This document shows positions 1 to 56,703 of a stretch of DNA of 56,703 nucleotides, piece after piece. Numbering within the stretch: position 1 is the first letter of the stretch; each line of letters begins with the position of its first letter. The notes beneath the pieces are model-generated. The model was not told the DNA's origin and made no database searches. It was given only the letters and a program-made list of their open reading frames with translations. The translations under genes and the position numbers were made by a program. The DNA lies in the NCBI GenBank assembly GCA_015066005.1, contig SVPF01000011.1, positions 1 through 56,703 of the forward strand. Reading direction: 5' to 3'. Source of the DNA: Oscillospiraceae bacterium. Lineage in GTDB: Bacteria > Bacillota > Clostridia > Oscillospirales > Acutalibacteraceae.

Positions 1-56
1 ACGGCTGTTGGCAGTGGCTTGACGGTAAATGGCCTTGGGAATATAAGGAGGTATAA
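1..56 (+). CDS. cotJB: CotJB spore-coat protein, C-terminal end only (partial)
   Basis: Only the last 17 codons are inside the window, read in the frame starting at base 3 and ending at TAA 54-56. The peptide GCWQWLDGKWPWEYKEV has the tryptophan-rich, PWPWE-like tail I associate with CotJB of spore formers. The next gene begins six bases later with the recognisable N-terminus of CotJC, which is the normal cotJB-cotJC order, so the two assignments support each other. The AGGAGG serving cotJC lies in the last codons of this gene. CotJB is a small component of the inner spore coat. Call rests on a short segment plus context. Confidence 0.7.
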   Translation, partial: GCWQWLDGKWPWEYKEV

Positions 57-61
57 TTTTT

Positions 62-169
62 ATGTGGCAATATGAAAAGAAATTACAGTTTCCCGTAAAC
101 ATTAAAAACCGCAACCCCAAATATGCACAAATCATAATAAGCCAATACGGCGGTGCATATTGTATTTAG
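62..169 (+). pseudogene. cotJC: truncated CotJC (manganese-catalase-like spore-coat protein), 35 codons
   Basis: An ATG at 62, preceded by AGGAGG, opens a frame whose start MWQYEKKLQFPVNIK and following NPKYAQIIISQYGG match the well-conserved N-terminus of CotJC. Intact CotJC is a roughly 190-residue ferritin-fold manganese-catalase family protein. Here similarity stops right after QYGG (about base 154), where family members continue PDGEL..., and TAG follows at 167-169. None of the three plus-strand frames downstream restores the family sequence. The gene is therefore broken, with the breakpoint around 152-156, just before the tail-to-tail lysis-type cassette. Whether an insertion or a deletion did this cannot be seen here. 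Confidence 0.75.
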
Positions 170-283
170 ATATAAATACCAATAAACATTTAACAGTGTT
201 ATAATAACGCACTCAATGCATTGTCGCAATACTTTTTTGTAATATTCCAGTATCTAACGCCCTTACATTATAATATATAGTAA

Positions 284-319
284 AAACACCGCCCATTCTC
301 TTTTGAATGAGCGGTGTTT
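284..319 (-). terminator. intrinsic terminator of the sigma/endolysin/holin cassette
   Basis: The arms AAACACCGC (284-292) and GCGGTGTTT (311-319), extended inward by CATTC/GAATG, form a strong hairpin. On the minus strand it is followed by a T run, and it sits 7 bases past the holin stop. It could also stop plus-strand transcripts arriving from cotJ. Bases 170-283 hold nothing else I recognise. Confidence 0.75.
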
Positions 320-325
320 ATTATA

Positions 326-553
326 TTATTCCTTAATTTCGGGTAATCCTGCAAATGAGGTTAAAATTGAATAGATAAACGCTACTGCCGAAGCGGACAG
401 CACCATAGTCCAGTTAACCTCACTTATAAGCGCGCCAACAGTTATAAGGGAAGCCGCAGTTTGTGCAAAGGTCTTTACCGCACGAATTCCTGCAGCCTTT
501 AACCATTTAATTGCTTTCTTTTGGCTTTTAAGCCACTGAATAATTTTTTTCAT
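326..553 (-). CDS. small phage-type holin (r1t-like family)
   Basis: A 75-residue protein with a lysine-rich cytoplasmic N-terminus (residues 1-22, KKIIQWLKSQKKAIKWLK), then two hydrophobic segments at about 25-46 and 49-68 separated by a short turn containing NW. Size, the AVKTFAQTA segment and the LTSFAGLPE tail resemble r1t-type holins of Firmicutes phages, which form membrane pores that release or activate peptidoglycan hydrolases. The ATG follows the endopeptidase stop by two bases, and its AGGAG lies inside the end of that gene, so the two are translationally coupled. Being last in a sigma-factor-led cassette without other phage genes, it may serve protein release (as TcdE/UviB-type holins do) rather than phage lysis; that is inference. 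Confidence 0.75.
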   Translation of the reverse strand: MKKIIQWLKSQKKAIKWLKAAGIRAVKTFAQTAASLITVGALISEVNWTMVLSASAVAFIYSILTSFAGLPEIKE

Positions 554-555
554 TT

Positions 556-1290
556 TTATTTCACTCCTAATAATTTTTTCCAGCTTTCAGGCCCTACACA
601 GCCGTCGGGTGTAAGACCTACAAGCTTTTGCCAGTTTATAACAGCAGTGCGGGTGTTTTTACCAAACTTGCCGTCTACTGCTACACCAGCCGCACGCTGA
701 ACAATTTTTGTAAGGCTTTTATATTTATATATCGCACGCTTTTTGCAAACTGCCTTTTTGGCAACGGTTTCACATTCGCTTCCCCACTTACCGTCGGCGC
801 CATATTTTTCAAATTTAAAGCCGTCATCAATGGCGGCAAGCTGCCAATCCTTAACTTTATTTGGTGTGTTGTCAAATTCCTTCACGCCTTCAAGGTAAGG
901 TGCAGGGTCAACATATTTTCCGTTAACATTCACATCAAAATGAAGGTGCGCCCCCGTTACATTACCTGTAGCCCCCATATAACCGAGGACCTGTCCCTTT
1001 AAGACCTTGTCCCCTGCCTTTACGGTGCGGCTGCCCTTTTTCATATGTAAATAACGGGTGTAATTGCCGTTACCGTGGTAAAGCCTTACATATTCCCCCG
1101 CTGTTAGTGAATACTTTGAAATTTTAACCTCGCCGTCGGCAAAGGCGATAATATAATCAAGCGTTGCGCCTTCGCCAACCAAATCAATACCGTTGTGCAT
1201 TTGCTTTTTGCCCCAAATGGTGCGCATACCAAATGGGCTTGTTACCTTGTGCCCGCCTTTTCTTAAAACGGGATTTTTATACTTTGCCAT
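556..1290 (-). CDS. M23 (LytM-type) peptidoglycan endopeptidase with C-terminal peptidoglycan-binding domain
   Basis: A 244-residue cell-wall hydrolase. The M23 zinc site is complete: H32 and D36 (HNGID), H82 (RYLHM) and the HLHFD motif with H115 and H117. A PG_binding_1-type repeat follows at about 185-240 (AVDGKFGKNTRTAV...). No signal peptide or membrane segment is visible, so export would need the adjacent holin, as for a phage endolysin. The start is placed at ATG 1290 because AAGGAGG lies about 9 bases upstream; a longer frame beginning at 1320 would add MFGIIRRNVT in front of it with no ribosome site. The start overlaps the preceding small gene by 14 bases. Inferred role: cleaving cross-link peptides during lysis or release. 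Confidence 0.88.
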   Translation of the reverse strand: MAKYKNPVLRKGGHKVTSPFGMRTIWGKKQMHNGIDLVGEGATLDYIIAFADGEVKISKYSLTAGEYVRLYHGNGNYTRYLHMKKGSRTVKAGDKVLKGQVLGYMGATGNVTGAHLHFDVNVNGKYVDPAPYLEGVKEFDNTPNKVKDWQLAAIDDGFKFEKYGADGKWGSECETVAKKAVCKKRAIYKYKSLTKIVQRAAGVAVDGKFGKNTRTAVINWQKLVGLTPDGCVGPESWKKLLGVK

Positions 1291-1471
1291 TGTTACATTC
1301 CTCCTTATAATTCCAAACACAGCGTTTTAAATTATCGTAAATATTTTGTTTCGATTTTTTTGCCGCTTCAACCGCATTTTCGAAAATAAAAAACGCCCCC
1401 GACTGTGATTTAATATCATCCCAAGCGTTTCTTACGCGAAAAATTTTCACATCACACGAAGTATGCTTCAT
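1277..1471 (-). CDS. small 64-residue protein with a SPOR-like 'RVRNAWDDIKSQSGAF' segment
   Basis: A short soluble protein. Its core FRVRNAWDDIKSQSGAF followed by a helix ENAVEAAKKS resembles the small domain (usually YRVRKSWDDAKSQIGAF...LENAKK) that Firmicutes often attach to cell-wall amidases, possibly a substrate- or wall-binding unit. Here it is free-standing. Its ATG overlaps the end of the sigma-factor gene by 20 bases and its stop overlaps the endopeptidase start by 14 bases; a GGGAGG lies about 11 bases upstream. The double overlap suggests it is translated as part of the cassette. It could be a detached wall-binding accessory of the endopeptidase. Function is not established. Confidence 0.6.
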   Translation of the reverse strand: MKHTSCDVKIFRVRNAWDDIKSQSGAFFIFENAVEAAKKSKQNIYDNLKRCVWNYKEECNNGKV

Positions 1472-1994
1472 AATTTTGCAACGCCTCCCTTAAAATTACC
1501 AAAGCCTGATTTTTAGTTTTGTTAACCGCTTGTCGCGAAATGTTAAAGCGGGCCGCAATTTCGGCAATGCTGTACCCGTAAACAAAATGGTAAATAACAA
1601 TTATTTTTTGCATTTTGTTAAGCTGTTCCATACCCTGTGCAAAACAAAAGCGGTCATCCAACTCTTCATTACAGCCACAGCAGCCCTCCAACAAATTTTC
1701 ACACAAGCTTTGCGATTTTGCCCTTGCGGTTAAAAGCGTAATGTACCTGTTTTTAATAGATACCGCAATATATCTTTTTAAATCATCCCCGTCATCGTCG
1801 GGAAATTTAGAAAGCCTTATGTTATACATAAGCTCAATTAAAAAAAGCGTAAGCTCGGATGAGGCGTCCTCATAATGAAGCTTAGCGGCATAAAAGCTTA
1901 TAAGCTTTTTAAATTCGTCAAAAACCAACGGAAATGCCGACATATCCTGATTTTTAACCCTTTTTACAAGCGATTTTAATAAAAAATTTTGCAT
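1452..1994 (-). CDS. small alternative sigma factor, TcdR/UviA/BotR-like
   Basis: A 180-residue sigma-70 family protein. Region 2-like helices lie at about 20-75 (FDEFKKLISFYAAKLHYEDASS..., LTLFLIELMYNI) and a clear region 4 helix-turn-helix at about 145-172 (YSIAEIAARFNISRQAVNK). The compact size and the LHYEDA...LTLFLIEL pattern fit the group that includes TcdR, BotR, TetR and UviA of clostridia, which turn on toxin or bacteriocin genes and a linked holin. ATG 1994 is chosen because AAAGGG sits 9 bases upstream; an in-frame TTG at 2012 is an alternative. It heads a four-gene overlapping cassette with an endopeptidase and a holin. Autoregulation is likely by analogy but not shown. Phage late-gene sigma-like activators are the main alternative. 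Confidence 0.75.
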   Translation of the reverse strand: MQNFLLKSLVKRVKNQDMSAFPLVFDEFKKLISFYAAKLHYEDASSELTLFLIELMYNIRLSKFPDDDGDDLKRYIAVSIKNRYITLLTARAKSQSLCENLLEGCCGCNEELDDRFCFAQGMEQLNKMQKIIVIYHFVYGYSIAEIAARFNISRQAVNKTKNQALVILREALQNYEAYFV

Positions 1995-2196
1995 GGTCAC
2001 CAACCCTTTCAAAAATTACACACTAATCGTTCAATGGGTTTGTAAACCAAGACCGCCCTTTTTTTGTAAAAATTTCCCATTTTGCGAAAATGTAAGTGCA
2101 ATTCTAATGAAAAGGATGACACTTTGTTGAAAAATGGAGTAAAATGTCATTTTTTGGGAGTATATAGCAATAAATACGTGAATTTTAATGTAAATA

Positions 2197-2225
2197 TTGA
2201 CATTTTGCGTATTATATCGTAAAAT
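2197..2225 (+). promoter_or_regulatory. sigma-A promoter for the LytTR regulator gene
   Basis: TTGACA (2197-2202), a 17-base spacer and TAAAAT (2220-2225) point toward the LytTR gene. The -35 overlaps one of three TGACAYTTT motifs in this intergenic region (2117-2125 plus, 2141-2149 minus, 2198-2206 plus), which are possible operator sites. Confidence 0.65.
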
Positions 2226-2238
2226 AATAACAAAAAAA

Positions 2239-2264
2239 GCAGTATTTCCAAAAAGAAATACTGC
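2239..2264 (-). terminator. hairpin with minus-strand T tract between the divergent genes
   Basis: GCAGTATTTC (2239-2248) pairs perfectly with GAAATACTGC (2255-2264) around CAAAAA. On the minus strand it is followed by seven T residues, so it reads as an intrinsic terminator facing the sigma-factor cassette, although no minus-strand gene lies immediately upstream. On the plus strand it would be a stem-loop near the 5' end of the LytTR mRNA. It may insulate the cassette from antisense transcription. Confidence 0.55.
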
Positions 2265-2290
2265 AAATATTAGTTAAAGGATTTTTTACA

Positions 2291-2983
2291 ATGAGAATTG
2301 CTATTTGCGGTGAAGAAGGCTCGACTGCCATAATTTTAAAACAAATGCTTTATATGTTTTCAAACTATAAAAAAATCGGCTTTGTTGTGGATATTTTTAA
2401 AAACTCAGCCAAACTGTTGGCTTCAAAGCAAAGCTATGCCCTGATTTTTGTTTCATTTGAAAGCGAAAACGGGAAAAATACAGCTTGGAACCTATATAAT
2501 TCGAATTTAAAAACGCCTGTAATTATTTATTCAGAAAACCGCTGTCACGCGGCGGATGCTTTTAAAATTAACGCATATTATTTTTTGCAAATACCGCTGT
2601 CACAAAAGATGCTGTTTGATATGCTGGAAGGCTTTTTTGTTTCTTACTTTTCAGCTCCCCTGCTTATAAGTGATGGCTTTGAAAGTGTTTGCATAAATAT
2701 AAGTGAAATACTTTATTTGGAAGCCTGCAACAAGCACTGTATTATACACCTTGTGGATAAAACAGTTCATTGCAACAAAACAATGGCAAGGGTATTTGCC
2801 GTTTTACCAAAAAACCGCTTTATAAAGGTAAACCGTTCAATTATAATAAATTTAGATTATATCAGCCGCTTTTGCAGCGAATATATTATTTTAACAAATA
2901 ACGAAGCTCTTTACCCAAGCCGCCATTTTTACAAGGGCTTTAAGCTTGAATACTACCGGATAAAAGCCCCCAAAATACCATAA
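2291..2983 (+). CDS. LytTR-family transcriptional regulator with a degenerate receiver domain
   Basis: A 230-residue protein with an N-terminal receiver-like fold (about 1-120) and a C-terminal LytTR DNA-binding domain (about 130-225; EILYLEACNKHCIIHLVDK, then FIKVNRSIIINLDYI). In active receivers the phosphoacceptor Asp sits in a LD-I motif; here the aligned stretch is IFVSFES, with Ser in its place. The acidic DD pair near the N-terminus is CGEEG, and the conserved Lys before Pro is replaced (FLQIPLS). It is therefore probably phosphorylation-independent. It is transcribed away from the sigma/endolysin/holin cassette and shares its upstream region, so it is the obvious candidate regulator of that cassette. 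No histidine kinase is adjacent. Confidence 0.8.
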   Translation: MRIAICGEEGSTAIILKQMLYMFSNYKKIGFVVDIFKNSAKLLASKQSYALIFVSFESENGKNTAWNLYNSNLKTPVIIYSENRCHAADAFKINAYYFLQIPLSQKMLFDMLEGFFVSYFSAPLLISDGFESVCINISEILYLEACNKHCIIHLVDKTVHCNKTMARVFAVLPKNRFIKVNRSIIINLDYISRFCSEYIILTNNEALYPSRHFYKGFKLEYYRIKAPKIP

Positions 2984-2984
2984 A

Positions 2985-3011
2985 AAGCCTTTCGCAATAA
3001 GCGAAAGGCTT
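2985..3011. terminator. bidirectional intrinsic terminator between LytTR gene and rodA
   Basis: Eleven-base arms AAGCCTTTCGC (2985-2995) and GCGAAAGGCTT (3001-3011) around AATAA, with T-rich flanks in both directions. It lies between the convergent stops at 2983 and 3018. Confidence 0.85.
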
Positions 3012-3017
3012 AAATTT

Positions 3018-4154
3018 TTAACCCCTTATGCTAATTGTGCGGGAATTGCGGTTCATATAAACATTGTGCACAAGTGCCATACCCAAAAACAAGCACAAAA
3101 GCGATGTTCCGCCTGCACTGAAAAACGGAAGCGTTACACCAATTACGGGGGTAATGGATGTACACATACCAATGTTTATAACAATTTGTGCAAACAGCAT
3201 TGCAAAAATGCCCACACAAATATACCTGCCTTCATTTTTGGTTGAAAGCTTGGCAACCTGCAAGCACCTTATGCAAATTGCACCCAAAATTATAATAACT
3301 GCAAGGCAACCGAAAAAGCCAAGCTCTTCACCTATAGTTACAAAAATAAAGTCGTTATGACCTTCAGGCACGCCGCTTTTACCGATTTGTGTTAAATCGC
3401 CGTTCAAATAGCCCTGACCGAAAAGCCCGCCGTTTGCAAGGGCCTGTCTGCCGCGGTATTGCTGCCAGCCAACACCCTTAATGTCGGCATCAATATCAAA
3501 CATATTTTTAAGTCTCTCGCGGTGTGTGTCGTTCATTATAAAGAAATATATAATGGGCGAAGCCACCAAAAGCGATGAAAAGGCGGCAACAAAATACTTC
3601 CACGAAACCCCTGCCGACCACAGCATTAAAACAACCATAACAGCAAATACCAAGGCAGTACCGTCATCACCCTGAAGGTGAATCAGCACAACGGGTATTG
3701 CACCGTGAATGCCAATGGGTATCAGGGTTTTAATTTTATTTATATCCTTCCCTGCTTTAGCAAGGTGTGTGGAAAAGGTTATAACAAAACAAATTTTCAA
3801 AAGCTCGGACGGCTGAAAGGTGGTTATTCCCAAATCAAGCCAAGCCTTATCATCGGTACCCTCAGGCGCAAAGCCAATAAAAAAGGTTAAAATAACGGGC
3901 ACAATTCCCAAAACGGCAAACAGTGGCCAATATTTCGTATAACGGTCATATTCAAAAAGTGAAACCGCTAAAATTACGCCAAAGCCCGCAACCAAGCAAA
4001 AGCTGTGTACTAAAAATGGGCGAAGACTTTCCATATAATGTGTTGCTGAAAAAACCGCCATACAGCCGTACCCTGCCGCCAAAAATAAAAGTGACAGCAG
4101 TACCTTGTCTGATTCGCGCACAAAATCCGCAAACTTGGCAAACAAATGTCGCAC
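3018..4154 (-). CDS. rodA: RodA/FtsW/SpoVE-family (SEDS) peptidoglycan glycosyltransferase
   Basis: A polytopic membrane protein of about 378 residues that polymerises lipid II into glycan strands, normally with a class B penicillin-binding protein. Family signatures are FQPSE (about 113-117), GDDGTALVF (about 162-170), the catalytic-Asp loop PEGHNDFIFVTIGEELG, and the C-terminal ITPVIGVTLPFFSAGGTSL. These favour RodA over FtsW, though SpoVE-type use cannot be excluded in a spore former. GTG 4154 is preferred because AGGAG lies 7 bases upstream; ATG 4160 sits almost on top of that site. No mreBCD or PBP gene adjoins it. It is a single-gene unit with its own promoter, divergent from tsaE. Confidence 0.88.
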   Translation of the reverse strand: MRHLFAKFADFVRESDKVLLSLLFLAAGYGCMAVFSATHYMESLRPFLVHSFCLVAGFGVILAVSLFEYDRYTKYWPLFAVLGIVPVILTFFIGFAPEGTDDKAWLDLGITTFQPSELLKICFVITFSTHLAKAGKDINKIKTLIPIGIHGAIPVVLIHLQGDDGTALVFAVMVVLMLWSAGVSWKYFVAAFSSLLVASPIIYFFIMNDTHRERLKNMFDIDADIKGVGWQQYRGRQALANGGLFGQGYLNGDLTQIGKSGVPEGHNDFIFVTIGEELGFFGCLAVIIILGAICIRCLQVAKLSTKNEGRYICVGIFAMLFAQIVINIGMCTSITPVIGVTLPFFSAGGTSLLCLFLGMALVHNVYMNRNSRTISIRG

Positions 4155-4187
4155 CCGCATTCTCCTTTCGTAAGCTATTCTTAACCT

Positions 4188-4216
4188 ATTATATTTTATT
4201 TTCATTAAATATTCAA
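4188..4216 (-). promoter_or_regulatory. sigma-A promoter for rodA
   Basis: On the minus strand, TTGAAT (4216-4211), a 17-base spacer and TATAAT (4193-4188). It is placed about 34 bases upstream of the rodA start. Confidence 0.6.
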
Positions 4217-4221
4217 GTAAC

Positions 4222-4263
4222 ACTTTCACAATTGGAAAAAATATGGTATAATGTTGTGAAAGT
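4222..4263 (+). promoter_or_regulatory. promoter of tsaE-tsaB-rpiB-upp with a flanking inverted repeat
   Basis: TTTCAC (4224-4229), a 17-base spacer and an extended -10 TGGTATAAT (TATAAT 4247-4252). Perfect 10-base arms ACTTTCACAA (4222-4231) and TTGTGAAAGT (4254-4263) bracket the core, one on the -35 and one on the start region. This looks like a repressor or loop operator, but no regulator is identified. Confidence 0.55.
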
Positions 4264-4283
4264 TTAATTTAAAGGATAAATTT

Positions 4284-4709
4284 ATGCAAAAATTTATATC
4301 AAAAAGCCCGCAGGAAACCGAAGAAATCGGCAAAGCCTTGGGCGAAACAATTGAAAACGGCTGTGTTATTGCCTACCGCGGCGGCTTGGGTATGGGTAAA
4401 ACCTGCTTTACACGCGGTCTTGCACGTGGGCTCGGCTCAAGCGACACCGTAACCTCCCCCACCTTCGCCCTTATAAATGAATATCCAAGCGGAAGACTGC
4501 CACTTTACCATTTTGATATGTACCGCATCAGCGGATGGGAGGATTTATATTCCACAGGCTTTTTCGAGTACATAGACGAAGGCGGCGTTATTGCTGCCGA
4601 ATGGAGCGAAAATATTGAAGCCGCACTGCCTGATGACACCATCTATGTTGAAATTAACAAAATTGATGATGACACACGCGAAATTATAATTACACAAAAA
4701 GGTGAATAA
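4284..4709 (+). CDS. tsaE: tRNA threonylcarbamoyladenosine (t6A) biosynthesis ATPase TsaE
   Basis: A 141-residue P-loop ATPase that cycles the TsaB-TsaD complex during synthesis of t6A37 on ANN-decoding tRNAs. The Walker A motif GGLGMGKT is at residues 33-40, followed by VTSPTFALINEY and HFDMYRI, both typical of TsaE. The length is normal. AAAGGATAAATTT precedes the ATG. It opens a four-gene operon, with tsaB starting one base after its stop. Confidence 0.95.
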   Translation: MQKFISKSPQETEEIGKALGETIENGCVIAYRGGLGMGKTCFTRGLARGLGSSDTVTSPTFALINEYPSGRLPLYHFDMYRISGWEDLYSTGFFEYIDEGGVIAAEWSENIEAALPDDTIYVEINKIDDDTREIIITQKGE

Positions 4710-4710
4710 A

Positions 4711-5421
4711 TTGAAAATTTTAGCAATTGAATGCTCGGCAACACCTGCAAGCGTAGCCGTTTTAGATGGTGATAAGCTTTTGGCAAGTGCCTTTGTGAAT
4801 GTAAAGCTTACACATTCGCAAACCCTTATGCCGATGATAGAAAGCACACTAAAAGCCGCAAAAATAAATATAAACGATATTGAAGGCTTTGCAATATCAA
4901 ACGGTCCGGGGTCTTTTACGGGTGTCAGGATAGGTATTAGCGCCGTTAAAGGCCTTGCCGCTGCAAAAAAGCTGCCCTGCGTTGCGGTTTCCACCCTTTA
5001 TGCAATGGCGCAAAACTATTCCGATACTGATTGTATTGTTTGCGCTGTAATGGACGCAAGGTGCAACCAGCTTTATAATGCGATTTTTGACATTCAAAAC
5101 GGCAAAATCGCCCGTTTATGTGATGACCGCGCGCTTTTATGTAACGAGCTTTATGAGGAAATTAAAAATCTGTCGCAAAGCAGTAGCAAATGTGTTATAA
5201 TTGTTGGCGATGGGGCTGAAATTTTTTATAAAGTCGCAAAAGAACTTAATAACGTTAAAAAAGCCCACCCAAGCCGCGAATTTCAAAACGCAGTTGGTGT
5301 TGGTTACGCCGCACTAAACGGCTTTGAAACCGGCAACACACTTACCCCTAACGAGCTTTTACCCTTTTATTTAAGGCTTCCTCAAGCCGAACGCGAGCTT
5401 AAAATGAAAAAGGAGAATTAA
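4711..5421 (+). CDS. tsaB: t6A biosynthesis protein TsaB
   Basis: A 236-residue ASKHA-fold protein that dimerises with TsaD to make t6A37 in tRNA. The N-terminus ILAIECSATPASVAV and the block ISNGPGSFTGVRIGISAVKGLA are TsaB hallmarks. The chosen start is TTG 4711, since AAAGGTGA is well spaced 6 bases ahead; GTG 4702 is part of that ribosome site. In many Firmicutes rimI and tsaD follow; here rpiB follows instead, so those genes must lie elsewhere. Confidence 0.93.
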   Translation: MKILAIECSATPASVAVLDGDKLLASAFVNVKLTHSQTLMPMIESTLKAAKININDIEGFAISNGPGSFTGVRIGISAVKGLAAAKKLPCVAVSTLYAMAQNYSDTDCIVCAVMDARCNQLYNAIFDIQNGKIARLCDDRALLCNELYEEIKNLSQSSSKCVIIVGDGAEIFYKVAKELNNVKKAHPSREFQNAVGVGYAALNGFETGNTLTPNELLPFYLRLPQAERELKMKKEN

Positions 5422-5426
5422 AAATT

Positions 5427-5867
5427 ATGAAAATTGCTTTAGGCTGTGACCACGGTGGTCTTGAACACAAAAACGCAATTTTAGCGCATTTACAGCAAAA
5501 TGGCTTCGACGTAACCGACTATGGTATTTATGAGCTTCAGTCGGTTGATTACCCTGACATTGCTTCAAGGGTTTGCGAAAGTATCCAAAACGGTGACTGT
5601 CAGCTTGGTATTTTGGTTTGCGGTACAGGCATTGGTATGTCAATTGCTGCAAATAAGCATAAGGGCATTCGTGCAGCCGCTGTAAGCGAGCATTTTTCAG
5701 CCAAATACACCCGCCTTCACAACAATTCGAATGTGCTTTGTCTTGGCGGCAGGGTTATTGGCGTTGGCACCGCGCTCGAGCTTGTTGACTTGTTTGTAAA
5801 TACCGAATTTGAAGGCGGCCGCCACCAAAACCGAGTAAATAAAATTACCGAAATAGAAAATAAATAA
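5427..5867 (+). CDS. rpiB: ribose-5-phosphate isomerase B
   Basis: A 146-residue RpiB/LacAB-type isomerase interconverting ribose 5-phosphate and ribulose 5-phosphate in the pentose phosphate pathway. The CDHGG motif at residues 7-11 and the catalytic cysteine C65 in VCGTGIGMSIAANK are present, along with the NVLCLGGR segment. The start is 5 bases after the tsaB stop with GGAG upstream. Its place before upp suggests supply of PRPP precursor, although the operon as a whole mixes functions. Confidence 0.94.
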   Translation: MKIALGCDHGGLEHKNAILAHLQQNGFDVTDYGIYELQSVDYPDIASRVCESIQNGDCQLGILVCGTGIGMSIAANKHKGIRAAAVSEHFSAKYTRLHNNSNVLCLGGRVIGVGTALELVDLFVNTEFEGGRHQNRVNKITEIENK

Positions 5868-5882
5868 GTGAGGACATTAAAA

Positions 5883-6515
5883 ATGAAAGAAAATGTTTTT
5901 GTAATGGACCATCCCCTTATTCAGCACAAGCTTTCAATTTTACGCGACAAGCGCACAGGTACAAAGCAATTCCGCGAGCTTATTAACGAAATCGCAATGC
6001 TTATGTGCTATGAATCCACACGCGACCTTCCCCTTAAAGAAGTTAAAACCGAAACCCCTTTAATGACAGCCACAACCAAAAAGCTTGCGGGCAGAAAAAT
6101 GGCCTTTGTACCCATTCTTCGCGCAGGTCTTGGCATGGTTGACGGTCTTTTAACCCTTATACCTGCCGCAAAGGTTGGCCATATTGGTATGTACCGCGAC
6201 CCCGAAACCCACCAGCCAATCGACTACTACTGCAAATTACCCGCTGATTTAAATGAACGCGATGTTTTTGTGCTTGACCCGATGTTAGCAACAGGCGGCA
6301 GCGCAATTGATGCCGTTTCACGCATTAAGGAATTCAACCCCAAACGCATTAAATTCCTTTGCATAATTGCCGCGCCCGAAGGCCTTGACGCCTTCACAAC
6401 CGCCCACCCCGATGTTCCTGTTTACTGTGCAGGGCTGGATGACTGCCTTAACGACCATTGCTACATTCTCCCCGGTCTTGGCGACGCAGGCGACCGTATT
6501 TTTGGCACAAAATGA
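5883..6515 (+). CDS. upp: uracil phosphoribosyltransferase
   Basis: A 210-residue enzyme converting uracil and PRPP to UMP (pyrimidine salvage). The PRPP loop [12 protein letters not shown] and the uracil-binding C-terminus [17 protein letters not shown] are intact, and the length is standard. ATG 5883 is used because GTGAGG provides the ribosome site; the GTG at 5868 is part of that leader and would add five unconserved residues. It is the last gene of the tsaE operon, 15 bases after rpiB. Confidence 0.95.
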
Positions 6516-6525
6516 TATGTAACAA

Positions 6526-6554
6526 AAAGGGACGGAAAAATATTCCGTCCCTTT
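6526..6554. terminator. terminator between upp and mazF
   Basis: Twelve-base arms AAAGGGACGGAA (6526-6537) and TTCCGTCCCTTT (6543-6554). The T run is better on the minus strand (end of mazF), but the hairpin also follows upp. Confidence 0.8.
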
Positions 6555-6562
6555 GGTTTACC

Positions 6563-6931
6563 CTATGTAGTAAACCCTGTCGAAGCCACATCAAGTCCGA
6601 AGCTGACACTTAAAGCCTTGTCCACACGGTGCATTGCATTAACGTCCAAACAACCCATTTTTTCCTTTAGGCGCTTTTTGTCAATGGTTCGCACCTGCTC
6701 AAGCAATACAATTGAATCCTTGGCAAGCCCACAGCCCACCGCATCAACCGTGATATGAGTCGGCAGCTTTGTTTTGTCACGCTGGCTCGTAATCGCCGCC
6801 GCAATTACCGTTGGGCTGTACTTATTACCCACATCATTTTGAATTATAAGCACGGGGCGAATACCGCCCTGCTCGGACCCTATAACCGGACTTAAATCGG
6901 CGTAGTAAATTTCTCCGCGTTTAATATTCAT
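6563..6931 (-). CDS. mazF: MazF/EndoA-type mRNA interferase (toxin)
   Basis: A 122-residue PemK/MazF-fold endoribonuclease. The N-terminus [20 protein letters not shown] and the residues R25 (GGIRP) and T48 (AITSQ), at the positions of the catalytic pair of Bacillus EndoA, are present. Such toxins cut mRNA at specific short sites when not held by an antitoxin. I see no MazE-like gene upstream (6932-7272 holds a repeat and no plausible frame) or downstream, so it is a solitary copy here. In Bacillus the antitoxin is encoded directly upstream. A TATAAT at about 6949-6954 may be its -10. Confidence 0.9.
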
Positions 6932-7046
6932 AACATTTTCACACTCCGATTATATTCTTGCCTGATTATTCCGAATTTAATCAAACAAATAAATACAATA
7001 CAGTATATGTTTTAAAGCGTGAAAAGGTTAAAATACTACAAATTAA

Positions 7047-7227
7047 TAAATTTGGGTTTATCTATGCCTTCTCCTGCGGGAGAAGGGGGACCGCTTTAGC
7101 GGTGGATGAGGAGCTTTGTAAGTACAAACTGTTTTTTACACCTCATCCGTCAGGCTTCGCCTGCCACCTTCCCCTACTGGGGAAGGCTTTGGTTTGTGCT
7201 TCATTATCCCGATAAACTATAATTTGA
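7047..7227 (+). repeat. 181-bp multi-hairpin interspersed repeat, copy A
   Basis: This copy matches 42399-42579 in inverted orientation along its whole length, with only about two mismatches by eye. It contains four internal palindromes: CCTTCTCCTGCGGGAGAAGG, ACCGCTTTAGCGGT, CAGGCTTCGCCTG and CCTTCCCCTACTGGGGAAGG. It ends in a unit (about 7191-7227, GTTTGTGCTTCATTATCCCG then ATAAACTATAATTTGA) that recurs at 54.2 and 55.9 kb. It fills most of the 341-base gap between mazF and clpE. A frame through it is not credible as a gene. Confidence 0.85.
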
Positions 7228-7239
7228 AAGCATAAAAAC

Positions 7240-7265
7240 AGGTAGAAGCAAAACTGCTTCTACCT
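7240..7265 (-). terminator. terminator of the ruvC-clpE operon
   Basis: Arms AGGTAGAAGC (7240-7249) and GCTTCTACCT (7256-7265). On the minus strand the hairpin is followed by GTTTTT, 8 bases past the clpE stop. Confidence 0.8.
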
Positions 7266-7272
7266 CTTTTTC

Positions 7273-9585
7273 TTATATCATATCAATTTTAATTTTTTCA
7301 TCTGCGGTGGCGGTAATAACCGATAAATTACCCTCGCCCTTTTCAATAATTAAATCTACAATTGGTGCCTCAATTTCGCGACGAATAAGGTTGCGAAGCT
7401 CGCGTGCACCTTTTTTAATACCGTCGCACTTGTTGGCAAGGTATTTACAAACCGATTCATCCCACTTAAATTCAATAAGCTTTTCCTTTAACGATTCGGC
7501 AAATTCCTTAAGCATAAGCGAAGCAATTTTTTGAAGCGATTCATCCGACAAGGGTGAAAATACCACAATTTCATCCACGCGGGCAATAAATTCGGGGCGT
7601 AAAAAGCCTTCAAGTGCTTTAAGCGCCTTTTCCTTTGAGCCTTCAGCCTGAGTTTTGCCAAAGCCCAAAAGATTTTCGCTTCGGTCACTGCCTGCGTTTG
7701 AGGTCATAACCACAACGGTGTTTTCAAAATTAACCTTTCTTCCCTGTGCATCGGTAACTGTACCATCATCAAGTATTTGCAAAAGAATATTTAAAACATC
7801 GGGATGAGCCTTTTCAATTTCATCAAACAAAATCACCGAATAAGGCTTTCTCCTTACCTTTTCGGTAAGCTGACCTGCTTCATCATAGCCAACATATCCG
7901 GGAGGCGCGCCGATAATGCGTGATACTGAATGCTTTTCCATAAATTCCGACATATCAAGGCGGATAAGGGTTTCGGGCGTATCAAAAAGCTGTTGTGACA
8001 AAACCTTTACCAGCTCGGTTTTACCAACGCCTGTAGGACCAACAAAGATAAAGGAGGCAGGGCGGTGCAAATTGTTTGTGCGAACGCGTGAACGCTTAAC
8101 AGCGCTTGCAACCAGCTTTGTGGCTTCCTCTTGACCGATAATTTTTTCATTCAAGGCATTTTCAAGCTGAGCCAGCTTTTCAAAATCACTTTCCTGCACC
8201 TTGGTTGCAGGAATACCTGTCCAAAGCTCAATAACCTTTGCAATATCCATATCAGTAACAACGGTTGAAACTGTAGCCTCGCAAAGCTCGTTTGCCTGCT
8301 TTTTATACTTTTCAAGGTCAGCCTTTACCATCGCCTGTTTTTCATAATCGGGGTTTTCAACCTCGGCCTCTAATTCCTCAAGCCTAATTGAATATTCGGC
8401 AACCTTTTTGTTAACCTTATAAAGCTCATCAACCGCAGTATTAGCCAGGCTTGCACAAGCGCAGGCTTCATCCAACAGGTCAATTGCCTTGTCGGGCAAA
8501 TAACGGTCGGTTACATACCTTTCAGATAAAATAACAGCTTTTTTAACAATGTGGTCGGGTATGGTAACATTATGGAAGCCTTCATAATAGCCCTTAACGC
8601 CCATAAGAATGTTTTCACTTTCAGCCAACGACGGCTCTTCAATAGTGACAGGCTGGAAGCGGCGTTCAAGCGCGGCGTCCTTTTCAATATACTTACGGTA
8701 TTCCTTAAAGGTGGTAGCACCAATTACCTGAATTTCGCCGCGTGACAAAGCGGGCTTTAAAATGTTAGCGGCATTCATTGAACCCTCTGCCGAATCACCC
8801 GCACCGACAAGGTTATGAATTTCATCAATAAAAAGAATAATATTGCCGGCCTCTTTAACCTCGCTTATCAAACCTTTAACACGGCTTTCAAACTGACCGC
8901 GAAACTGTGTTCCTGCCACAAGTCCTGTAAGGTCAAGCAAATGAATTTGCTTATCCAAAAGGCGCGCGGGGGCTTCTCCGCGTGCAATTTGAAGCGCAAG
9001 ACCTTCGGCAATGGCGGTTTTACCAACACCCGGCTCACCTATAAGACAGGGGTTATTTTTGGAACGGCGGGATAAAATTTGAATGGTGCGGTAAAGCTCC
9101 TTATCCCTGCCGATAATTACATCAATTTCGCCGTTTTTAGCCTTATCAGTAAGGTTTGTGCAGTACTGTTCAAGAAAACGGTTACGCTTCTTTTTAGACT
9201 TTTCCTTTTTATCCTTTTCGGCGGTTTTTTCACCATCCTTAGCAGCCTCGTCCTTACTGTCGCCGCCCATACCGAAAAGCTTATTAAAAATTGACATATT
9301 CGGCATAGCGGGTGCGCGGCCCATATCAAAGGTTTCATCGTTAAGCTCTGCATCATCGATATCGTCGCCATCTTCATTAAGGGCCATAATATCCATAAAC
9401 TGCTCGCTCATTTGCTCAATATCCTCATCGGATATATTCATTTTTTTCAGCATATCGTCAACAGGCTTAATGCCAAGCTCCTTAGCGCAAACAAGGCAAA
9501 GACCGTTGGGCTCGGCATTTGGGTTTGACATATCAGACACAAAAACCACTGCCGGACGCTTTTTACATTTGGAACAAAGTTTCAT
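7273..9585 (-). CDS. clpE: ClpE-type AAA+ unfoldase (Clp protease ATPase subunit)
   Basis: A 770-residue HSP100 protein that unfolds substrates for ClpP. An N-terminal zinc finger (C4, C7, C30, C33) replaces the double Clp-N repeats of ClpC, which is the ClpE arrangement. A variable acidic/lysine-rich linker (about 70-135) follows. Walker A motifs lie at 183-190 (GEPGVGKT) and 516-523 (GPTGVGKT), with Walker B IDEIH and FDEIE, and a coiled middle region (about 390-435). NLLGFGK after MTSNAG likely includes the ClpP-docking LGF loop. It is the last gene of the ruvC operon; no ctsR or mcsAB adjoins, unlike many Firmicutes clp genes. It could be annotated ClpC; the zinc finger favours ClpE. Confidence 0.88.
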   Translation of the reverse strand: MKLCSKCKKRPAVVFVSDMSNPNAEPNGLCLVCAKELGIKPVDDMLKKMNISDEDIEQMSEQFMDIMALNEDGDDIDDAELNDETFDMGRAPAMPNMSIFNKLFGMGGDSKDEAAKDGEKTAEKDKKEKSKKKRNRFLEQYCTNLTDKAKNGEIDVIIGRDKELYRTIQILSRRSKNNPCLIGEPGVGKTAIAEGLALQIARGEAPARLLDKQIHLLDLTGLVAGTQFRGQFESRVKGLISEVKEAGNIILFIDEIHNLVGAGDSAEGSMNAANILKPALSRGEIQVIGATTFKEYRKYIEKDAALERRFQPVTIEEPSLAESENILMGVKGYYEGFHNVTIPDHIVKKAVILSERYVTDRYLPDKAIDLLDEACACASLANTAVDELYKVNKKVAEYSIRLEELEAEVENPDYEKQAMVKADLEKYKKQANELCEATVSTVVTDMDIAKVIELWTGIPATKVQESDFEKLAQLENALNEKIIGQEEATKLVASAVKRSRVRTNNLHRPASFIFVGPTGVGKTELVKVLSQQLFDTPETLIRLDMSEFMEKHSVSRIIGAPPGYVGYDEAGQLTEKVRRKPYSVILFDEIEKAHPDVLNILLQILDDGTVTDAQGRKVNFENTVVVMTSNAGSDRSENLLGFGKTQAEGSKEKALKALEGFLRPEFIARVDEIVVFSPLSDESLQKIASLMLKEFAESLKEKLIEFKWDESVCKYLANKCDGIKKGARELRNLIRREIEAPIVDLIIEKGEGNLSVITATADEKIKIDMI

Positions 9586-9599
9586 GGGTTTAAAATCTC

Positions 9600-10292
9600 C
9601 TAAATTTTAATTAAACCAATTAAGGTTTTAAAAATAATTGTTTTTTCTATATTTTCATAGGTAAAAATCCACCAACCGTTTTCGGTGAAGGAAATTACCG
9701 TATAAATAACTATACAAACTAAAAATGCAATTGCAAGCCCCTTTATAAGCCCGCACACACCACCTAAAAAGGTGTTAATTTTGCCTACAAGGCTGAAGGA
9801 AAACGCTTTATTAAGCGCCGCAGCCAAAACTTTAACTATAATAAGCAATACTGAAAGTATTACCAAGGAATAAATTGCCGAAATAAGCCTTGCTGCAATG
9901 GGCTTAATGGTGTTTTGCGAAATTTCGGCAACTATTTTTTGAGCACTGCTGTTAGCAGGGTTACCGCTTTCTAAAGCCTCACTTAAAACAATACCTTCGG
10001 TTTCGGCATAATTTTGAATAAAATCGGGCAACAAACCAAGTGCTTGGTTTACCGCATCCTCAACTGAAGAATTAAACTCCTGATTTGCGGCCTCTAAAAG
10101 CGGGGGCTCAATAATTTTATCATAAGTAGCATTTGCAAGTGGTGTACAAATTGTTAAGGTTATAATTACCGCCGCTAACAGCCCAACCGCTTCCAAAACC
10201 GTTCTGACAAAGCCCCTCTGCGCCGCAAGATAAACCGAAAGACCGATTGTTAAAAGCAAAATAAGGTCAATTAAAAGCGAATAAACATTCAT
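9600..10292 (-). CDS. cvpA: CvpA-family membrane protein
   Basis: A 230-residue membrane protein with hydrophobic segments at about 5-24, 31-52, 134-162 and 175-200. The N-terminal DLILLLTIGLSVYLAAQRGFVRTVLEAVG and the GGVCGLIKGLAIAFL helix fit CvpA. The family is linked to colicin V production, envelope integrity and biofilm traits, but its biochemical role is unclear. A soluble loop (about 70-125) lies outside or between the helices. It follows the DUF5711 gene by 5 bases and precedes clpE by 14. Confidence 0.82.
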   Translation of the reverse strand: MNVYSLLIDLILLLTIGLSVYLAAQRGFVRTVLEAVGLLAAVIITLTICTPLANATYDKIIEPPLLEAANQEFNSSVEDAVNQALGLLPDFIQNYAETEGIVLSEALESGNPANSSAQKIVAEISQNTIKPIAARLISAIYSLVILSVLLIIVKVLAAALNKAFSFSLVGKINTFLGGVCGLIKGLAIAFLVCIVIYTVISFTENGWWIFTYENIEKTIIFKTLIGLIKI

Positions 10293-10297
10293 TTATA

Positions 10298-11578
10298 TTA
10301 CCCCTGTTCAAATTTGACTTTGCTTACAATATTGTCGGTAATAACTGCAATTTCATTTTGTGAAACCACGGCAAAGCGTACTGCGCCAAAGCCACAGTCG
10401 GCCGTACGGACTATTTTACCTTCCATATCTAATATATATGCTTTAGTGTCCGAAATGCAGTAAATATGGTTATTTTTTAAACAAATGTCGGTAATAATAC
10501 CGCTAAATTCAAGCTCGTGCTTAACCTCACCCTTGGGTGAAATAATAACAATACGGTTGTCGGTTTTGTCATTTTCACGGTTGTAAACCAACAACGCGCC
10601 CTTGTTGCTTTCACGAAGAATTTGCAAGTTATACTCGTTTTCATACTGTCGGCTTTCGTACTTATTCCAACGTACAAAATCGTACTTATTAGCAGTAGCA
10701 ACCGCAACCCCGCGGGAATACTCGGCACTTAAACTGTAAATTATTTCACCGCTGTATTCCTTTGTAAATTCAGCATTGGCAGATTTAAAGTTCAAAATCA
10801 TAAGCTTGGAATTAAAGCCGCCCACATTGGTACTAAGGGTGGAGATTGCAATTTTTTTACCACTGGGTGCAATTACAACGTTATTTACCATATCACTTGA
10901 AGAATACCATTCATATAAAAGCTTATCGTTCTTTTTATAAACGCTAACCGCCGCAACATAGCTATCCGCCGAGGTAATAAGCGCATAGGTTCCATCATCC
11001 CCAATTGCAGCGTTTATAATTTCCTTTTCGCAGTTTATGGTAGAGCAAATTTTGTTAAGATTAAAAATTACCGCATCGTTGCCGCCTTGGTTAAAAACAA
11101 TTGCCCTTGTAGCCGAGGTTTTAATTACAGGCTTTTCAAAGCCGTGGCTGTAGGTGAAAATTTCCTTACCGCCAAACGATATTACCTTTACCTCACTATC
11201 GGTCAAAACATAATAATAATTCGACTTAAGCACAACGTTTTCAGTATGATTGCTTTCAAATTCCAATGGGTAACTACCGCCACCCATTGACAAAACAAGG
11301 GTTTGCACCGTTTCAAAAAGCCCTGCAGGCATCAAAAGCTGACAACCAACCAACACCAATATAACCGCCAAAACCGCAATAAAAAAGGTTTGCCAGCGTT
11401 TTTTAATTTCAGCCTTATTCCCCTTTAAAACGGCAAAACCGTTTTTCTTTTTAGGTATGTCGGTGCCGTCGTCAAACTTTATTTTATTTTTTCTTTCTTT
11501 ATTTTCCTTAAAGCGTGACTTGTCAGCGCGAGGCTTTGCGGAAAAATGACTTCTTTTTTTGCGTTTGTAATCAGGCAT
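10298..11578 (-). CDS. DUF5711-like membrane-anchored beta-propeller protein
   Basis: A 426-residue protein with a basic, KR-rich cytoplasmic N-terminus (about 1-60), one transmembrane helix at about 64-86 (TFFIAVLAVILVLVGCQLL) and a long external domain of repeated beta-strand blades (for example YYYVLTDSEVKVISFGGKEI and GKKIAISTLSTNVGGF). The layout matches a clostridial family usually listed as DUF5711, of unknown function. Quinoprotein- or WD-like blades suggest a binding scaffold, not an enzyme. AAGGTGAT precedes the ATG. It sits between truA and cvpA in the operon, and a cell-envelope role is only a guess from the anchor and the CvpA neighbour. Confidence 0.65.
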   Translation of the reverse strand: MPDYKRKKRSHFSAKPRADKSRFKENKERKNKIKFDDGTDIPKKKNGFAVLKGNKAEIKKRWQTFFIAVLAVILVLVGCQLLMPAGLFETVQTLVLSMGGGSYPLEFESNHTENVVLKSNYYYVLTDSEVKVISFGGKEIFTYSHGFEKPVIKTSATRAIVFNQGGNDAVIFNLNKICSTINCEKEIINAAIGDDGTYALITSADSYVAAVSVYKKNDKLLYEWYSSSDMVNNVVIAPSGKKIAISTLSTNVGGFNSKLMILNFKSANAEFTKEYSGEIIYSLSAEYSRGVAVATANKYDFVRWNKYESRQYENEYNLQILRESNKGALLVYNRENDKTDNRIVIISPKGEVKHELEFSGIITDICLKNNHIYCISDTKAYILDMEGKIVRTADCGFGAVRFAVVSQNEIAVITDNIVSKVKFEQG

Positions 11579-11587
11579 CTTATCACC

Positions 11588-12322
11588 TTAATATAAAACT
11601 TTTTCTAAAAACAGACCATTTGGCGGTGCGGTCATACCCGCACCCTCACGGTCACCTGTTTGCAAAATTGCGGGAATATTCTCAAGTAGAACACGCCCAT
11701 CGGATACAGCAACCGCGGTGCCAACAATAATCCTAACCATATTATATAAAAAGCCGTCAGCTGTAACTGTAAGGGTTACGTCACTTCCCTGCTTTTTAAC
11801 AAAGCATTCGCTTATGGTTCTGACTGTGGTTTCAACCTGCGAGCCGCTTGAACAAAATGCCGCAAAATCGTGTGTACCAACAAGCATTTGACAAAACTCG
11901 TTCATTTTATCAATATTAAGCTGCCTTTCAATATGCCACGCATAGCGGGATTTAAAGGCATCCTTTTCATTGCTGTTGTAAATGTGGTAAATATAGGTTT
12001 TTCCCTTTGCATCGTACCGCGCGTGAAAGTCATTCGCAACCGTTTTACATTCCTTTACCGCAACAGTCGGCGGAATAAGCGAATTAACCCCACGCAAAAA
12101 TGCAACATCGGGAATATTATCATCACAATCAAGATGACAGCAAAAACCGTGGGCGTGAACTCCCGCATCGGTACGGGACGAGCCTATAACCGTTACCTTT
12201 TTTGAAAAAAGCTTGTAAAGCGCATTTTCAATAACGCCCTGAACGGTTAAAAGGTCGGGCTGATACTGCCAACCGTGAAAGTCGGTGCCGTCATATTCAA
12301 TTGTAAGCAGTACACGCTTCAA
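11588..12322 (-). CDS. truA: tRNA pseudouridine(38-40) synthase TruA
   Basis: A 244-residue pseudouridine synthase acting on the anticodon stem-loop of tRNAs. The catalytic-Asp motif SSRTDAGVHA is at about residues 48-57, and FHGWQYQP and the C-terminal FLYNMVRIIVGT match TruA. The start is TTG 12322, with GGGAGGT eight bases upstream. In Firmicutes truA often follows the ecfA1-ecfA2-ecfT genes exactly as here, which strengthens both calls. Confidence 0.95.
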   Translation of the reverse strand: MKRVLLTIEYDGTDFHGWQYQPDLLTVQGVIENALYKLFSKKVTVIGSSRTDAGVHAHGFCCHLDCDDNIPDVAFLRGVNSLIPPTVAVKECKTVANDFHARYDAKGKTYIYHIYNSNEKDAFKSRYAWHIERQLNIDKMNEFCQMLVGTHDFAAFCSSGSQVETTVRTISECFVKKQGSDVTLTVTADGFLYNMVRIIVGTAVAVSDGRVLLENIPAILQTGDREGAGMTAPPNGLFLEKVLY

Positions 12323-12340
12323 TTCGCGGCACCTCCCTTT

Positions 12341-13150
12341 TTACATAAAAATGTTAAGCAAAATTACCCCGGCACCAAAAATTAAGGTTATAGCGGTTAT
12401 AGAAAAATCACGAAAATGAAGCTTTAACTGCTTCATACGGGTTTTCCCTTCACCCGAATTATAGCACCTGCATTCCATAGCGTCGGCAAGCTCGGCCGCA
12501 CGGCGTACCGCTGAAAACAAAAGCGGTATTAAGATTGGAATAAGTGCCTTAATTTTTTCTTTTAAATTGCCGCTTTCAAGGTCGGCTCCCCTTGCCTTTT
12601 GAGCATTCATAATTTTTTCGGCTTCCTCAACCAATGTGGGAATAAACCTTAAAGCAATAGTCATCATCATAGCCAGGGTATGCACTGCCGTTTTAAGACC
12701 GATAAACCTTAGGGGCGATAAAAGACTTTCAATACCGTCGGTTAAATCATTTGGCGTTGTGGCATAGGTTAGGGTTGAGCTTGCAATAATTAAAAGCATT
12801 ATGCGAAGCGCCATAAAGCCTGCCCTTTCAAGACCGCCAACCGTAACATCAAGCTTACCGAAAATGCTGAAAAGCACATCGCCCTCACCGTAAAAAATAT
12901 TGATTATTGATGTAAAAATTAAAATCGGCAAAATGGCTTTTAGGTTTTTAAAGTACATTTTAAGGGGAATTTTTGAAACAAGCATTGTTATTAAGATAAA
13001 CAATGCCGAAAGACCGAGTCCCCAAAAATTCTTTGATAAAAAGATAAAAACAATTACAAAAATAAGCAGTACAATTTTAATTCGCGGGTCGGCCTTATGA
13101 ATAACCGATTCAGAATCAAAATACTGACCGAAGGTAATGTCCTTAAGCAT
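12341..13150 (-). CDS. ecfT: energy-coupling factor transporter transmembrane protein EcfT
   Basis: A 269-residue membrane scaffold that couples the EcfA ATPases to exchangeable vitamin- or metal-binding S components. Five to six hydrophobic segments are visible. The coupling-helix motifs ARGAD (AQKARGADLESG) and the MECRCY variant of AMEARCY are present. ATG 13150 (MLKDITFG) has AGGTGA 5 bases upstream; GTG 13159 is an alternative. Its start overlaps the ecfA2 stop by 8 bases. No S component gene is in this window, so it is a group II (shared-module) ECF system. Confidence 0.92.
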   Translation of the reverse strand: MLKDITFGQYFDSESVIHKADPRIKIVLLIFVIVFIFLSKNFWGLGLSALFILITMLVSKIPLKMYFKNLKAILPILIFTSIINIFYGEGDVLFSIFGKLDVTVGGLERAGFMALRIMLLIIASSTLTYATTPNDLTDGIESLLSPLRFIGLKTAVHTLAMMMTIALRFIPTLVEEAEKIMNAQKARGADLESGNLKEKIKALIPILIPLLFSAVRRAAELADAMECRCYNSGEGKTRMKQLKLHFRDFSITAITLIFGAGVILLNIFM

Positions 13151-14006
13151 TTCGGTCACCTGCCTTTATTTGTTTTAACACCTCAACCGCACGGCTTACA
13201 GTAAAAACATCCTGCGGTAAATCAATACCCCTTTGGCGAAGAGCATCAAACACGCGGGTAACAATTGGCACGTTAAGACCAATGCTGCGAAGCCTGTCAC
13301 CCTGCGCAAAAACCTTTTCGGTATCATCAAACATAACAACCTCGCCCTTTGATAAAACAAGCAGCTTGTCAGCCATTACAGCCATATCCTCCATACTGTG
13401 AGAAATAATAATCACAGTAGCATTAAAGGCTGTGCGGTAGTCGTTAATAATTTTTATAATGTCCTGCCTGCCCTTAGGGTCAAGACCTGCTGTGGGCTCG
13501 TCAAAAACAATGATTTTAGGCCTCATTGCCATAACCCCTGCAATTGCAACGCGACGCTTTTCACCGCCCGATAAATCAAATGGGGATTTTTCAAGGTATT
13601 CATCCTTAACACCTATTAAACGACAGGTGTCAAGCACGCGCTTTTTAAGCTCATCCCCTGAAAGACCCATATTTTTAGGGCCGAAGGCAATGTCGGCATA
13701 AACGGTTTCCTCAAAAAGCTGATATTCGGGATACTGAAAAACAAGCCCCACCTTAGAGCGTATTTTTCTGATTTCCTTGGGTTTTTCCCAAATATTTTCA
13801 CCGTCAATAAATATTTCACCCTCTGTTGGCTTTAAAATACCGTTAAGGTGCTGTACAAGTGTAGATTTGCCCGAGCCCGTATGACCGATAATACCTATCA
13901 TTTCGCCCTGCTCAACAGTAAAGCTAACGTTACTGACAGCATCGCTGTAAAATGGTGTATTTCCGCCATAGGTGTGGCTAAGGCCTTGAACCTTTAAAAC
14001 TGACAA
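13143..14006 (-). CDS. ecfA2: energy-coupling factor ATPase EcfA2
   Basis: A 287-residue ABC ATPase. Walker A GHTGSGKST (about 37-45), Q loop VFQYPEYQLFEE, signature LSGGEKRRVAIAG and Walker B IIVFDEPTAGLD are present. It pairs with EcfA1 to power ECF uptake of micronutrients. TTG 14006 (LSVLKVQGLSH) is the chosen start because homologues begin near there and GGAGG lies 12 bases upstream; an ATG at 14036 inside ecfA1 would add unconserved residues. It begins 4 bases after the ecfA1 stop. Confidence 0.93.
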   Translation of the reverse strand: MSVLKVQGLSHTYGGNTPFYSDAVSNVSFTVEQGEMIGIIGHTGSGKSTLVQHLNGILKPTEGEIFIDGENIWEKPKEIRKIRSKVGLVFQYPEYQLFEETVYADIAFGPKNMGLSGDELKKRVLDTCRLIGVKDEYLEKSPFDLSGGEKRRVAIAGVMAMRPKIIVFDEPTAGLDPKGRQDIIKIINDYRTAFNATVIIISHSMEDMAVMADKLLVLSKGEVVMFDDTEKVFAQGDRLRSIGLNVPIVTRVFDALRQRGIDLPQDVFTVSRAVEVLKQIKAGDRNA

Positions 14007-14010
14007 TTTA

Positions 14011-14853
14011 TTATTTTTCCTCCAAAAAAGCTGCAATAGCGTTTGCGGTTTCCTCTATAGATAAAACATCGGTAGGAACCGAAATGCCGTTTTGGTTTAG
14101 TGCATATAAAAGCTCAGTCGTTTGGGGAACATCAAGCCCGACCGACTTAAGCATTGAAACATTTTTAAAAATTTCCTTAGGGGTGCCGTCGGCAATAAAT
14201 TTGCCGTCGTTCATAACAAGCACACGGTCGGCGTTTTGAGCCTCCTCCATATAGTGAGTAATAAGCACAACCGTCATACCCTGCTTATTTAAGTGTTCAA
14301 TTGTAGTAATAATTTCCGCCCTGCCCTTTGGGTCAAGCATTGCGGTGGGCTCATCCAAAATTAAGCATTCGGGGCGCATAGCAATCATACCTGCAATGGC
14401 AATCCTTTGCTTTTGACCGCCCGATAAATGATGCGGTGTGGAATTTTTAAATTCCAGCATACCAACCGACTCAAGCGCTTCATCTACCCTTTGGCGAATA
14501 AGCTTCGGCTCAAGTCCCAGGTTTTCGGGGCCAAAGGCAACATCCTCTTCAACGATAGATGCCACAAGCTGATTGTCGGGGTTTTGAAAAACCATACCAA
14601 CCTTACGCTTTATAAGAAGCTCGGTTTCTTCATCTTTAGTGTTTATACCGTCAACAAAAATATCGCCAACAGTTGGCTTATTAAGGCCATTCATCATTTT
14701 AGCCAAGGTTGATTTACCCGAGCCGTTATGACCCAAAATTACCGTAAAGCTACCTCTTTTTATATCCAAAGAAACATTATTAACAGCGGTATATTCTACC
14801 TCATCCTCGGTGTAGTTGTAGGTAACGTTTTTAATTTCAATAATATTACTCAT
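14011..14853 (-). CDS. ecfA1: energy-coupling factor ATPase EcfA1
   Basis: A 280-residue ABC ATPase. Walker [11 protein letters not shown] loop [26 protein letters not shown], signature [13 protein letters not shown] and Walker [12 protein letters not shown] are visible. The [12 protein letters not shown] block is characteristic of the ECF EcfA1 subunit. ATG 14853 overlaps the methyltransferase stop in an ATGA, so it is translationally coupled to the gene before it. An in-frame upstream ATG at 14883 lacks a ribosome site. Confidence 0.94.
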
Positions 14854-15716
14854 TTTTTCATCCAAACAGTTGTATTTCCGCAAGGCATACTAATGCCCTT
14901 TGCGGTAACGGGAAGACCGATTTCATCGGTGAAAACCTCACCCTTGCGGTCACCCACCACATATTCTTTAACCATATAATTTAAAATTGTAGGCGAAAGA
15001 CCCGCGGTGTAGGAATTAAGGAAAAAGAACACCGCATCATCAGACAAAAGCTTGCCTGTTTCCTGCAAAAGCTCGGTTAACTGCTGTTCTAATTTCCAAA
15101 CCTCGCCATTTGGACCGCGACCGTAAGAGGGTGGGTCCATAATAATAGCGTCATACTTATTGCCGCGTCTGATTTCACGCTTAACAAACTTAAGGCAATC
15201 ATCCACAAGCCAACGAACGTTTCCACCCTCAAGACCTGATGCCACGGCATTTTCCTTTGCCCATTGCACCATGCCCTTTGAAGCGTCAACGTGGGTTACA
15301 CTTGCCCCTGCAGAAAGACAGGCAACGGTTGCGCCACCTGTATATGCAAATAGGTTTAAAACCTTAATTTCGCGGTTTTCTTTTTCAATAAGCTCCTTGG
15401 CCAAACGCCAGTTAACCGCCTGCTCAGGAAAAAGGCCCGTATGCTTAAAGCCCATAGGCTTTAGGCGGAAGGTAAGGTCATCATACTTTATTGACCATAC
15501 ATCAGGCACGTGTGACAGTCTTTCCCAATAACCGCCGCCGCTTTGTGAACGATGGTAAATTGCATTAGCATTATACCAACGCTTGTCCTGTCGCTTGCCC
15601 GACCAAATAACCTGTGGGTCGGGTCGTATTAAAATAATGTCGCCCCAGCGTTCAAGGCGTTCGCCCGAATCGGCGTCTATAAGCTCGTAATCTTTAAATC
15701 CTTCTACTGTTCTCAT
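14850..15716 (-). CDS. RlmI/RlmK-like class I SAM-dependent RNA methyltransferase
   Basis: A 288-residue methyltransferase of the PF10672-type group related to RlmI (23S rRNA m5C1962). SAM motif I is [20 protein letters not shown] (about 125-144), followed by [17 protein letters not shown] and the catalytic-type [13 protein letters not shown]. The N-terminal part ([21 protein letters not shown]) matches the short family without a PUA domain, so target choice may differ from E. coli RlmI. ATG/TGA overlaps join it to both neighbours. The exact rRNA position methylated cannot be read from sequence. Confidence 0.8.
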
Positions 15717-16585
15717 TCATCGCTCTCCGCAAAATCGTTTTTCATATATTTTTCAAAGCCATATTCCTTTATATCGGCAAGTATATTATCCAAAAAATTA
15801 AGTGAAATTAAAATCATATCACTTTCAACAAATTTTTTAGGTCTTAATTTATTTGTATCCACCTCAACAAGTGTGGTTTCCCAGTCAATAATCATATCCT
15901 TTTCGGTTTCATTAGGTCTTGCAATTTCAAAAATTACGGAATAGCTTGATTTACCTTCTGGCCTATAGAAATATTCAACATATTCCTCATCCGCATCGGA
16001 TAAATAAGTGAATTTAACCTTAAAAGAAAGTCCCAAATTATTAAATTCAGCATAAAACGGCTCGACATACCGTTCTGTGATTTCACGTGTGATTTTTTCT
16101 AAATTTAAAATATATTTTGAAATATCGCATTCGGGGTCATTTCTTCTAAATTTAGGCATTTCAGTAAAATCAATAACTTTATCACCAATAAATTCGTTAA
16201 AAAGCGCTTTGATTTTTTTGGTTTTTGCAATACTGCCCTTAGAATGTAATTTAAGCTCATTTTCTGGTTTGCCATTGATACGATAAACAAAAAACTTGTT
16301 TCCCTTGCTCGTATATTCAGTATAGCAAGCAACATGTGTTATATTTTTCCATAAATAGCTCACTTTTTTAGACCGCAAAAAGCAAAATGAAATTCCGTTA
16401 TTGTCAAATTCGTATTTATACGGAATAAAAAAAGTAAAAAGCAAAAATACCAAACCGATAATAGATAACACCGCTGTAACAAACAACTCATTATAAGAAA
16501 AAGCGATAACAGCCAAGGCAATCCATATAGGCCAAAAGACAGCTAAAACAAACCATCCACCGTTAATTACAGTTCTTTTTTCCAC
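15713..16585 (-). CDS. hypothetical two-helix membrane protein with PH-like domain
   Basis: A 290-residue protein starting at GTG 16585. Two hydrophobic segments (about 10-30 and 35-55) form a hairpin anchor, followed by a beta-rich stretch (YKYEFDNNGISFCFLRSKKVSYLWKNI...) that resembles the bacterial PH/YcxB-like domains placed after membrane hairpins. The C-terminal half (about 130-290) is charged and mixed alpha/beta with no motif I know. It lies 12 bases after ruvB and overlaps the methyltransferase start by 4 bases. Function unknown; its position in a DNA-repair/RNA-modification operon gives no clear hint. Confidence 0.6.
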   Translation of the reverse strand: MEKRTVINGGWFVLAVFWPIWIALAVIAFSYNELFVTAVLSIIGLVFLLFTFFIPYKYEFDNNGISFCFLRSKKVSYLWKNITHVACYTEYTSKGNKFFVYRINGKPENELKLHSKGSIAKTKKIKALFNEFIGDKVIDFTEMPKFRRNDPECDISKYILNLEKITREITERYVEPFYAEFNNLGLSFKVKFTYLSDADEEYVEYFYRPEGKSSYSVIFEIARPNETEKDMIIDWETTLVEVDTNKLRPKKFVESDMILISLNFLDNILADIKEYGFEKYMKNDFAESDE

Positions 16586-16597
16586 CTTTACACTTCC

Positions 16598-17638
16598 CTA
16601 AAAAATTGATTGCTGTGCGTTTTTATCGTTAAACTGAAGTCCCAAATGGTCGTAAGCCAGCTTTGTAACACAGCGACCGCGGGCGGTGCGTGTCAAAAAG
16701 CCGATTTGCATTAAATAAGGCTCGTAAACGTCCTCAATAGTAACTGCTTCCTCACCCATTGCCGCTGCCAAGGTATCAAGACCGACAGGGCCGCCGCTGT
16801 AGGCGGTAATAATGGTTGAAAGCATTTTACGGTCAAAATCGTCAAGACCCAGTTCATCAATTTCAAACCTTGCTAACGCCGCCTGTGCAACCTCTTCAGT
16901 AATTTCGCCGTTATATTCAACCTGTGCAATATCACGAACACGCTTTAAAAGGCGGTTAGCAATACGAGGTGTTCCGCGTGAGCGTGAAGCAATTTCGAGT
17001 GCTCCGTCATGGTCAATGCCGATACCCAAAATACCTGCCGAGCGGGTAACGATTTGCGCCAACTGTTCGGGTGTGTAAAGCTCCAAACGCAAAAGCACAC
17101 CGAAGCGGTCACGCAAGGGTGCTGTAAGCTGACCCGATCGGGTTGTAGCACCAACAAGGGTAAAATGCGGAACGTCTAAACGAATTGACCTTGCTGACGG
17201 ACCCTTACCCAAAATAATATCAAGCGAAAAATCCTCCATTGCGGGATATAAAATTTCCTCAACATTACGGGAAAGGCGGTGAATTTCATCAATAAAAAGC
17301 ACGTCACCCTCGTTAAGTGAAGTCAAAATTGCAACCAAATCGCCTTGCTTTTCAATTGCAGGACCTGATGTTACGCGCAAATTAACTCCGAGTTCCCTTG
17401 CGATAATACCCGAAAGGGTGGTCTTACCAAGACCGGGAGGGCCGTATAAAAGCACGTGGTCGAGCGCTTCCTTGCGCTGCAACGCCGCTTTAATATAAAT
17501 ATTAAGATTTTCCTTAACCTTGTCTTGTCCGATATAATCAGCCAAAGTAGTAGGTCTTAAAGATAATTCGGCCGTATCTTCATAGCTAAAGTCAGGTGAA
17601 ACGATACGGTTCTCAAAATCCATTTCCTGTTCAATCAT
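16598..17638 (-). CDS. ruvB: Holliday junction branch-migration helicase RuvB
   Basis: A 346-residue AAA+ motor that drives branch migration with RuvA. Walker [10 protein letters not shown] (about 66-74), Walker B IDEIHRL, sensor 1 GATTRSG and the arginine-finger region PLRDRFG are intact, as is the C-terminal winged helix ([11 protein letters not shown]). ATG 17638 follows the ruvA stop by 3 bases, with AGGGGG upstream in the ruvA end. Confidence 0.97.
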
Positions 17639-17641
17639 TTA

Positions 17642-18244
17642 TTAAAGCCCCCTTGCAAGTGATTTAAGCGCCTGCTTTATAAGCTCTTCGGTAGAAAGTG
17701 CTTGGTCTAGTCTGCCAACCGCTAAAGATGCTTCACTTTGAGTATAGCCGAGCGACTGGAGCGCCGCTACCGCTTCTTTAGAATTACTGTTAACAGTTGC
17801 ATTACCGACCGCCTTAATTTCAAGCGCTTCACCGCTTTCGAGCGAGCCGATTTTATCTTTAAGCTCTAGCACAATTCTTTGCGCTAATTTTATACCCACG
17901 CCGCTTGCGGCAGTTAAAGCCTTCGGGTCGTTACTTGCAATATAAAGTGTAATTTGATTTGCCGTAAATTCCGACAAAAGCGCAAGACCGATTTTACTGC
18001 CCACACCGCTAACCGAAGTAATAAGCTTAAAGCATTCCAGCTCTTCCCTATCTATAAAGCCGTAAAGGTCCATAGCGTCCTCACGCACAACCATATAGGT
18101 ATGAAGAAAAACATTTTCGTTCTTCCCGGGAAGATTATATAAAGTGTTTTTTGTAACAAAGCATTTAAAACCAACACCGCCGCATTCAACCACGGCTGAA
18201 GTGTTATCGGTATAAATCAGCTTACCATTAAGAGATGCTATCAT
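17642..18244 (-). CDS. ruvA: Holliday junction DNA-binding protein RuvA
   Basis: A 200-residue tetrameric junction-binding protein. It has an OB-fold N-terminus (MIASLNGKLIYTDNTSAVVECGGVGF), helix-hairpin-helix motifs in ITSVSGVGSKIGLALLSEF and LTAASGVGIKLAQRIVLELK, and a C-terminal RuvB-contact domain (ALQSLGYTQSEASLAV). AAGGAG lies 9 bases ahead of ATG 18244. It is flanked by ruvC and ruvB as expected. Confidence 0.97.
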   Translation of the reverse strand: MIASLNGKLIYTDNTSAVVECGGVGFKCFVTKNTLYNLPGKNENVFLHTYMVVREDAMDLYGFIDREELECFKLITSVSGVGSKIGLALLSEFTANQITLYIASNDPKALTAASGVGIKLAQRIVLELKDKIGSLESGEALEIKAVGNATVNSNSKEAVAALQSLGYTQSEASLAVGRLDQALSTEELIKQALKSLARGL

Positions 18245-18248
18245 TACT

Positions 18249-18734
18249 TTATCTCCTTAAAACAGAATCAGAATAATGCCCGTGACAAATTGCAATTGCC
18301 AAAGCGTCGGCAGTATCATCAGGCTTAGGCACCTTAGTTAAATTTAAAAGACTTTTTACCATTTCCATTACCTGATGCTTTTCAGCCCTGCCATAGCCCG
18401 TAACGGCCTGCTTTACCTGAAGGGGTGTATATTCGTTAACCTTAACACCCTTTTGCTTTGCCGCAAGGATTATTACTCCCCTGGCCTCTGCCACCGCAAT
18501 TGCCGTTGTAGAGTTGGTGTTAAAATAAAGCTTTTCAATGGATATTTCATCGGGCTTGTACTTATCAATAACGGTTAAAGTGTCGTTATAAATATCCCAA
18601 AGCCTGTCCTCAAGCGGAGTATGCGCCTTTGTTGTAATCGCACCATAACCAACAACTGCAAAACGGTTTTTTGCATAGTCAAGTACACCGTAACCCACAA
18701 TTGCATATCCGGGGTCAATACCCAAAATCCTCAT
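18249..18734 (-). CDS. ruvC: Holliday junction resolvase RuvC
   Basis: A 161-residue RNase-H-fold nuclease that cuts Holliday junctions. The acidic residues are in place: D7 (ILGIDPG), E66 (SIEKLYF) and the C-terminal DDTADALAIAICHGH pair. It is the first gene of the long minus-strand operon and is preceded by a good promoter. Confidence 0.96.
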   Translation of the reverse strand: MRILGIDPGYAIVGYGVLDYAKNRFAVVGYGAITTKAHTPLEDRLWDIYNDTLTVIDKYKPDEISIEKLYFNTNSTTAIAVAEARGVIILAAKQKGVKVNEYTPLQVKQAVTGYGRAEKHQVMEMVKSLLNLTKVPKPDDTADALAIAICHGHYSDSVLRR

Positions 18735-18786
18735 TTAAAACACCTGCCTTTCATTAAAACGCAATTACTGCATTATAATTCATATT

Positions 18787-18815
18787 ATTATATCACATTA
18801 TTGCATTTTGAGCAA
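18787..18815 (-). promoter_or_regulatory. sigma-A promoter of the ruvC-clpE operon
   Basis: On the minus strand, TTGCTC (18815-18810), a 17-base spacer and TATAAT (18792-18787), about 50 bases before ruvC. I see no LexA-box, so SOS control is not evident. Confidence 0.65.
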
Positions 18816-18870
18816 CATATTTTTATATATTTACATATCAAATATTTTGTAGAATTTTGGTGTTTGATAC

Positions 18871-18899
18871 TTGACATTTATGATGTGAAATAGTATAGT
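18871..18899 (+). promoter_or_regulatory. sigma-A promoter of potABCD
   Basis: TTGACA (18871-18876), a 17-base spacer and TATAGT (18894-18899). Transcription would start near 18906, leaving a leader of about 214 nt before potA. Confidence 0.75.
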
Positions 18900-18905
18900 T
18901 TACAA

Positions 18906-19119
18906 TAGGTAAAACTTTAGTTTTCCAAAGCATCTGTGTAGAGCGCTGTTTCTAATTTTGTGCCGTAGTTTCCGCTTAGCGAGAAAACTATGAAAAACCC
19001 TTTGTTCAGGGCACAAAAAGCAAATTCGGCGGGTATCGCACAGGGTATAAATTATTCTTGTGTCGACACTAAGACCGTGTGACGCACGGTTGTTGTTGAA
19101 CAAAGGGGGATGCTTTCTT
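18906..19119 (+). ncRNA. structured 5' leader of potABCD, possible cis-regulatory RNA
   Basis: A 9-bp stem TTTTGTGCC (18956-18964)/GGCACAAAA (19010-19018) closes a junction holding hairpin TAGTTT...AAACTA (18966-18990) and hairpin CCCT TTGTTC AGGG (18998-19011); the last overlaps the closing strand by two G residues, so the two are mutually exclusive. Further on are the palindrome GTGTCGACAC (about 19059-19068) and the hairpin CCGTG TGACG CACGG (about 19075-19089), then AAAGGGGG before potA. I could not match it to a riboswitch class I know. Long-leader control of polyamine uptake is inferred only. Confidence 0.45.
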
Positions 19120-20241
19120 ATGCAAAAAGAAGAAAATATTGTACAACTTAAAAACATATCTGTAGCCTTTGATGACCAGGTTATTTTAGATGACTTGAGC
19201 CTTAATATTAAGGACAAGGAATTTATAACCTTTTTAGGTCCCTCAGGCTGCGGTAAAACCACCACTCTCCGTCTTATTGCAGGTTTTTTAGAGCCTGACG
19301 AGGGTGATGTTTTATTTGAGGGTAAAAAAATAAATGGTGTGCCTGCTTATAAGCGTCAGGTTAACACCATTTTTCAGCGTTATGCCCTTTTCCCTCACCT
19401 TAACGTTTATGAGAACGTTGCCTTCGGTTTAAGGATAAAGAAATGGAAGGAAGCCGAAATTAAACAAAAGGTAGAAGAAATGCTAAAGCTCGTTAACCTA
19501 ACGGGCCTTGAAAAACGCCATATTGACACTCTTTCGGGCGGACAGCAGCAGCGTGTTGCTATTGCCCGTGCTATTGCAAACCATCCGAAAGTACTTCTTT
19601 TGGATGAACCCCTTGCCGCTTTAGACTTGAAGCTTCGCAAGGATATGCAAAAGGAGCTTAAAAAAATCCAGCAGCAGCTCGGTATTACCTTCGTGTTTGT
19701 AACACATGATCAGGAGGAAGCGCTTACCATGTCTGACCGTGTGGTTGTTATGGACGGCGGTAAAATCCAACAGGTTGGTACCCCGCAGGATATTTATAAC
19801 GAGCCTGAAAACGCTTTCGTTGCTGACTTTATCGGTGAATCGAATATTCTTGACGGCAAAATGCTTCGTGACTTTTACGTTGAATTTTCGGGTCACAGGT
19901 TTGACTGTCTTGACAAGGGCTTCAATACTAATGAAGCGGTTGATGTTGTTGTAAGACCCGAGGATGTTGATATTGTTCCCGTTGAAAAGGGTATGCTTAC
20001 AGGCGTTGTTACTTCGGTTTCATTCCTTGGCGTGCATTATGAAATTATTGTCGATATCGGCGGCTTTAAATGGATGATTCAAACCACTGACGAGCACTTT
20101 GTTGACGATAAGGTTGGTCTTTACATTGAGCCTGATGCCATTCACATTATGAAGAAGAGCGAATATTCGGGTCTTTACGGCGACTATTCAAGCTATAGTG
20201 AGGAAATCGACCACCTCTCCGATATTATCGAGGAGGAATAA
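19120..20241 (+). CDS. potA: spermidine/putrescine ABC transporter ATPase PotA
   Basis: A 373-residue ABC ATPase with a C-terminal TOBE domain. Walker [10 protein letters not shown] (about 40-48), Q loop [13 protein letters not shown], signature [16 protein letters not shown] and Walker [16 protein letters not shown] are visible; the C-terminal part ([15 protein letters not shown]) is the TOBE region. ATG 19120 (MQKEEN) is chosen; an in-frame extension to 19060 lies in the structured leader and is unconserved. It energises polyamine uptake through PotB/PotC. First gene of potABCD. Confidence 0.94.
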
Positions 20242-20246
20242 GCTAT

Positions 20247-21074
20247 ATGAACAAAAAAAGCTTTGGCAGTCAGCTTTTAGCTGCACCCCACGTTGTTTGG
20301 TCGGTTATATTTATAGTTGTGCCGCTTTTCATAATGCTTTATTTTGCCTTTACAAACGCCGACGGTGGCTTTACATTTGAAAATGTAAAGCAAATCGGGC
20401 TTTATAAAAAAGCATTCGGCATTTCAATTTTATATGCCGCTATCGCAACTGTAATAACCCTTTTACTCGCCTACCCAATGGCATATTTTATGACAAAGGT
20501 CAACATTTCCTCCCAAAGAATGTTAATGATGATTGTCATGATTCCTATGTGGATGAACTTCCTTATCCGCACATATTCTTGGATAACTATTTTGGCAAAC
20601 ACAGGTCTTATAAACACCTTTTTGGGCAAGCTTGGTATTGAGCCCTTAAAGCTTATAAACACGCCGGGCGCAGTTATTCTCGGTATGGTTTATGACTTTA
20701 TACCTTATATGATTTTGCCGATTTATTCGGTTATGTCTAAAATCGATAAATCCCTTTTGGAAGCGTCGGAAGACCTTGGCTCAAACGCATTTAACAAGTT
20801 TAGGCGTGTTATTTTGCCATTAAGCCGCCCAGGTATTATTTCGGGCATTACGATGGTGTTTGTACCGTCGGTTAGTACATTCTATATTTCCCAAAAGCTT
20901 GGCGGTAACAAAACAATGCTTGTGGGTGACGTTATTGAATACTTCTTCAATGCAGGACCCGATTATTACAACGTTGCCTCTGCCATTTCAATGGTGCTAA
21001 TGGTTATGATTCTGGTTTGTATGGTCGTTATGAACCGCTTCTCTGATGATGACAGCGAGGGGGTAATTATATGA
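20247..21074 (+). CDS. potB: spermidine/putrescine ABC transporter permease PotB
   Basis: A 275-residue permease with about six transmembrane segments. The cytoplasmic EAA loop EASEDLGSNAFNKFRRVILPLSRPGI (about 170-195) docks PotA. The N-terminus APHVVWSVIFIVVPLFIMLYFAF and RTYSWITILANTGLIN are typical of PotB. GGAGG lies at the potA end, and the potB stop overlaps potC in an ATGA. Confidence 0.94.
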   Translation: MNKKSFGSQLLAAPHVVWSVIFIVVPLFIMLYFAFTNADGGFTFENVKQIGLYKKAFGISILYAAIATVITLLLAYPMAYFMTKVNISSQRMLMMIVMIPMWMNFLIRTYSWITILANTGLINTFLGKLGIEPLKLINTPGAVILGMVYDFIPYMILPIYSVMSKIDKSLLEASEDLGSNAFNKFRRVILPLSRPGIISGITMVFVPSVSTFYISQKLGGNKTMLVGDVIEYFFNAGPDYYNVASAISMVLMVMILVCMVVMNRFSDDDSEGVII

Positions 21075-21886
21075 AAATACTTTCCCGCCTTTATATAGCA
21101 CTTATTTTGTTTTTCCTTTATGCCCCTGTGGCCGTAATGATTATTTTTTCCTTTAATTCCTCAAGCTCGGTTTGGGTATTTGAAGGCTTTTCAACCAAAT
21201 GGTATGAAGGTCTTGTGTATGATACAACAATGCTGACAGCCCTTGAACATACCCTTATAATTGCTATGCTTTCTGCACTAATTTCAACAGTTTTGGGTAC
21301 GGCGGCAGCGGTTGGTATTTTAGCCATTCGTAAAAAAGTGGCCTCAAGCCTTGTAATGTCAATGACCAATATTCCCATGATGAATGCCGACATTGTAACA
21401 GGCATTTCACTAATGCTTTTGTTCATTTTTATAGGCAATTTGTTTGGGCTTAATGAATCGCTTGGCTTTATAACTGTGCTTGCCGCGCACATAACCTTTA
21501 ATTTACCTTACGTTATTTTATCGGTTATGCCAAAGCTAAGGCAAACCGATGCAAATTTGGTTGATGCCGCAATGGACCTTGGCTGTACACCCTTTAAGGC
21601 ATTTTTTAAGGTTATTTTACCTTCAATTTCAACAGGTATTGCAACGGGCGCAATTATGGCGTTTACCCTGTCACTTGATGATTTTGTAATAAGCTATTTC
21701 ACCTGCGGTAAATACCAAACCTTGCCTATTGTTATTTACAATATGACCAAAAAGTCGGTAACACCTGACACTTATGCCCTTTCAACTATTATTTTCTTTG
21801 TTGTATTTGCGTTGCTTATTTTTTACAATATGCTTCAAAGCAAAAGTGAAAAGCAAGCCGCCTCGCGAAAGGTGGGTGCAAAATGA
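21071..21886 (+). CDS. potC: spermidine/putrescine ABC transporter permease PotC
   Basis: A 271-residue permease. Family features are the N-terminal LFFLYAPVAVMIIFSFNSS, the EAA loop DAAMDLGCTPFKAFFKVILP and the SLDDFVISYFTCG segment. It forms the heterodimeric channel with PotB. ATGA overlaps link it to potB before and potD after. Confidence 0.94.
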   Translation: MKILSRLYIALILFFLYAPVAVMIIFSFNSSSSVWVFEGFSTKWYEGLVYDTTMLTALEHTLIIAMLSALISTVLGTAAAVGILAIRKKVASSLVMSMTNIPMMNADIVTGISLMLLFIFIGNLFGLNESLGFITVLAAHITFNLPYVILSVMPKLRQTDANLVDAAMDLGCTPFKAFFKVILPSISTGIATGAIMAFTLSLDDFVISYFTCGKYQTLPIVIYNMTKKSVTPDTYALSTIIFFVVFALLIFYNMLQSKSEKQAASRKVGAK

Positions 21887-22983
21887 AAAAAGTATTAAGT
21901 ATTTTACTGGTTTTTGCGCTTTTAACCCTTTCACTTTGCGGTTGCGGTTATGAATACCACGATTTAGAGCTTCGCGGCACCTATACCCGCGAATTAGAGG
22001 GCACCGAAATTACGGTTTACAACTGGGGTGAATATATTTCGGACGGGGCTGACGGCACAATTGATGTTAACCGTGAATTTGAAAAGGTTACGGGTATTAA
22101 GGTTAATTACTTAACCTTTGAAAGTAACGAAACAATGTATTCGCAGGTTAAAAACGGCGGTGTTAAGTATGATATTATCATCCCGTCGGATTATATGATT
22201 CAGCGCCTCATTAAAGAAAACGAGCTTCAAAAAATTGACACCTCTAAGCTTTCAAATTATGATTTAATTGATGACCGTTATAAATCGGTTTACTTTGATA
22301 AAAAGAACGAATATACCGTGCCCTATAACGTTGGTATGGTTGGTGTTATTTATAATCCGAAGCTGGTTGGCGAGGTTGAGCATTCTTGGAATGTTTTGTG
22401 GGACAAAAAGTATAAGGACAAGGTTTTAAACTTTAACAACCCTCGCGATGCCTTTATGACAGCCCAAATGCTTTTAGGGCTTGACCTTAACAGCGAAAAC
22501 ACAAAGGACTGGAACAAAGCCGCCGATAAGCTTAAAAAAGGCAAGGCTAATTTACAGTCATACGTAATGGATGAGGTTTACGGTAAAATGGAAACGGGTG
22601 AAGCCGCCATTGCCCCTTATTATGCAGGCGACTATTTAACAATGGTTGAAACTAATCCCGACCTTAAGTTCTTCTATCCAAAGGAAGGTACAAACATTTT
22701 TATTGATTCGGTTTGTATTCCCAAAAACGCTAAAAACGTGGAAGCGGCAATGCTTTATATTAACTTCTTGTTAGAGCCCCAAATCGCCACCGCAAACGCC
22801 GAATATATCGGCTATGCTTCCCCGAATACTGCGGTAATTAATAACGAAGATTATTACTATTACCAAAACGAAATTTTATACCCCTCTGACGAGGATATGC
22901 CAAAGGTTCAGTATTATCACGATATTGATGATAAAATCAGAATCTATTACGAAACCCTTTGGGTACAGGTGAAACTTTATTAA
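21883..22983 (+). CDS. potD: polyamine-binding lipoprotein PotD
   Basis: A 366-residue extracellular solute-binding lipoprotein. The signal peptide ends in lipobox LCG-C (acylated Cys21). The mature part begins ITVYNWGEYISDG, typical of PotD/PotF, and contains the YDIIIPSDYMIQRL and NNPRDAF hinge segments. It delivers spermidine or putrescine to PotBC; the exact polyamine is not readable. Last gene of the operon, followed at once by a strong terminator. Confidence 0.93.
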   Translation: MKKVLSILLVFALLTLSLCGCGYEYHDLELRGTYTRELEGTEITVYNWGEYISDGADGTIDVNREFEKVTGIKVNYLTFESNETMYSQVKNGGVKYDIIIPSDYMIQRLIKENELQKIDTSKLSNYDLIDDRYKSVYFDKKNEYTVPYNVGMVGVIYNPKLVGEVEHSWNVLWDKKYKDKVLNFNNPRDAFMTAQMLLGLDLNSENTKDWNKAADKLKKGKANLQSYVMDEVYGKMETGEAAIAPYYAGDYLTMVETNPDLKFFYPKEGTNIFIDSVCIPKNAKNVEAAMLYINFLLEPQIATANAEYIGYASPNTAVINNEDYYYYQNEILYPSDEDMPKVQYYHDIDDKIRIYYETLWVQVKLY

Positions 22984-22987
22984 CATT

Positions 22988-23022
22988 AAAACGGACTTGG
23001 AGAAAAAATCCAAGTCCGTTTT
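22988..23022. terminator. bidirectional terminator between potD and the RAYT gene
   Basis: Fourteen-base arms AAAACGGACTTGGA (22988-23001) and TCCAAGTCCGTTTT (23009-23022), with T tracts on both strands. It serves the convergent ends of potABCD and the arg/pro/RAYT run. Confidence 0.9.
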
Positions 23023-23532
23023 TCATTCATTATAAAAACAATCTTTTTCCCATTTTTGTGGGTTACCGTCAATATAGTTCCAAATTGAAAGATAGTCAGC
23101 TTCACTGCGAATAATGTGGTCGTGAAAAGAGCGTTGCCAGATTTTATCGTTATACCCATTTTTGTGTATATCACGTGAAGCGTTCATTTTCAAATATCCC
23201 ATCGCTTTTGAAATTAAAGAACGCTTACGTAGGGGCGATTCACGAATCGCCCGTTCCTCTATTACAACAACCAAATGAATATGATTTGGCATAATAACAT
23301 ATTTATCAATTTTTAATTCAAACCGACTATCTGATTTACGTATATAATCATCAACGATTATTCCATTAGAATTTAAATTCATTTCGGGCGATTCGTGAAT
23401 CGCCCCTACGATATTACCAAATAAATTTTTGCGGTTATGTGTACAAATTGTTATAAAATATGCGCCTTCAGAATTATAATCATAATTCTTTAACCGTGTG
23501 GGTTTTCTTTTTGGCAAATCATTCATCTTCAT
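23023..23532 (-). CDS. REP-associated tyrosine transposase (RAYT), IS200-like Y1 family
   Basis: A 169-residue single-strand HUH transposase. The HUH motif is HIH at residues 84-86 (YVIMPNHIHLVVV). A conserved C-terminal block DYLSIWNYIDGNP (about 147-158) contains candidate catalytic tyrosines. The N-terminal RLKNYDYNSEGAYFITICTHNR is typical of the group. Two peptides, residues 42-51 (VGAIHESPEM) and 93-103 (ERAIRESPLRK), are encoded by inverted copies of a GTAG-headed palindrome, so REP elements have been absorbed in frame. RAYTs are domesticated or semi-mobile and are thought to spread REP/REPIN sequences. The start overlaps the preceding gene by 14 bases and no IS ends are seen, so it may be co-transcribed with the arg/pro operon. 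Confidence 0.9.
   Translation of the reverse strand: MKMNDLPKRKPTRLKNYDYNSEGAYFITICTHNRKNLFGNIVGAIHESPEMNLNSNGIIVDDYIRKSDSRFELKIDKYVIMPNHIHLVVVIEERAIRESPLRKRSLISKAMGYLKMNASRDIHKNGYNDKIWQRSFHDHIIRSEADYLSIWNYIDGNPQKWEKDCFYNE
23228..23253 (+). repeat. REP-like palindrome inside the RAYT gene, copy 1
   Basis: A 26-base unit: CGTAG followed by GGGCGATTC-AC-GAATCGCCC hairpin arms and a final G. The GTAG before a hairpin is the tetranucleotide typical of RAYT-recognised REPs. It is identical to the reverse complement of 23385-23410. Confidence 0.85.
23385..23410 (-). repeat. REP-like palindrome inside the RAYT gene, copy 2 (inverted)
   Basis: Exact inverted copy of 23228-23253, 131 bases away, giving a GTAG...CTAC doublet like a REPIN. 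Both copies stay in frame with the transposase and add about nine residues each. Confidence 0.85.
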
Positions 23533-23938
23533 TTACACAAAAGCCGTAATAATTATCGTTCACAATCGCAATTGTACCTTTTTGATTTTCATCAAACGAA
23601 TGGTATTCGCTTTCTTCTACTTTATAACGCAAAATCTTTTTATCTTCAGTTTCGAAAATAAAATAATATTCCTGTTTGGTTACGGGATATTTAATACCGT
23701 AGGTTTTTAAAAAACATTCTTTTGAAATTAACTTCACCTTAATTTCGGTAAGCGGCGGTTCTTCATAAGCTTCATTTACTTCTTCGGTTTTGCCCTTAAA
23801 ACCATTTAGCTTAAAAACACTTTTAACACATTGAAACAAAGCCCAACCTGCGCCCAAAATCAACCCAAGTATTAATGCATAAACTAAAATTGTATCAATC
23901 ACGCGATCATTTACTAATTCTATTTGTAAACTAATCAT
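23519..23938 (-). CDS. small single-helix membrane protein, DUF2500-like
   Basis: A 139-residue protein with one transmembrane helix at about 16-38 (TILVYALILGLILGAGWALF), a short polar linker and a beta-rich C-terminal domain (EIKVKLISKECF..., EYYFIFETEDKKILRYKVEESEYHSF, KGTIAIVNDNYYGF). The pattern of a Y-FIFET-DG-like strand followed by V-E-EY and a loop with G resembles DUF2500, of unknown function. ATG overlaps the proC stop in an ATGA, so it is the next gene in the arg/pro run. The family match is from memory and moderate. Confidence 0.6.
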   Translation of the reverse strand: MISLQIELVNDRVIDTILVYALILGLILGAGWALFQCVKSVFKLNGFKGKTEEVNEAYEEPPLTEIKVKLISKECFLKTYGIKYPVTKQEYYFIFETEDKKILRYKVEESEYHSFDENQKGTIAIVNDNYYGFCVNEDE

Positions 23939-24744
23939 TTACCGAGCTCCTTCGTACGCTTAAAGGAAGCCTTGACGGTATCATTAACAATATTATCAAA
24001 TTCGGAATTTAATAAAACCTCAACACCCTCAATAGTAGAGCCCTTGGGGCTACATACACGCTGGCGCAATACTTCAGGGGTTTCGCCGCTTGTAAGCAGA
24101 AGCTCTGCCGCACCCTTAAGGGTTTGTGCTGCATATAAAATTGCTTTTTCTTCGCTTAACCCAACATTTTCGCCCGCCTTTGCCAAGGCATTTGCAAAGG
24201 TGTAAACAAAGGCAGGGCCACAACCCGATATAACCGAGCCGGCATCAATTAAATCTTCCGGTATTCTATCAATTTTGCCCGAATATTTAAGCGCATTTTC
24301 AAATTCCTTAACTTCATCATCGGTAATTACGGGACAGGTTGCATATAAAAGCATACCCTCATTTACCGCAACGGGTGTGTTGGGCATTATACGAATTGTT
24401 GGAAGCTTTGCACCTAAAATTTCATTATATTTTGAAATTTTAAGCCCTGCCGCCATTGTAACTAAAATAAAGCGGTCTTCCCTTGCCTTTAAAAGCGGTG
24501 CAAGGGGTGACAAAACCTCCGCCATAACCTGCGGTTTAACACCTAAAAAGATGTATTTTGAGTTTTTAACAATTTCCTCATTATTACTAACCGTTGCACC
24601 AATTTTCTGTGCTAGCGAATTTGCTTTATCATAATCAGGGTCGGAAAGTAAAATTTCGTTTCCGCCTACCGACTTTGCAACAGCAGTCGCCAACGCGCCA
24701 CCCATATTACCGCAACCAATAAATCCAAACATTTTGGTTGACAT
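23935..24744 (-). CDS. proC: pyrroline-5-carboxylate reductase
   Basis: A 269-residue NAD(P)H-dependent enzyme making L-proline from pyrroline-5-carboxylate, the last step of proline synthesis. It has Rossmann start MFGFIGCGNMGGALA, the RIMPNTPVAVNEG block and the C-terminal signature in VISGCGPAFVYTFANALAKAGENVGL and RQRVCSPKGSTIEGVEVL. It follows proA by 4 bases, so proB, proA and proC are contiguous. Confidence 0.96.
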   Translation of the reverse strand: MSTKMFGFIGCGNMGGALATAVAKSVGGNEILLSDPDYDKANSLAQKIGATVSNNEEIVKNSKYIFLGVKPQVMAEVLSPLAPLLKAREDRFILVTMAAGLKISKYNEILGAKLPTIRIMPNTPVAVNEGMLLYATCPVITDDEVKEFENALKYSGKIDRIPEDLIDAGSVISGCGPAFVYTFANALAKAGENVGLSEEKAILYAAQTLKGAAELLLTSGETPEVLRQRVCSPKGSTIEGVEVLLNSEFDNIVNDTVKASFKRTKELGK

Positions 24745-24748
24745 AATG

Positions 24749-25978
24749 TTATCTCACCTGACCGTTTCCTTTAATGATATATTTATAAGTATTAAGTTCC
24801 TCAAGTCCCATAGGACCGCGTGCGTGAATTTTTTGTGTGGAAATACCCATTTCACAACCAAGGCCAAATTCGCCCCCGTCGGTAAAACGGGTTGAAGCAT
24901 TGACATAAACGGCTGCCGAATCAACACAAGCGGTAAATATTTCAGCCGCATTATCATCACTTGTAATAATGCTTTCGCTGTGGTGGGTTGAATGTGCGGC
25001 AATGTGCTTTACCGCTTCCTCAACACCGTCAACAATTTTTATTGCCATTTTATAATCTAAAAATTCGGTATCAAAATCGTCCTCGCCTGCGGGATTAACG
25101 CTTATAATATCACAGGTATCCTTGCAACCGACAAGCTCCACTCTGCCTTTAAACATTTCGTAAAGCTTGGGTAAAAATTCACTTGCTATTACTTTATCAA
25201 CAAGCAAAACCTCAGCCGCATTGCAAACTGACGGACGGCTTGTTTTCGCGTTGTTTACAATACTAAGTGCCATATCTACATTAGCGGTTTTTTCAACAAA
25301 AATATGGCAAATACCCGTACCGGTTTCGATACAAGGCACCTTTGCGTTTTCAACACAGGCCTGAATAAGTCCTTTGCCACCTCGAGGAATTAACACGTCA
25401 ACCAAACCGCGTGCCGTCATAAGCTCGTTTGCACTTTGGCGGGTTGTGTCTTCAACCAAGTTTACATAATCACTATTTATTCCGCATTCCTCAAGACCTT
25501 TTTTAAGTGCGGTTACAATAGCTTTAGCCGAATTAAAGGCTTCCTTACCGCCACGAAGCACACAAACGTTACCGCTCTTAAAGGCCAAGGCAGCGGCATC
25601 ACTGGTTACGTTCGGTCGGCTTTCGTAAATAATTGCCACAACACCGATAGGCACCGCAACCTTATTTACCACAAGCCCGTTTTTAAGGGTGTGACTGCTT
25701 AAAATTTTACCCACATTATCGGGCAAATCACGAACATCCTCTATTCCCTTTGCCATTGCTTTAATTCTGTCAGCATTAAGCATTAAGCGGTCAAGCATTG
25801 TGTCGCTAATTTTGCCCTTTGCATTTTGCATATCAACTGCATTTGCTGCTAAAATATCATCGGTTGCTTCAATCAACGCCTTTGCCATTGCGGTAAGGGC
25901 GTTATTTTTAATATCGGTCGGCAAAGCGGCATTAAGGGATACTGCTTTTGCTTTTTTAAGTATTTCTAAAGTTGTCAT
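24749..25978 (-). CDS. proA: glutamate-5-semialdehyde dehydrogenase (gamma-glutamyl phosphate reductase)
   Basis: A 409-residue aldehyde-dehydrogenase-fold enzyme reducing gamma-glutamyl phosphate to the semialdehyde. [28 protein letters not shown] and the catalytic-cysteine segment [16 protein letters not shown] are intact, as is the ending [28 protein letters not shown]. Its ATG overlaps the proB stop (TAATG), so the two subunits of the channelled pathway are made together. Confidence 0.96.
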
Positions 25979-26745
25979 TACTGTTCACCTATAAAACGGG
26001 TGCCAACGTCTTTACCGTCAACAATATCATAAAGATGTGATGGAGTATCGCCATTTGCAATAACCATATCAATGCCATGCTTTGTAACAATTTTAGCCGC
26101 CTTAATTTTGGTTGCCATACCGCCCGTGCCAAGCGAACTTCCCACACCGCCAATCATAGCTTCAATGCTTTCATCAATATTTTCAACCTTATGTAAAAGC
26201 ACTGCATCGCTGTTTTTATGCGGGTCAGCAGTATAAAGGCCGTCAATGTCAGATAAGATTATAAGCAAATCGGCCTTAATAGCAGTTGCAACAATTGCGC
26301 CTAAGGTATCGTTATCACCAATTTCAATTTCAGCGGTCGAAATTGAGTCGTTTTCGTTAATAATGGGTATTACCGAAAGCTCGAGTAAACGGCACATTGT
26401 GTTTTCAAAATTTTTGCGGCGAATGTCGTCACCAACATCCTCACCCGTTAAAAGAATTTGTGCAACAGTGTGATTATATTCCGAAAATAAGCGGTCATAT
26501 GTATACATAAGCTCGCATTGACCGACCGCAGCTGATGCCTGCTTTGTGGGAATATCCTTGGGTTTTTCGGTAAGTGACAGTTTACCCACGCCCATACCAA
26601 TAGCGCCCGAGGACACCAAAATCACTTCATTTCCAGCATTTTTAAGGTCACTCATAACCTTACAAAGCTCTTCTACCCTACGAATATTCAGATGCCCTGT
26701 TTTATGAGCCAAGGTAGAGGTGCCTATTTTTACAACAATACGCAT
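25978..26745 (-). CDS. proB: glutamate 5-kinase, short form without PUA domain
   Basis: A 255-residue amino-acid kinase phosphorylating glutamate, the committed step of proline synthesis. [31 protein letters not shown]-like [16 protein letters not shown] and the [14 protein letters not shown] block are typical. The usual C-terminal PUA domain is absent; the protein ends soon after the kinase fold, as in other short ProBs. ATG 26745 is chosen (GGGAG 10 bases upstream); an open frame extends back to 26871 into argF but is unconserved. Confidence 0.94.
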
Positions 26746-26761
26746 TTTAAAAATCTCCCAA

Positions 26762-27745
26762 TTAAAGAGTTGCAGCCATAACCGCTTTAATAGTATGCAT
26801 ACGGTTTTCGGCCTCGTCAAATACAATGGACTGACTGCTTTCAAAAACCTCGTCGGTAACTTCCATTTCACTTATGCCGAATTTTTCACCGATTTGTTTA
26901 CCTAAGGTTGTTTTAAGGTCGTGGAAAGAAGGCAGACAGTGCATAAATACTGCCTTACCCCCTGCGTTATCCATAACCTTTTTATTTACCTGATAAGGCG
27001 ATAAATCCTTAATTCTTTCAGCCCATACCTCATCAGGCTCACCCATAGAAACCCAAACGTCCGTTGCAATTACATCGGCGTTTTTGGTAGCCTTCATAAC
27101 GTCAGTTTCAAAGGTGATAACAGCGCCTGTTTCCTTAGCAATTGCCTGACAGGTTTCAACTAAATCGCTGTTTGGAAAATACTTTTCAGGCGCGCAAACG
27201 GTAAAGTTCATACCCATTTTGGCGGCACCCACCATATATGAATTACCCATATTATAACGGGCATCTCCCATATAAACAAAGTTAATGCCCTTGAGGCGAC
27301 CAAACTTTTCTTTAATGGTTAAAAAGTCGGCCAAAATTTGTGTGGGGTGGAATTCGTTAGTTAAACCGTTCCATACAGGCACACCCGCATATTTAGCCAG
27401 TTCTTCAACAATTTCCTGCCCATAACCTCGGTACTCGATACCGTCATACATACGGCCAAGTACGCGGGCGGTGTCGGCAATGCTTTCCTTTTTGCCAATT
27501 TGTGAGCCCTGCGGGTCAAGATATGTTACGCCCATACCCAAATCATAAGCCGCAACCTCAAAGCTACAGCGTGTGCGGGTGCTGGTTTTTTCAAATATTA
27601 AAGCAATATTCTTGCCTTCGCAAAGTCTGTGCGGAATGCCCGCTTTTTTCTTTTGCTTAAGCTCGCTTGCCAAGTCAATAAGGCAAGCAATTTCAGCGGG
27701 TGTAAAATCAAGAAGCTTTAAAAAGCTTTTACCTCTAAAATCCAT
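26762..27745 (-). CDS. argF: ornithine carbamoyltransferase
   Basis: A 327-residue enzyme joining carbamoyl phosphate and ornithine into citrulline. The carbamoyl-phosphate motif [16 protein letters not shown], the HPTQ loop ([14 protein letters not shown]) and the ornithine-side MHCLPSFHD with catalytic Cys are present. The HCLPSFHD variant is common in anabolic and catabolic forms alike; the arg operon position argues for biosynthesis. Start overlaps argD stop (TAATG). Confidence 0.95.
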
Positions 27746-28908
27746 TAAGCTTCACAGCCTTTCTTAATAATTTCAACTGCTTTTTTAAGGTCGTCCCAAC
27801 CGATATTTAAAGCAGGTAAAAGTCTAACCTTGGTTTTTGCCTTTATCGGTAAAACGCCGTTTTCCATACAGTATTTAATAACTTCAGAAGCGTCCTTTTC
27901 GGTCTCAATACCAATCATTAAACCCATACCGCTTACACCTTTAACGCCCTTTGCGTTTTTAAGTGTATTGAATATATATTCTGACTTTTCTTTAACCTCA
28001 ATTAAAAGCTCGTCATCAATGCGGTTAATAACACTAATTGCGCCGGCGCAAGCCACGGGGTTACCGCCAAAGGTTGAGCCGTGTGTACCGGGAGTAAGCA
28101 CATTTTTAACCTTTTCGCCAAGCATTGTAGCGCCAAGCGGAAGACCGTTACCAAGCCCCTTTGCAGTAGACACAATATCAGGTAAAACGCCGTAATTCAT
28201 AAAGGCATAAAGCGCGCCCGTACGGCCATTACCTGTTTGCACCTCGTCAGCAATTGTTAAAATATCTTCCTTTTCGGCAATTTCAAAAATAGCCTTAACA
28301 AAGTCAGGCTCAAGCGGTAAAACGCCGCCCTCACCCTGCACACATTCAAACATAATTGCCGCTACCTTGTTTTCTTTAACCTTAGCTTCAAGGTCGGCAA
28401 TATTGTTGGCTTCGGCATAAACAAAGCCGTCAGTCAAGGGTAAAAAGTCGTTATGAAAAACATCCTGTCCCGTTGCCGCAAGGGTTGTAATTGTTCTGCC
28501 GTGAAAGCTGTTTTTAAGGGTAATTATTGTGTTATAATCGCTTCCCTTTTTATCAGCGGCATACTTTCTTGCAACCTTTATTGCACATTCGTTAGCTTCC
28601 GCACCCGAATTCCCAAAAAACACCTTTTTAAGACCCGTTCTATTACATAAAATTTCAGCTAAATCAGCACAGGGCTTTGTGTAATAAAGGTTTGAAGCGT
28701 GCTGAAGGGTGTTCAGCTGATTGGTTACAGCCTTTACCCATTCTTCATCAGCCACACCAAAGGTGTTAACTGCAATGCCTGTCGCCATATCAATATAACC
28801 TTTGCCACTATCATCATACACAACCGAACCCTTGCCCGATACCAAATTAAGCGGAAAACGAGCATAGGTAGATGCAACAAAGCTATTATCCTTTTCAAAA
28901 ATATTCAT
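27745..28908 (-). CDS. argD: acetylornithine aminotransferase
   Basis: A 387-residue class III PLP aminotransferase converting N-acetylglutamate semialdehyde to N-acetylornithine. [19 protein letters not shown], the [11 protein letters not shown] block and the PLP-lysine region [14 protein letters not shown] are present. ATG 28908 (MNIFEKD) is used, one base after the argB stop; a GTG/TTG a few codons earlier lies within argB. Confidence 0.94.
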
Positions 28909-28909
28909 A

Positions 28910-29773
28910 TCAATCACCAACTACCATCGTACCTGCGCCCTCGTTAGTAAGGGTTTCAATAAGAAGAGAATGCGGCACACGGCCGTCCATTATAAACACC
29001 TTTTTAACGCCACGCTTAATGGCTTCAAGACAACATTCAACCTTGGGTATCATACCGCCCGAAATTGTGCCGTCCTCAAAAAGCTTTCCGGCTTCACTAA
29101 CGGTTATTTTGGGTATTAGGGTGTCAGGGTTATCCTTATCCTTTAAAATACCTGCAATATCGGTCATTGAAATTAAACATTCAGCCTCCAACGCGCCTGC
29201 AATATATGCTGCGGCGGTATCAGCATTTATGTTATAAACATTACCCTCGTCATCACGGGCAACGGTAGACACAACCGGTATGTAATGATGACGGATAAGG
29301 TCAGTAATAGGCTCGATATTAACATCGGTAATTGTTCCGACAAAGCCAAGGCGCTTGTCTTTAGGCTGAGCAGTAATCATTTTACCGTCAATACCCGAAA
29401 TACCCATTGCCTTACCACCCTTCATTTGCAAAAGGTTTACAAGGCTTTTGTTAATTTTGCCCGCAAGCACCATTTGAACAACCTCGGCAGTTTCCTTGTC
29501 GGTAACACGAAGACCGTCAACAAAAACGGTTTCTTTGCCGATTTTTGCCAAGGTTTCGGTAATTTCGGGGCCGCCGCCGTGAACTAAAACAATTCTTACA
29601 CCGATAAGGCGCAAAAGGATAATATCCTCCATAACCTGCTGTTTTAATTCTTCGTTAATCATAGCATTACCGCCGTATTTAATTACAATTGTTTTTTTGT
29701 TGTATTGCTGAATATACGGAAGCGCCTGAGTAAGTATTTCGGCACGCTGTGCGTTAGTAATATTCAAAGACAT
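28910..29773 (-). CDS. argB: N-acetylglutamate kinase
   Basis: A 287-residue amino-acid kinase making N-acetylglutamyl phosphate. VIKYGGNAM, VHGGGPEI and the KIGKETVFVDGLRVTD region are canonical. The N-terminal helix (ILTQALPYIQQYNKKTIVIKYGG) is the type seen in hexameric, arginine-feedback-inhibited enzymes. GGAGG lies ahead of the ATG. A hairpin precedes it in the argJ-argB gap. Confidence 0.95.
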   Translation of the reverse strand: MSLNITNAQRAEILTQALPYIQQYNKKTIVIKYGGNAMINEELKQQVMEDIILLRLIGVRIVLVHGGGPEITETLAKIGKETVFVDGLRVTDKETAEVVQMVLAGKINKSLVNLLQMKGGKAMGISGIDGKMITAQPKDKRLGFVGTITDVNIEPITDLIRHHYIPVVSTVARDDEGNVYNINADTAAAYIAGALEAECLISMTDIAGILKDKDNPDTLIPKITVSEAGKLFEDGTISGGMIPKVECCLEAIKRGVKKVFIMDGRVPHSLLIETLTNEGAGTMVVGD

Positions 29774-29800
29774 TTTGTTTCCTCCAAATAAAGACTTACA

Positions 29801-29822
29801 GGCGAGCAGTAAATTGCTCGCC
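29801..29822 (-). promoter_or_regulatory. intercistronic hairpin between argJ and argB
   Basis: GGCGAGCA (29801-29808) pairs with TGCTCGCC (29815-29822). No T run follows on the minus strand, so it is more likely an RNA processing or stability element than a terminator. Confidence 0.5.
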
Positions 29823-29829
29823 CAAGATA

Positions 29830-31041
29830 TTAGGTACGGTAGTCACCGTTTATTTTAACATAATCGTAAGTGAGGTCACAGCCCCAAGCGGTAGATGAAG
29901 CGTTACCGCTGTTCAAATTTACAAGAATTTCAATTTCGCCTTCCAAAAGAATTTCCTTTGCCTTTTCTTCCGAAAAATCAACCCCTGCGCCGTTTTCGCA
30001 AACTAAAATTTCACCCTTTTGCGACTTAAAACAAACATCAATTTTATTAACATCCACCTTAGCACCCGAATAGCCGATAGCGCAAAGTACCCTGCCCCAG
30101 TTTGCATCGGCGCCAAACATTGCCGCCTTTGTCAAAGCCGAACACACAACCGACTTTGCAACAACCTTTGCAATTTCGAGACTTTCAGCGTTCAATACTT
30201 TACATTCGAGCAATTTCGTTGCGCCCTCACCGTCGGCCGCAATTTTTCTGCAAAGGTTAACACATACCGTGTTAAGCGCCTTCATAAATACATCAAATTC
30301 CGCACCGTCAGCAGTAATTTCTTTATTCTCAGCCATACCGTTTGCCAACACAACAACCATATCATTAGTTGAGGTATCGCCATCAACCGATACCATATTA
30401 AAGGTTGTTTGAATATCGGTTGAAAGGGCTTTTTGAAGCATTTCGGATGATATTGCGCAGTCGGTAGTAATAAAGACAAGCATTGTTGCCATATTAGGAT
30501 GAATCATACCCGAGCCCTTGGCAATACCGCCAATTTTACAAGCCTTGCCGCCAATGTTAAATTCCAACGCGATTTCCTTCATTTTGGTGTCGGTGGTCAT
30601 AATACCCTCGGCCGCAAGATTACTATTTAAGCCCAAGCCTTCTACCAATTCGGGAATACCGTTTTGGATGGGTGTAATATCAAGCGGCTGACCGATAACA
30701 CCTGTAGAAGCAACAACTACATCAGTCGCATCAATACCAAGCTTTTCGCCCAAAATTTCGCAGGTTTTTGTAGCAATTTCAATACCGTTTGCATTGCAGG
30801 TATTAGCATTACCGCTGTTGCAAATAACAGCCTGTGCCTTGCCGTTTGATATATTTGATTTAGTAACCTGCAAAGGTGCACCTTTCACGAGGTTAGTTGT
30901 ATAAACCGCAGCCGCATTAGCAAGCTTTTCGCTGCAAATTAAGCTTAAATCCCTTTTTGTTTTGTTTTTTCTAATACCGCAATGAATACCGTTTGCCTTA
31001 AAGCCCTTTGCAGCGCAAACGCCGCCGTTAATAATTTTCAT
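29830..31041 (-). CDS. argJ: bifunctional ornithine acetyltransferase/N-acetylglutamate synthase
   Basis: A 403-residue Ntn-type enzyme that recycles the acetyl group from N-acetylornithine to glutamate. The self-cleavage site is in KGSGMIHPNMATMLVFITTD, where the Thr after MA is the nucleophile. NSGNANTCNANGIE and NWGRVLCAIGYSG are conserved. With ArgJ present, no separate argA or argE is needed, which fits the gene set here. Bifunctionality is inferred from the pathway context. Confidence 0.95.
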   Translation of the reverse strand: MKIINGGVCAAKGFKANGIHCGIRKNKTKRDLSLICSEKLANAAAVYTTNLVKGAPLQVTKSNISNGKAQAVICNSGNANTCNANGIEIATKTCEILGEKLGIDATDVVVASTGVIGQPLDITPIQNGIPELVEGLGLNSNLAAEGIMTTDTKMKEIALEFNIGGKACKIGGIAKGSGMIHPNMATMLVFITTDCAISSEMLQKALSTDIQTTFNMVSVDGDTSTNDMVVVLANGMAENKEITADGAEFDVFMKALNTVCVNLCRKIAADGEGATKLLECKVLNAESLEIAKVVAKSVVCSALTKAAMFGADANWGRVLCAIGYSGAKVDVNKIDVCFKSQKGEILVCENGAGVDFSEEKAKEILLEGEIEILVNLNSGNASSTAWGCDLTYDYVKINGDYRT

Positions 31042-31051
31042 AAAAAAACTC

Positions 31052-31984
31052 CTATATATCTAAGCCTTCTGTTAAATCGGCGCCAAGCACCAAATTCATA
31101 CATTCTATCGCCGCGCCCGAAGCACCTTTGCCAAGATTATCATAGCGGGCTATAAGAAGTATTCTGTCCTCATTACCTGAAACCGAAATTTCCATACTGT
31201 CCTTCATTTCAAGTCGGTTTGCCGAACAAAAGCCGTCTTCATCAAAATCCTCAACATATTTTACTATGGGTCCTGAGTATTTTTCTTTATAAGCATTTTT
31301 TATATCCTCTGCACTAAACCCGGCATTAAGCTGAGACTTAAACAAAGGCACAGTAACCTCCATACCACTGTAAAAAGCAGCAACTATCGGCAAAAATACA
31401 GGGTCATTTTCAATTCCCGAAATCGCCTTCATTTCAGGCAAATGCTTATGGCTTTGCGTTAGTCCGTATTGTCGTGGAGCTTCAAGTAACCAGTCGCGCT
31501 CCATTGATTCATAATCGGCAATCATTTTTTTGCCACCGCCCGAATAACCGGTAAGCGAGGTGCAGGAAAGCAAAATATCCTTGCTGATTATCCCTTTTTC
31601 TACAAGAGGGTAAACAAGCGAAATAAAACCGCTGGCGTGACAGCCCGGGTTTGCAATACGCTTGGATTTTTTTATTTTTTCCTCGTGTTCTTTTGACAAT
31701 TCGGGAAAGCCGTATGTCCAATCGGGGTTGGTTCTATGAGCAGTAGATGCATCAATTACCACTGTTTCGGGATTTTCTATTAAGGATACCGCCTCTATTG
31801 CGGCCGCATCGGGAAGGCACAAAAACGCAATATCCGCACCGTTAATGGCTTCGCGCCGTGCGGTAGTATCCTTACGCTTATCTTCTGATAAAATAATCAG
31901 TTCAATATCTGTTCTATTAGAAAGACGTTCCTTAATGCGAAGCCCCGTTGTGCCCGCACCACCGTCAATAAATACCTTTTTCAT
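31052..31984 (-). CDS. argC: N-acetyl-gamma-glutamyl-phosphate reductase, type 2
   Basis: A 310-residue NADPH-dependent reductase of the arginine pathway. The start KKVFIDGGAGTTGLRIKERL and the catalytic-Cys motif ANPGCHASGF identify it. Its length and the FIDGGAGTTG nucleotide loop are those of the shorter type 2 ArgC, not the ~345-residue type 1 enzyme usual in Bacillus. The start overlaps argH by 20 bases, with GGAG inside argH. Confidence 0.93.
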   Translation of the reverse strand: MKKVFIDGGAGTTGLRIKERLSNRTDIELIILSEDKRKDTTARREAINGADIAFLCLPDAAAIEAVSLIENPETVVIDASTAHRTNPDWTYGFPELSKEHEEKIKKSKRIANPGCHASGFISLVYPLVEKGIISKDILLSCTSLTGYSGGGKKMIADYESMERDWLLEAPRQYGLTQSHKHLPEMKAISGIENDPVFLPIVAAFYSGMEVTVPLFKSQLNAGFSAEDIKNAYKEKYSGPIVKYVEDFDEDGFCSANRLEMKDSMEISVSGNEDRILLIARYDNLGKGASGAAIECMNLVLGADLTEGLDI

Positions 31985-33356
31985 TTAAAAACTCCGTCAA
32001 AAATACAATTTGCTTATTTACAGAATCGGGACCTGTGCTGCCGGCAGAAATACGCTTAGCAACACAAGTTTCAAGTGATATTTCATTATATAAGTCGTTA
32101 TCGAAGATATCGCTGAATTCTTTATATTTTTCAATCGGTAAAGTATCTAATACCAAATTTTCTTTAATGCAATAAGCCACAATTTCACCAACGTGCTTAT
32201 ATGCAGTTCTAAAAGGCATACCCTTTTTAACCATATAATCGGCTAAATCGGTAGCATTAATAAAGCCTTTACCTGCGGCTTTATACATATTGTCCTTTAA
32301 AACAGTCATTGTGGCAACCATAGGTGTAAACACACCTAAACACATTTTAACGGTATCAACTGCATCGAAAATAGCTTCCTTATCCTCCTGCATATCCTTG
32401 TTATACGCAAGCGGAATACCCTTTAATGTGGTAAGAAGCGACATTAAGTCACCATATACCCTACCCGTTTTACCGCGCACAAGCTCGGCCATATCGGGAT
32501 TTTTCTTTTGCGGCATAATGCTTGAGCCCGTTGTATAGCTGTCATCAAGCTCAATAAACTTAAACTCCCAGCTTGACCACAAAATAATTTCTTCCGAAAA
32601 GCGTGATAAGTGCATCATTAAAATTGAATAAGCCGATAAAAGCTCTAAACAAAAATCCCTGTCGGAAACACCGTCAATGCTGTTAAGCGAAATTCCAGTA
32701 AAACCAAGGCGCTCAGCCTCGAATTCGCGGTCGGTATTGTATGTAGTACCTGCTAAAGCACAAGAGCCTATGGGGCACTGTGCCCACATTCTTCCCAAAG
32801 CATCGTTTATTCTGTCAAAGTCACGCTTTAACATAAAGGCATAGCTTAAAATGTGGTGCGCAAAGGTAATGGGCTGCGCCCTTTGAAGATGGGTATAGCC
32901 AGGCATAATGGCATCCTTATATTCCTCAGCCTTATCCTTAATTGCAGCGATAAGCGAAAGAATAAGCTTGCCGATTTCTTCACATTCCTGTGCTAAATAA
33001 AGGCGAACATCAAGCGCAACCTGGTCGTTACGGCTTCTTGCTGTGTGAAGCTTTTTACCCGTGTCACCGATTCTTTTAGTAAGCTCAGCTTCAACAAACA
33101 TATGTATATCTTCGGCGTTCATATCAATTTGCAAATTGCCGTTTTCAATATCCTCTAAAATACCGCTGAGGCCATTGATGATCACCTTAGACTCATCGTC
33201 TGAAATAATACCCTGACGGGACAGCATCATAGCGTGTACCATTGAGCCCGTAATATCCTGCTTATACATACGGCAGTCAAAATAAATTGAAGAATTAAAG
33301 TCGTCAGCCTGCTTATCAAGGGCCTTTTCGAACCTGCCTGCCCACATTTTTTCCAT
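31965..33356 (-). CDS. argH: argininosuccinate lyase
   Basis: A 463-residue fumarase-superfamily enzyme splitting argininosuccinate into arginine and fumarate. MWAGRFEKALDK, HTARSRNDQVALD, PGYTHLQRAQP and the signature GSSIMPQKKNPD are all present. ATG 33356 (MEKMWAGRF) is chosen over an in-frame ATG at 33368 that sits directly on the AAGGA; a longer frame reaches 33425. Second gene of the arg operon. Confidence 0.95.
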   Translation of the reverse strand: MEKMWAGRFEKALDKQADDFNSSIYFDCRMYKQDITGSMVHAMMLSRQGIISDDESKVIINGLSGILEDIENGNLQIDMNAEDIHMFVEAELTKRIGDTGKKLHTARSRNDQVALDVRLYLAQECEEIGKLILSLIAAIKDKAEEYKDAIMPGYTHLQRAQPITFAHHILSYAFMLKRDFDRINDALGRMWAQCPIGSCALAGTTYNTDREFEAERLGFTGISLNSIDGVSDRDFCLELLSAYSILMMHLSRFSEEIILWSSWEFKFIELDDSYTTGSSIMPQKKNPDMAELVRGKTGRVYGDLMSLLTTLKGIPLAYNKDMQEDKEAIFDAVDTVKMCLGVFTPMVATMTVLKDNMYKAAGKGFINATDLADYMVKKGMPFRTAYKHVGEIVAYCIKENLVLDTLPIEKYKEFSDIFDNDLYNEISLETCVAKRISAGSTGPDSVNKQIVFLTEFLNEKGIY

Positions 33357-33407
33357 TAAAAGAAACATTCCTTTCGGGTTTAGCGTACTGTTTAAAAATA
33401 GAATCAC

Positions 33408-33435
33408 CCACAGCGCCGAAAACAAGGCACTGTGG
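33408..33435 (-). promoter_or_regulatory. hairpin between argG and argH
   Basis: CCACAGCGCC (33408-33417) and GGCACTGTGG (33426-33435) pair with one mismatch around GAAAACAA, extended by CAC/GTG outside. The following minus-strand sequence is not a clean T tract, so partial termination or mRNA processing between argG and the rest is possible. Confidence 0.5.
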
Positions 33436-33451
33436 TGATAAAAATTAAAAA

Positions 33452-34681
33452 TTATTTGAGGCCGTTTTTAGCTCTCATCTTGGCATTAACCTTGGTTGCA
33501 AGACCGTAAAGGTTAATAAAGCCTGTTGCATCGCTTTGATCGTAAACATCATCTTCATCAAAGGTTGCAATTTCAGGGTCGTAAAGTGAATAGGGTGAAG
33601 TAACGCCTGCGTTAATCATATTGCCCTTGTAAAGCTTTAAGGTAACGTCACCTGTAACTGTTTTTTGTGTTTCCTTAACAAAAGCAAGAATTGCCTGAGT
33701 TAAAGGGGTAAACCAAAGTGCATTGTAAACGTTTTCGGCAAGCTTTTGAGCAACAAGTGCTTTATAATGCGCGGTATCCTTATCAAGACAAATGCTTTCA
33801 AGCACGTTGTGTGCCTTGTAAAGAATTGCACCGCCGGGGGTTTCGTAAACGCCGCGGCACTTCATACCAACAAGACGGTTTTCAACAATATCCAAAAGAC
33901 CGATGCCGTTTTCACCGCCGAGCTTATTAAGGGTGGTAACAACACCGACTGAATCCATTTCTACACCGTCAACAGCGGTAGGAATACCCTGCTCAAAATG
34001 AATTTTAACATAGGTGGGCTTATCTGGTGCCATTTCAGGAGAAACGCCCATTTCCAAAAAGCCGGGCTTATTGTAAAGGGGCTCGTTTGCGGGATCCTCT
34101 AAATCAAGACCTTCGTGAGAAAGGTGCCAGATATTCTTATCCTTAGAATAGTTGGTTTCACGGTTAATCTTCAAAGGAACATTGTGTGCTTCGGCATAAT
34201 CAATTTCCTCTTCACGAGATTTAATATCCCATTCACGCCAAGGTGCGATAATAGTCATATCAGGAGCAAAGGCTTTAATTGCAAGCTCGAAACGAACCTG
34301 GTCGTTACCCTTACCTGTACAGCCGTGGCAGATAGCATCTGCGCCTTCAGCTAAAGCAATTTCAGCAATTCTTTTTGCAATGGGAGGACGTGCAAATGCA
34401 GTACCAAGCATATAATCCTCATAAAGTGCGCCTGCCTGAACACAGGGGAAAACGTAATCATCCAAAAATTCTTTGGTAAGGTCTTCTATGTAAAGCTTTG
34501 AAGCACCTGTCTTAAGCGCCTTTTCTTCAAGACCCTCTAATTCGTCAGCCTGACCCACGTTACCCGAAACTGCAATAATTTCAGGATTGTTGTAATTTTC
34601 CTTAAGCCAAGGAATAATAATTGATGTATCAAGACCGCCCGAATAAGCAAGTACAACCTTTTTAATTTCTTTTTTTGCCAT
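33452..34681 (-). CDS. argG: argininosuccinate synthase
   Basis: A 409-residue ATP-dependent enzyme joining citrulline and aspartate. The PP-loop [18 protein letters not shown] is at the N-terminus and [15 protein letters not shown] is conserved. ATG 34681 has GGAGGT eight bases upstream; the open frame upstream to 34777 runs through the promoter and is not coding. First gene of the arg/pro run, directly behind ArgR-type palindromes. Confidence 0.96.
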
Positions 34682-34696
34682 TTTTATTACCTCCGA

Positions 34697-34711
34697 ATGC
34701 ATAATATGCAT
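34697..34711 (-). promoter_or_regulatory. ARG-box-like palindrome next to the argG ribosome site
   Basis: ATGCAT-AAT-ATGCAT, a perfect inverted repeat resembling ArgR/AhrC operators (TGNATN4ATNCA). It lies between the promoter and the start codon. Confidence 0.5.
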
Positions 34712-34735
34712 TTTTCTTTCAAAAACTATGCATAA

Positions 34736-34764
34736 ATAATACCATATAACGAATAAATATGCAA
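34736..34764 (-). promoter_or_regulatory. sigma-A promoter of the arg/pro operon
   Basis: On the minus strand, TTGCAT (34764-34759), a 17-base spacer and TATTAT (34741-34736). Another partial ARG-box-like stretch (TATGCATAAATAATA, about 34728-34742) covers the -10, so repressor binding would block it. Confidence 0.65.
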
Positions 34765-34813
34765 TACATATTTGCAAATTTTACTGTTTTGACATAAGTT
34801 TTACCCAATTTTC

Positions 34814-34827
34814 TGCATTTTTATGCA
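34814..34827 (-). promoter_or_regulatory. ARG-box-like palindrome upstream of the arg promoter
   Basis: TGCAT-TTTT-ATGCA, a perfect palindrome matching the ArgR/AhrC operator pattern, about 50 bases upstream of the -35. Together with 34697-34711 it could allow looping of a hexameric ArgR. No argR gene is in the window. Confidence 0.55.
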
Positions 34828-34846
34828 AAATCAACAAGTAAAAGGA

Positions 34847-36397
34847 CTAATCTTCCGTTTCTTCCACGCCGTCCCAGGATTTTTCTTCCTTAGGCTGATT
34901 CTTAGTTTTAATAAGGTTAATAACAAAGCCGCTGATTAAGCAAAGGCCGAAAATCACCCAGCCTGCCAAAATGTTTGAAAGCATATTGTAGCCATCAGCC
35001 GCGCCGTAAAGACCGCCATTATTAACAAATAGGTTAACAATATTCCAAACAAAGATAATGGTTAATGCAACGGGAGCAATTACCTTAACTGCTGCATAGA
35101 ACCATACCTTAGGCATTTTAAAGCCGGTGGCATTACGGTTAATTTCTTTAACAACCTTATCGGTTTTAAAGAACCAACCAATTGCAATTGTTTCAATAAT
35201 ACCAACCAAAATAAGTGTAAAGCTGTTGCACCAGTTGTCAACAATATCAAGCACAGCAAGACCTGCGCCCGAGGTATAAATCAAAGAAATAATACCGGCG
35301 ATAATGCATACCGTAATGGTTGTTTTCTTTTTGTTAGTACCAAATTTATCAGAAAATGCGGTTGAAATACCTTCAACAAGCGAGAATGCCGAGTCAATAG
35401 CCAAAGTGCAAAGACAGAAATAGAAAACAAATGAGAAAAATGCATTGAAAATGCCGCTGTTCGAAAGGTTAACAATTGCGGTAGGATAAACAATAAATGC
35501 AAGACCGGGACCAGCCTTCTCAGCCAAAACATCCTGCATACCTGTACCGTACATTGTTGTAAACATAACAACACCCGCCAAAAGTGAAACCGCCAAATCG
35601 CTGAAAGCAATAATAAGACCGTCACGGGCGATATTGCTCTTATCATCAAGGAAGGAGCCGTAAGCAATCATAATTGCCATCATAACAGACATACTGTAAA
35701 ATACCTGACCTACAGCATCAACCCAAATCATCGGGTCCTTAAGAGCCGAAAAATCAGGAATAAAGAAGGCTGCAAGACCCTGAAGAGCGCCCGGCATTGT
35801 AACGCCCTTAATTGTCATAATAATAAAGCAAACAACCGGCAAGAAAATTAAATACTTAATAACCTTGTCTATGCTTTTTGTGCCGTTACGGATGCAGTAG
35901 TAAATAGAGCCCCACGCCGCTAAAAGACAGATTATAACAGGAACTGAAAAATCGCCAAAGCCTTTAATTGTGCCTGTGGTTTTAATAAGCCCTGCCCACA
36001 AACCGCTTGCGGCTTCATTATTGCCTGTCATACCGATAAACTTAAAGCTGAAAACAGCCATCATAATAACCCAAGCAAAAACAACCGCGTAATATGTAAC
36101 AATTACAAATGCGTTTGAGGTTGCGGTCCAACCGATAGGCTCAAACCATTTTTTCATACCGCGCATTGCACCGGGTGCGCCCGAACGCATTTTACGACCG
36201 ATGGAAATTTCCATCATTAAAAGCGGAATACCGATTGTAATTAAGGCTACAAGGTATACAAGCAAAAAGGCACCGCCACCGTGCTTTGCCGCAAGGTTTG
36301 GGAAACGCCAAGCGTTACCAAGACCAACTGCCGAGCCAATTGCAGCTAGTATAAATGTTGCACTTGAGCCCCATGTGGAACGTTTAGTTTCTGACAT
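34847..36397 (-). CDS. neurotransmitter:sodium symporter (SNF) family transporter
   Basis: A 516-residue secondary transporter with 11-12 predicted transmembrane helices. The TM1 signature AAIGSAVGLGNAWRFPNLAAKHGGGAF and WVDAVGQVFYSMSV are diagnostic of the LeuT-type Na+-coupled family, whose bacterial members import amino acids such as tryptophan, tyrosine, leucine or methionine. Substrate cannot be read. ATG 36397 is used with AGGAGAG upstream. It follows the exonuclease gene by 17 bases in a typA-exonuclease-transporter run. Confidence 0.92.
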   Translation of the reverse strand: MSETKRSTWGSSATFILAAIGSAVGLGNAWRFPNLAAKHGGGAFLLVYLVALITIGIPLLMMEISIGRKMRSGAPGAMRGMKKWFEPIGWTATSNAFVIVTYYAVVFAWVIMMAVFSFKFIGMTGNNEAASGLWAGLIKTTGTIKGFGDFSVPVIICLLAAWGSIYYCIRNGTKSIDKVIKYLIFLPVVCFIIMTIKGVTMPGALQGLAAFFIPDFSALKDPMIWVDAVGQVFYSMSVMMAIMIAYGSFLDDKSNIARDGLIIAFSDLAVSLLAGVVMFTTMYGTGMQDVLAEKAGPGLAFIVYPTAIVNLSNSGIFNAFFSFVFYFCLCTLAIDSAFSLVEGISTAFSDKFGTNKKKTTITVCIIAGIISLIYTSGAGLAVLDIVDNWCNSFTLILVGIIETIAIGWFFKTDKVVKEINRNATGFKMPKVWFYAAVKVIAPVALTIIFVWNIVNLFVNNGGLYGAADGYNMLSNILAGWVIFGLCLISGFVINLIKTKNQPKEEKSWDGVEETED

Positions 36398-36414
36398 AAA
36401 TTTTACTCTCCTAT

Positions 36415-37299
36415 TCAAACTGAAATTGCTTCAGTATTTTCTGTTTTTTGTTTTTTAACTTTAAATTCGCCGATATTGCGGCGCACAATTACATCATCAA
36501 AGGTCTTTTTAAAGGACACCCTGCCGCAAAACCGTTTGCCGCAGCTACAGGTAAAGTTTGCCCAAAACCAACGGTTTTGGTATTTCCACTTTGTAACCTG
36601 CTTGGCTTTTTTGTTACATTCAGGACAATTGAAAATAAGGTGTTTTTTATCAATGCATTTATCATTGATTTTGGAAATTGCATAAGCCTTAAATTTCAGC
36701 CGTTTTAAAAAGTCAGGATTTGTCGTGTCCCTAATAAGCGCCTCAAAGCGTTCTTTGTTATAGCACCTTTTAAGAAGGTAAGCACACACAAGGCTGTCAT
36801 CCTTTGCGGTGTGAAAATCAATCCCATCGGTTGAAACATTAAGCTTTTCGGCGGCGGCTTCCAAGGATATTTGGTTTTTATCCTCATAGCCCTGAAGTCG
36901 CATTTCGTTTTGAATAAACACCTGTAAATCAAGATATTTTTCAATTTTAAAGCGAATATCCTTTAAAAGATTTTCCTCATTTTCCAAAATGGTGTAAAGG
37001 TCGGAATTGCTCCAGGTCATTGTGACCGAATTTTCCCCAACCCATTCATTATAGCTTTTTACAGCATCCTTAAAGGGCACACCTGCAAGCATTACATCGG
37101 TAGTAATGCCTGTAAGCTTTGCGAAACGGCCCGTTACCTTTTGGGAAATTTCTGACCGAACGGTAGCTTCAAAGGTGTCAATCACATCGAAGCTGTCGTT
37201 AAGCTTAACTGCACCGATTTGAAGAATTTGATTTATAAACCTTTTTTGCGGCTTATAAAAGGCACTATCCCATTCCAAATCAAGTATTATATAGTTCAT
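36415..37299 (-). CDS. DEDDh 3'-5' exonuclease with C-terminal zinc-ribbon-like region
   Basis: A 294-residue protein. The RNase T/DnaQ-like fold occupies about 1-180, with D7 and E9 (ILDLEWD), D100 (NSDLYTI), H163 and D168 (FHTAKDD). The C-terminus holds CPEC (about residue 220) and CSC...C clusters that suggest a zinc ribbon, followed by a basic tail. Substrate could be RNA or DNA; KapD-like and sporulation-inhibitor-like homologues exist in Firmicutes. Start overlaps the typA stop in ATGA. The Zn-ribbon addition is less usual. Confidence 0.82.
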   Translation of the reverse strand: MNYIILDLEWDSAFYKPQKRFINQILQIGAVKLNDSFDVIDTFEATVRSEISQKVTGRFAKLTGITTDVMLAGVPFKDAVKSYNEWVGENSVTMTWSNSDLYTILENEENLLKDIRFKIEKYLDLQVFIQNEMRLQGYEDKNQISLEAAAEKLNVSTDGIDFHTAKDDSLVCAYLLKRCYNKERFEALIRDTTNPDFLKRLKFKAYAISKINDKCIDKKHLIFNCPECNKKAKQVTKWKYQNRWFWANFTCSCGKRFCGRVSFKKTFDDVIVRRNIGEFKVKKQKTENTEAISV

Positions 37300-39125
37300 T
37301 GTTGCTTTCTCTTTGCCTCAAATTTACTTCTTTCCTCTTTACCAAGGATGCGTTTTCTAAGGCGAATGCTTTCAGGTGTAATTTCCACAAGCTCATCATC
37401 CTTAATAAATTCAAGCGACTGTTCAAGGCTTAAGCGTGTATGCGGTACTAAACGAAGTGCCTCATCACTGCCGGAAGCACGGGTGTTTGTCATTTGCTTT
37501 TTCTTACAAACATTGCAAACAATATCATCATTTTTCGGGTTTTCGCCAACAATCATACCCTCGTAAACAGGGGTGCCCGGTCCGATAAATAATCGACCTC
37601 GGCTTTGGGTGTTAAAAAGACCGTAGCCCGTTGCTTCACCCGTTTCGTGAGCAATAATCGAGCCTGTGTTACGCTGGTCAATATCACCCTTATATTCCTG
37701 ATAGCTGTCAAACACATGGTTCATAATACCGTTACCGTTAGTATCGGTCATAAACTGCGAACGGTAGCCAAGAAGACCGCGTGCGGGAATTAAAAATTCA
37801 AGGTGGGAGGTTCCGCCCTCGCGGGTGCCCATATTCTTAATTTCAGCCTTACGGGTGCCGAGGCGTTCCATAACCGAGCCAACATATTCTTCGGGGACCT
37901 CAATCATTAAAAGCTCAATAGGCTCTAAAAGGTTGCCGTTTTCGTCACGCTTATAAATAACCTCAGGCGGTGAAACCTGAAATTCATAGCCCTGACGGCG
38001 CATCGTTTCAATTAAAATTGAAAGGTGCAGCTCTCCTCTGCCCGAAACCTTAAAGGTGTCGGCCGAATCGGTTTCCTCAACACGAAGGCTAACGTTTGTC
38101 ATAACCTCTTTAAAAAGGCGGTCACGAATATTGCGCGAGGTTACAAACTTACCCTCTTTTCCTGCAAAGGGCGAATTATTAACCATGAAGTTCATAGCCA
38201 AGGTGGGCTCATCTATCTTTACAAAGGGTAATGCCTCAATGTTATCAACAGCGCAGGCAGTTTCACCGATTTCAAGGTTTTGAAGACCTGCAACCTGAAT
38301 TATATCACCAACGCTTGCGGTTTCTTCCTCATGCCTTTTAAGACCGCGGTACATAAACATTTTAGCAATTTTTTGGTTATTGTGGGTACCGTCCTTATGG
38401 CAAATAGCCACCTGCTGACCGCTTTTAACGGTGCCGCGTATAACACGACCCACACCTATGCGGCCAAGATAATCGTCATATTCAATATTGGTAAACAAAA
38501 TCTGAAGCGGACCCTCGGTATCACCCTTGGGTGCATCAATTTCGTTAACAATTGCATCAAATAAGGGCTTCATATCCTCACCCTTAATGTCGGGCGAATA
38601 GGAAGCATAACCGTCGCGACCGGATGCAAAAATTACAGGAAATTCAATCTGGTCTTCGTCAGCGCCGAGTTCAATAAACAAATCGAGCACTTCATCCACC
38701 ACTTCGTGCGGTCTTGCCATCGGTCTGTCAATTTTATTAACAACCACAACGGCTTTTTTACCAAGTGCCAATGCTTTTTTAAGCACAAAACGTGTTTGGG
38801 GCATACAGCCTTCAAATGCATCAACAAGCAATAAAACGCCATCAACCATTTGTAAAATACGTTCAACCTCGCCGCCAAAGTCGGCGTGACCGGGGGTGTC
38901 AACAATGTTTATTTTAACATCGCCGTACATAACGCTGGTATTTTTGGAAAGTATTGTGATTCCGCGTTCACGCTCCAAATCGTTGGAGTCCATTACCCTG
39001 TCATCAACCGCTTCGTTAACACGAAAGGTACCGCTTTGCTTTAAAAGCTGGTCAACAAGGGTGGTCTTGCCGTGGTCAACGTGGGCAATAATTGCAACGT
39101 TTCTCAAGTTTTTTATTTCAGTCAT
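37296..39125 (-). CDS. typA: ribosome-associated GTPase TypA/BipA
   Basis: A 609-residue translational GTPase related to EF-G/LepA that acts in 50S assembly and stress responses. G1 AHVDHGKTT, G2 RERGITI, G3 DTPGHADF and G4 NKIDRP are intact. The BipA-specific C-terminal domain begins around GLLGYRSQFMTDTNG and ends with a lysine-rich tail. First gene of its transcription unit, with a consensus promoter. Confidence 0.96.
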   Translation of the reverse strand: MTEIKNLRNVAIIAHVDHGKTTLVDQLLKQSGTFRVNEAVDDRVMDSNDLERERGITILSKNTSVMYGDVKINIVDTPGHADFGGEVERILQMVDGVLLLVDAFEGCMPQTRFVLKKALALGKKAVVVVNKIDRPMARPHEVVDEVLDLFIELGADEDQIEFPVIFASGRDGYASYSPDIKGEDMKPLFDAIVNEIDAPKGDTEGPLQILFTNIEYDDYLGRIGVGRVIRGTVKSGQQVAICHKDGTHNNQKIAKMFMYRGLKRHEEETASVGDIIQVAGLQNLEIGETACAVDNIEALPFVKIDEPTLAMNFMVNNSPFAGKEGKFVTSRNIRDRLFKEVMTNVSLRVEETDSADTFKVSGRGELHLSILIETMRRQGYEFQVSPPEVIYKRDENGNLLEPIELLMIEVPEEYVGSVMERLGTRKAEIKNMGTREGGTSHLEFLIPARGLLGYRSQFMTDTNGNGIMNHVFDSYQEYKGDIDQRNTGSIIAHETGEATGYGLFNTQSRGRLFIGPGTPVYEGMIVGENPKNDDIVCNVCKKKQMTNTRASGSDEALRLVPHTRLSLEQSLEFIKDDELVEITPESIRLRKRILGKEERSKFEAKRKQQ

Positions 39126-39173
39126 TTTGACACTTCCTTAAATCAAGCAAAACTAACTCATTTTAACTAAGTT

Positions 39174-39202
39174 ATTATAATATAAACACGTAATATTGTC
39201 AA
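39174..39202 (-). promoter_or_regulatory. consensus sigma-A promoter of typA
   Basis: On the minus strand, TTGACA (39202-39197), 17-base spacer and TATAAT (39179-39174), all consensus. Confidence 0.8.
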
Positions 39203-39263
39203 CAAATACCGACACAAAAAATAACCGAAATGTTAATTTTTTCTAAACATTAAAACCCCGCTA

Positions 39264-39291
39264 TTGAAAATGGAAAAAATTTGCTTATAAT
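39264..39291 (+). promoter_or_regulatory. sigma-A promoter of the large ABC transporter gene
   Basis: TTGAAA (39264-39269), 16-base spacer and TATAAT (39286-39291), followed by GAAAGGAAA before ATG 39331. Confidence 0.65.
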
Positions 39292-39330
39292 ATAGGGTAT
39301 AATGTTATATGTAACGAAAGGAAATGTCGA

Positions 39331-42300
39331 ATGCTAACTTTAAAAGGCATAACTAAGGACTATATAACCGGCGACAGTAAGGTTGCGGCCTTAAAGGGTG
39401 TTGATTTACAGTTTCGCAGTAACGAATTTGTATCTATTTTAGGTCAGTCAGGCTGCGGTAAAACCACACTTTTGAACATTATCGGCGGTCTTGATAAATA
39501 CACAAGCGGTGATTTATTTATCAACGGAAAGTCCACCAAAAATTATAAAGACAGAGATTGGGATAACTACCGCAACCATTCAGTCGGCTTTGTGTTCCAA
39601 AGCTATAACCTTATTCCTCACCAAACCGTTTTGTCAAACGTTGAACTGGCCCTTACCCTTTCAGGTGTTTCAAAAAGCGAACGCCGCCGCAGAGCTAAGG
39701 AAGCGCTTGAAAAGGTTGGTCTAGGTGATCAGCTTCGTAAAAAGCCGAGCGAAATGTCGGGTGGACAAATGCAGCGTGTTGCAATTGCCCGCGCAATTGT
39801 TAATAACCCCGATATTATTTTGGCCGACGAGCCGACAGGCGCACTGGATACCGAAACAAGCGTTCAGGTTATGAAAATTCTTAAAGAGATTTCCGAAGAC
39901 CGCTTGGTTATAATGGTTACCCACAACCCCGAACTTGCGGCTGAATATTCAACCCGAATTATCCGTATGCTTGACGGCGTGATTTTGTCGGACTCTAAGC
40001 CCCTTTCGGATGACGAAATTCACAACGAAAACGAATTAGAAAAGGCAAAGGCCGAAAAGGCAAAAACCCAAAAAATGCCTTCAATGTCATTTTTTACTTC
40101 CTTTGGGCTTTCGCTTAATAACCTTTTCACAAAAAAGGGCCGTACTGCCCTTACATCCTTTGCAGGAAGTATTGGTATTATAGGTATTGCGCTTATTTTT
40201 GCGGTGTCACAGGGAACAACCGCGTTTATTGACTCGGTTCAGGAAGAAACTCTCTCCTCCTACCCGTTAACTATTGAATCACAAAACCTTGAAATGACCG
40301 AGCTTATAAACACCTTTATGGGTGCGGCTGAATCATCGGGCGAGCACGAAAAGGATGCGGTTTATGAAAAATCCGCCATATATGAAATGATGAACGCCCT
40401 TAATTCGCTTGAAGCCAACGAAAACGACCTTAAGGCCTTTAAGGCTCACCTGGAAAAAGCACTTAAGGATAAGGAAAAGTATTCCGACCTTATTGAAGCG
40501 GTAAACGGTATTCAGTACACCTACGATTTTAATATGCTTATCTACACCCAGAATGTTGACGGGCAAATAATTCATTCCGATTCGAGCGAGCTTATGGCCG
40601 ACATTTTGCGTGATTATTTCGGTATGGACTTTTCGGGTATGATGTCAAGCATGACAGGCGGTATGTCGTCAAGCCCAATGATGTCAGGCGGAGTTATGGG
40701 CGGCAGTGCAACACTGTGGCAGGAAATGCTTACAGGCACCGACGGTGAGCTTATTAACCCGCTTATTCCAAAGCAATATGACCTTATTCACGGTAGCTGG
40801 CCCAACGATTATAACGAAATTTTGCTTGTTGTCGATGAAAACAACGAGGTTGACGATATGACCCTTTACGCCTTGGGTCTAAAATCCAAAGCCGAAATTG
40901 AAGCCATGACCGAAGCCGTTTTAAACAAAGAACAGCTTGAGATTGAGGGCAAAAAGTGGAGCTATAAAGAAATTTGCGAAATGGAATTTAAAACAATTTT
41001 AAATTCCGCTTGCTACACAAAGGATGAAAAAACAGGCCTTTATACCGACCTTCGTGATACTGAGGCAGGTCTTAAATACCTTTATGCAAACGGTATTCCG
41101 CTTAAGGTTACAGGTATTATCAGACCCAAAGAGGGCACCTCTACCACCCTGCTTTCAGGCTCGATTTGCTACACCAAAAAGCTTACCGACTATGTAGTTG
41201 AAAAATCAAAGGAATCGTCCGCAATTAAGGCACAGCTAAATGATGATTCAGTTGATATTTTTACGGGTCTTCCCTTTAAGGAAAACAGCAAGAATTTAAC
41301 TAATGATGAAAAGAAAGCCGAATTTAAGGAATATCTTAAAAAGCTTGATAAGAACAGCAAGGCTGACACTTATGTTAAGATAATGTCGATTCCCGAAAAA
41401 GCGATGGTTGAAAAAACCGTTAACGATGCTTTAAAGGCAACCTCGCGCGATAAAATTGAAGCAACACTTATCCCCGGCATTGTTCAGCAAACGGGTATGA
41501 GCAAGGAAGAAATTACCGAATATCTAAAGGATATGAAGGATGAAGAGCTTTTTGAAATGTATGCTTCAATTGTTGAGGAGCAATTCCGTATGCAGTACGC
41601 TGCAGGCGTAGCCGCACAGCTTATGCCCCTAACGGTTGAGCAAAAGGTCGCCGCACTTGACGCCGCAGTTAAAAAGTTCACATCCGAACAGTTTGCAACC
41701 TATTATGATGAGGTTTTGGAATTTTCAAATTCATCCTATGACACAAACCTTGTAAAGCTTGGCTATGTTGAGCTTGATACTCCATCAACTATAAACATTT
41801 ATGCAAGCTCGTTTGAAAATAAGGACATTATTGAAGCCGCCATTACCGATTACAATAAATCAGTAGAGGATTTGCAAAAAATATCCTATACCGACTATCT
41901 TGGCATAATGATGTCATCAATTACCACCATTATTAACGCTATAACCTATGTTTTAATGGCATTTGTTGCGGTATCCCTCATCGTTTCTTCAATTATGATT
42001 GGCGTTATCACACTTATTTCGGTTCAGGAACGCACGAAGGAAATTGGTATTTTGCGTGCAATAGGCGCATCAAAGCGCAATGTTTCAAGTATGTTTAACG
42101 CCGAAACCATTATAATCGGCTTCACATCAGGCCTTTTGGGTGTGGTTATAACCTACCTTTTGTGCATACCGATTAACATCATTCTTGAAGCACTTACAGG
42201 TCTTTCCAATCTTAAAGCGGTATTACCTATTGAAGCAGCAATTTTGTTTGTTGCAATAAGCGTAATCCTCACAATGTTCTCGGGCATTATTCCATCCCGC

Positions 42301-42345
42301 AGCGCCGCTAAAAAAGACCCAGTAATCGCACTTAGAACTGAATAA
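39331..42345 (+). CDS. MacB-like ABC transporter, fused ATPase and FtsX-type permease
   Basis: A 1004-residue single-chain transporter. The N-terminal ATPase (about 1-220) has Walker [10 protein letters not shown], signature [15 protein letters not shown] and Walker [12 protein letters not shown] of the LolD/MacB group. A first TM helix lies at about 268-290, a very large external domain at about 295-850, and three TM helices in the last 150 residues form the FtsX-type permease ([30 protein letters not shown]). Residues 431-460 are rich in Met, Gly and Ser. Members typically export or extract peptides and lipoproteins, or act in antimicrobial-peptide responses. No sensor kinase or partner is adjacent. 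Substrate unknown. Confidence 0.88.
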
Positions 42346-42351
42346 ATATTT

Positions 42352-42384
42352 AAAACGGATGAACCGAAAAGTTCATCCGTTTTT
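42352..42384 (+). terminator. terminator of the ABC transporter gene
   Basis: Thirteen-base arms AAAACGGATGAAC (42352-42364) and GTTCATCCGTTTT (42371-42383), followed by TGTTTTA. Confidence 0.88.
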
Positions 42385-42398
42385 GTTTTAGTGGTTAC

Positions 42399-42579
42399 TC
42401 AAATTATAGTTTATCGGGCTAATGAAGCACAAACCAAAGCCTTCCCCAGTAGGGGAAGGTGGCAGGCGAAGCCTGACGGATGAGGTGTAAAAAACAGTTT
42501 GTACTTACAAAGCTCCTCATCCACCGCTAAAGCGGTCCCCCTTCTCCCGCAGGAGAAGGCATAGATAAACCCTAATTTA
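42399..42579 (-). repeat. 181-bp multi-hairpin interspersed repeat, copy B
   Basis: Inverted, near-identical copy of 7047-7227 with all four internal palindromes preserved. It occupies most of the 343-base gap between the ABC transporter terminator and the hydrolase promoter. No open frame in it is credible. Confidence 0.85.
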
Positions 42580-42630
42580 CATTATAAAATATCAAGATAT
42601 AATTTAAATAAAAAAATTAAAAATTAGGTC

Positions 42631-42659
42631 TTCTATTTTATGTTAATATTTGGTATAAT
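42631..42659 (+). promoter_or_regulatory. candidate extended -10 promoter of the hydrolase-murF-ddl-CDF operon
   Basis: TGGTATAAT with TATAAT at 42654-42659; the -35 (TTCTAT, 42631-42636, spacer 17) is weak. It lies 29 bases before the hydrolase start. Confidence 0.45.
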
Positions 42660-42688
42660 ATATTTAATTATATATATTGGAGTATTAT

Positions 42689-43447
42689 ATGAACATAAAC
42701 ATTGACGGTCTTAACATAAAATACACCGATGAGGGCAGCGGTCAGCCCGTGCTTTTGCTTCACGGTTGGAATTCATCATACACCGTTTATAACGGCATTA
42801 TAAACCTGCTTAAAAACCGCTACCGTGTGGTTGCCTTAAACTTCCCCGGCTGTGACGGGTCGGACACTATGGAAAGCCCTTGGACACTTGACGATTACTG
42901 CACCTTCGTGCTTAAATTTATGGCAGCGTTAGACATTAAAGACCCAATAATGTTCGGTCATTCACACGGTGGTCGTGTCACGCTTAAAATGGCGGCCGAG
43001 GGTATGGTTAATCCACCTAAAATTGTACTGCTTGACTCTGCAGGGCTTATACCTAAAAAAAGCCTTAAACAAAAATTCAGGGCTAAAAGCTTTAAGGTTA
43101 TCAAATGGTTTTTAACCCTGCCCATAATTCGCAATTTTAGCGCAGGGCTTTTGGATAAGGCCCGCGCTTACTATGGCTCGGCTGATTATAACGCCGCACC
43201 CGAGGTGCTTCGTAAAACCCTTGTCAGCCTAGTTAATACTGATTTGCGCGATATTATAGGCAATATTACTGCCCCCACACTTCTTATTTGGGGCGAAAAC
43301 GACACCGCAACACCTTTGAGTGATGCAAAAATTATGGAATCTAAAATTAAAGACTGCGGCTTGTGCGTTATAAAAGGTACGGGACATTATTCGTTTTGCG
43401 AACGCCCCTTTGAAGCGCAGACAATTATCAACAGCTTTTTAAGTTAA
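42689..43447 (+). CDS. alpha/beta hydrolase
   Basis: A 252-residue soluble serine hydrolase. It has oxyanion loop LLLHGWNSS, nucleophile S92 in GHSHGGR, an acid in WGENDTATP and a histidine in GTGHYSF, so the triad is complete. A lid (about 120-180) is basic. Substrate is unknown. It is the first gene of an operon with a MurF-like ligase and Ddl, so an envelope-linked ester or peptide substrate is possible. ATG 42689 has GGAG upstream; a TTG-initiated extension is unlikely. Confidence 0.85.
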   Translation: MNINIDGLNIKYTDEGSGQPVLLLHGWNSSYTVYNGIINLLKNRYRVVALNFPGCDGSDTMESPWTLDDYCTFVLKFMAALDIKDPIMFGHSHGGRVTLKMAAEGMVNPPKIVLLDSAGLIPKKSLKQKFRAKSFKVIKWFLTLPIIRNFSAGLLDKARAYYGSADYNAAPEVLRKTLVSLVNTDLRDIIGNITAPTLLIWGENDTATPLSDAKIMESKIKDCGLCVIKGTGHYSFCERPFEAQTIINSFLS

Positions 43448-43457
43448 GAGGTTTTTT

Positions 43458-45014
43458 ATGGATATTTTCTTTATTTTAGCCCTTGCATTTATTGCGGCAT
43501 CGGGGCTGTGCTCTATCGTTCGCCAGTACCAAATGCTTCAACAAAATTCTTATTACATTTCCCGCTATTTTAAATGGGTGTTTCCCTTTTACCGCACCCG
43601 CTTAATTTTTGATATTATTTTTGCCTTGGGCGCGTCGGCCTTACTTTTCTTCAAGCTTTATATACCCGCCTTTGTGCTTGCGGTTATGATTTTTGGCTTC
43701 CGCCTTAACACCGCAATTAAAATGCAAAAGAAATCGGTAAAAGCGTTGGCCCTTACCGCCCGTGTTAAAAGACTATTTGTTACCGCATTTTTAGTATCGG
43801 CAGGGCTTGTGGTTTTAGGCGTGTTTGTTCCCTACACATACTTAGCCTGCGTGTTTGTTGGAATGCTTTCCCCATTACTTACACTCATTTGTCGCATTTT
43901 AAATTCGCCCATTGAAGCGCTTGTAAACGCTTGGTATATTAACGATGCAAAGCGCATTATTAAAGCCCATAAGGACTTAATCGTTATTGGCGTAACGGGC
44001 AGCTACGGAAAAACCACCACAAAGTTTATTTTAACCCGCATTTTAAGTGAAAAATTTAATGTTATGTGCACACCTCACAGCTTTAACACACCAATGGGTG
44101 TTGTACGTACTATTCGCACAATGTTAAAGCCCCAAACCCAAATTTTTGTTTGCGAAATGGGCGCTAAAGAGGTTGGCAACATTAACGAGGTTTGCGTTAT
44201 TGCAAAGCCACACCACGGCCTTATAACCTCGGTTGGTCCGCAGCACCTTGAAACCTTTAAATCGATTGAAAATGTTTACAAAACCAAATTTGAATTAGAA
44301 GAACACGTCAGAAAAGCAGGCGGTATGCTTTTTGCCAACGGCGACAGCGCTGAAATTAAACGCCAGCTTGATAGAGAGTGTAAAATCTACGGTACCTCCC
44401 CCGAATATGAATATTATGCCGATAATATAAGCTACGGCAAATTTGGTAGTTCCTTTACTGTTCATATTAAGGACATTTCGATAGACCTTACCACCAAGCT
44501 TTTGGGTCTTCACAGCATAATTGACATTATCGGTGCGGTTGCGCTTTCTTACGAATTAGGCGTATCCCCCGATGATATTAAATACGCTGTGGCATCCTTA
44601 AAGCCTGCCGAGCACCGACTTGAAATGAAGCCGTTTAACAAGGGCTCACTTTTAATTGATGACGCTTATAACTCTAACCCCGAGGGCTGCTTAGAAGCAG
44701 TTAGGGTACTTGGATCATTCGACGGTATGAAAAAGGTTGTCGTTACCCCCGGTCTAATTGAGCTTGGCGAAAAAGAATATGAATGTAACTTTAATTTGGG
44801 GCTTGAAGCCGCCAAAAATGCTGATATTATAATTTTGGTTGGCATTAACCGTTCAAAGCCAATGGCCGATGCGGTAAAAACAACCGATTTTCCACAGGAA
44901 AACCTTTATATTGCCGCCTCCTTTAAAGAAGCTATGGATATTTACAACCGCTTTGCTGACGGCAATACCGTTGTGCTTTTTGAAAACGATTTACCCGATA
45001 ATTATTTAAACTAA
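43458..45014 (+). CDS. MurF-like Mur ligase with N-terminal membrane domain
   Basis: A 518-residue protein. The first ~160 residues carry about four hydrophobic segments (1-20, 50-68, 70-88, 107-130), absent from ordinary MurF. A Mur ligase follows: ATP loop VIGVTGSYGKTTTK (about 176-189), the NTPMGVVRTIR and CEMGAKEVGNI region, and a C-terminal domain starting DDAYNSNPEG. These motifs are closest to MurF (adds D-Ala-D-Ala to UDP-MurNAc-tripeptide). Pairing with Ddl directly downstream strongly supports that chemistry. Whether it is the main MurF or a specialised enzyme cannot be told. It starts 10 bases after the hydrolase. Confidence 0.85.
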   Translation: MDIFFILALAFIAASGLCSIVRQYQMLQQNSYYISRYFKWVFPFYRTRLIFDIIFALGASALLFFKLYIPAFVLAVMIFGFRLNTAIKMQKKSVKALALTARVKRLFVTAFLVSAGLVVLGVFVPYTYLACVFVGMLSPLLTLICRILNSPIEALVNAWYINDAKRIIKAHKDLIVIGVTGSYGKTTTKFILTRILSEKFNVMCTPHSFNTPMGVVRTIRTMLKPQTQIFVCEMGAKEVGNINEVCVIAKPHHGLITSVGPQHLETFKSIENVYKTKFELEEHVRKAGGMLFANGDSAEIKRQLDRECKIYGTSPEYEYYADNISYGKFGSSFTVHIKDISIDLTTKLLGLHSIIDIIGAVALSYELGVSPDDIKYAVASLKPAEHRLEMKPFNKGSLLIDDAYNSNPEGCLEAVRVLGSFDGMKKVVVTPGLIELGEKEYECNFNLGLEAAKNADIIILVGINRSKPMADAVKTTDFPQENLYIAASFKEAMDIYNRFADGNTVVLFENDLPDNYLN

Positions 45015-45024
45015 GGTGATAAAA

Positions 45025-46218
45025 ATGAAAACAAATGTTGCAGTTTTTTACGGTTGCCGCAGTGTTGAACACGAGGTTTCAATTATTTCAGCCGTTCAGG
45101 CAATGCGTGCCATTAACCGTGACAAATACGATGTAACCCCCGTTTATGTTACCAAAAACGGTGAAATGTACACAGGCGACAGCCTTTTCACCATTGAGGA
45201 ATACCGCAACCTACCCGAGCTTTTAAAGAAAAGCAAAAAGGTTTATTTTGTGCGTGAGGGTGACAACGTTTTAATGCGCGATATTGAAAAGAAGCCCTTT
45301 AAAAAGGAGGCTGCAACCGTTATTGATGTTGCCTTCCCCGTTGTTCACGGCACCAACTGTGAGGACGGCACAATTCAAGGCTTTTTTGAATATTTAAATC
45401 TCCCCTATGTTGGCTGTGATATTATTTCATCAGCCGTGGGTATGGATAAGGCGGTTTTTAAGGATGTACTTAAAAATGCAGGTCTTCCCACACTTGACTG
45501 CATTACCTTCCGCGCGCGCGAATATGTTGCCGAAAAGGAAGCTATTTGCAAAAAAATTGCAAAAGAAGTCGGCTTCCCACTTATTGTTAAGCCTGTAAAC
45601 CTTGGCTCAAGCGTTGGTATTACAAAGGTTAATACTGAAAACGAGCTTGACTCAGCCATAATGCTTGCAATTTCCTTTGCTGACAAGGTTTTGGTTGAAA
45701 AGGCAATTACCTCCCTTCGTGAAATTAACTGTTCCGTGCTTGGCAACGCCGATGAATGTGAAGCCAGCGTTTGTGAAGAGCCATTTATGAACGATGAAAT
45801 TTTATCCTATGAAGATAAATATATGGGCAACTCCAAAAACGGCGGTCAAAGTAAGGGTATGGCATCCCTTGGTCGTAAAATCCCTGCCGACTTAAGCGAA
45901 GAAAAGTCAAACGAAATCCGTGCTTTAGCCTGTAAAATCTTTAAGGCTATCGGTGCTAACGGCGTTGTAAGGATTGACTTTATGATTGACACTTCAACCG
46001 ATACCGTTTACGCTAATGAAATTAACACTATTCCGGGCTCACTCGCATTCTATTTGTGGGAAGCTACGGGTGTTAAATACAGCGAGCTTATTGACCGTAT
46101 GATTGACCTTGCATTCCGCCGTCAGCGCGGTCGCGAAAACATTACCTACACCATTGACACTAACATTTTGTCGGGTGTGTCATTCGGTACAAAGGGCGCT
46201 AAAGGGGCTAAGATGTAA
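45025..46218 (+). CDS. ddl: D-alanine-D-alanine ligase family protein
   Basis: A 397-residue ATP-grasp ligase, longer than typical Ddl (about 310-370). FYGCRSVEHEVSIISAVQAM, NLPYVGCDIISSAVGMDKAVFKD, KPVNLGSSVGITKV and NEINTIPGSLAFYLWEATG are present; the last replaces the usual IPGFT-S-YP. It should supply the D-Ala-D-Ala dipeptide to the MurF-like enzyme. A depsipeptide or other dipeptide specificity cannot be ruled out. Start is ATG 45025 with AAGGTGA upstream. Stop overlaps the next gene (TAATG). Confidence 0.88.
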   Translation: MKTNVAVFYGCRSVEHEVSIISAVQAMRAINRDKYDVTPVYVTKNGEMYTGDSLFTIEEYRNLPELLKKSKKVYFVREGDNVLMRDIEKKPFKKEAATVIDVAFPVVHGTNCEDGTIQGFFEYLNLPYVGCDIISSAVGMDKAVFKDVLKNAGLPTLDCITFRAREYVAEKEAICKKIAKEVGFPLIVKPVNLGSSVGITKVNTENELDSAIMLAISFADKVLVEKAITSLREINCSVLGNADECEASVCEEPFMNDEILSYEDKYMGNSKNGGQSKGMASLGRKIPADLSEEKSNEIRALACKIFKAIGANGVVRIDFMIDTSTDTVYANEINTIPGSLAFYLWEATGVKYSELIDRMIDLAFRRQRGRENITYTIDTNILSGVSFGTKGAKGAKM

Positions 46219-47402
46219 TGACAAGACTTTTAACCCGTCTTTTTATTAAAAATCCCGATGACGTAAAAAACAACAACACCCGTGAAGCCTATGGCTCGTT
46301 AAGCGGCGTTGTAGGTATTATTTGCAATTTGTTACTGTGTGCCTTTAAAATAACCGTGGGACTGCTGACAGCCAGTATTTCAATTATAGCCGACGGCTTT
46401 AACAACCTATCAGATATGGGGTCATCTGTAATTACAATTTTAGGCTTTAAGCTTGCGAATAAGCCCGCCGATAAGGACCACCCCTTCGGTCACGGAAGAA
46501 TTGAATATATGTCGGCCTTTATTGTGGCAATTTTAATTATGCTTGTTGGCTTCGAGCTGATGAAAACCTCGGTTACTGCATTGGCCAACGGCACCGCAAT
46601 GCCCGTATATTCTATCGCTTCTATTATTGTTTTGGCCGTTTCGGTAATATTTAAGCTTTGGCTTTACATATTCAACCGTAAAATAGGTAAAAAAATCGAA
46701 TCCGAAACCCTGCTTGCCACCGCGCAGGATTCGCTTAATGATTCTATAGCAACCGCTGTAATCTTACTTTCGGTTGCTGTAAGTAAAATGGTTGCACTTC
46801 CCTTTAATTTGGACGCTGTAATGGGTATTGCCGTTTCACTGTTTATTCTTTTTGCAGGCATTAACGCCGCTAAGGAAACACTAAACCGCATTTTAGGTGA
46901 ACCCCCCAGTCCCGAGCTTATTACTGATATTGAGGCCGCCATTTTATCTCGTAAGGACTTTGTAGGTATTCACGACCTTATTGTTCACAACTACGGCCCC
47001 GGAAGGCTGTTTGCATCGGTGCATGTTGAGGTCCCACAAGACATTAATATTGTTGAATGTCACGAGCAAATTGACCTTTGCGAAAAAGAAATTTACGACA
47101 ATTTGGGTGTGTCATTAGTCATTCATATGGACCCTATGGATGTAAATAACGAGCAGGTTGCCTTTGTGCGTTCACAGCTTAGCGACGGTATAAAGGTTAT
47201 TCACCCCGACCTTACCCTTCACGATTTTAGAATGACCCCAATGGCCGACACACAAACAAATCTTGTTTTTGATGTTGTAATTCCGCAAGAGCTAAAACTC
47301 AGCGAAAAGGAGCTTAACGGAAAAATTTCGCAAATTGCAAAGCTTATTAACCCCACATTTTGCTGTGTTATAACCTTTGACCGTGATTTCACAGGTCGTT
47401 AA
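46218..47402 (+). CDS. cation diffusion facilitator (CDF) family metal transporter
   Basis: A 394-residue exporter with about six TM helices. The metal-site segments ADGFNNLSDMGSS and DHPFGHGRIEYMSAF are intact, as is AQDSLNDSIATAV. An extended cytoplasmic C-terminal domain (about 210-394) carries HIHMD-like and HDFRMT stretches. Metal (Zn, Mn, Fe or Co) is not readable. The ATG overlaps the ddl stop by one base, so it is in the same operon, although the functional link to wall synthesis is unclear. Confidence 0.9.
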   Translation: MTRLLTRLFIKNPDDVKNNNTREAYGSLSGVVGIICNLLLCAFKITVGLLTASISIIADGFNNLSDMGSSVITILGFKLANKPADKDHPFGHGRIEYMSAFIVAILIMLVGFELMKTSVTALANGTAMPVYSIASIIVLAVSVIFKLWLYIFNRKIGKKIESETLLATAQDSLNDSIATAVILLSVAVSKMVALPFNLDAVMGIAVSLFILFAGINAAKETLNRILGEPPSPELITDIEAAILSRKDFVGIHDLIVHNYGPGRLFASVHVEVPQDINIVECHEQIDLCEKEIYDNLGVSLVIHMDPMDVNNEQVAFVRSQLSDGIKVIHPDLTLHDFRMTPMADTQTNLVFDVVIPQELKLSEKELNGKISQIAKLINPTFCCVITFDRDFTGR

Positions 47403-47419
47403 ATTACATACACATAAAA

Positions 47420-47443
47420 AACACCGCTCTTTCGAGCGGTGTT
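47420..47443. terminator. bidirectional terminator between CDF gene and ispH
   Basis: AACACCGCTC (47420-47429) and GAGCGGTGTT (47434-47443) with loop TTTC, followed by AATTTTT on the plus strand and TTTTTT on the minus strand. Confidence 0.85.
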
Positions 47444-47458
47444 AATTTTTGCTTTAAA

Positions 47459-49486
47459 TTATTCAGCAACTTCTTCTGCTACTTCGGCGGGTGCTTCCTC
47501 TACTTCAGCTTCGGGAGCAGCCACTTCCTCTTCGGGCAACAATGCACGGATAGAAAGGCTGATGCGCTTCTTTTCAGTGTCAATTGCGGTAATCTTAGCT
47601 TCAACTTCCTGACCGATGGTTAATTCATCAGCAGGCTTATTGATGCGCTTGTTAGCAATTTGAGAAATGTGGATAAGACCATCAATTCCGGGAATGATAC
47701 GGGCAAATGCACCGTATGTAGTCATACTAACGATAGTAACCTTAACAACATCATCAACATTGTAGTTGTTTGTGAAGATGGTCCAGGGGTTTTCCTCATC
47801 CTTCTTGTAGCCAAGAGAAATTTTCTTCTTTTCTACATCAAGGTCCTTAACATATACTTCAACAGTATCGCCAACTAAAACAACCTCGGACGGATTCTTA
47901 ATACGAGCCCAAGAAAGCTCAGAAATATGAATCATACCGTCAACGCCGCCGATATCAACAAATGCGCCATAGCTTGTAAGCGACTTAACAGTGCCTGTAA
48001 AGCGGTCGCCAACAGCGATATTAGCCCATACCTTTTCTTCAGCAGCCTTCTTTTCTTCGCGAAGCACGCTGCGGATAGAACCAACAGCTCTGCGGCCGCG
48101 ACCGATTTCAATAATACGGAAGGAAACCTCCTTACCCTTAAGGTCTTCGAGAGAATCATTTCTGGAAGCGGTTGCCTGCGATGCGGGGATAAATACTTTT
48201 ACATTGTTGACATAAGCAACTACGCCGCCCTTAATGATTTCACGAACAACACCCTTAACGATTTCGCCCGATTCCTTAGCGGCAACTATATTATCCCAAC
48301 CGGCAATAGCATCGTAACGACGCTTTGAAAGCATTGCGGTTCCTTCCATATCGCTAATCTTCATAATAATAAGATTAAGCTCGTCATTAACCTTTACTTC
48401 ATCAACAAGGTTAACGTTGGGGTCAGAAGAATATTCGCTTGCTGTGATATAGCCTGTAACTCCTCTGCCGATATCCACTGTAATTTCAGAGGAATTAACA
48501 GCGATAACAACGCCAGTAACCTTCTGATCACTTGTTAAGCTGTTGAGTGAAGCTTCGAATGCTTCCTCGTCTGTCATTTCTTCGAAGCTTTTGGGGGCAG
48601 CTTGAACTTCCTCTTCAACCTGCTCAACCGGTTGTAAATTTTCTGTCATGGTTTTTAAAACCTCCTTTATAATACCTGCAGGTGTGGAAGCACCCGCAAC
48701 AACAGCAATGTTTTCGCAATTGGAAAAATTACTGATATTAAGCTCATCAGCAGTTTCGACCCAATATGTATTGGAGCAATTGGCCCGACAAACGTCATAA
48801 AGCTTTGCCGTGTTTGAGCTACCCTTACCACCGATAACAACAACACCGTCGCTATCCTTTGCAAGCTCAAAAGCCTCCTGCTGCCTCATTGCAGTTGCAT
48901 TACATATTGTATCAAAAATTTCTGCATTTGTACACACTTTTTTTAAAAAAAATGCAATTTTTTCCCAAACTTTTTTGTTAAAAGTGGTTTGTGAAACTAA
49001 AATCACCTTTTTTTCGACAAAATTTGCGTTTTTATCAAGTAAATCGGTGAGTTCATCCTCATTACTAACAACAAAAGTATTGCCTGTGCTATGACCGACA
49101 ATGCCCTTTACTTCTTGGTGATTTATATCACCTGCAACAATTATAACATAACCTTCACGGCTTTTATCACTTACAATTTTGTGTATTTTTGAAACAAAGG
49201 TGCAGGTGGCATCAACATAACGGATATTATTGTTTATACAATAATCAATAACCGACTGCTCTACCCCGTGCGAACGGATAACAAGCACCTCGTTTTCTTT
49301 TGCCTCATCGGGTGAAGAAACAATTCTTACCCCTTTTTTTGAAAGCTCATCTACAAGCTGTGGGTTATGAATTATAGGCCCCAAGGTACAAACCCTTTCG
49401 CCTTTTTCTATTAAATCATAAACTGTATTCACCGCACGGTTAACGCCAAAGCAAAAGCCTGCGGTTTTTGCAAGTTTAATGTTCAT
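47459..49486 (-). CDS. ispH: 4-hydroxy-3-methylbut-2-enyl diphosphate reductase fused to S1 RNA-binding domains (IspH-RpsA)
   Basis: A 675-residue fusion. Residues 1-280 are IspH, the last enzyme of the MEP isoprenoid pathway, with the [4Fe-4S] cysteines at C12 (TAGFCFGV), about 96 (VDATCTFV) and about 195 (DTICNATAMRQ). Residues about 315-650 hold four S1 domains, including TGTVKSLTSYGAFVDIGGVD and VTIVSMTTYGAFARIIPGID, then an acidic Ala/Glu tail. This fusion is well known in Clostridia, where it provides a ribosomal-S1-like protein. It follows cmk by 3 bases, mirroring the cmk-rpsA order of other bacteria. Confidence 0.95.
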   Translation of the reverse strand: MNIKLAKTAGFCFGVNRAVNTVYDLIEKGERVCTLGPIIHNPQLVDELSKKGVRIVSSPDEAKENEVLVIRSHGVEQSVIDYCINNNIRYVDATCTFVSKIHKIVSDKSREGYVIIVAGDINHQEVKGIVGHSTGNTFVVSNEDELTDLLDKNANFVEKKVILVSQTTFNKKVWEKIAFFLKKVCTNAEIFDTICNATAMRQQEAFELAKDSDGVVVIGGKGSSNTAKLYDVCRANCSNTYWVETADELNISNFSNCENIAVVAGASTPAGIIKEVLKTMTENLQPVEQVEEEVQAAPKSFEEMTDEEAFEASLNSLTSDQKVTGVVIAVNSSEITVDIGRGVTGYITASEYSSDPNVNLVDEVKVNDELNLIIMKISDMEGTAMLSKRRYDAIAGWDNIVAAKESGEIVKGVVREIIKGGVVAYVNNVKVFIPASQATASRNDSLEDLKGKEVSFRIIEIGRGRRAVGSIRSVLREEKKAAEEKVWANIAVGDRFTGTVKSLTSYGAFVDIGGVDGMIHISELSWARIKNPSEVVLVGDTVEVYVKDLDVEKKKISLGYKKDEENPWTIFTNNYNVDDVVKVTIVSMTTYGAFARIIPGIDGLIHISQIANKRINKPADELTIGQEVEAKITAIDTEKKRISLSIRALLPEEEVAAPEAEVEEAPAEVAEEVAE

Positions 49487-49489
49487 AAA

Positions 49490-50152
49490 TTAAATTCGTT
49501 CCTTAACAATATTTAAAATAAGCTGAAGCGACTGTTCGGGGTCTAGTCCGGTTGTGTCGGCCAAAACAGCATCTTCCGCCTGCTTTAGTGGTGCGATTTC
49601 ACGGTGAGAATCGTTATAATCACGCTGAACCATATCGTCATAAACCTCTTTAAAGGTAACGCTCATACCTTTGCTTATAAGCTCATCGTAACGGCGGCGT
49701 GCACGCTCCTCTGCTGAGGCGGTAAGAAAGATTTTAACAGTAGCGTTTGGCAAAACAACCGTGCCAATATCACGCCCGTCCATTAAAACATCATTTTCCC
49801 TTGCAAGCTTTCGTTGCATTTCCAAAAGAAAGGCACGCACCTCACCCTTTGCCGAAACGGCGGAAGCCATCATAGAAGCTACGGGTGTGCGGATTTCCTC
49901 ACTCACATCCTCGCCATCCAAAAACACTCGCTGCTCACCGTTTACGAAGCGAATATCCACCGTTGTGTCAGCCAAAACCGAAGGGATATCACAATTAAGG
50001 TCAGTATTAGCGCCCATTTTGGAAAACTTAAGCCCAACAGTGCGATAAAGCGCACCCGTATCAACATAAATAAAGCCAAGCTGTGCAGCGGCCTTGCGGG
50101 CCAGTGTGCTTTTACCTGCACCTGCAGGACCGTCAATAGCAACTGATATCAT
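49490..50152 (-). CDS. cmk: (d)CMP kinase
   Basis: A 220-residue nucleotide kinase phosphorylating CMP and dCMP. P-loop AIDGPAGAGKSTLAR is at the N-terminus; YVDTGALYRTVG and MDGRDIGTVVLPNA are CMP-site segments. ATG 50152 (MISVAID) is chosen with GGGAG twelve bases upstream; a TTG four codons earlier is adjacent to the GGGAG and less likely. Confidence 0.95.
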   Translation of the reverse strand: MISVAIDGPAGAGKSTLARKAAAQLGFIYVDTGALYRTVGLKFSKMGANTDLNCDIPSVLADTTVDIRFVNGEQRVFLDGEDVSEEIRTPVASMMASAVSAKGEVRAFLLEMQRKLARENDVLMDGRDIGTVVLPNATVKIFLTASAEERARRRYDELISKGMSVTFKEVYDDMVQRDYNDSHREIAPLKQAEDAVLADTTGLDPEQSLQLILNIVKERI

Positions 50153-50170
50153 AAAATGCGGCAACTCCCA

Positions 50171-51403
50171 TCAAACATTTTGACCGGCCAAATAACCGGT
50201 AGAAAAAGCAATTTGCAAATTAAAGCCACCTGTAAAGGCGTCAACATCTATAACCTCACCCGCAAAGAAAAGGCCCGAAATCAGCTTAGATTCCATAGTA
50301 GCGGGGTTAATTTCCTTAACCGATACACCACCGCGGGTAATTATAGCCTCTTCCACAGGGCGAAGCCCCGTAACAGTCAAGGGGAATTTTTTTATAATTT
50401 CGCAAAGGCGCAGGCGCTCCTCACGGCTGATTTGGTTAACCTTTTTGTCCCCCTGAATGCCCGAAAGCTTTACCACAACGGGTATTAAGCTTTTAGGCAG
50501 TAATGCATCAAGCGAATTTGCAAAGTCCTTATTTTGAAGCTGTGAAAAATCCCTTAAAATGCGGTTATCAAGCATATCAAGGCTTAACGCAGGCTTCAAA
50601 TCGATTGAAACACTATATTCCTTCCCCGCTTTAACATAAGCCGAAGCCGACAATACAAGCGGACCCGAAATACCGAAATGTGTAAACAGCATTTCACCCA
50701 TTTCACTGAAAACGGGCTTTTTCTTACCGTTTTCAAAAAGTGAAAGGGTTACATTCTTAAGGCTTAAGCCCGAAAGGCGTGTGCAAAAGCCTTCGTGACA
50801 GTTCATAGGCACCAATGAGCCCGAAATTTCGGTAACAGTGTGCCCTAAAGCCTTCGCCATTCGGTAACCGTCACCTGTAGAGCCTGTAACAGTATATGAA
50901 GCGCCGCCCGTGGCAATTACCGCGCTGTCAGCAGGTAAAACATCCCCGTTCGAAAGCTTTACACCCGTTACCCTTTCATTTTCAGTGAGAACGGCAACCA
51001 CTTCGCCGTTTAATATTTTAACACCGTTAGCCTTTACAGCATTAACCAAAGCGTCGACAATATCCACCGCTTTATCAGAAACGGGAAAAACACGGTTGCC
51101 CCTTTCGGTTTTAAGGGGTACGCCAACACTTTCAAAAAAGGTCATAGTGTCCTGCGGTAAGAAGGATGAAAAGGCCGAATACAAAAACCTAGGGTTTCGC
51201 GGTGTGTTGGCAATTAAAGCATCCATATCACAGTTGTTGGTAACATTACACCTGCCCTTACCGGTTATCATAACCTTTCTGGCAGGGCGGCTATTCTTTT
51301 CAACCACCGTCACAGCGGCGCCACCGTTTCTATACTTATTAGCCGCGCTTATTGCAGCCTTAAGCCCAGCAGCACCCCCGCCGATTATAACAACATTTTT
51401 CAA
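50171..51403 (-). CDS. HI0933/BaiN-family FAD-dependent oxidoreductase
   Basis: A 410-residue flavoprotein. The dinucleotide fold VVIIGGGAAGLKAAISAA is followed by KVMITGKGRCNVTNNCD, the family hallmark, and the C-terminal GLFFAGEVIDVDAFTGGFNLQIAFSTGYLAG. Related clostridial proteins include BaiN (bile-acid dehydroxylation in C. scindens), but most members are housekeeping and uncharacterised; bile-acid activity should not be assumed. Start is TTG 51403 with AGGTGA upstream. First gene of a run with cmk and ispH, an arrangement common in clostridia. Confidence 0.88.
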   Translation of the reverse strand: MKNVVIIGGGAAGLKAAISAANKYRNGGAAVTVVEKNSRPARKVMITGKGRCNVTNNCDMDALIANTPRNPRFLYSAFSSFLPQDTMTFFESVGVPLKTERGNRVFPVSDKAVDIVDALVNAVKANGVKILNGEVVAVLTENERVTGVKLSNGDVLPADSAVIATGGASYTVTGSTGDGYRMAKALGHTVTEISGSLVPMNCHEGFCTRLSGLSLKNVTLSLFENGKKKPVFSEMGEMLFTHFGISGPLVLSASAYVKAGKEYSVSIDLKPALSLDMLDNRILRDFSQLQNKDFANSLDALLPKSLIPVVVKLSGIQGDKKVNQISREERLRLCEIIKKFPLTVTGLRPVEEAIITRGGVSVKEINPATMESKLISGLFFAGEVIDVDAFTGGFNLQIAFSTGYLAGQNV

Positions 51404-51432
51404 GCCTCTTCACCTCGCAATCATCTTTTCTA

Positions 51433-51461
51433 TTTTACAATAAAAAGCGACAAAAGTAAAG
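51433..51461 (-). promoter_or_regulatory. promoter of the flavoprotein-cmk-ispH operon
   Basis: On the minus strand, TTTACT (51461-51456), 17-base spacer and TAAAAT (51438-51433). Confidence 0.5.
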
Positions 51462-51493
51462 GCTTAAAACCCTTTTTAAAAAATAGAAAATGT

Positions 51494-51532
51494 AAAAAAA
51501 TCAAAACCGCAGACTGTAAAATCCACGGTTTT
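51494..51532 (-). terminator. terminator of serC-serA
   Basis: AAAACCG (51503-51509) with CGGTTTT (51526-51532), extended by wobble pairs, followed on the minus strand by GA and seven T residues. Confidence 0.7.
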
Positions 51533-51537
51533 AAATT

Positions 51538-52698
51538 TTAGATAATTCTTACACGAATAACGCCGTCAATTTCATTGATTTCCTTTTCAAGTGTAGCAAT
51601 ATCAGCATCACCAATGTCAAGCATTGTGTAAGCGTAATCGCCCTTTGACTTGTTAAGAAGGTTTTCAATGTTAATGCCATCGTCTGAAACTAGACCTGTA
51701 ATTTTGGTAATCATATTAGGAATATTCTTATGAATTACGCAAACACGGTTTTTACCGCTTCTGGGCATTGTAACCTCAGGAAGATTTACAGAATTTACAA
51801 TGTTACCGTTTTCGATGTAATCAATAAGCTCCTTAGCAGCCATTGAAGCGCAGTTATCCTCAGATTCGGGGGTAGAAGCACCCAAGTGAGGAATTGCAAT
51901 AACACCGTCAACATCTAATACCGCATCGGTCGGGAAGTCAGTAACATATGCTGCAACCTTGCCCGATTCAAGCGCTGCAATTAGTGCCGCATCGTTAACC
52001 AAAGCCGCACGCGAGAAGTTAAGAATGCGAACGCCGTCCTTCATTTTAGCAATAGTATCAGCGTTAATCATATTCTTGGTGCCGTCAACAAGCGGTACAT
52101 GAATTGTGATATAATCACAGTTTGCGTAAATTTCGTTAATATCGTTAATGTAAACAGCGTTATGGTTTAAGTTCCAAGCTGACTTTACCGACAAATAAGG
52201 GTCGTAGCCGTAAACGGTCATACCAAGGTGATTTGCAGCGTTTGCAACCATAACACCAATAGCGCCAAGACCGATAACACCAAGCTTTTTACCCTTAATT
52301 TCAGGACCGCCGAATGCACCCTTGCCCTTTTCAACCATTTTGCCAACCTCGGCACCGTTGCCCTTTAAGGTTTTAGCCCATTCAATACCTGAAACAACAC
52401 GGCGCGATGAAAGGAAAAGACCTGCTAAAACAAGCTCCTTAACAGCGTTAGCGTTAGCACCCGGAGTGTTGAAAACAACAATGCCCTGTTCAGAGCAGCG
52501 GTCAATCGGAATATTGTTAGTACCTGCACCTGCACGGGCAATAGCCTTTAAGGTAGCGGGAAATTCGGTGTCGTGAAGTGCGGCAGAACGAACAATCGCA
52601 CCGTCGGCATTTTCAACCTCATCACCAATGGTATATTTTTCATCAAAAACCTCTAAACCCGATTTAGAGATTTTATTATAGGTTTTAATCTTATACAT
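51538..52698 (-). CDS. serA: D-3-phosphoglycerate dehydrogenase with ACT domain
   Basis: A 386-residue enzyme of serine synthesis oxidising 3-phosphoglycerate. The NAD-binding motif LGVIGLGAIGVMVANAANHLG is central; catalytic Arg (FSRAALVND), Glu and His (IPHLGASTPESE) segments are present. A C-terminal ACT domain (about 315-386, VCVIHKNIPNMITKITGLVSDDG) suggests serine feedback. It lacks the long insertion of mycobacterial SerA. ATG overlaps the serC stop (TAATG). Confidence 0.93.
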   Translation of the reverse strand: MYKIKTYNKISKSGLEVFDEKYTIGDEVENADGAIVRSAALHDTEFPATLKAIARAGAGTNNIPIDRCSEQGIVVFNTPGANANAVKELVLAGLFLSSRRVVSGIEWAKTLKGNGAEVGKMVEKGKGAFGGPEIKGKKLGVIGLGAIGVMVANAANHLGMTVYGYDPYLSVKSAWNLNHNAVYINDINEIYANCDYITIHVPLVDGTKNMINADTIAKMKDGVRILNFSRAALVNDAALIAALESGKVAAYVTDFPTDAVLDVDGVIAIPHLGASTPESEDNCASMAAKELIDYIENGNIVNSVNLPEVTMPRSGKNRVCVIHKNIPNMITKITGLVSDDGINIENLLNKSKGDYAYTMLDIGDADIATLEKEINEIDGVIRVRII

Positions 52699-53780
52699 TA
52701 TGCGTTTTCCTCCTCGAATTTCTTCATAAATTCAACAAGCTTTTCTACGCCTTCAATAGGCATTGCATTGTAAATAGATGCACGCATACCGCCAACGCTG
52801 CGGTGACCCTTAAGATTAACAAAGCCTGCCTTCTTGCTTTCAGCAACGAATTTTGCATCAAGCTCATCATTACCTGTAATAAAGGGAACATTCATAAGTG
52901 AACGGTCCTCGGGAACAACTGTACCCTTGAACATCTTGGAATTATCAAGGAAATCGTAAAGAATTTTAGCCTTCTTTTCGTTTAGTTCCTTCATCTTCTC
53001 AAGTCCACCCATTTTCTTAATCCACTTAAATGTAAGACCTGCAACATAAATTGCATAGCAAGGGGGTGTATTAAACATTGAGCCGTTTTCGGAATGTGTG
53101 TCGTACTTGAGCATTGTGGGAGTAATATCCATAGCGTTGCCGATAAGGTCTTTACGGATAATTACAATGGTAACACCGGCGGGAGCAACGTTCTTTTGTG
53201 CGCCTGCATAAAGTACGCCAAACTTGGTAACATCAATCGGTTCGGACAAAATGCAGCTTGAAATATCAGCTACAAGGGGAACGTCACCTGTTTCGGGAAT
53301 ATAGTTATACTTTGTACCGTAAATAGTGTTGTTGAAGCAGATGTGAACATAGTCGGCATCCTTGTCAAAATCTTCAGCAGCTACTTTGGGGATATAGCTG
53401 AAGGTTTTATCCTTAGAAGAAGCAACAAGGCGTGCTTCACCATAGCGTGCGGCTTCTTGATAAGCCTTGTTAGCCCACTGACCCGTAACAATAAAGTCAG
53501 CCTTCTTATTCTTATTCATAAGGTTTAAGGGAAGCATTGCAAACTGGGTAGATGCACCGCCCTGTAAGAAAAGAACAGCGTAATTGTCAGGAATGTTCAT
53601 AATCTCACGAAGGTTTGCTTCTGTCTCATCAAAAATTGCCTGATATTCTTTTGAACGGTGAGACATTTCCATAACCGATTGACCGCTTGTGCCATATTCT
53701 AACATTTCGTCTGCAGCAGTCTTTAAAACCTCTTCAGGTAACATAGAAGGACCTGCGCTGAAATTGTAAACTCTTGCCAT
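52698..53780 (-). CDS. serC: phosphoserine aminotransferase
   Basis: A 360-residue PLP enzyme converting 3-phosphohydroxypyruvate to phosphoserine. VYNFSAGPSMLPEEVL, the PLP-lysine segment LYAGAQKNVAPAGV and GHRSVGGMRASIYNAMP are diagnostic. ATG 53780 has GGAGGT seven bases upstream; upstream codons to 53825 belong to the promoter. Phosphoserine phosphatase is not in the window. Confidence 0.96.
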   Translation of the reverse strand: MARVYNFSAGPSMLPEEVLKTAADEMLEYGTSGQSVMEMSHRSKEYQAIFDETEANLREIMNIPDNYAVLFLQGGASTQFAMLPLNLMNKNKKADFIVTGQWANKAYQEAARYGEARLVASSKDKTFSYIPKVAAEDFDKDADYVHICFNNTIYGTKYNYIPETGDVPLVADISSCILSEPIDVTKFGVLYAGAQKNVAPAGVTIVIIRKDLIGNAMDITPTMLKYDTHSENGSMFNTPPCYAIYVAGLTFKWIKKMGGLEKMKELNEKKAKILYDFLDNSKMFKGTVVPEDRSLMNVPFITGNDELDAKFVAESKKAGFVNLKGHRSVGGMRASIYNAMPIEGVEKLVEFMKKFEEENA

Positions 53781-53799
53781 AATAATGACCTCCAAAAAA

Positions 53800-53843
53800 T
53801 AATGTACGCAATACATTATATTCACCTAATATACTAATGTCAA
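53800..53843 (-). promoter_or_regulatory. consensus serC promoter with overlapping palindromic operator
   Basis: On the minus strand, TTGACA (53843-53838), 17-base spacer and TATAAT (53820-53815), all consensus. A 7-base inverted repeat TAATGTA-CGCAA-TACATTA (53800-53818) covers the -10 and the start site, a typical repressor position. The next upstream AT-rich stretch has a second TTGACA. Confidence 0.7.
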
Positions 53844-54108
53844 TAGGTTTGTTAAAAACTTGTCAATCTTTTTGTAATTTTTTGGGATTTTTACAAAAAG
53901 ATTGTTAAATTTGTAACGATTTCTTAACTTTCAGCGTATTCAACCTTATAAATTGAGGATTATCGCTTACGCGAGGTAATAAGTAAGAGGTAATAGTGAA
54001 TAGGTTCGGTGTCGCTTCGCGACGGATTAAAATAGAGGTTTAGCGGTGAGGCGAAATTCGTAATTCGGAATGCGTAATTCGTAATTATTTTGCAAATTAG
54101 AATGTATA

Positions 54109-54237
54109 TTCGTAGGGGCAAGCGTCCCCGATTGCCCGCTAGCGATTTGTCACGTTTTTGCGGACAGTCCGGGAGGCCTGTCCCTACAAATTCTTAATAT
54201 AGTTTGTGCTTCATTATCCCGATAAACTATAATTTGA
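54109..54237 (+). repeat. GTAGGG...CCCTAC doublet plus conserved 3' terminal unit (repeat C)
   Basis: GTAGGGGC (54112-54119) faces CCCTAC (54182-54187) in inverted orientation. The segment TTGCGGACAGTCCGGGAGG...CCCTAC (54158-54187) recurs at 56040-56070. The last part, GTTTGTGCTTCATTATCCCG... to 54237, is the terminal unit also found at 7191-7227 and, inverted, at 42399 and 55865. Upstream, 53940-54108 has tandem GTAATTC-type short repeats (about 54050-54085) and a GTCGCTTCGCGAC palindrome, but no gene. Confidence 0.8.
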
Positions 54238-54246
54238 ATATACAAA

Positions 54247-54277
54247 TACCCCGTGGCAGAGAATCTACCACGGGGTA
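54247..54277 (-). terminator. terminator of cysK
   Basis: TACCCCGTGG (54247-54256) and CCACGGGGTA (54268-54277) with inner CAGA/TCTA pairing, 5 bases past the cysK stop. The T tract is short. Confidence 0.65.
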
Positions 54278-54282
54278 AATTA

Positions 54283-55212
54283 TTATATATCAAAAAGCTC
54301 GGTTGAAAGGTATCGGGATGCGCCGTCGGGCAAAATTACAACAATATTTTTACCCTTCATTTCTTCCCTTTTTGCAACCATAACTGCAGCGCAATAAGCC
54401 GCACCCGAGGAAATACCAACCGAAAGTCCCTCATTTACCGAAAGCTGCTGTGCATAGCTTATAGCATCATTATCGGCAACGGTAATTACCTCATCGCAAA
54501 CCGAAGCGTCATAATTTTCGGGGATAAAGCCTGCCCCTATGCCCTGAATTTTATGAGCACCGCTTTTGCCTGTTGTTATAAATGGTGATGAAAGCGGCTC
54601 AACACCGATTATTTTAATATCTTTATTCTTTTCTTTAAGATAGCGGCCAATGCCCGTAATAGTACCGCCCGAACCAATACCGCACACCACTGCATCTACC
54701 CTACCCTCTAAATCATTATAAATTTCAGGCGCGGTGGTTTTATAATGTGCTTCGGGGTTTGCAGGGTTATAAAACTGACCCGCAATAATGCTGTTTTCTA
54801 TTTCACGGTTTAGCTCCTCAGCCCTTTCAATGGAACCGTTCATACCCTTACTGCCTTCGGTTAAAACAACCTCTGCCCCGTAGGAAGCAATAAGCTTACG
54901 GCGTTCGACCGACATGGTTTCAGGCATAACCAAAATTGCATTATAGCCCTTTGCCGCACAAATTGCCGCAATCCCGATGCCCGTATTTCCCGAGGTTGGC
55001 TCTATAACCGTGCCACCCGCCTTTAAGCTACCATTTTTCTCGGCAGCTTCAATCATATTAAGTGCTACCCTGTCCTTAACACTGCCTGCAGGGTTAAAAT
55101 ATTCAAGCTTTGCAAAAACATTACCGCCAAAGCCGTATTTGTTTTTTGAATTATTTAAGGCCATAAGCGGCGTATTACCCACTATCTGACTTAAAGAATT
55201 ATATAATGCCAT
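54283..55212 (-). CDS. cysK: cysteine synthase (O-acetylserine sulfhydrylase) A
   Basis: A 309-residue PLP enzyme forming cysteine from O-acetylserine and sulfide. The PLP lysine is K46 (YFNPAGSVKDRVA); TSGNTGIG and the phosphate loop GIGSGGTITGIG are conserved, and the C-terminal SSGAA is present. ATG 55212 has GAGGTG six bases upstream. CysK is preferred over CysM by length and motif, but the two overlap in function. No cysE adjoins. Confidence 0.93.
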   Translation of the reverse strand: MALYNSLSQIVGNTPLMALNNSKNKYGFGGNVFAKLEYFNPAGSVKDRVALNMIEAAEKNGSLKAGGTVIEPTSGNTGIGIAAICAAKGYNAILVMPETMSVERRKLIASYGAEVVLTEGSKGMNGSIERAEELNREIENSIIAGQFYNPANPEAHYKTTAPEIYNDLEGRVDAVVCGIGSGGTITGIGRYLKEKNKDIKIIGVEPLSSPFITTGKSGAHKIQGIGAGFIPENYDASVCDEVITVADNDAISYAQQLSVNEGLSVGISSGAAYCAAVMVAKREEMKGKNIVVILPDGASRYLSTELFDI

Positions 55213-55230
55213 AAAAAACACCTCGTTTAT

Positions 55231-55260
55231 ATTTTACCCCAAACTACTTATACTTTGCAA
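55231..55260 (-). promoter_or_regulatory. candidate cysK promoter
   Basis: On the minus strand, TTGCAA (55260-55255), 18-base spacer and TAAAAT (55236-55231). Confidence 0.45.
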
Positions 55261-55267
55261 CAGTTAC

Positions 55268-55295
55268 TTGAAAAAATTTCAATTTTTGGTATAAT
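55268..55295 (+). promoter_or_regulatory. promoter of the GreA-like gene
   Basis: TTGAAA (55268-55273), 16-base spacer and extended TGGTATAAT (55290-55295), then GGGGTGAT before ATG 55311. Confidence 0.6.
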
Positions 55296-55310
55296 ATATG
55301 GGGTGATAAA

Positions 55311-55814
55311 ATGTTTGACGAATTAACAAGTGTTGATATTAAAAAAATGCAGGACGAGCTTGAATATAGAATAACCGTGCTTCGCCCCAAAATTTTGGAG
55401 GAGGTTGTTTTTACCCGAAGCTTTGGCGATTTATCCGAAAATGCCGAATACCACGCCGCCAAGCGTGAAAAGGGCAAAAACGAAAGCCGTATACGCTATC
55501 TTCGCAATATGATTAAAACCGCTGTGGTAATCGACACCGACAGCAAGGAAGATGAAATAGGCCTTTTTGACACGGTAACCTATTACGTTGAAGAGGATGA
55601 TTGCGAAGAACAGGTGCGAATTGTAACAACCCTTCGCCAAAATTCAATGGCGGGTATTATCAGTAAGGAATCCCCGCTGGGCTCGGCAATTATGGGCAAA
55701 AAGGTAAACGACCGTGTATATATTAAGGTAAACGATAATTACGGTTACTATATAGTAATAAGAAAAATTGAAAAAGGCGAAGATGATGAAAGCCTTGAAA
55801 TACGAAAATTTTAA
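55311..55814 (+). CDS. greA: GreA/GreB-family transcript cleavage/elongation factor
   Basis: A 167-residue protein. The N-terminal coiled coil carries the acidic tip GDLSENAEYHAAK (about 44-56), which reaches the polymerase active site to stimulate transcript cleavage. The C-terminal FKBP-like part contains SPLGSAIMGKKVNDRVYI, typical of GreA. Sequence outside these is divergent, so it may be a second Gre paralog instead of the main GreA. Single-gene unit. Confidence 0.88.
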   Translation: MFDELTSVDIKKMQDELEYRITVLRPKILEEVVFTRSFGDLSENAEYHAAKREKGKNESRIRYLRNMIKTAVVIDTDSKEDEIGLFDTVTYYVEEDDCEEQVRIVTTLRQNSMAGIISKESPLGSAIMGKKVNDRVYIKVNDNYGYYIVIRKIEKGEDDESLEIRKF

Positions 55815-55861
55815 AAAATAACTGCGTTAGAAGATAATAAACTTCTAACGCAGTTATTTTT
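55815..55861 (+). terminator. terminator of the GreA-like gene
   Basis: Nineteen-base perfect arms (55815-55833 and 55842-55860; core TAACTGCGTTAGAAG) directly after the stop, followed by T-rich sequence. Confidence 0.9.
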
Positions 55862-55864
55862 ATT

Positions 55865-56070
55865 TCAAATTTTAGTTTATCGGGATAATGAAGCACAAAC
55901 CACATTAAGAATTCGTAGGGGCAGGCGGTCTCACGCTGCGGCGTTTGGTCCCGCCACGGCTCTGACAGTCCACTGGACTGTCATTCACTTCCGTGTCGCA
56001 CGCTTTGCTACCTCGACTGCCCGTTAAAACTCGACTTTATTTGCGGACAGTCCGGGAGGCCTGTCCCTAC
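55865..56070. repeat. composite repeat D: inverted terminal unit plus GTAGGG...CCCTAC doublet
   Basis: 55865-55900 is the terminal unit (TTTATCGGGATAATGAAGCA) in the inverted orientation. It continues through ATTAAGAATTCGTAGGGGC like the reverse of repeat C. The interior (55915-56070) is bounded by GTAGGG and CCCTAC, and its last 31 bases match repeat C. The middle has small palindromes (GACAGTCCACTGGACTGTC) and no gene. This covers much of the 484-base gap. Confidence 0.75.
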
Positions 56071-56130
56071 AAAATATCAATATAGTCTGTGCGTTAAACC
56101 CCAATTTGTAATTACTCTATGTTTAAGACA

Positions 56131-56225
56131 AAGACTCATAATGCTTATATAATCATCATGATTAATAAAGAGTCTTATATAAAGAAAAAGAGTCATAACG
56201 ATTCTATTAAGAATCATCATGACTC
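56131..56225 (+). repeat. two tandem GACTC-bounded inverted repeats
   Basis: First: AAGACTC (56131-56137)/GAGTCTT (56170-56176) enclosing AATCATCATGATT. Second: GAGTCAT (56190-56196)/ATGACTC (56219-56225) with an inner GATTCT/AGAATC stem, giving a near-perfect long hairpin. They precede the partial gene at 56299 by about 75 bases; neither has a T tract. They could be operators, RNA leaders or a small repeat array. Confidence 0.6.
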
Positions 56226-56298
56226 AAGAAGATTGCATATACATTGAAAATTTCACATTTCTATGATATAATAATAAAAAATGTTTGGAGTTGGTTGT

Positions 56299-56703
56299 AT
56301 GGAAAATAAAACATATTCTCTGCCAATTAAAACCCCTAACGGAATTATTAAATTAAAAATCAATCACACTGTGATTAATAAAGATGATGAAAATATGAGC
56401 GTCATCATTTCAACAACTATCCAAGGTACACCCGTTTCTTATCAAACCGAAACAACCGAAGAAGCTCTAATTTTGCTCGCAAAGAATCTGCCTGAAAAGT
56501 GGCACATAAAGTCCTGCATCTCTTGTCGATTTGGCCATTTCTGTCCTGTAGGCAATTATGATAATGAACTGTTTTGCGTAACAGACTTTGCACCGAAAGA
56601 ACCCCGTGATTTATGGCATGTTACAGAGAATGAGATAGAACGAAAAAACAGAAGTCGCACACTATTTGATTGTTGCGACCACTACAAAGAACAAGCCGAA
56701 GAT
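56299..56703 (+). CDS. hypothetical cysteine-rich protein, 3'-truncated by the window
   Basis: An ATG at 56299, with GGAG eight bases upstream, opens a frame that stays open for 135 codons to the window edge. The first 60 residues look beta-rich (YSLPIKTPNGIIKLKINHTV, MSVIISTTIQGTPVSYQT). Then comes a cysteine cluster SCISCRFGHFCPVGNYDNELFC and later DCCDHYK, which may bind a metal. I do not recognise the family with certainty; it has the look of small defence- or phage-adjacent hypothetical proteins of gut Firmicutes. The real 3' end is outside the window. Confidence 0.6.
   Translation, partial: MENKTYSLPIKTPNGIIKLKINHTVINKDDENMSVIISTTIQGTPVSYQTETTEEALILLAKNLPEKWHIKSCISCRFGHFCPVGNYDNELFCVTDFAPKEPRDLWHVTENEIERKNRSRTLFDCCDHYKEQAED

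What the first reader, a model, noticed from the sequence alone, without database searches (positions are those of the whole stretch)
284..1994. Self-contained sigma factor / wall-hydrolase / holin cassette outside any prophage
Seen: four overlapping minus-strand genes (TcdR/UviA-like sigma factor, 64-aa wall-domain-like protein, M23 endopeptidase without signal peptide, r1t-type holin) closed by a terminator, with no capsid, tail, integrase or repressor genes nearby. Known: in C. difficile and C. perfringens a TcdR/UviA-type sigma factor sits next to a holin (TcdE, UviB) and drives toxin or bacteriocin expression and release. Inference: this could be a controlled lysis or release module, possibly for mother-cell lysis, bacteriocin release or altruistic lysis, with cargo encoded elsewhere.
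Basis: partly seen in the sequence, partly recalled or inferred. Interest (0 to 1): 0.72.

Follow-up and report, generated by a model that had tools for sequence, protein, structure and literature searches.

The report
Likely gene-transfer-agent lysis switch
The four genes look like the lysis-and-release arm of a scattered, virus-derived DNA-packaging machine kept by a genus of gut bacteria, switched on by the kind of sigma factor that some clostridia use to make and release toxins.

Summary
The four genes are real. To the right lies ordinary chromosome; the left is unresolved, because the contig starts at window base 1 beside a cut cotJC, and bases 1-1313 match (93.5%) the lysis end of a prophage-like region at cotJ in a relative. 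The gene set is not confined to prophages: a TcdR/UviA-type sigma gene occurs in 25 of 61 genus genomes, 23 of 25 with a divergent LytTR gene, 14 of 25 with a wall hydrolase behind it. Sigma-type promoters (TTTACA-N16/17-CTTTYT) precede sigma, unlinked phage-tail-fibre operons (one in this genome) and, in some relatives, a zinc-ribbon/HTH regulator operon. The genus also keeps a compact terminase-capsid-portal-nozzle cluster without integrase or replication genes (56 of 70 genomes), under purifying selection; sigma was found only in genomes that have it (28 of 28, against 28 of 42 without sigma). This content resembles FpGTA, the podovirus-like gene transfer agent reported in Faecalibacterium in 2026; I saw no regulator described for it. 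Best reading: the cassette is lysis arm and switch of an FpGTA-like agent. Particles, packaging, lysis and binding of regulators are untested.

The parts
1452..2012 (-). TcdR/UviA-type sigma factor (start ATG at 1994 or TTG at 2012)
   Evidence: Sigma70_r4_2 E 3.6e-9; BotR model TIGR03209 E 4.4e-8 but far below its cut-off, 33 of 138 bits; relatives in 25 of 61 genus genomes
1277..1471 (-). 64-aa stand-alone protein resembling a domain of phage endolysins
   Evidence: no Pfam family; 38-40% identity to parts of annotated endolysins of 4 Ruminococcus phages; conserved behind sigma in 10 of 25 loci
556..1290 (-). M23 endopeptidase with peptidoglycan-binding domain (endolysin)
   Evidence: Peptidase_M23 E 7.3e-25, PG_binding_1 E 4.3e-9
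326..553 (-). r1t-type holin
   Evidence: Phage_r1t_holin E 9.1e-14, phrog_443 holin E 1e-14
284..324 (-). terminator-like inverted repeat closing the operon
   Evidence: read by eye; not folded or scanned
2018..2046 (-). promoter-like site of sigma: TTTACA kept at -35, -10 diverged (GTGTGT) from the CTTTCT of other clades
2291..2983 (+). divergent LytTR regulator, receiver part without an assigned family
   Evidence: LytTR E 2.7e-16; next to sigma in 23 of 25 loci
62..169 (+). cut-off cotJC (35 codons), likely prophage attachment scar
   Evidence: Mn_catalase 1.3e-5, just below its cut-off; identical 35-residue ORF at a prophage-like end in G001
1..1313 (.). segment collinear with the lysis end of a prophage-like region at cotJ in G001
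   Evidence: 93.5% identity, no gaps, 1313 nt

Best explanation
The cassette is the lysis arm and switch of a dispersed, gene-transfer-agent-like system. A LytTR regulator turns on a TcdR/UviA-type sigma factor that also feeds back on its own gene. Sigma transcribes the wall hydrolase and holin behind it and unlinked operons for phage-like tail fibres; in some relatives it also transcribes a zinc-ribbon + HTH protein. That HTH protein is taken to act at the box GTCGGTGAATGTCG before a conserved TerS-TerL-scaffold-capsid-portal-adaptor-nozzle cluster. Capsids fill with host DNA and take on fibres; M23 endolysin and r1t holin lyse the producing cells and release them. Shown: genes, conserved arrangement, promoter sites, co-occurrence, purifying selection. 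Inferred: every binding event, assembly, host-DNA packaging, lysis. In the window's own genome a sigma-type site was seen before the fibre operon; its structural cluster has the box, and its HTH operon has another, operator-covered promoter, so a direct sigma-to-capsid link is not shown there.
For: Divergent LytTR in 23 of 25 sigma loci. Of 40 exact promoter sites in 70 genomes (reversed control 6), 30 lie in sigma-bearing genomes: 13 before sigma, 8 before fibre genes, 4 before the HTH operon, 5 elsewhere. Matrix test: fibre upstream regions 14 of 25 in sigma-bearing genomes against 0 of 9 without sigma (p 0.004). G000 fibre operon: TTTACA-N17-CTTTTT. Cluster-type portal in 56 of 70 genomes; sigma only with the cluster (28 of 28 against 28 of 42, p 4e-4); HTH protein with the cluster 52 of 56 against 2 of 14. 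Box in 28 of 70 genomes, reversed control 0, in 19 of 28 lying 3.3-3.7 kb before the portal. Intact genes, dN/dS 0.04-0.16. 11 of 11 sigma genomes with no hydrolase seen behind sigma have an r1t holin elsewhere. Gene content as in FpGTA I and II.
Against: No particle, packaging or binding data. The window's own sigma promoter has a diverged -10 and its upstream repeats are weak (7 of 9). The exact box is absent from the window. HTH-operon promoters exceed the threshold in 8 of 23 sigma-bearing and 0 of 5 sigma-free genomes, p 0.28. 28 cluster-bearing genomes have no sigma, so it is not essential. Genomes are related, so the co-occurrence p-values are too small. Sigma, LytTR and HTH distances follow the host only weakly (0.29, 0.18, 0.19). 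Low dS of TerS, TerL and capsid between G000 and G052 (0.07-0.28 against 0.56-1.16 for portal, adaptor, nozzle and GHL10) points to exchange of part of the cluster. No FpGTA sequence could be compared.
Confidence: 0.6

Rival explanations
1. A UviAB/TcdE-like release module with a soluble protein cargo: sigma drives collagen-like tail-fibre proteins (and in one genome perhaps an RHS protein) that lysis frees as bacteriocin- or adhesin-like agents; the capsid cluster is a separate system.
For: Fibre genes are the commonest unlinked target; an RHS-repeat protein follows the holin in G056; some genomes have fibre and lysis genes in one small operon (L120, L123, L135).
Against: The fibre genes are tail-fibre-like, second and third genes of the G000 fibre operon resemble genes at a prophage end, and fibre domain and cluster co-occur (45 of 56 against 2 of 14). 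Box-type promoters serve fibres, lysis and cluster alike.
Confidence: 0.17
2. A decaying prophage remnant: M23 and holin are the end of a podovirus-like prophage at cotJC, joined by deletion or misassembly to an unrelated sigma gene.
For: 93.5% collinearity of 1-1313 with the prophage-like end in G001 and the cut cotJC; prophage end at cotJ also in G052.
Against: The sigma-p64-M23 junction recurs in G052, G099 and (cut by a contig end) G027; genes are intact with dN/dS 0.10-0.16; the cassette of G052 stands between LytTR and DtxR-like genes, away from its prophage.
Confidence: 0.12
3. A phage-tail-like bacteriocin or capsid killing particle made from the same parts, without DNA transfer (PBSX-like).
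For: Same parts list; PBSX analogy is raised for FpGTA by its authors.
Against: TerL and portal are conserved, and no sheath or long-tail gene was noticed by eye in the six clusters listed.
Confidence: 0.08
4. Mother-cell lysis at the end of sporulation.
For: cotJ genes adjoin in the window.
Against: cotJ adjoins here on a prophage-like segment, and cotJC35 found no match at the other sigma loci fetched; promoters are of the TTTACA type and the other targets are phage-like.
Confidence: 0.03

Closest known systems
FpGTA of Faecalibacterium (PMC12946183, 2026; abstract, sections 9 and 26 and passages read)
   Same: Podovirus-like; one operon with TerS, TerL, scaffold, capsid, portal; second locus with fibre, receptor-binding protein, holin, endolysin; no replication genes
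   Different: Here fibres and lysis are further split, and lysis genes can sit behind a sigma factor; promoters and regulators are proposed; no particles shown; sequences not compared
UviA-UviB of Clostridium perfringens and TcdR-TcdE of C. difficile
   Same: Group-5-type sigma next to a holin; TTTACA -35 element (PMC4031146, passages read)
   Different: r1t holin plus endolysin instead of BhlA-type holin or toxin; divergent LytTR; cargo is phage-like fibres rather than toxin or bacteriocin (partners recalled)
PBSX of Bacillus subtilis (recalled)
   Same: Domesticated phage with sigma-like regulator and XhlA/holin/lysin genes
   Different: PBSX is one contiguous long-tailed element; this is dispersed and short-tailed by gene content
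LytSR-LrgAB of staphylococci (recalled)
   Same: LytTR-type regulator controlling holin-like genes
   Different: No sigma factor or endolysin in that operon; LytTR here acts, by inference, on sigma

Membership tests
TcdR/UviA group-5 sigma factors | sequence similarity to the group | tested here: inconclusive
   BotR model TIGR03209 E 4.4e-8 over 29-165, 33.2 bits against a cut-off of 138; a more distant form beside a BhlA/UviB-family holin in Sedimentibacter
TcdR/UviA group-5 sigma factors | TTTACA-type promoters, including its own | tested here: met
   exact TTTACA-N15-18-CTTTYT before sigma in 15 of 25 loci, 16-17 spacer; the window gene itself keeps only the -35
UviAB/TcdE-type release module | sigma next to a holin | tested here: met
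   window, and 12 further loci among the 25 with a holin match behind the hydrolase or at the expected place
UviAB/TcdE-type release module | toxin or bacteriocin cargo under the sigma | tested here: not met
   exact-motif targets are sigma, fibre and HTH operons; one RHS gene behind a holin in G056
FpGTA-like gene transfer agent | TerS, TerL, scaffold, capsid, portal cluster without replication or integration genes | tested here: met
   G000 and five more clusters listed, families; capsid and portal in 19 of 19 fetched clusters, TerL in 18 of 19
FpGTA-like gene transfer agent | separate locus with fibres and lysis genes | tested here: met
   G000:C24 fibre operon, window lysis genes; joint fibre-lysis operons in L120, L123, L135
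FpGTA-like gene transfer agent | long-term inheritance with the host | tested here: inconclusive
   TerL 0.74, capsid 0.56, portal 0.80 rank correlation with RuvB, n=17, but low dS of TerS, TerL and capsid between G000 and G052 suggests exchange
FpGTA-like gene transfer agent | particles carrying random host DNA | not testable with these tools
   needs particle purification and sequencing
FpGTA-like gene transfer agent | sequence homology to FpGTA proteins | not tested
Complete prophage | integrase, repressor and structural genes contiguous with the cassette | tested here: not met
   none seen to the right in the window or around L031 and L145; left of the window not visible; one IMG/VR contig has phage-like genes beside LytTR-sigma (L263)

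The most novel reading that the evidence does not exclude
A sigma/holin module of the toxin-release type, with a LytTR input, has been recruited as the lysis and fibre switch of a dispersed podovirus-like gene transfer agent across a genus of gut Clostridia, with repeated rewiring of modules between a phage late-promoter box and the sigma promoter. It would be the first regulatory circuit proposed for an FpGTA-type agent, as far as my searches show.
Probability: 0.52. Interest if true: 0.88.

Novelty: new variant of a known kind. Interest (0 to 1): 0.76.

Why it matters
Gene transfer agents in Gram-positive gut bacteria were reported with experimental support only recently, and in what I read of that report I saw no description of how they are switched on. 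If the reading holds, a switch known from clostridial toxin genes controls cell suicide for DNA release in gut bacteria, the predicted promoters make the regulon directly testable, and shared promoters offer a way to find scattered parts of such agents that searches for contiguous prophages miss.

Tried and rejected
Rejected: chance ORFs (conserved order, low dN/dS); assembly chimera as source of the sigma-M23 junction (recurs in G052, G099, G027), although the window's own join to cotJC is seen in this assembly only; in it the DtxR-like and cytidylate-kinase-like genes lie on G000:C51 beside another gene. Sporulation lysis found no support. A first promoter model had wrong geometry and was replaced; in the second, sigma genes slipped into the 407 controls (at least four of the five best scorers), which raises the threshold, and one of 17 training sites (L043) looks misplaced. 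In one search, 2 of 11 sigma-free fibre loci and 2 of 25 sigma-bearing activator loci could not be located and were not scored. The 10 exact motif sites in 9 sigma-free genomes and the 12-base sites were not followed up, except where they coincide with sites above. Sigma was searched directly in 61 of 70 genus genomes; of the other nine, G099, G101 and G106 are positive, and six are called negative from the LytTR search and only. The sigma frame of G106 is split into two ORFs in L203. In G032 the contig ends just behind sigma, so absence of a hydrolase there is not a finding. The split of portals into prophage type and cluster type rests on a score gap (644 against 622 bits), and some of the 56 are fragments. 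Phage and plasmid collections gave only 28-32% sigma relatives; around two of three faecal contigs and one plasmid no lysis genes were noticed. PDB search with the 64-aa protein: none. Pfam Phage_holin_1 in the own genome: none. Of three viral contigs with the box, one (L425) has it inside a long gene. No structure was predicted. Many gene names (rodA, DtxR, nnrD, integrase, sugar transferase) are by eye from sequence, with no family search.

Full report
1. The observation. Family scans give a sigma-region-4 protein, a 64-aa protein without a Pfam family, an M23 peptidase with a peptidoglycan-binding domain and an r1t holin. The window is contig G000:C5 from its first base, in a 1.97-Mb genome of 53 contigs, 88% complete, so nothing to the left can be seen. 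Bases 62-169 encode the first 35 residues of CotJC, preceded by the end of cotJB.

2. Relatives. The sigma protein has clear relatives (E 3e-25 or better, the window included) in 25 of 61 genus genomes; of 38 genomes of other genera 5 gave weak matches (E 9e-4 to 2e-6). Of the 25 loci, 23 have the divergent LytTR gene and 10 the 64-aa gene by tblastn; 14 have a wall hydrolase behind sigma, of M23 or Amidase_3 kind, partly judged by eye. The 11 genomes in which none was seen all have an r1t holin elsewhere (52 of 70 genus genomes have one). In GTDB contigs the 36 loci found are mostly uncultured gut Clostridia, largely from ruminants and other herbivores, plus distant forms in Sedimentibacter and Terrisporobacter and a few weak matches. 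One Sedimentibacter locus has a receiver-LytTR protein, sigma and a BhlA-family holin. Viral contigs gave one clear relative and one weak one; the first has phage-like genes and an integrase-like gene beside LytTR-sigma-M23-holin (by eye).

3. The left edge. Window 1-1313 aligns without gaps at 93.5% to G001:C3, where the same M23, holin and cut cotJC close a run of phage-like genes; the match stops 23 nt before the M23 start. G052 has a similar run at cotJ and, separately, sigma-p64-M23-holin between LytTR and a DtxR-like gene. The window's M23 is 95.5% identical to the G001 copy, 85.7% to the G099 cassette and 78.7% to the G052 cassette. I infer an older sigma-lysis cassette (also in G099, and up to the contig end in G027) whose M23-holin part recombined here with a prophage end at cotJC; a misassembly of that last join cannot be excluded.

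4. The cargo. Before sigma an exact TTTACA-N15-18-CTTTYT site lies in 15 of 25 loci, 49-52 nt before the called start where one was called; others have near variants, and the window keeps only the -35. TTTACA is the -35 element of TcdR-related group-5 sigma factors (PMC4031146, passages). TTTACAAA-N14-CTTTCT occurs 40 times in 29 of 70 genomes, against 6 for the reversed pattern. Thirty sites fall in 20 of the 28 sigma-bearing genomes: 13 before sigma, 8 before tail-fibre-like genes, 4 before a zinc-ribbon + HTH operon, 5 elsewhere; ten fall in 9 of 42 genomes without sigma and were not inspected. The fibre genes share a 150-residue N-terminal domain, often followed by collagen-like repeats and varied ends, with hits to tail-fibre and unknown PHROG families. 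The domain occurs in 47 of 70 genomes, in this one on G000:C24 behind TTTACA-N17-CTTTTT. With a matrix trained on sigma promoters, 14 of 25 fibre upstream regions of sigma-bearing genomes exceed the 99th percentile of 407 control genes, 0 of 9 in sigma-free genomes (p 0.004; against controls 6e-16). Of the other 11, three (G001, G016, G101) have a CTTACA variant, which the sigma promoters of G001 and G016 share (that of G101 was not read); seven carry the box of paragraph 6; one (G039) a variant of it. For the HTH operon the figures are 8 of 23 and 0 of 5 (p 0.28).

5. The structural cluster. A prophage portal protein found relatives in 63 of 70 genomes; seven have only the prophage type, leaving 56. 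The six clusters listed hold TerS-like, TerL, capsid, portal, adaptor-like and nozzle-like genes, usually a scaffold-like gene, a GHL10 lipoprotein and an XhlA-like gene; no integrase, repressor or replication gene was noticed, and G000, G052 and G055 share the neighbours on the TerS side. In 19 fetched clusters capsid and portal are present in 19, TerL in 18; the other is a 3-kb contig. TerL, capsid and portal identities rest. Between G000 and G052 dN/dS is 0.04-0.12 for these genes and 0.10-0.16 for LytTR, sigma, p64, M23 and holin, against 0.03 and 0.07 for rodA and tsaE. Distances of TerL, capsid and portal follow host RuvB (0.74, 0.56, 0.80; n=17; p 0.0005), those of sigma, LytTR and HTH protein weakly (0.29, 0.18, 0.19). 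Against strict vertical descent, dS of TerS, TerL and capsid (0.07, 0.25, 0.28) is well below that of portal to GHL10 (0.56-1.16), so parts seem to be exchanged.

6. The box. GTCGGTGAATGTCG occurs 56 times in 28 of 70 genomes, its reversal never. In 19 of the 28 a site lies 3.3-3.7 kb before the portal on the same strand, that is before TerS. It or a near variant also stands before fibre operons and before lysis genes in L129, L130 and L133. Of three viral contigs with box and ATAAT, L424 has it between a sigma-region-4-like gene and terminase-like genes, L426 behind a similar gene, L425 inside a long gene. The HTH protein of the genus resembles the L424 protein over 57 columns (hhalign 94%, E 2e-7), has strong matches (E 1e-15 or better) in 54 of 70 genomes and co-occurs with the cluster (52 of 56 against 2 of 14). 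Its operon has a sigma-type promoter in G010, G036, G039, G056, G059, G042, G058 and G030 (over the threshold) and by eye in G106, G032 and G023; in G000, G052, G015, G055, G001, G016, G101, G027, G021 and G099, as in four of five sigma-free genomes shown, it has a TATAAT-type promoter among repeated ACGNAATTNCGT-like operators. So sigma may command the activator in one set of lineages and only fibres and lysis in the other, to which the window belongs.

7. The input. Between LytTR and sigma, 14 of 23 loci have 9-nt repeats with 8 or 9 matches 21 nt apart and 8 of 23 at 20 nt, against 0-3 of 23 at each of the 21 other spacings tried; the window reaches 7 of 9. This is the layout of LytTR sites as I recall it.

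8. What is known. FpGTA of Faecalibacterium has an operon with TerS, TerL, portal, scaffold and capsid and a second with fibre, receptor-binding protein, holin and endolysin, about 40-nm particles with about 9 kb of DNA, and cultures that lyse late (PMC12946183; abstract, sections 9 and 26, passages). I saw no regulator of it there, but did not read the whole text. Searches: gene transfer agent with Clostridia 34 papers, with Firmicutes/domesticated/terminase 4, with gut and Oscillospiraceae 2, with Faecalibacterium 9, with LytTR 0; UviA/UviB/TcdR/holin 1; UviA/bacteriocin/sigma factor/perfringens 16. Only PMC12946183 and PMC4031146 were opened.

9. Verdict. A sigma-controlled lysis module with cargo elsewhere is the right idea; the cargo appears to be the fibres, and in some lineages the late activator, of an FpGTA-like agent. 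Particles, packaging and all regulatory contacts remain predictions.

Noticed in passing
window 1-169: End of cotJB and a cotJC cut after 35 codons; the same cut ORF closes a prophage-like region in G001 (L122), so cotJC may be a prophage attachment site in this genus.
   Followed up: partly
L237, L238, L241, L242, L193, L194, L192: Fibre operons stand next to sugar-transferase or other polysaccharide genes (named by eye) in seven genomes, as if fibre type and surface sugars were linked.
   Followed up: no
L262 2259-2345 (-); L193, L194, L198: Leaders of the fibre operons hold a hairpin with a GGAGG-like loop; three of four folded stretches have z-scores of -3.2 to -4.1, one 0.2, but the stretches include the -10 element.
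   Followed up: partly
L190, L197: A DinB-like polymerase gene, and in L190 a LytR_cpsA_psr protein, follow the zinc-ribbon/HTH operon.
   Followed up: no
L050 4476-5884; L057: A second, weaker sigma paralogue lies divergent from a LexA/CI-like gene (by eye) in G023 and G032.
   Followed up: no
L053 13213-15729: A long RHS-repeat protein, running off the contig, follows the sigma-amidase-holin genes of G056.
   Followed up: partly
L307, L310: Sedimentibacter has a LytTR protein divergent from a sigma gene followed by a UviB/BhlA-like holin, so the trio is wider than this genus.
   Followed up: partly
L049 5682-9422: Phage-tail-like genes directly behind sigma in G054, to the end of the contig.
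   Followed up: partly
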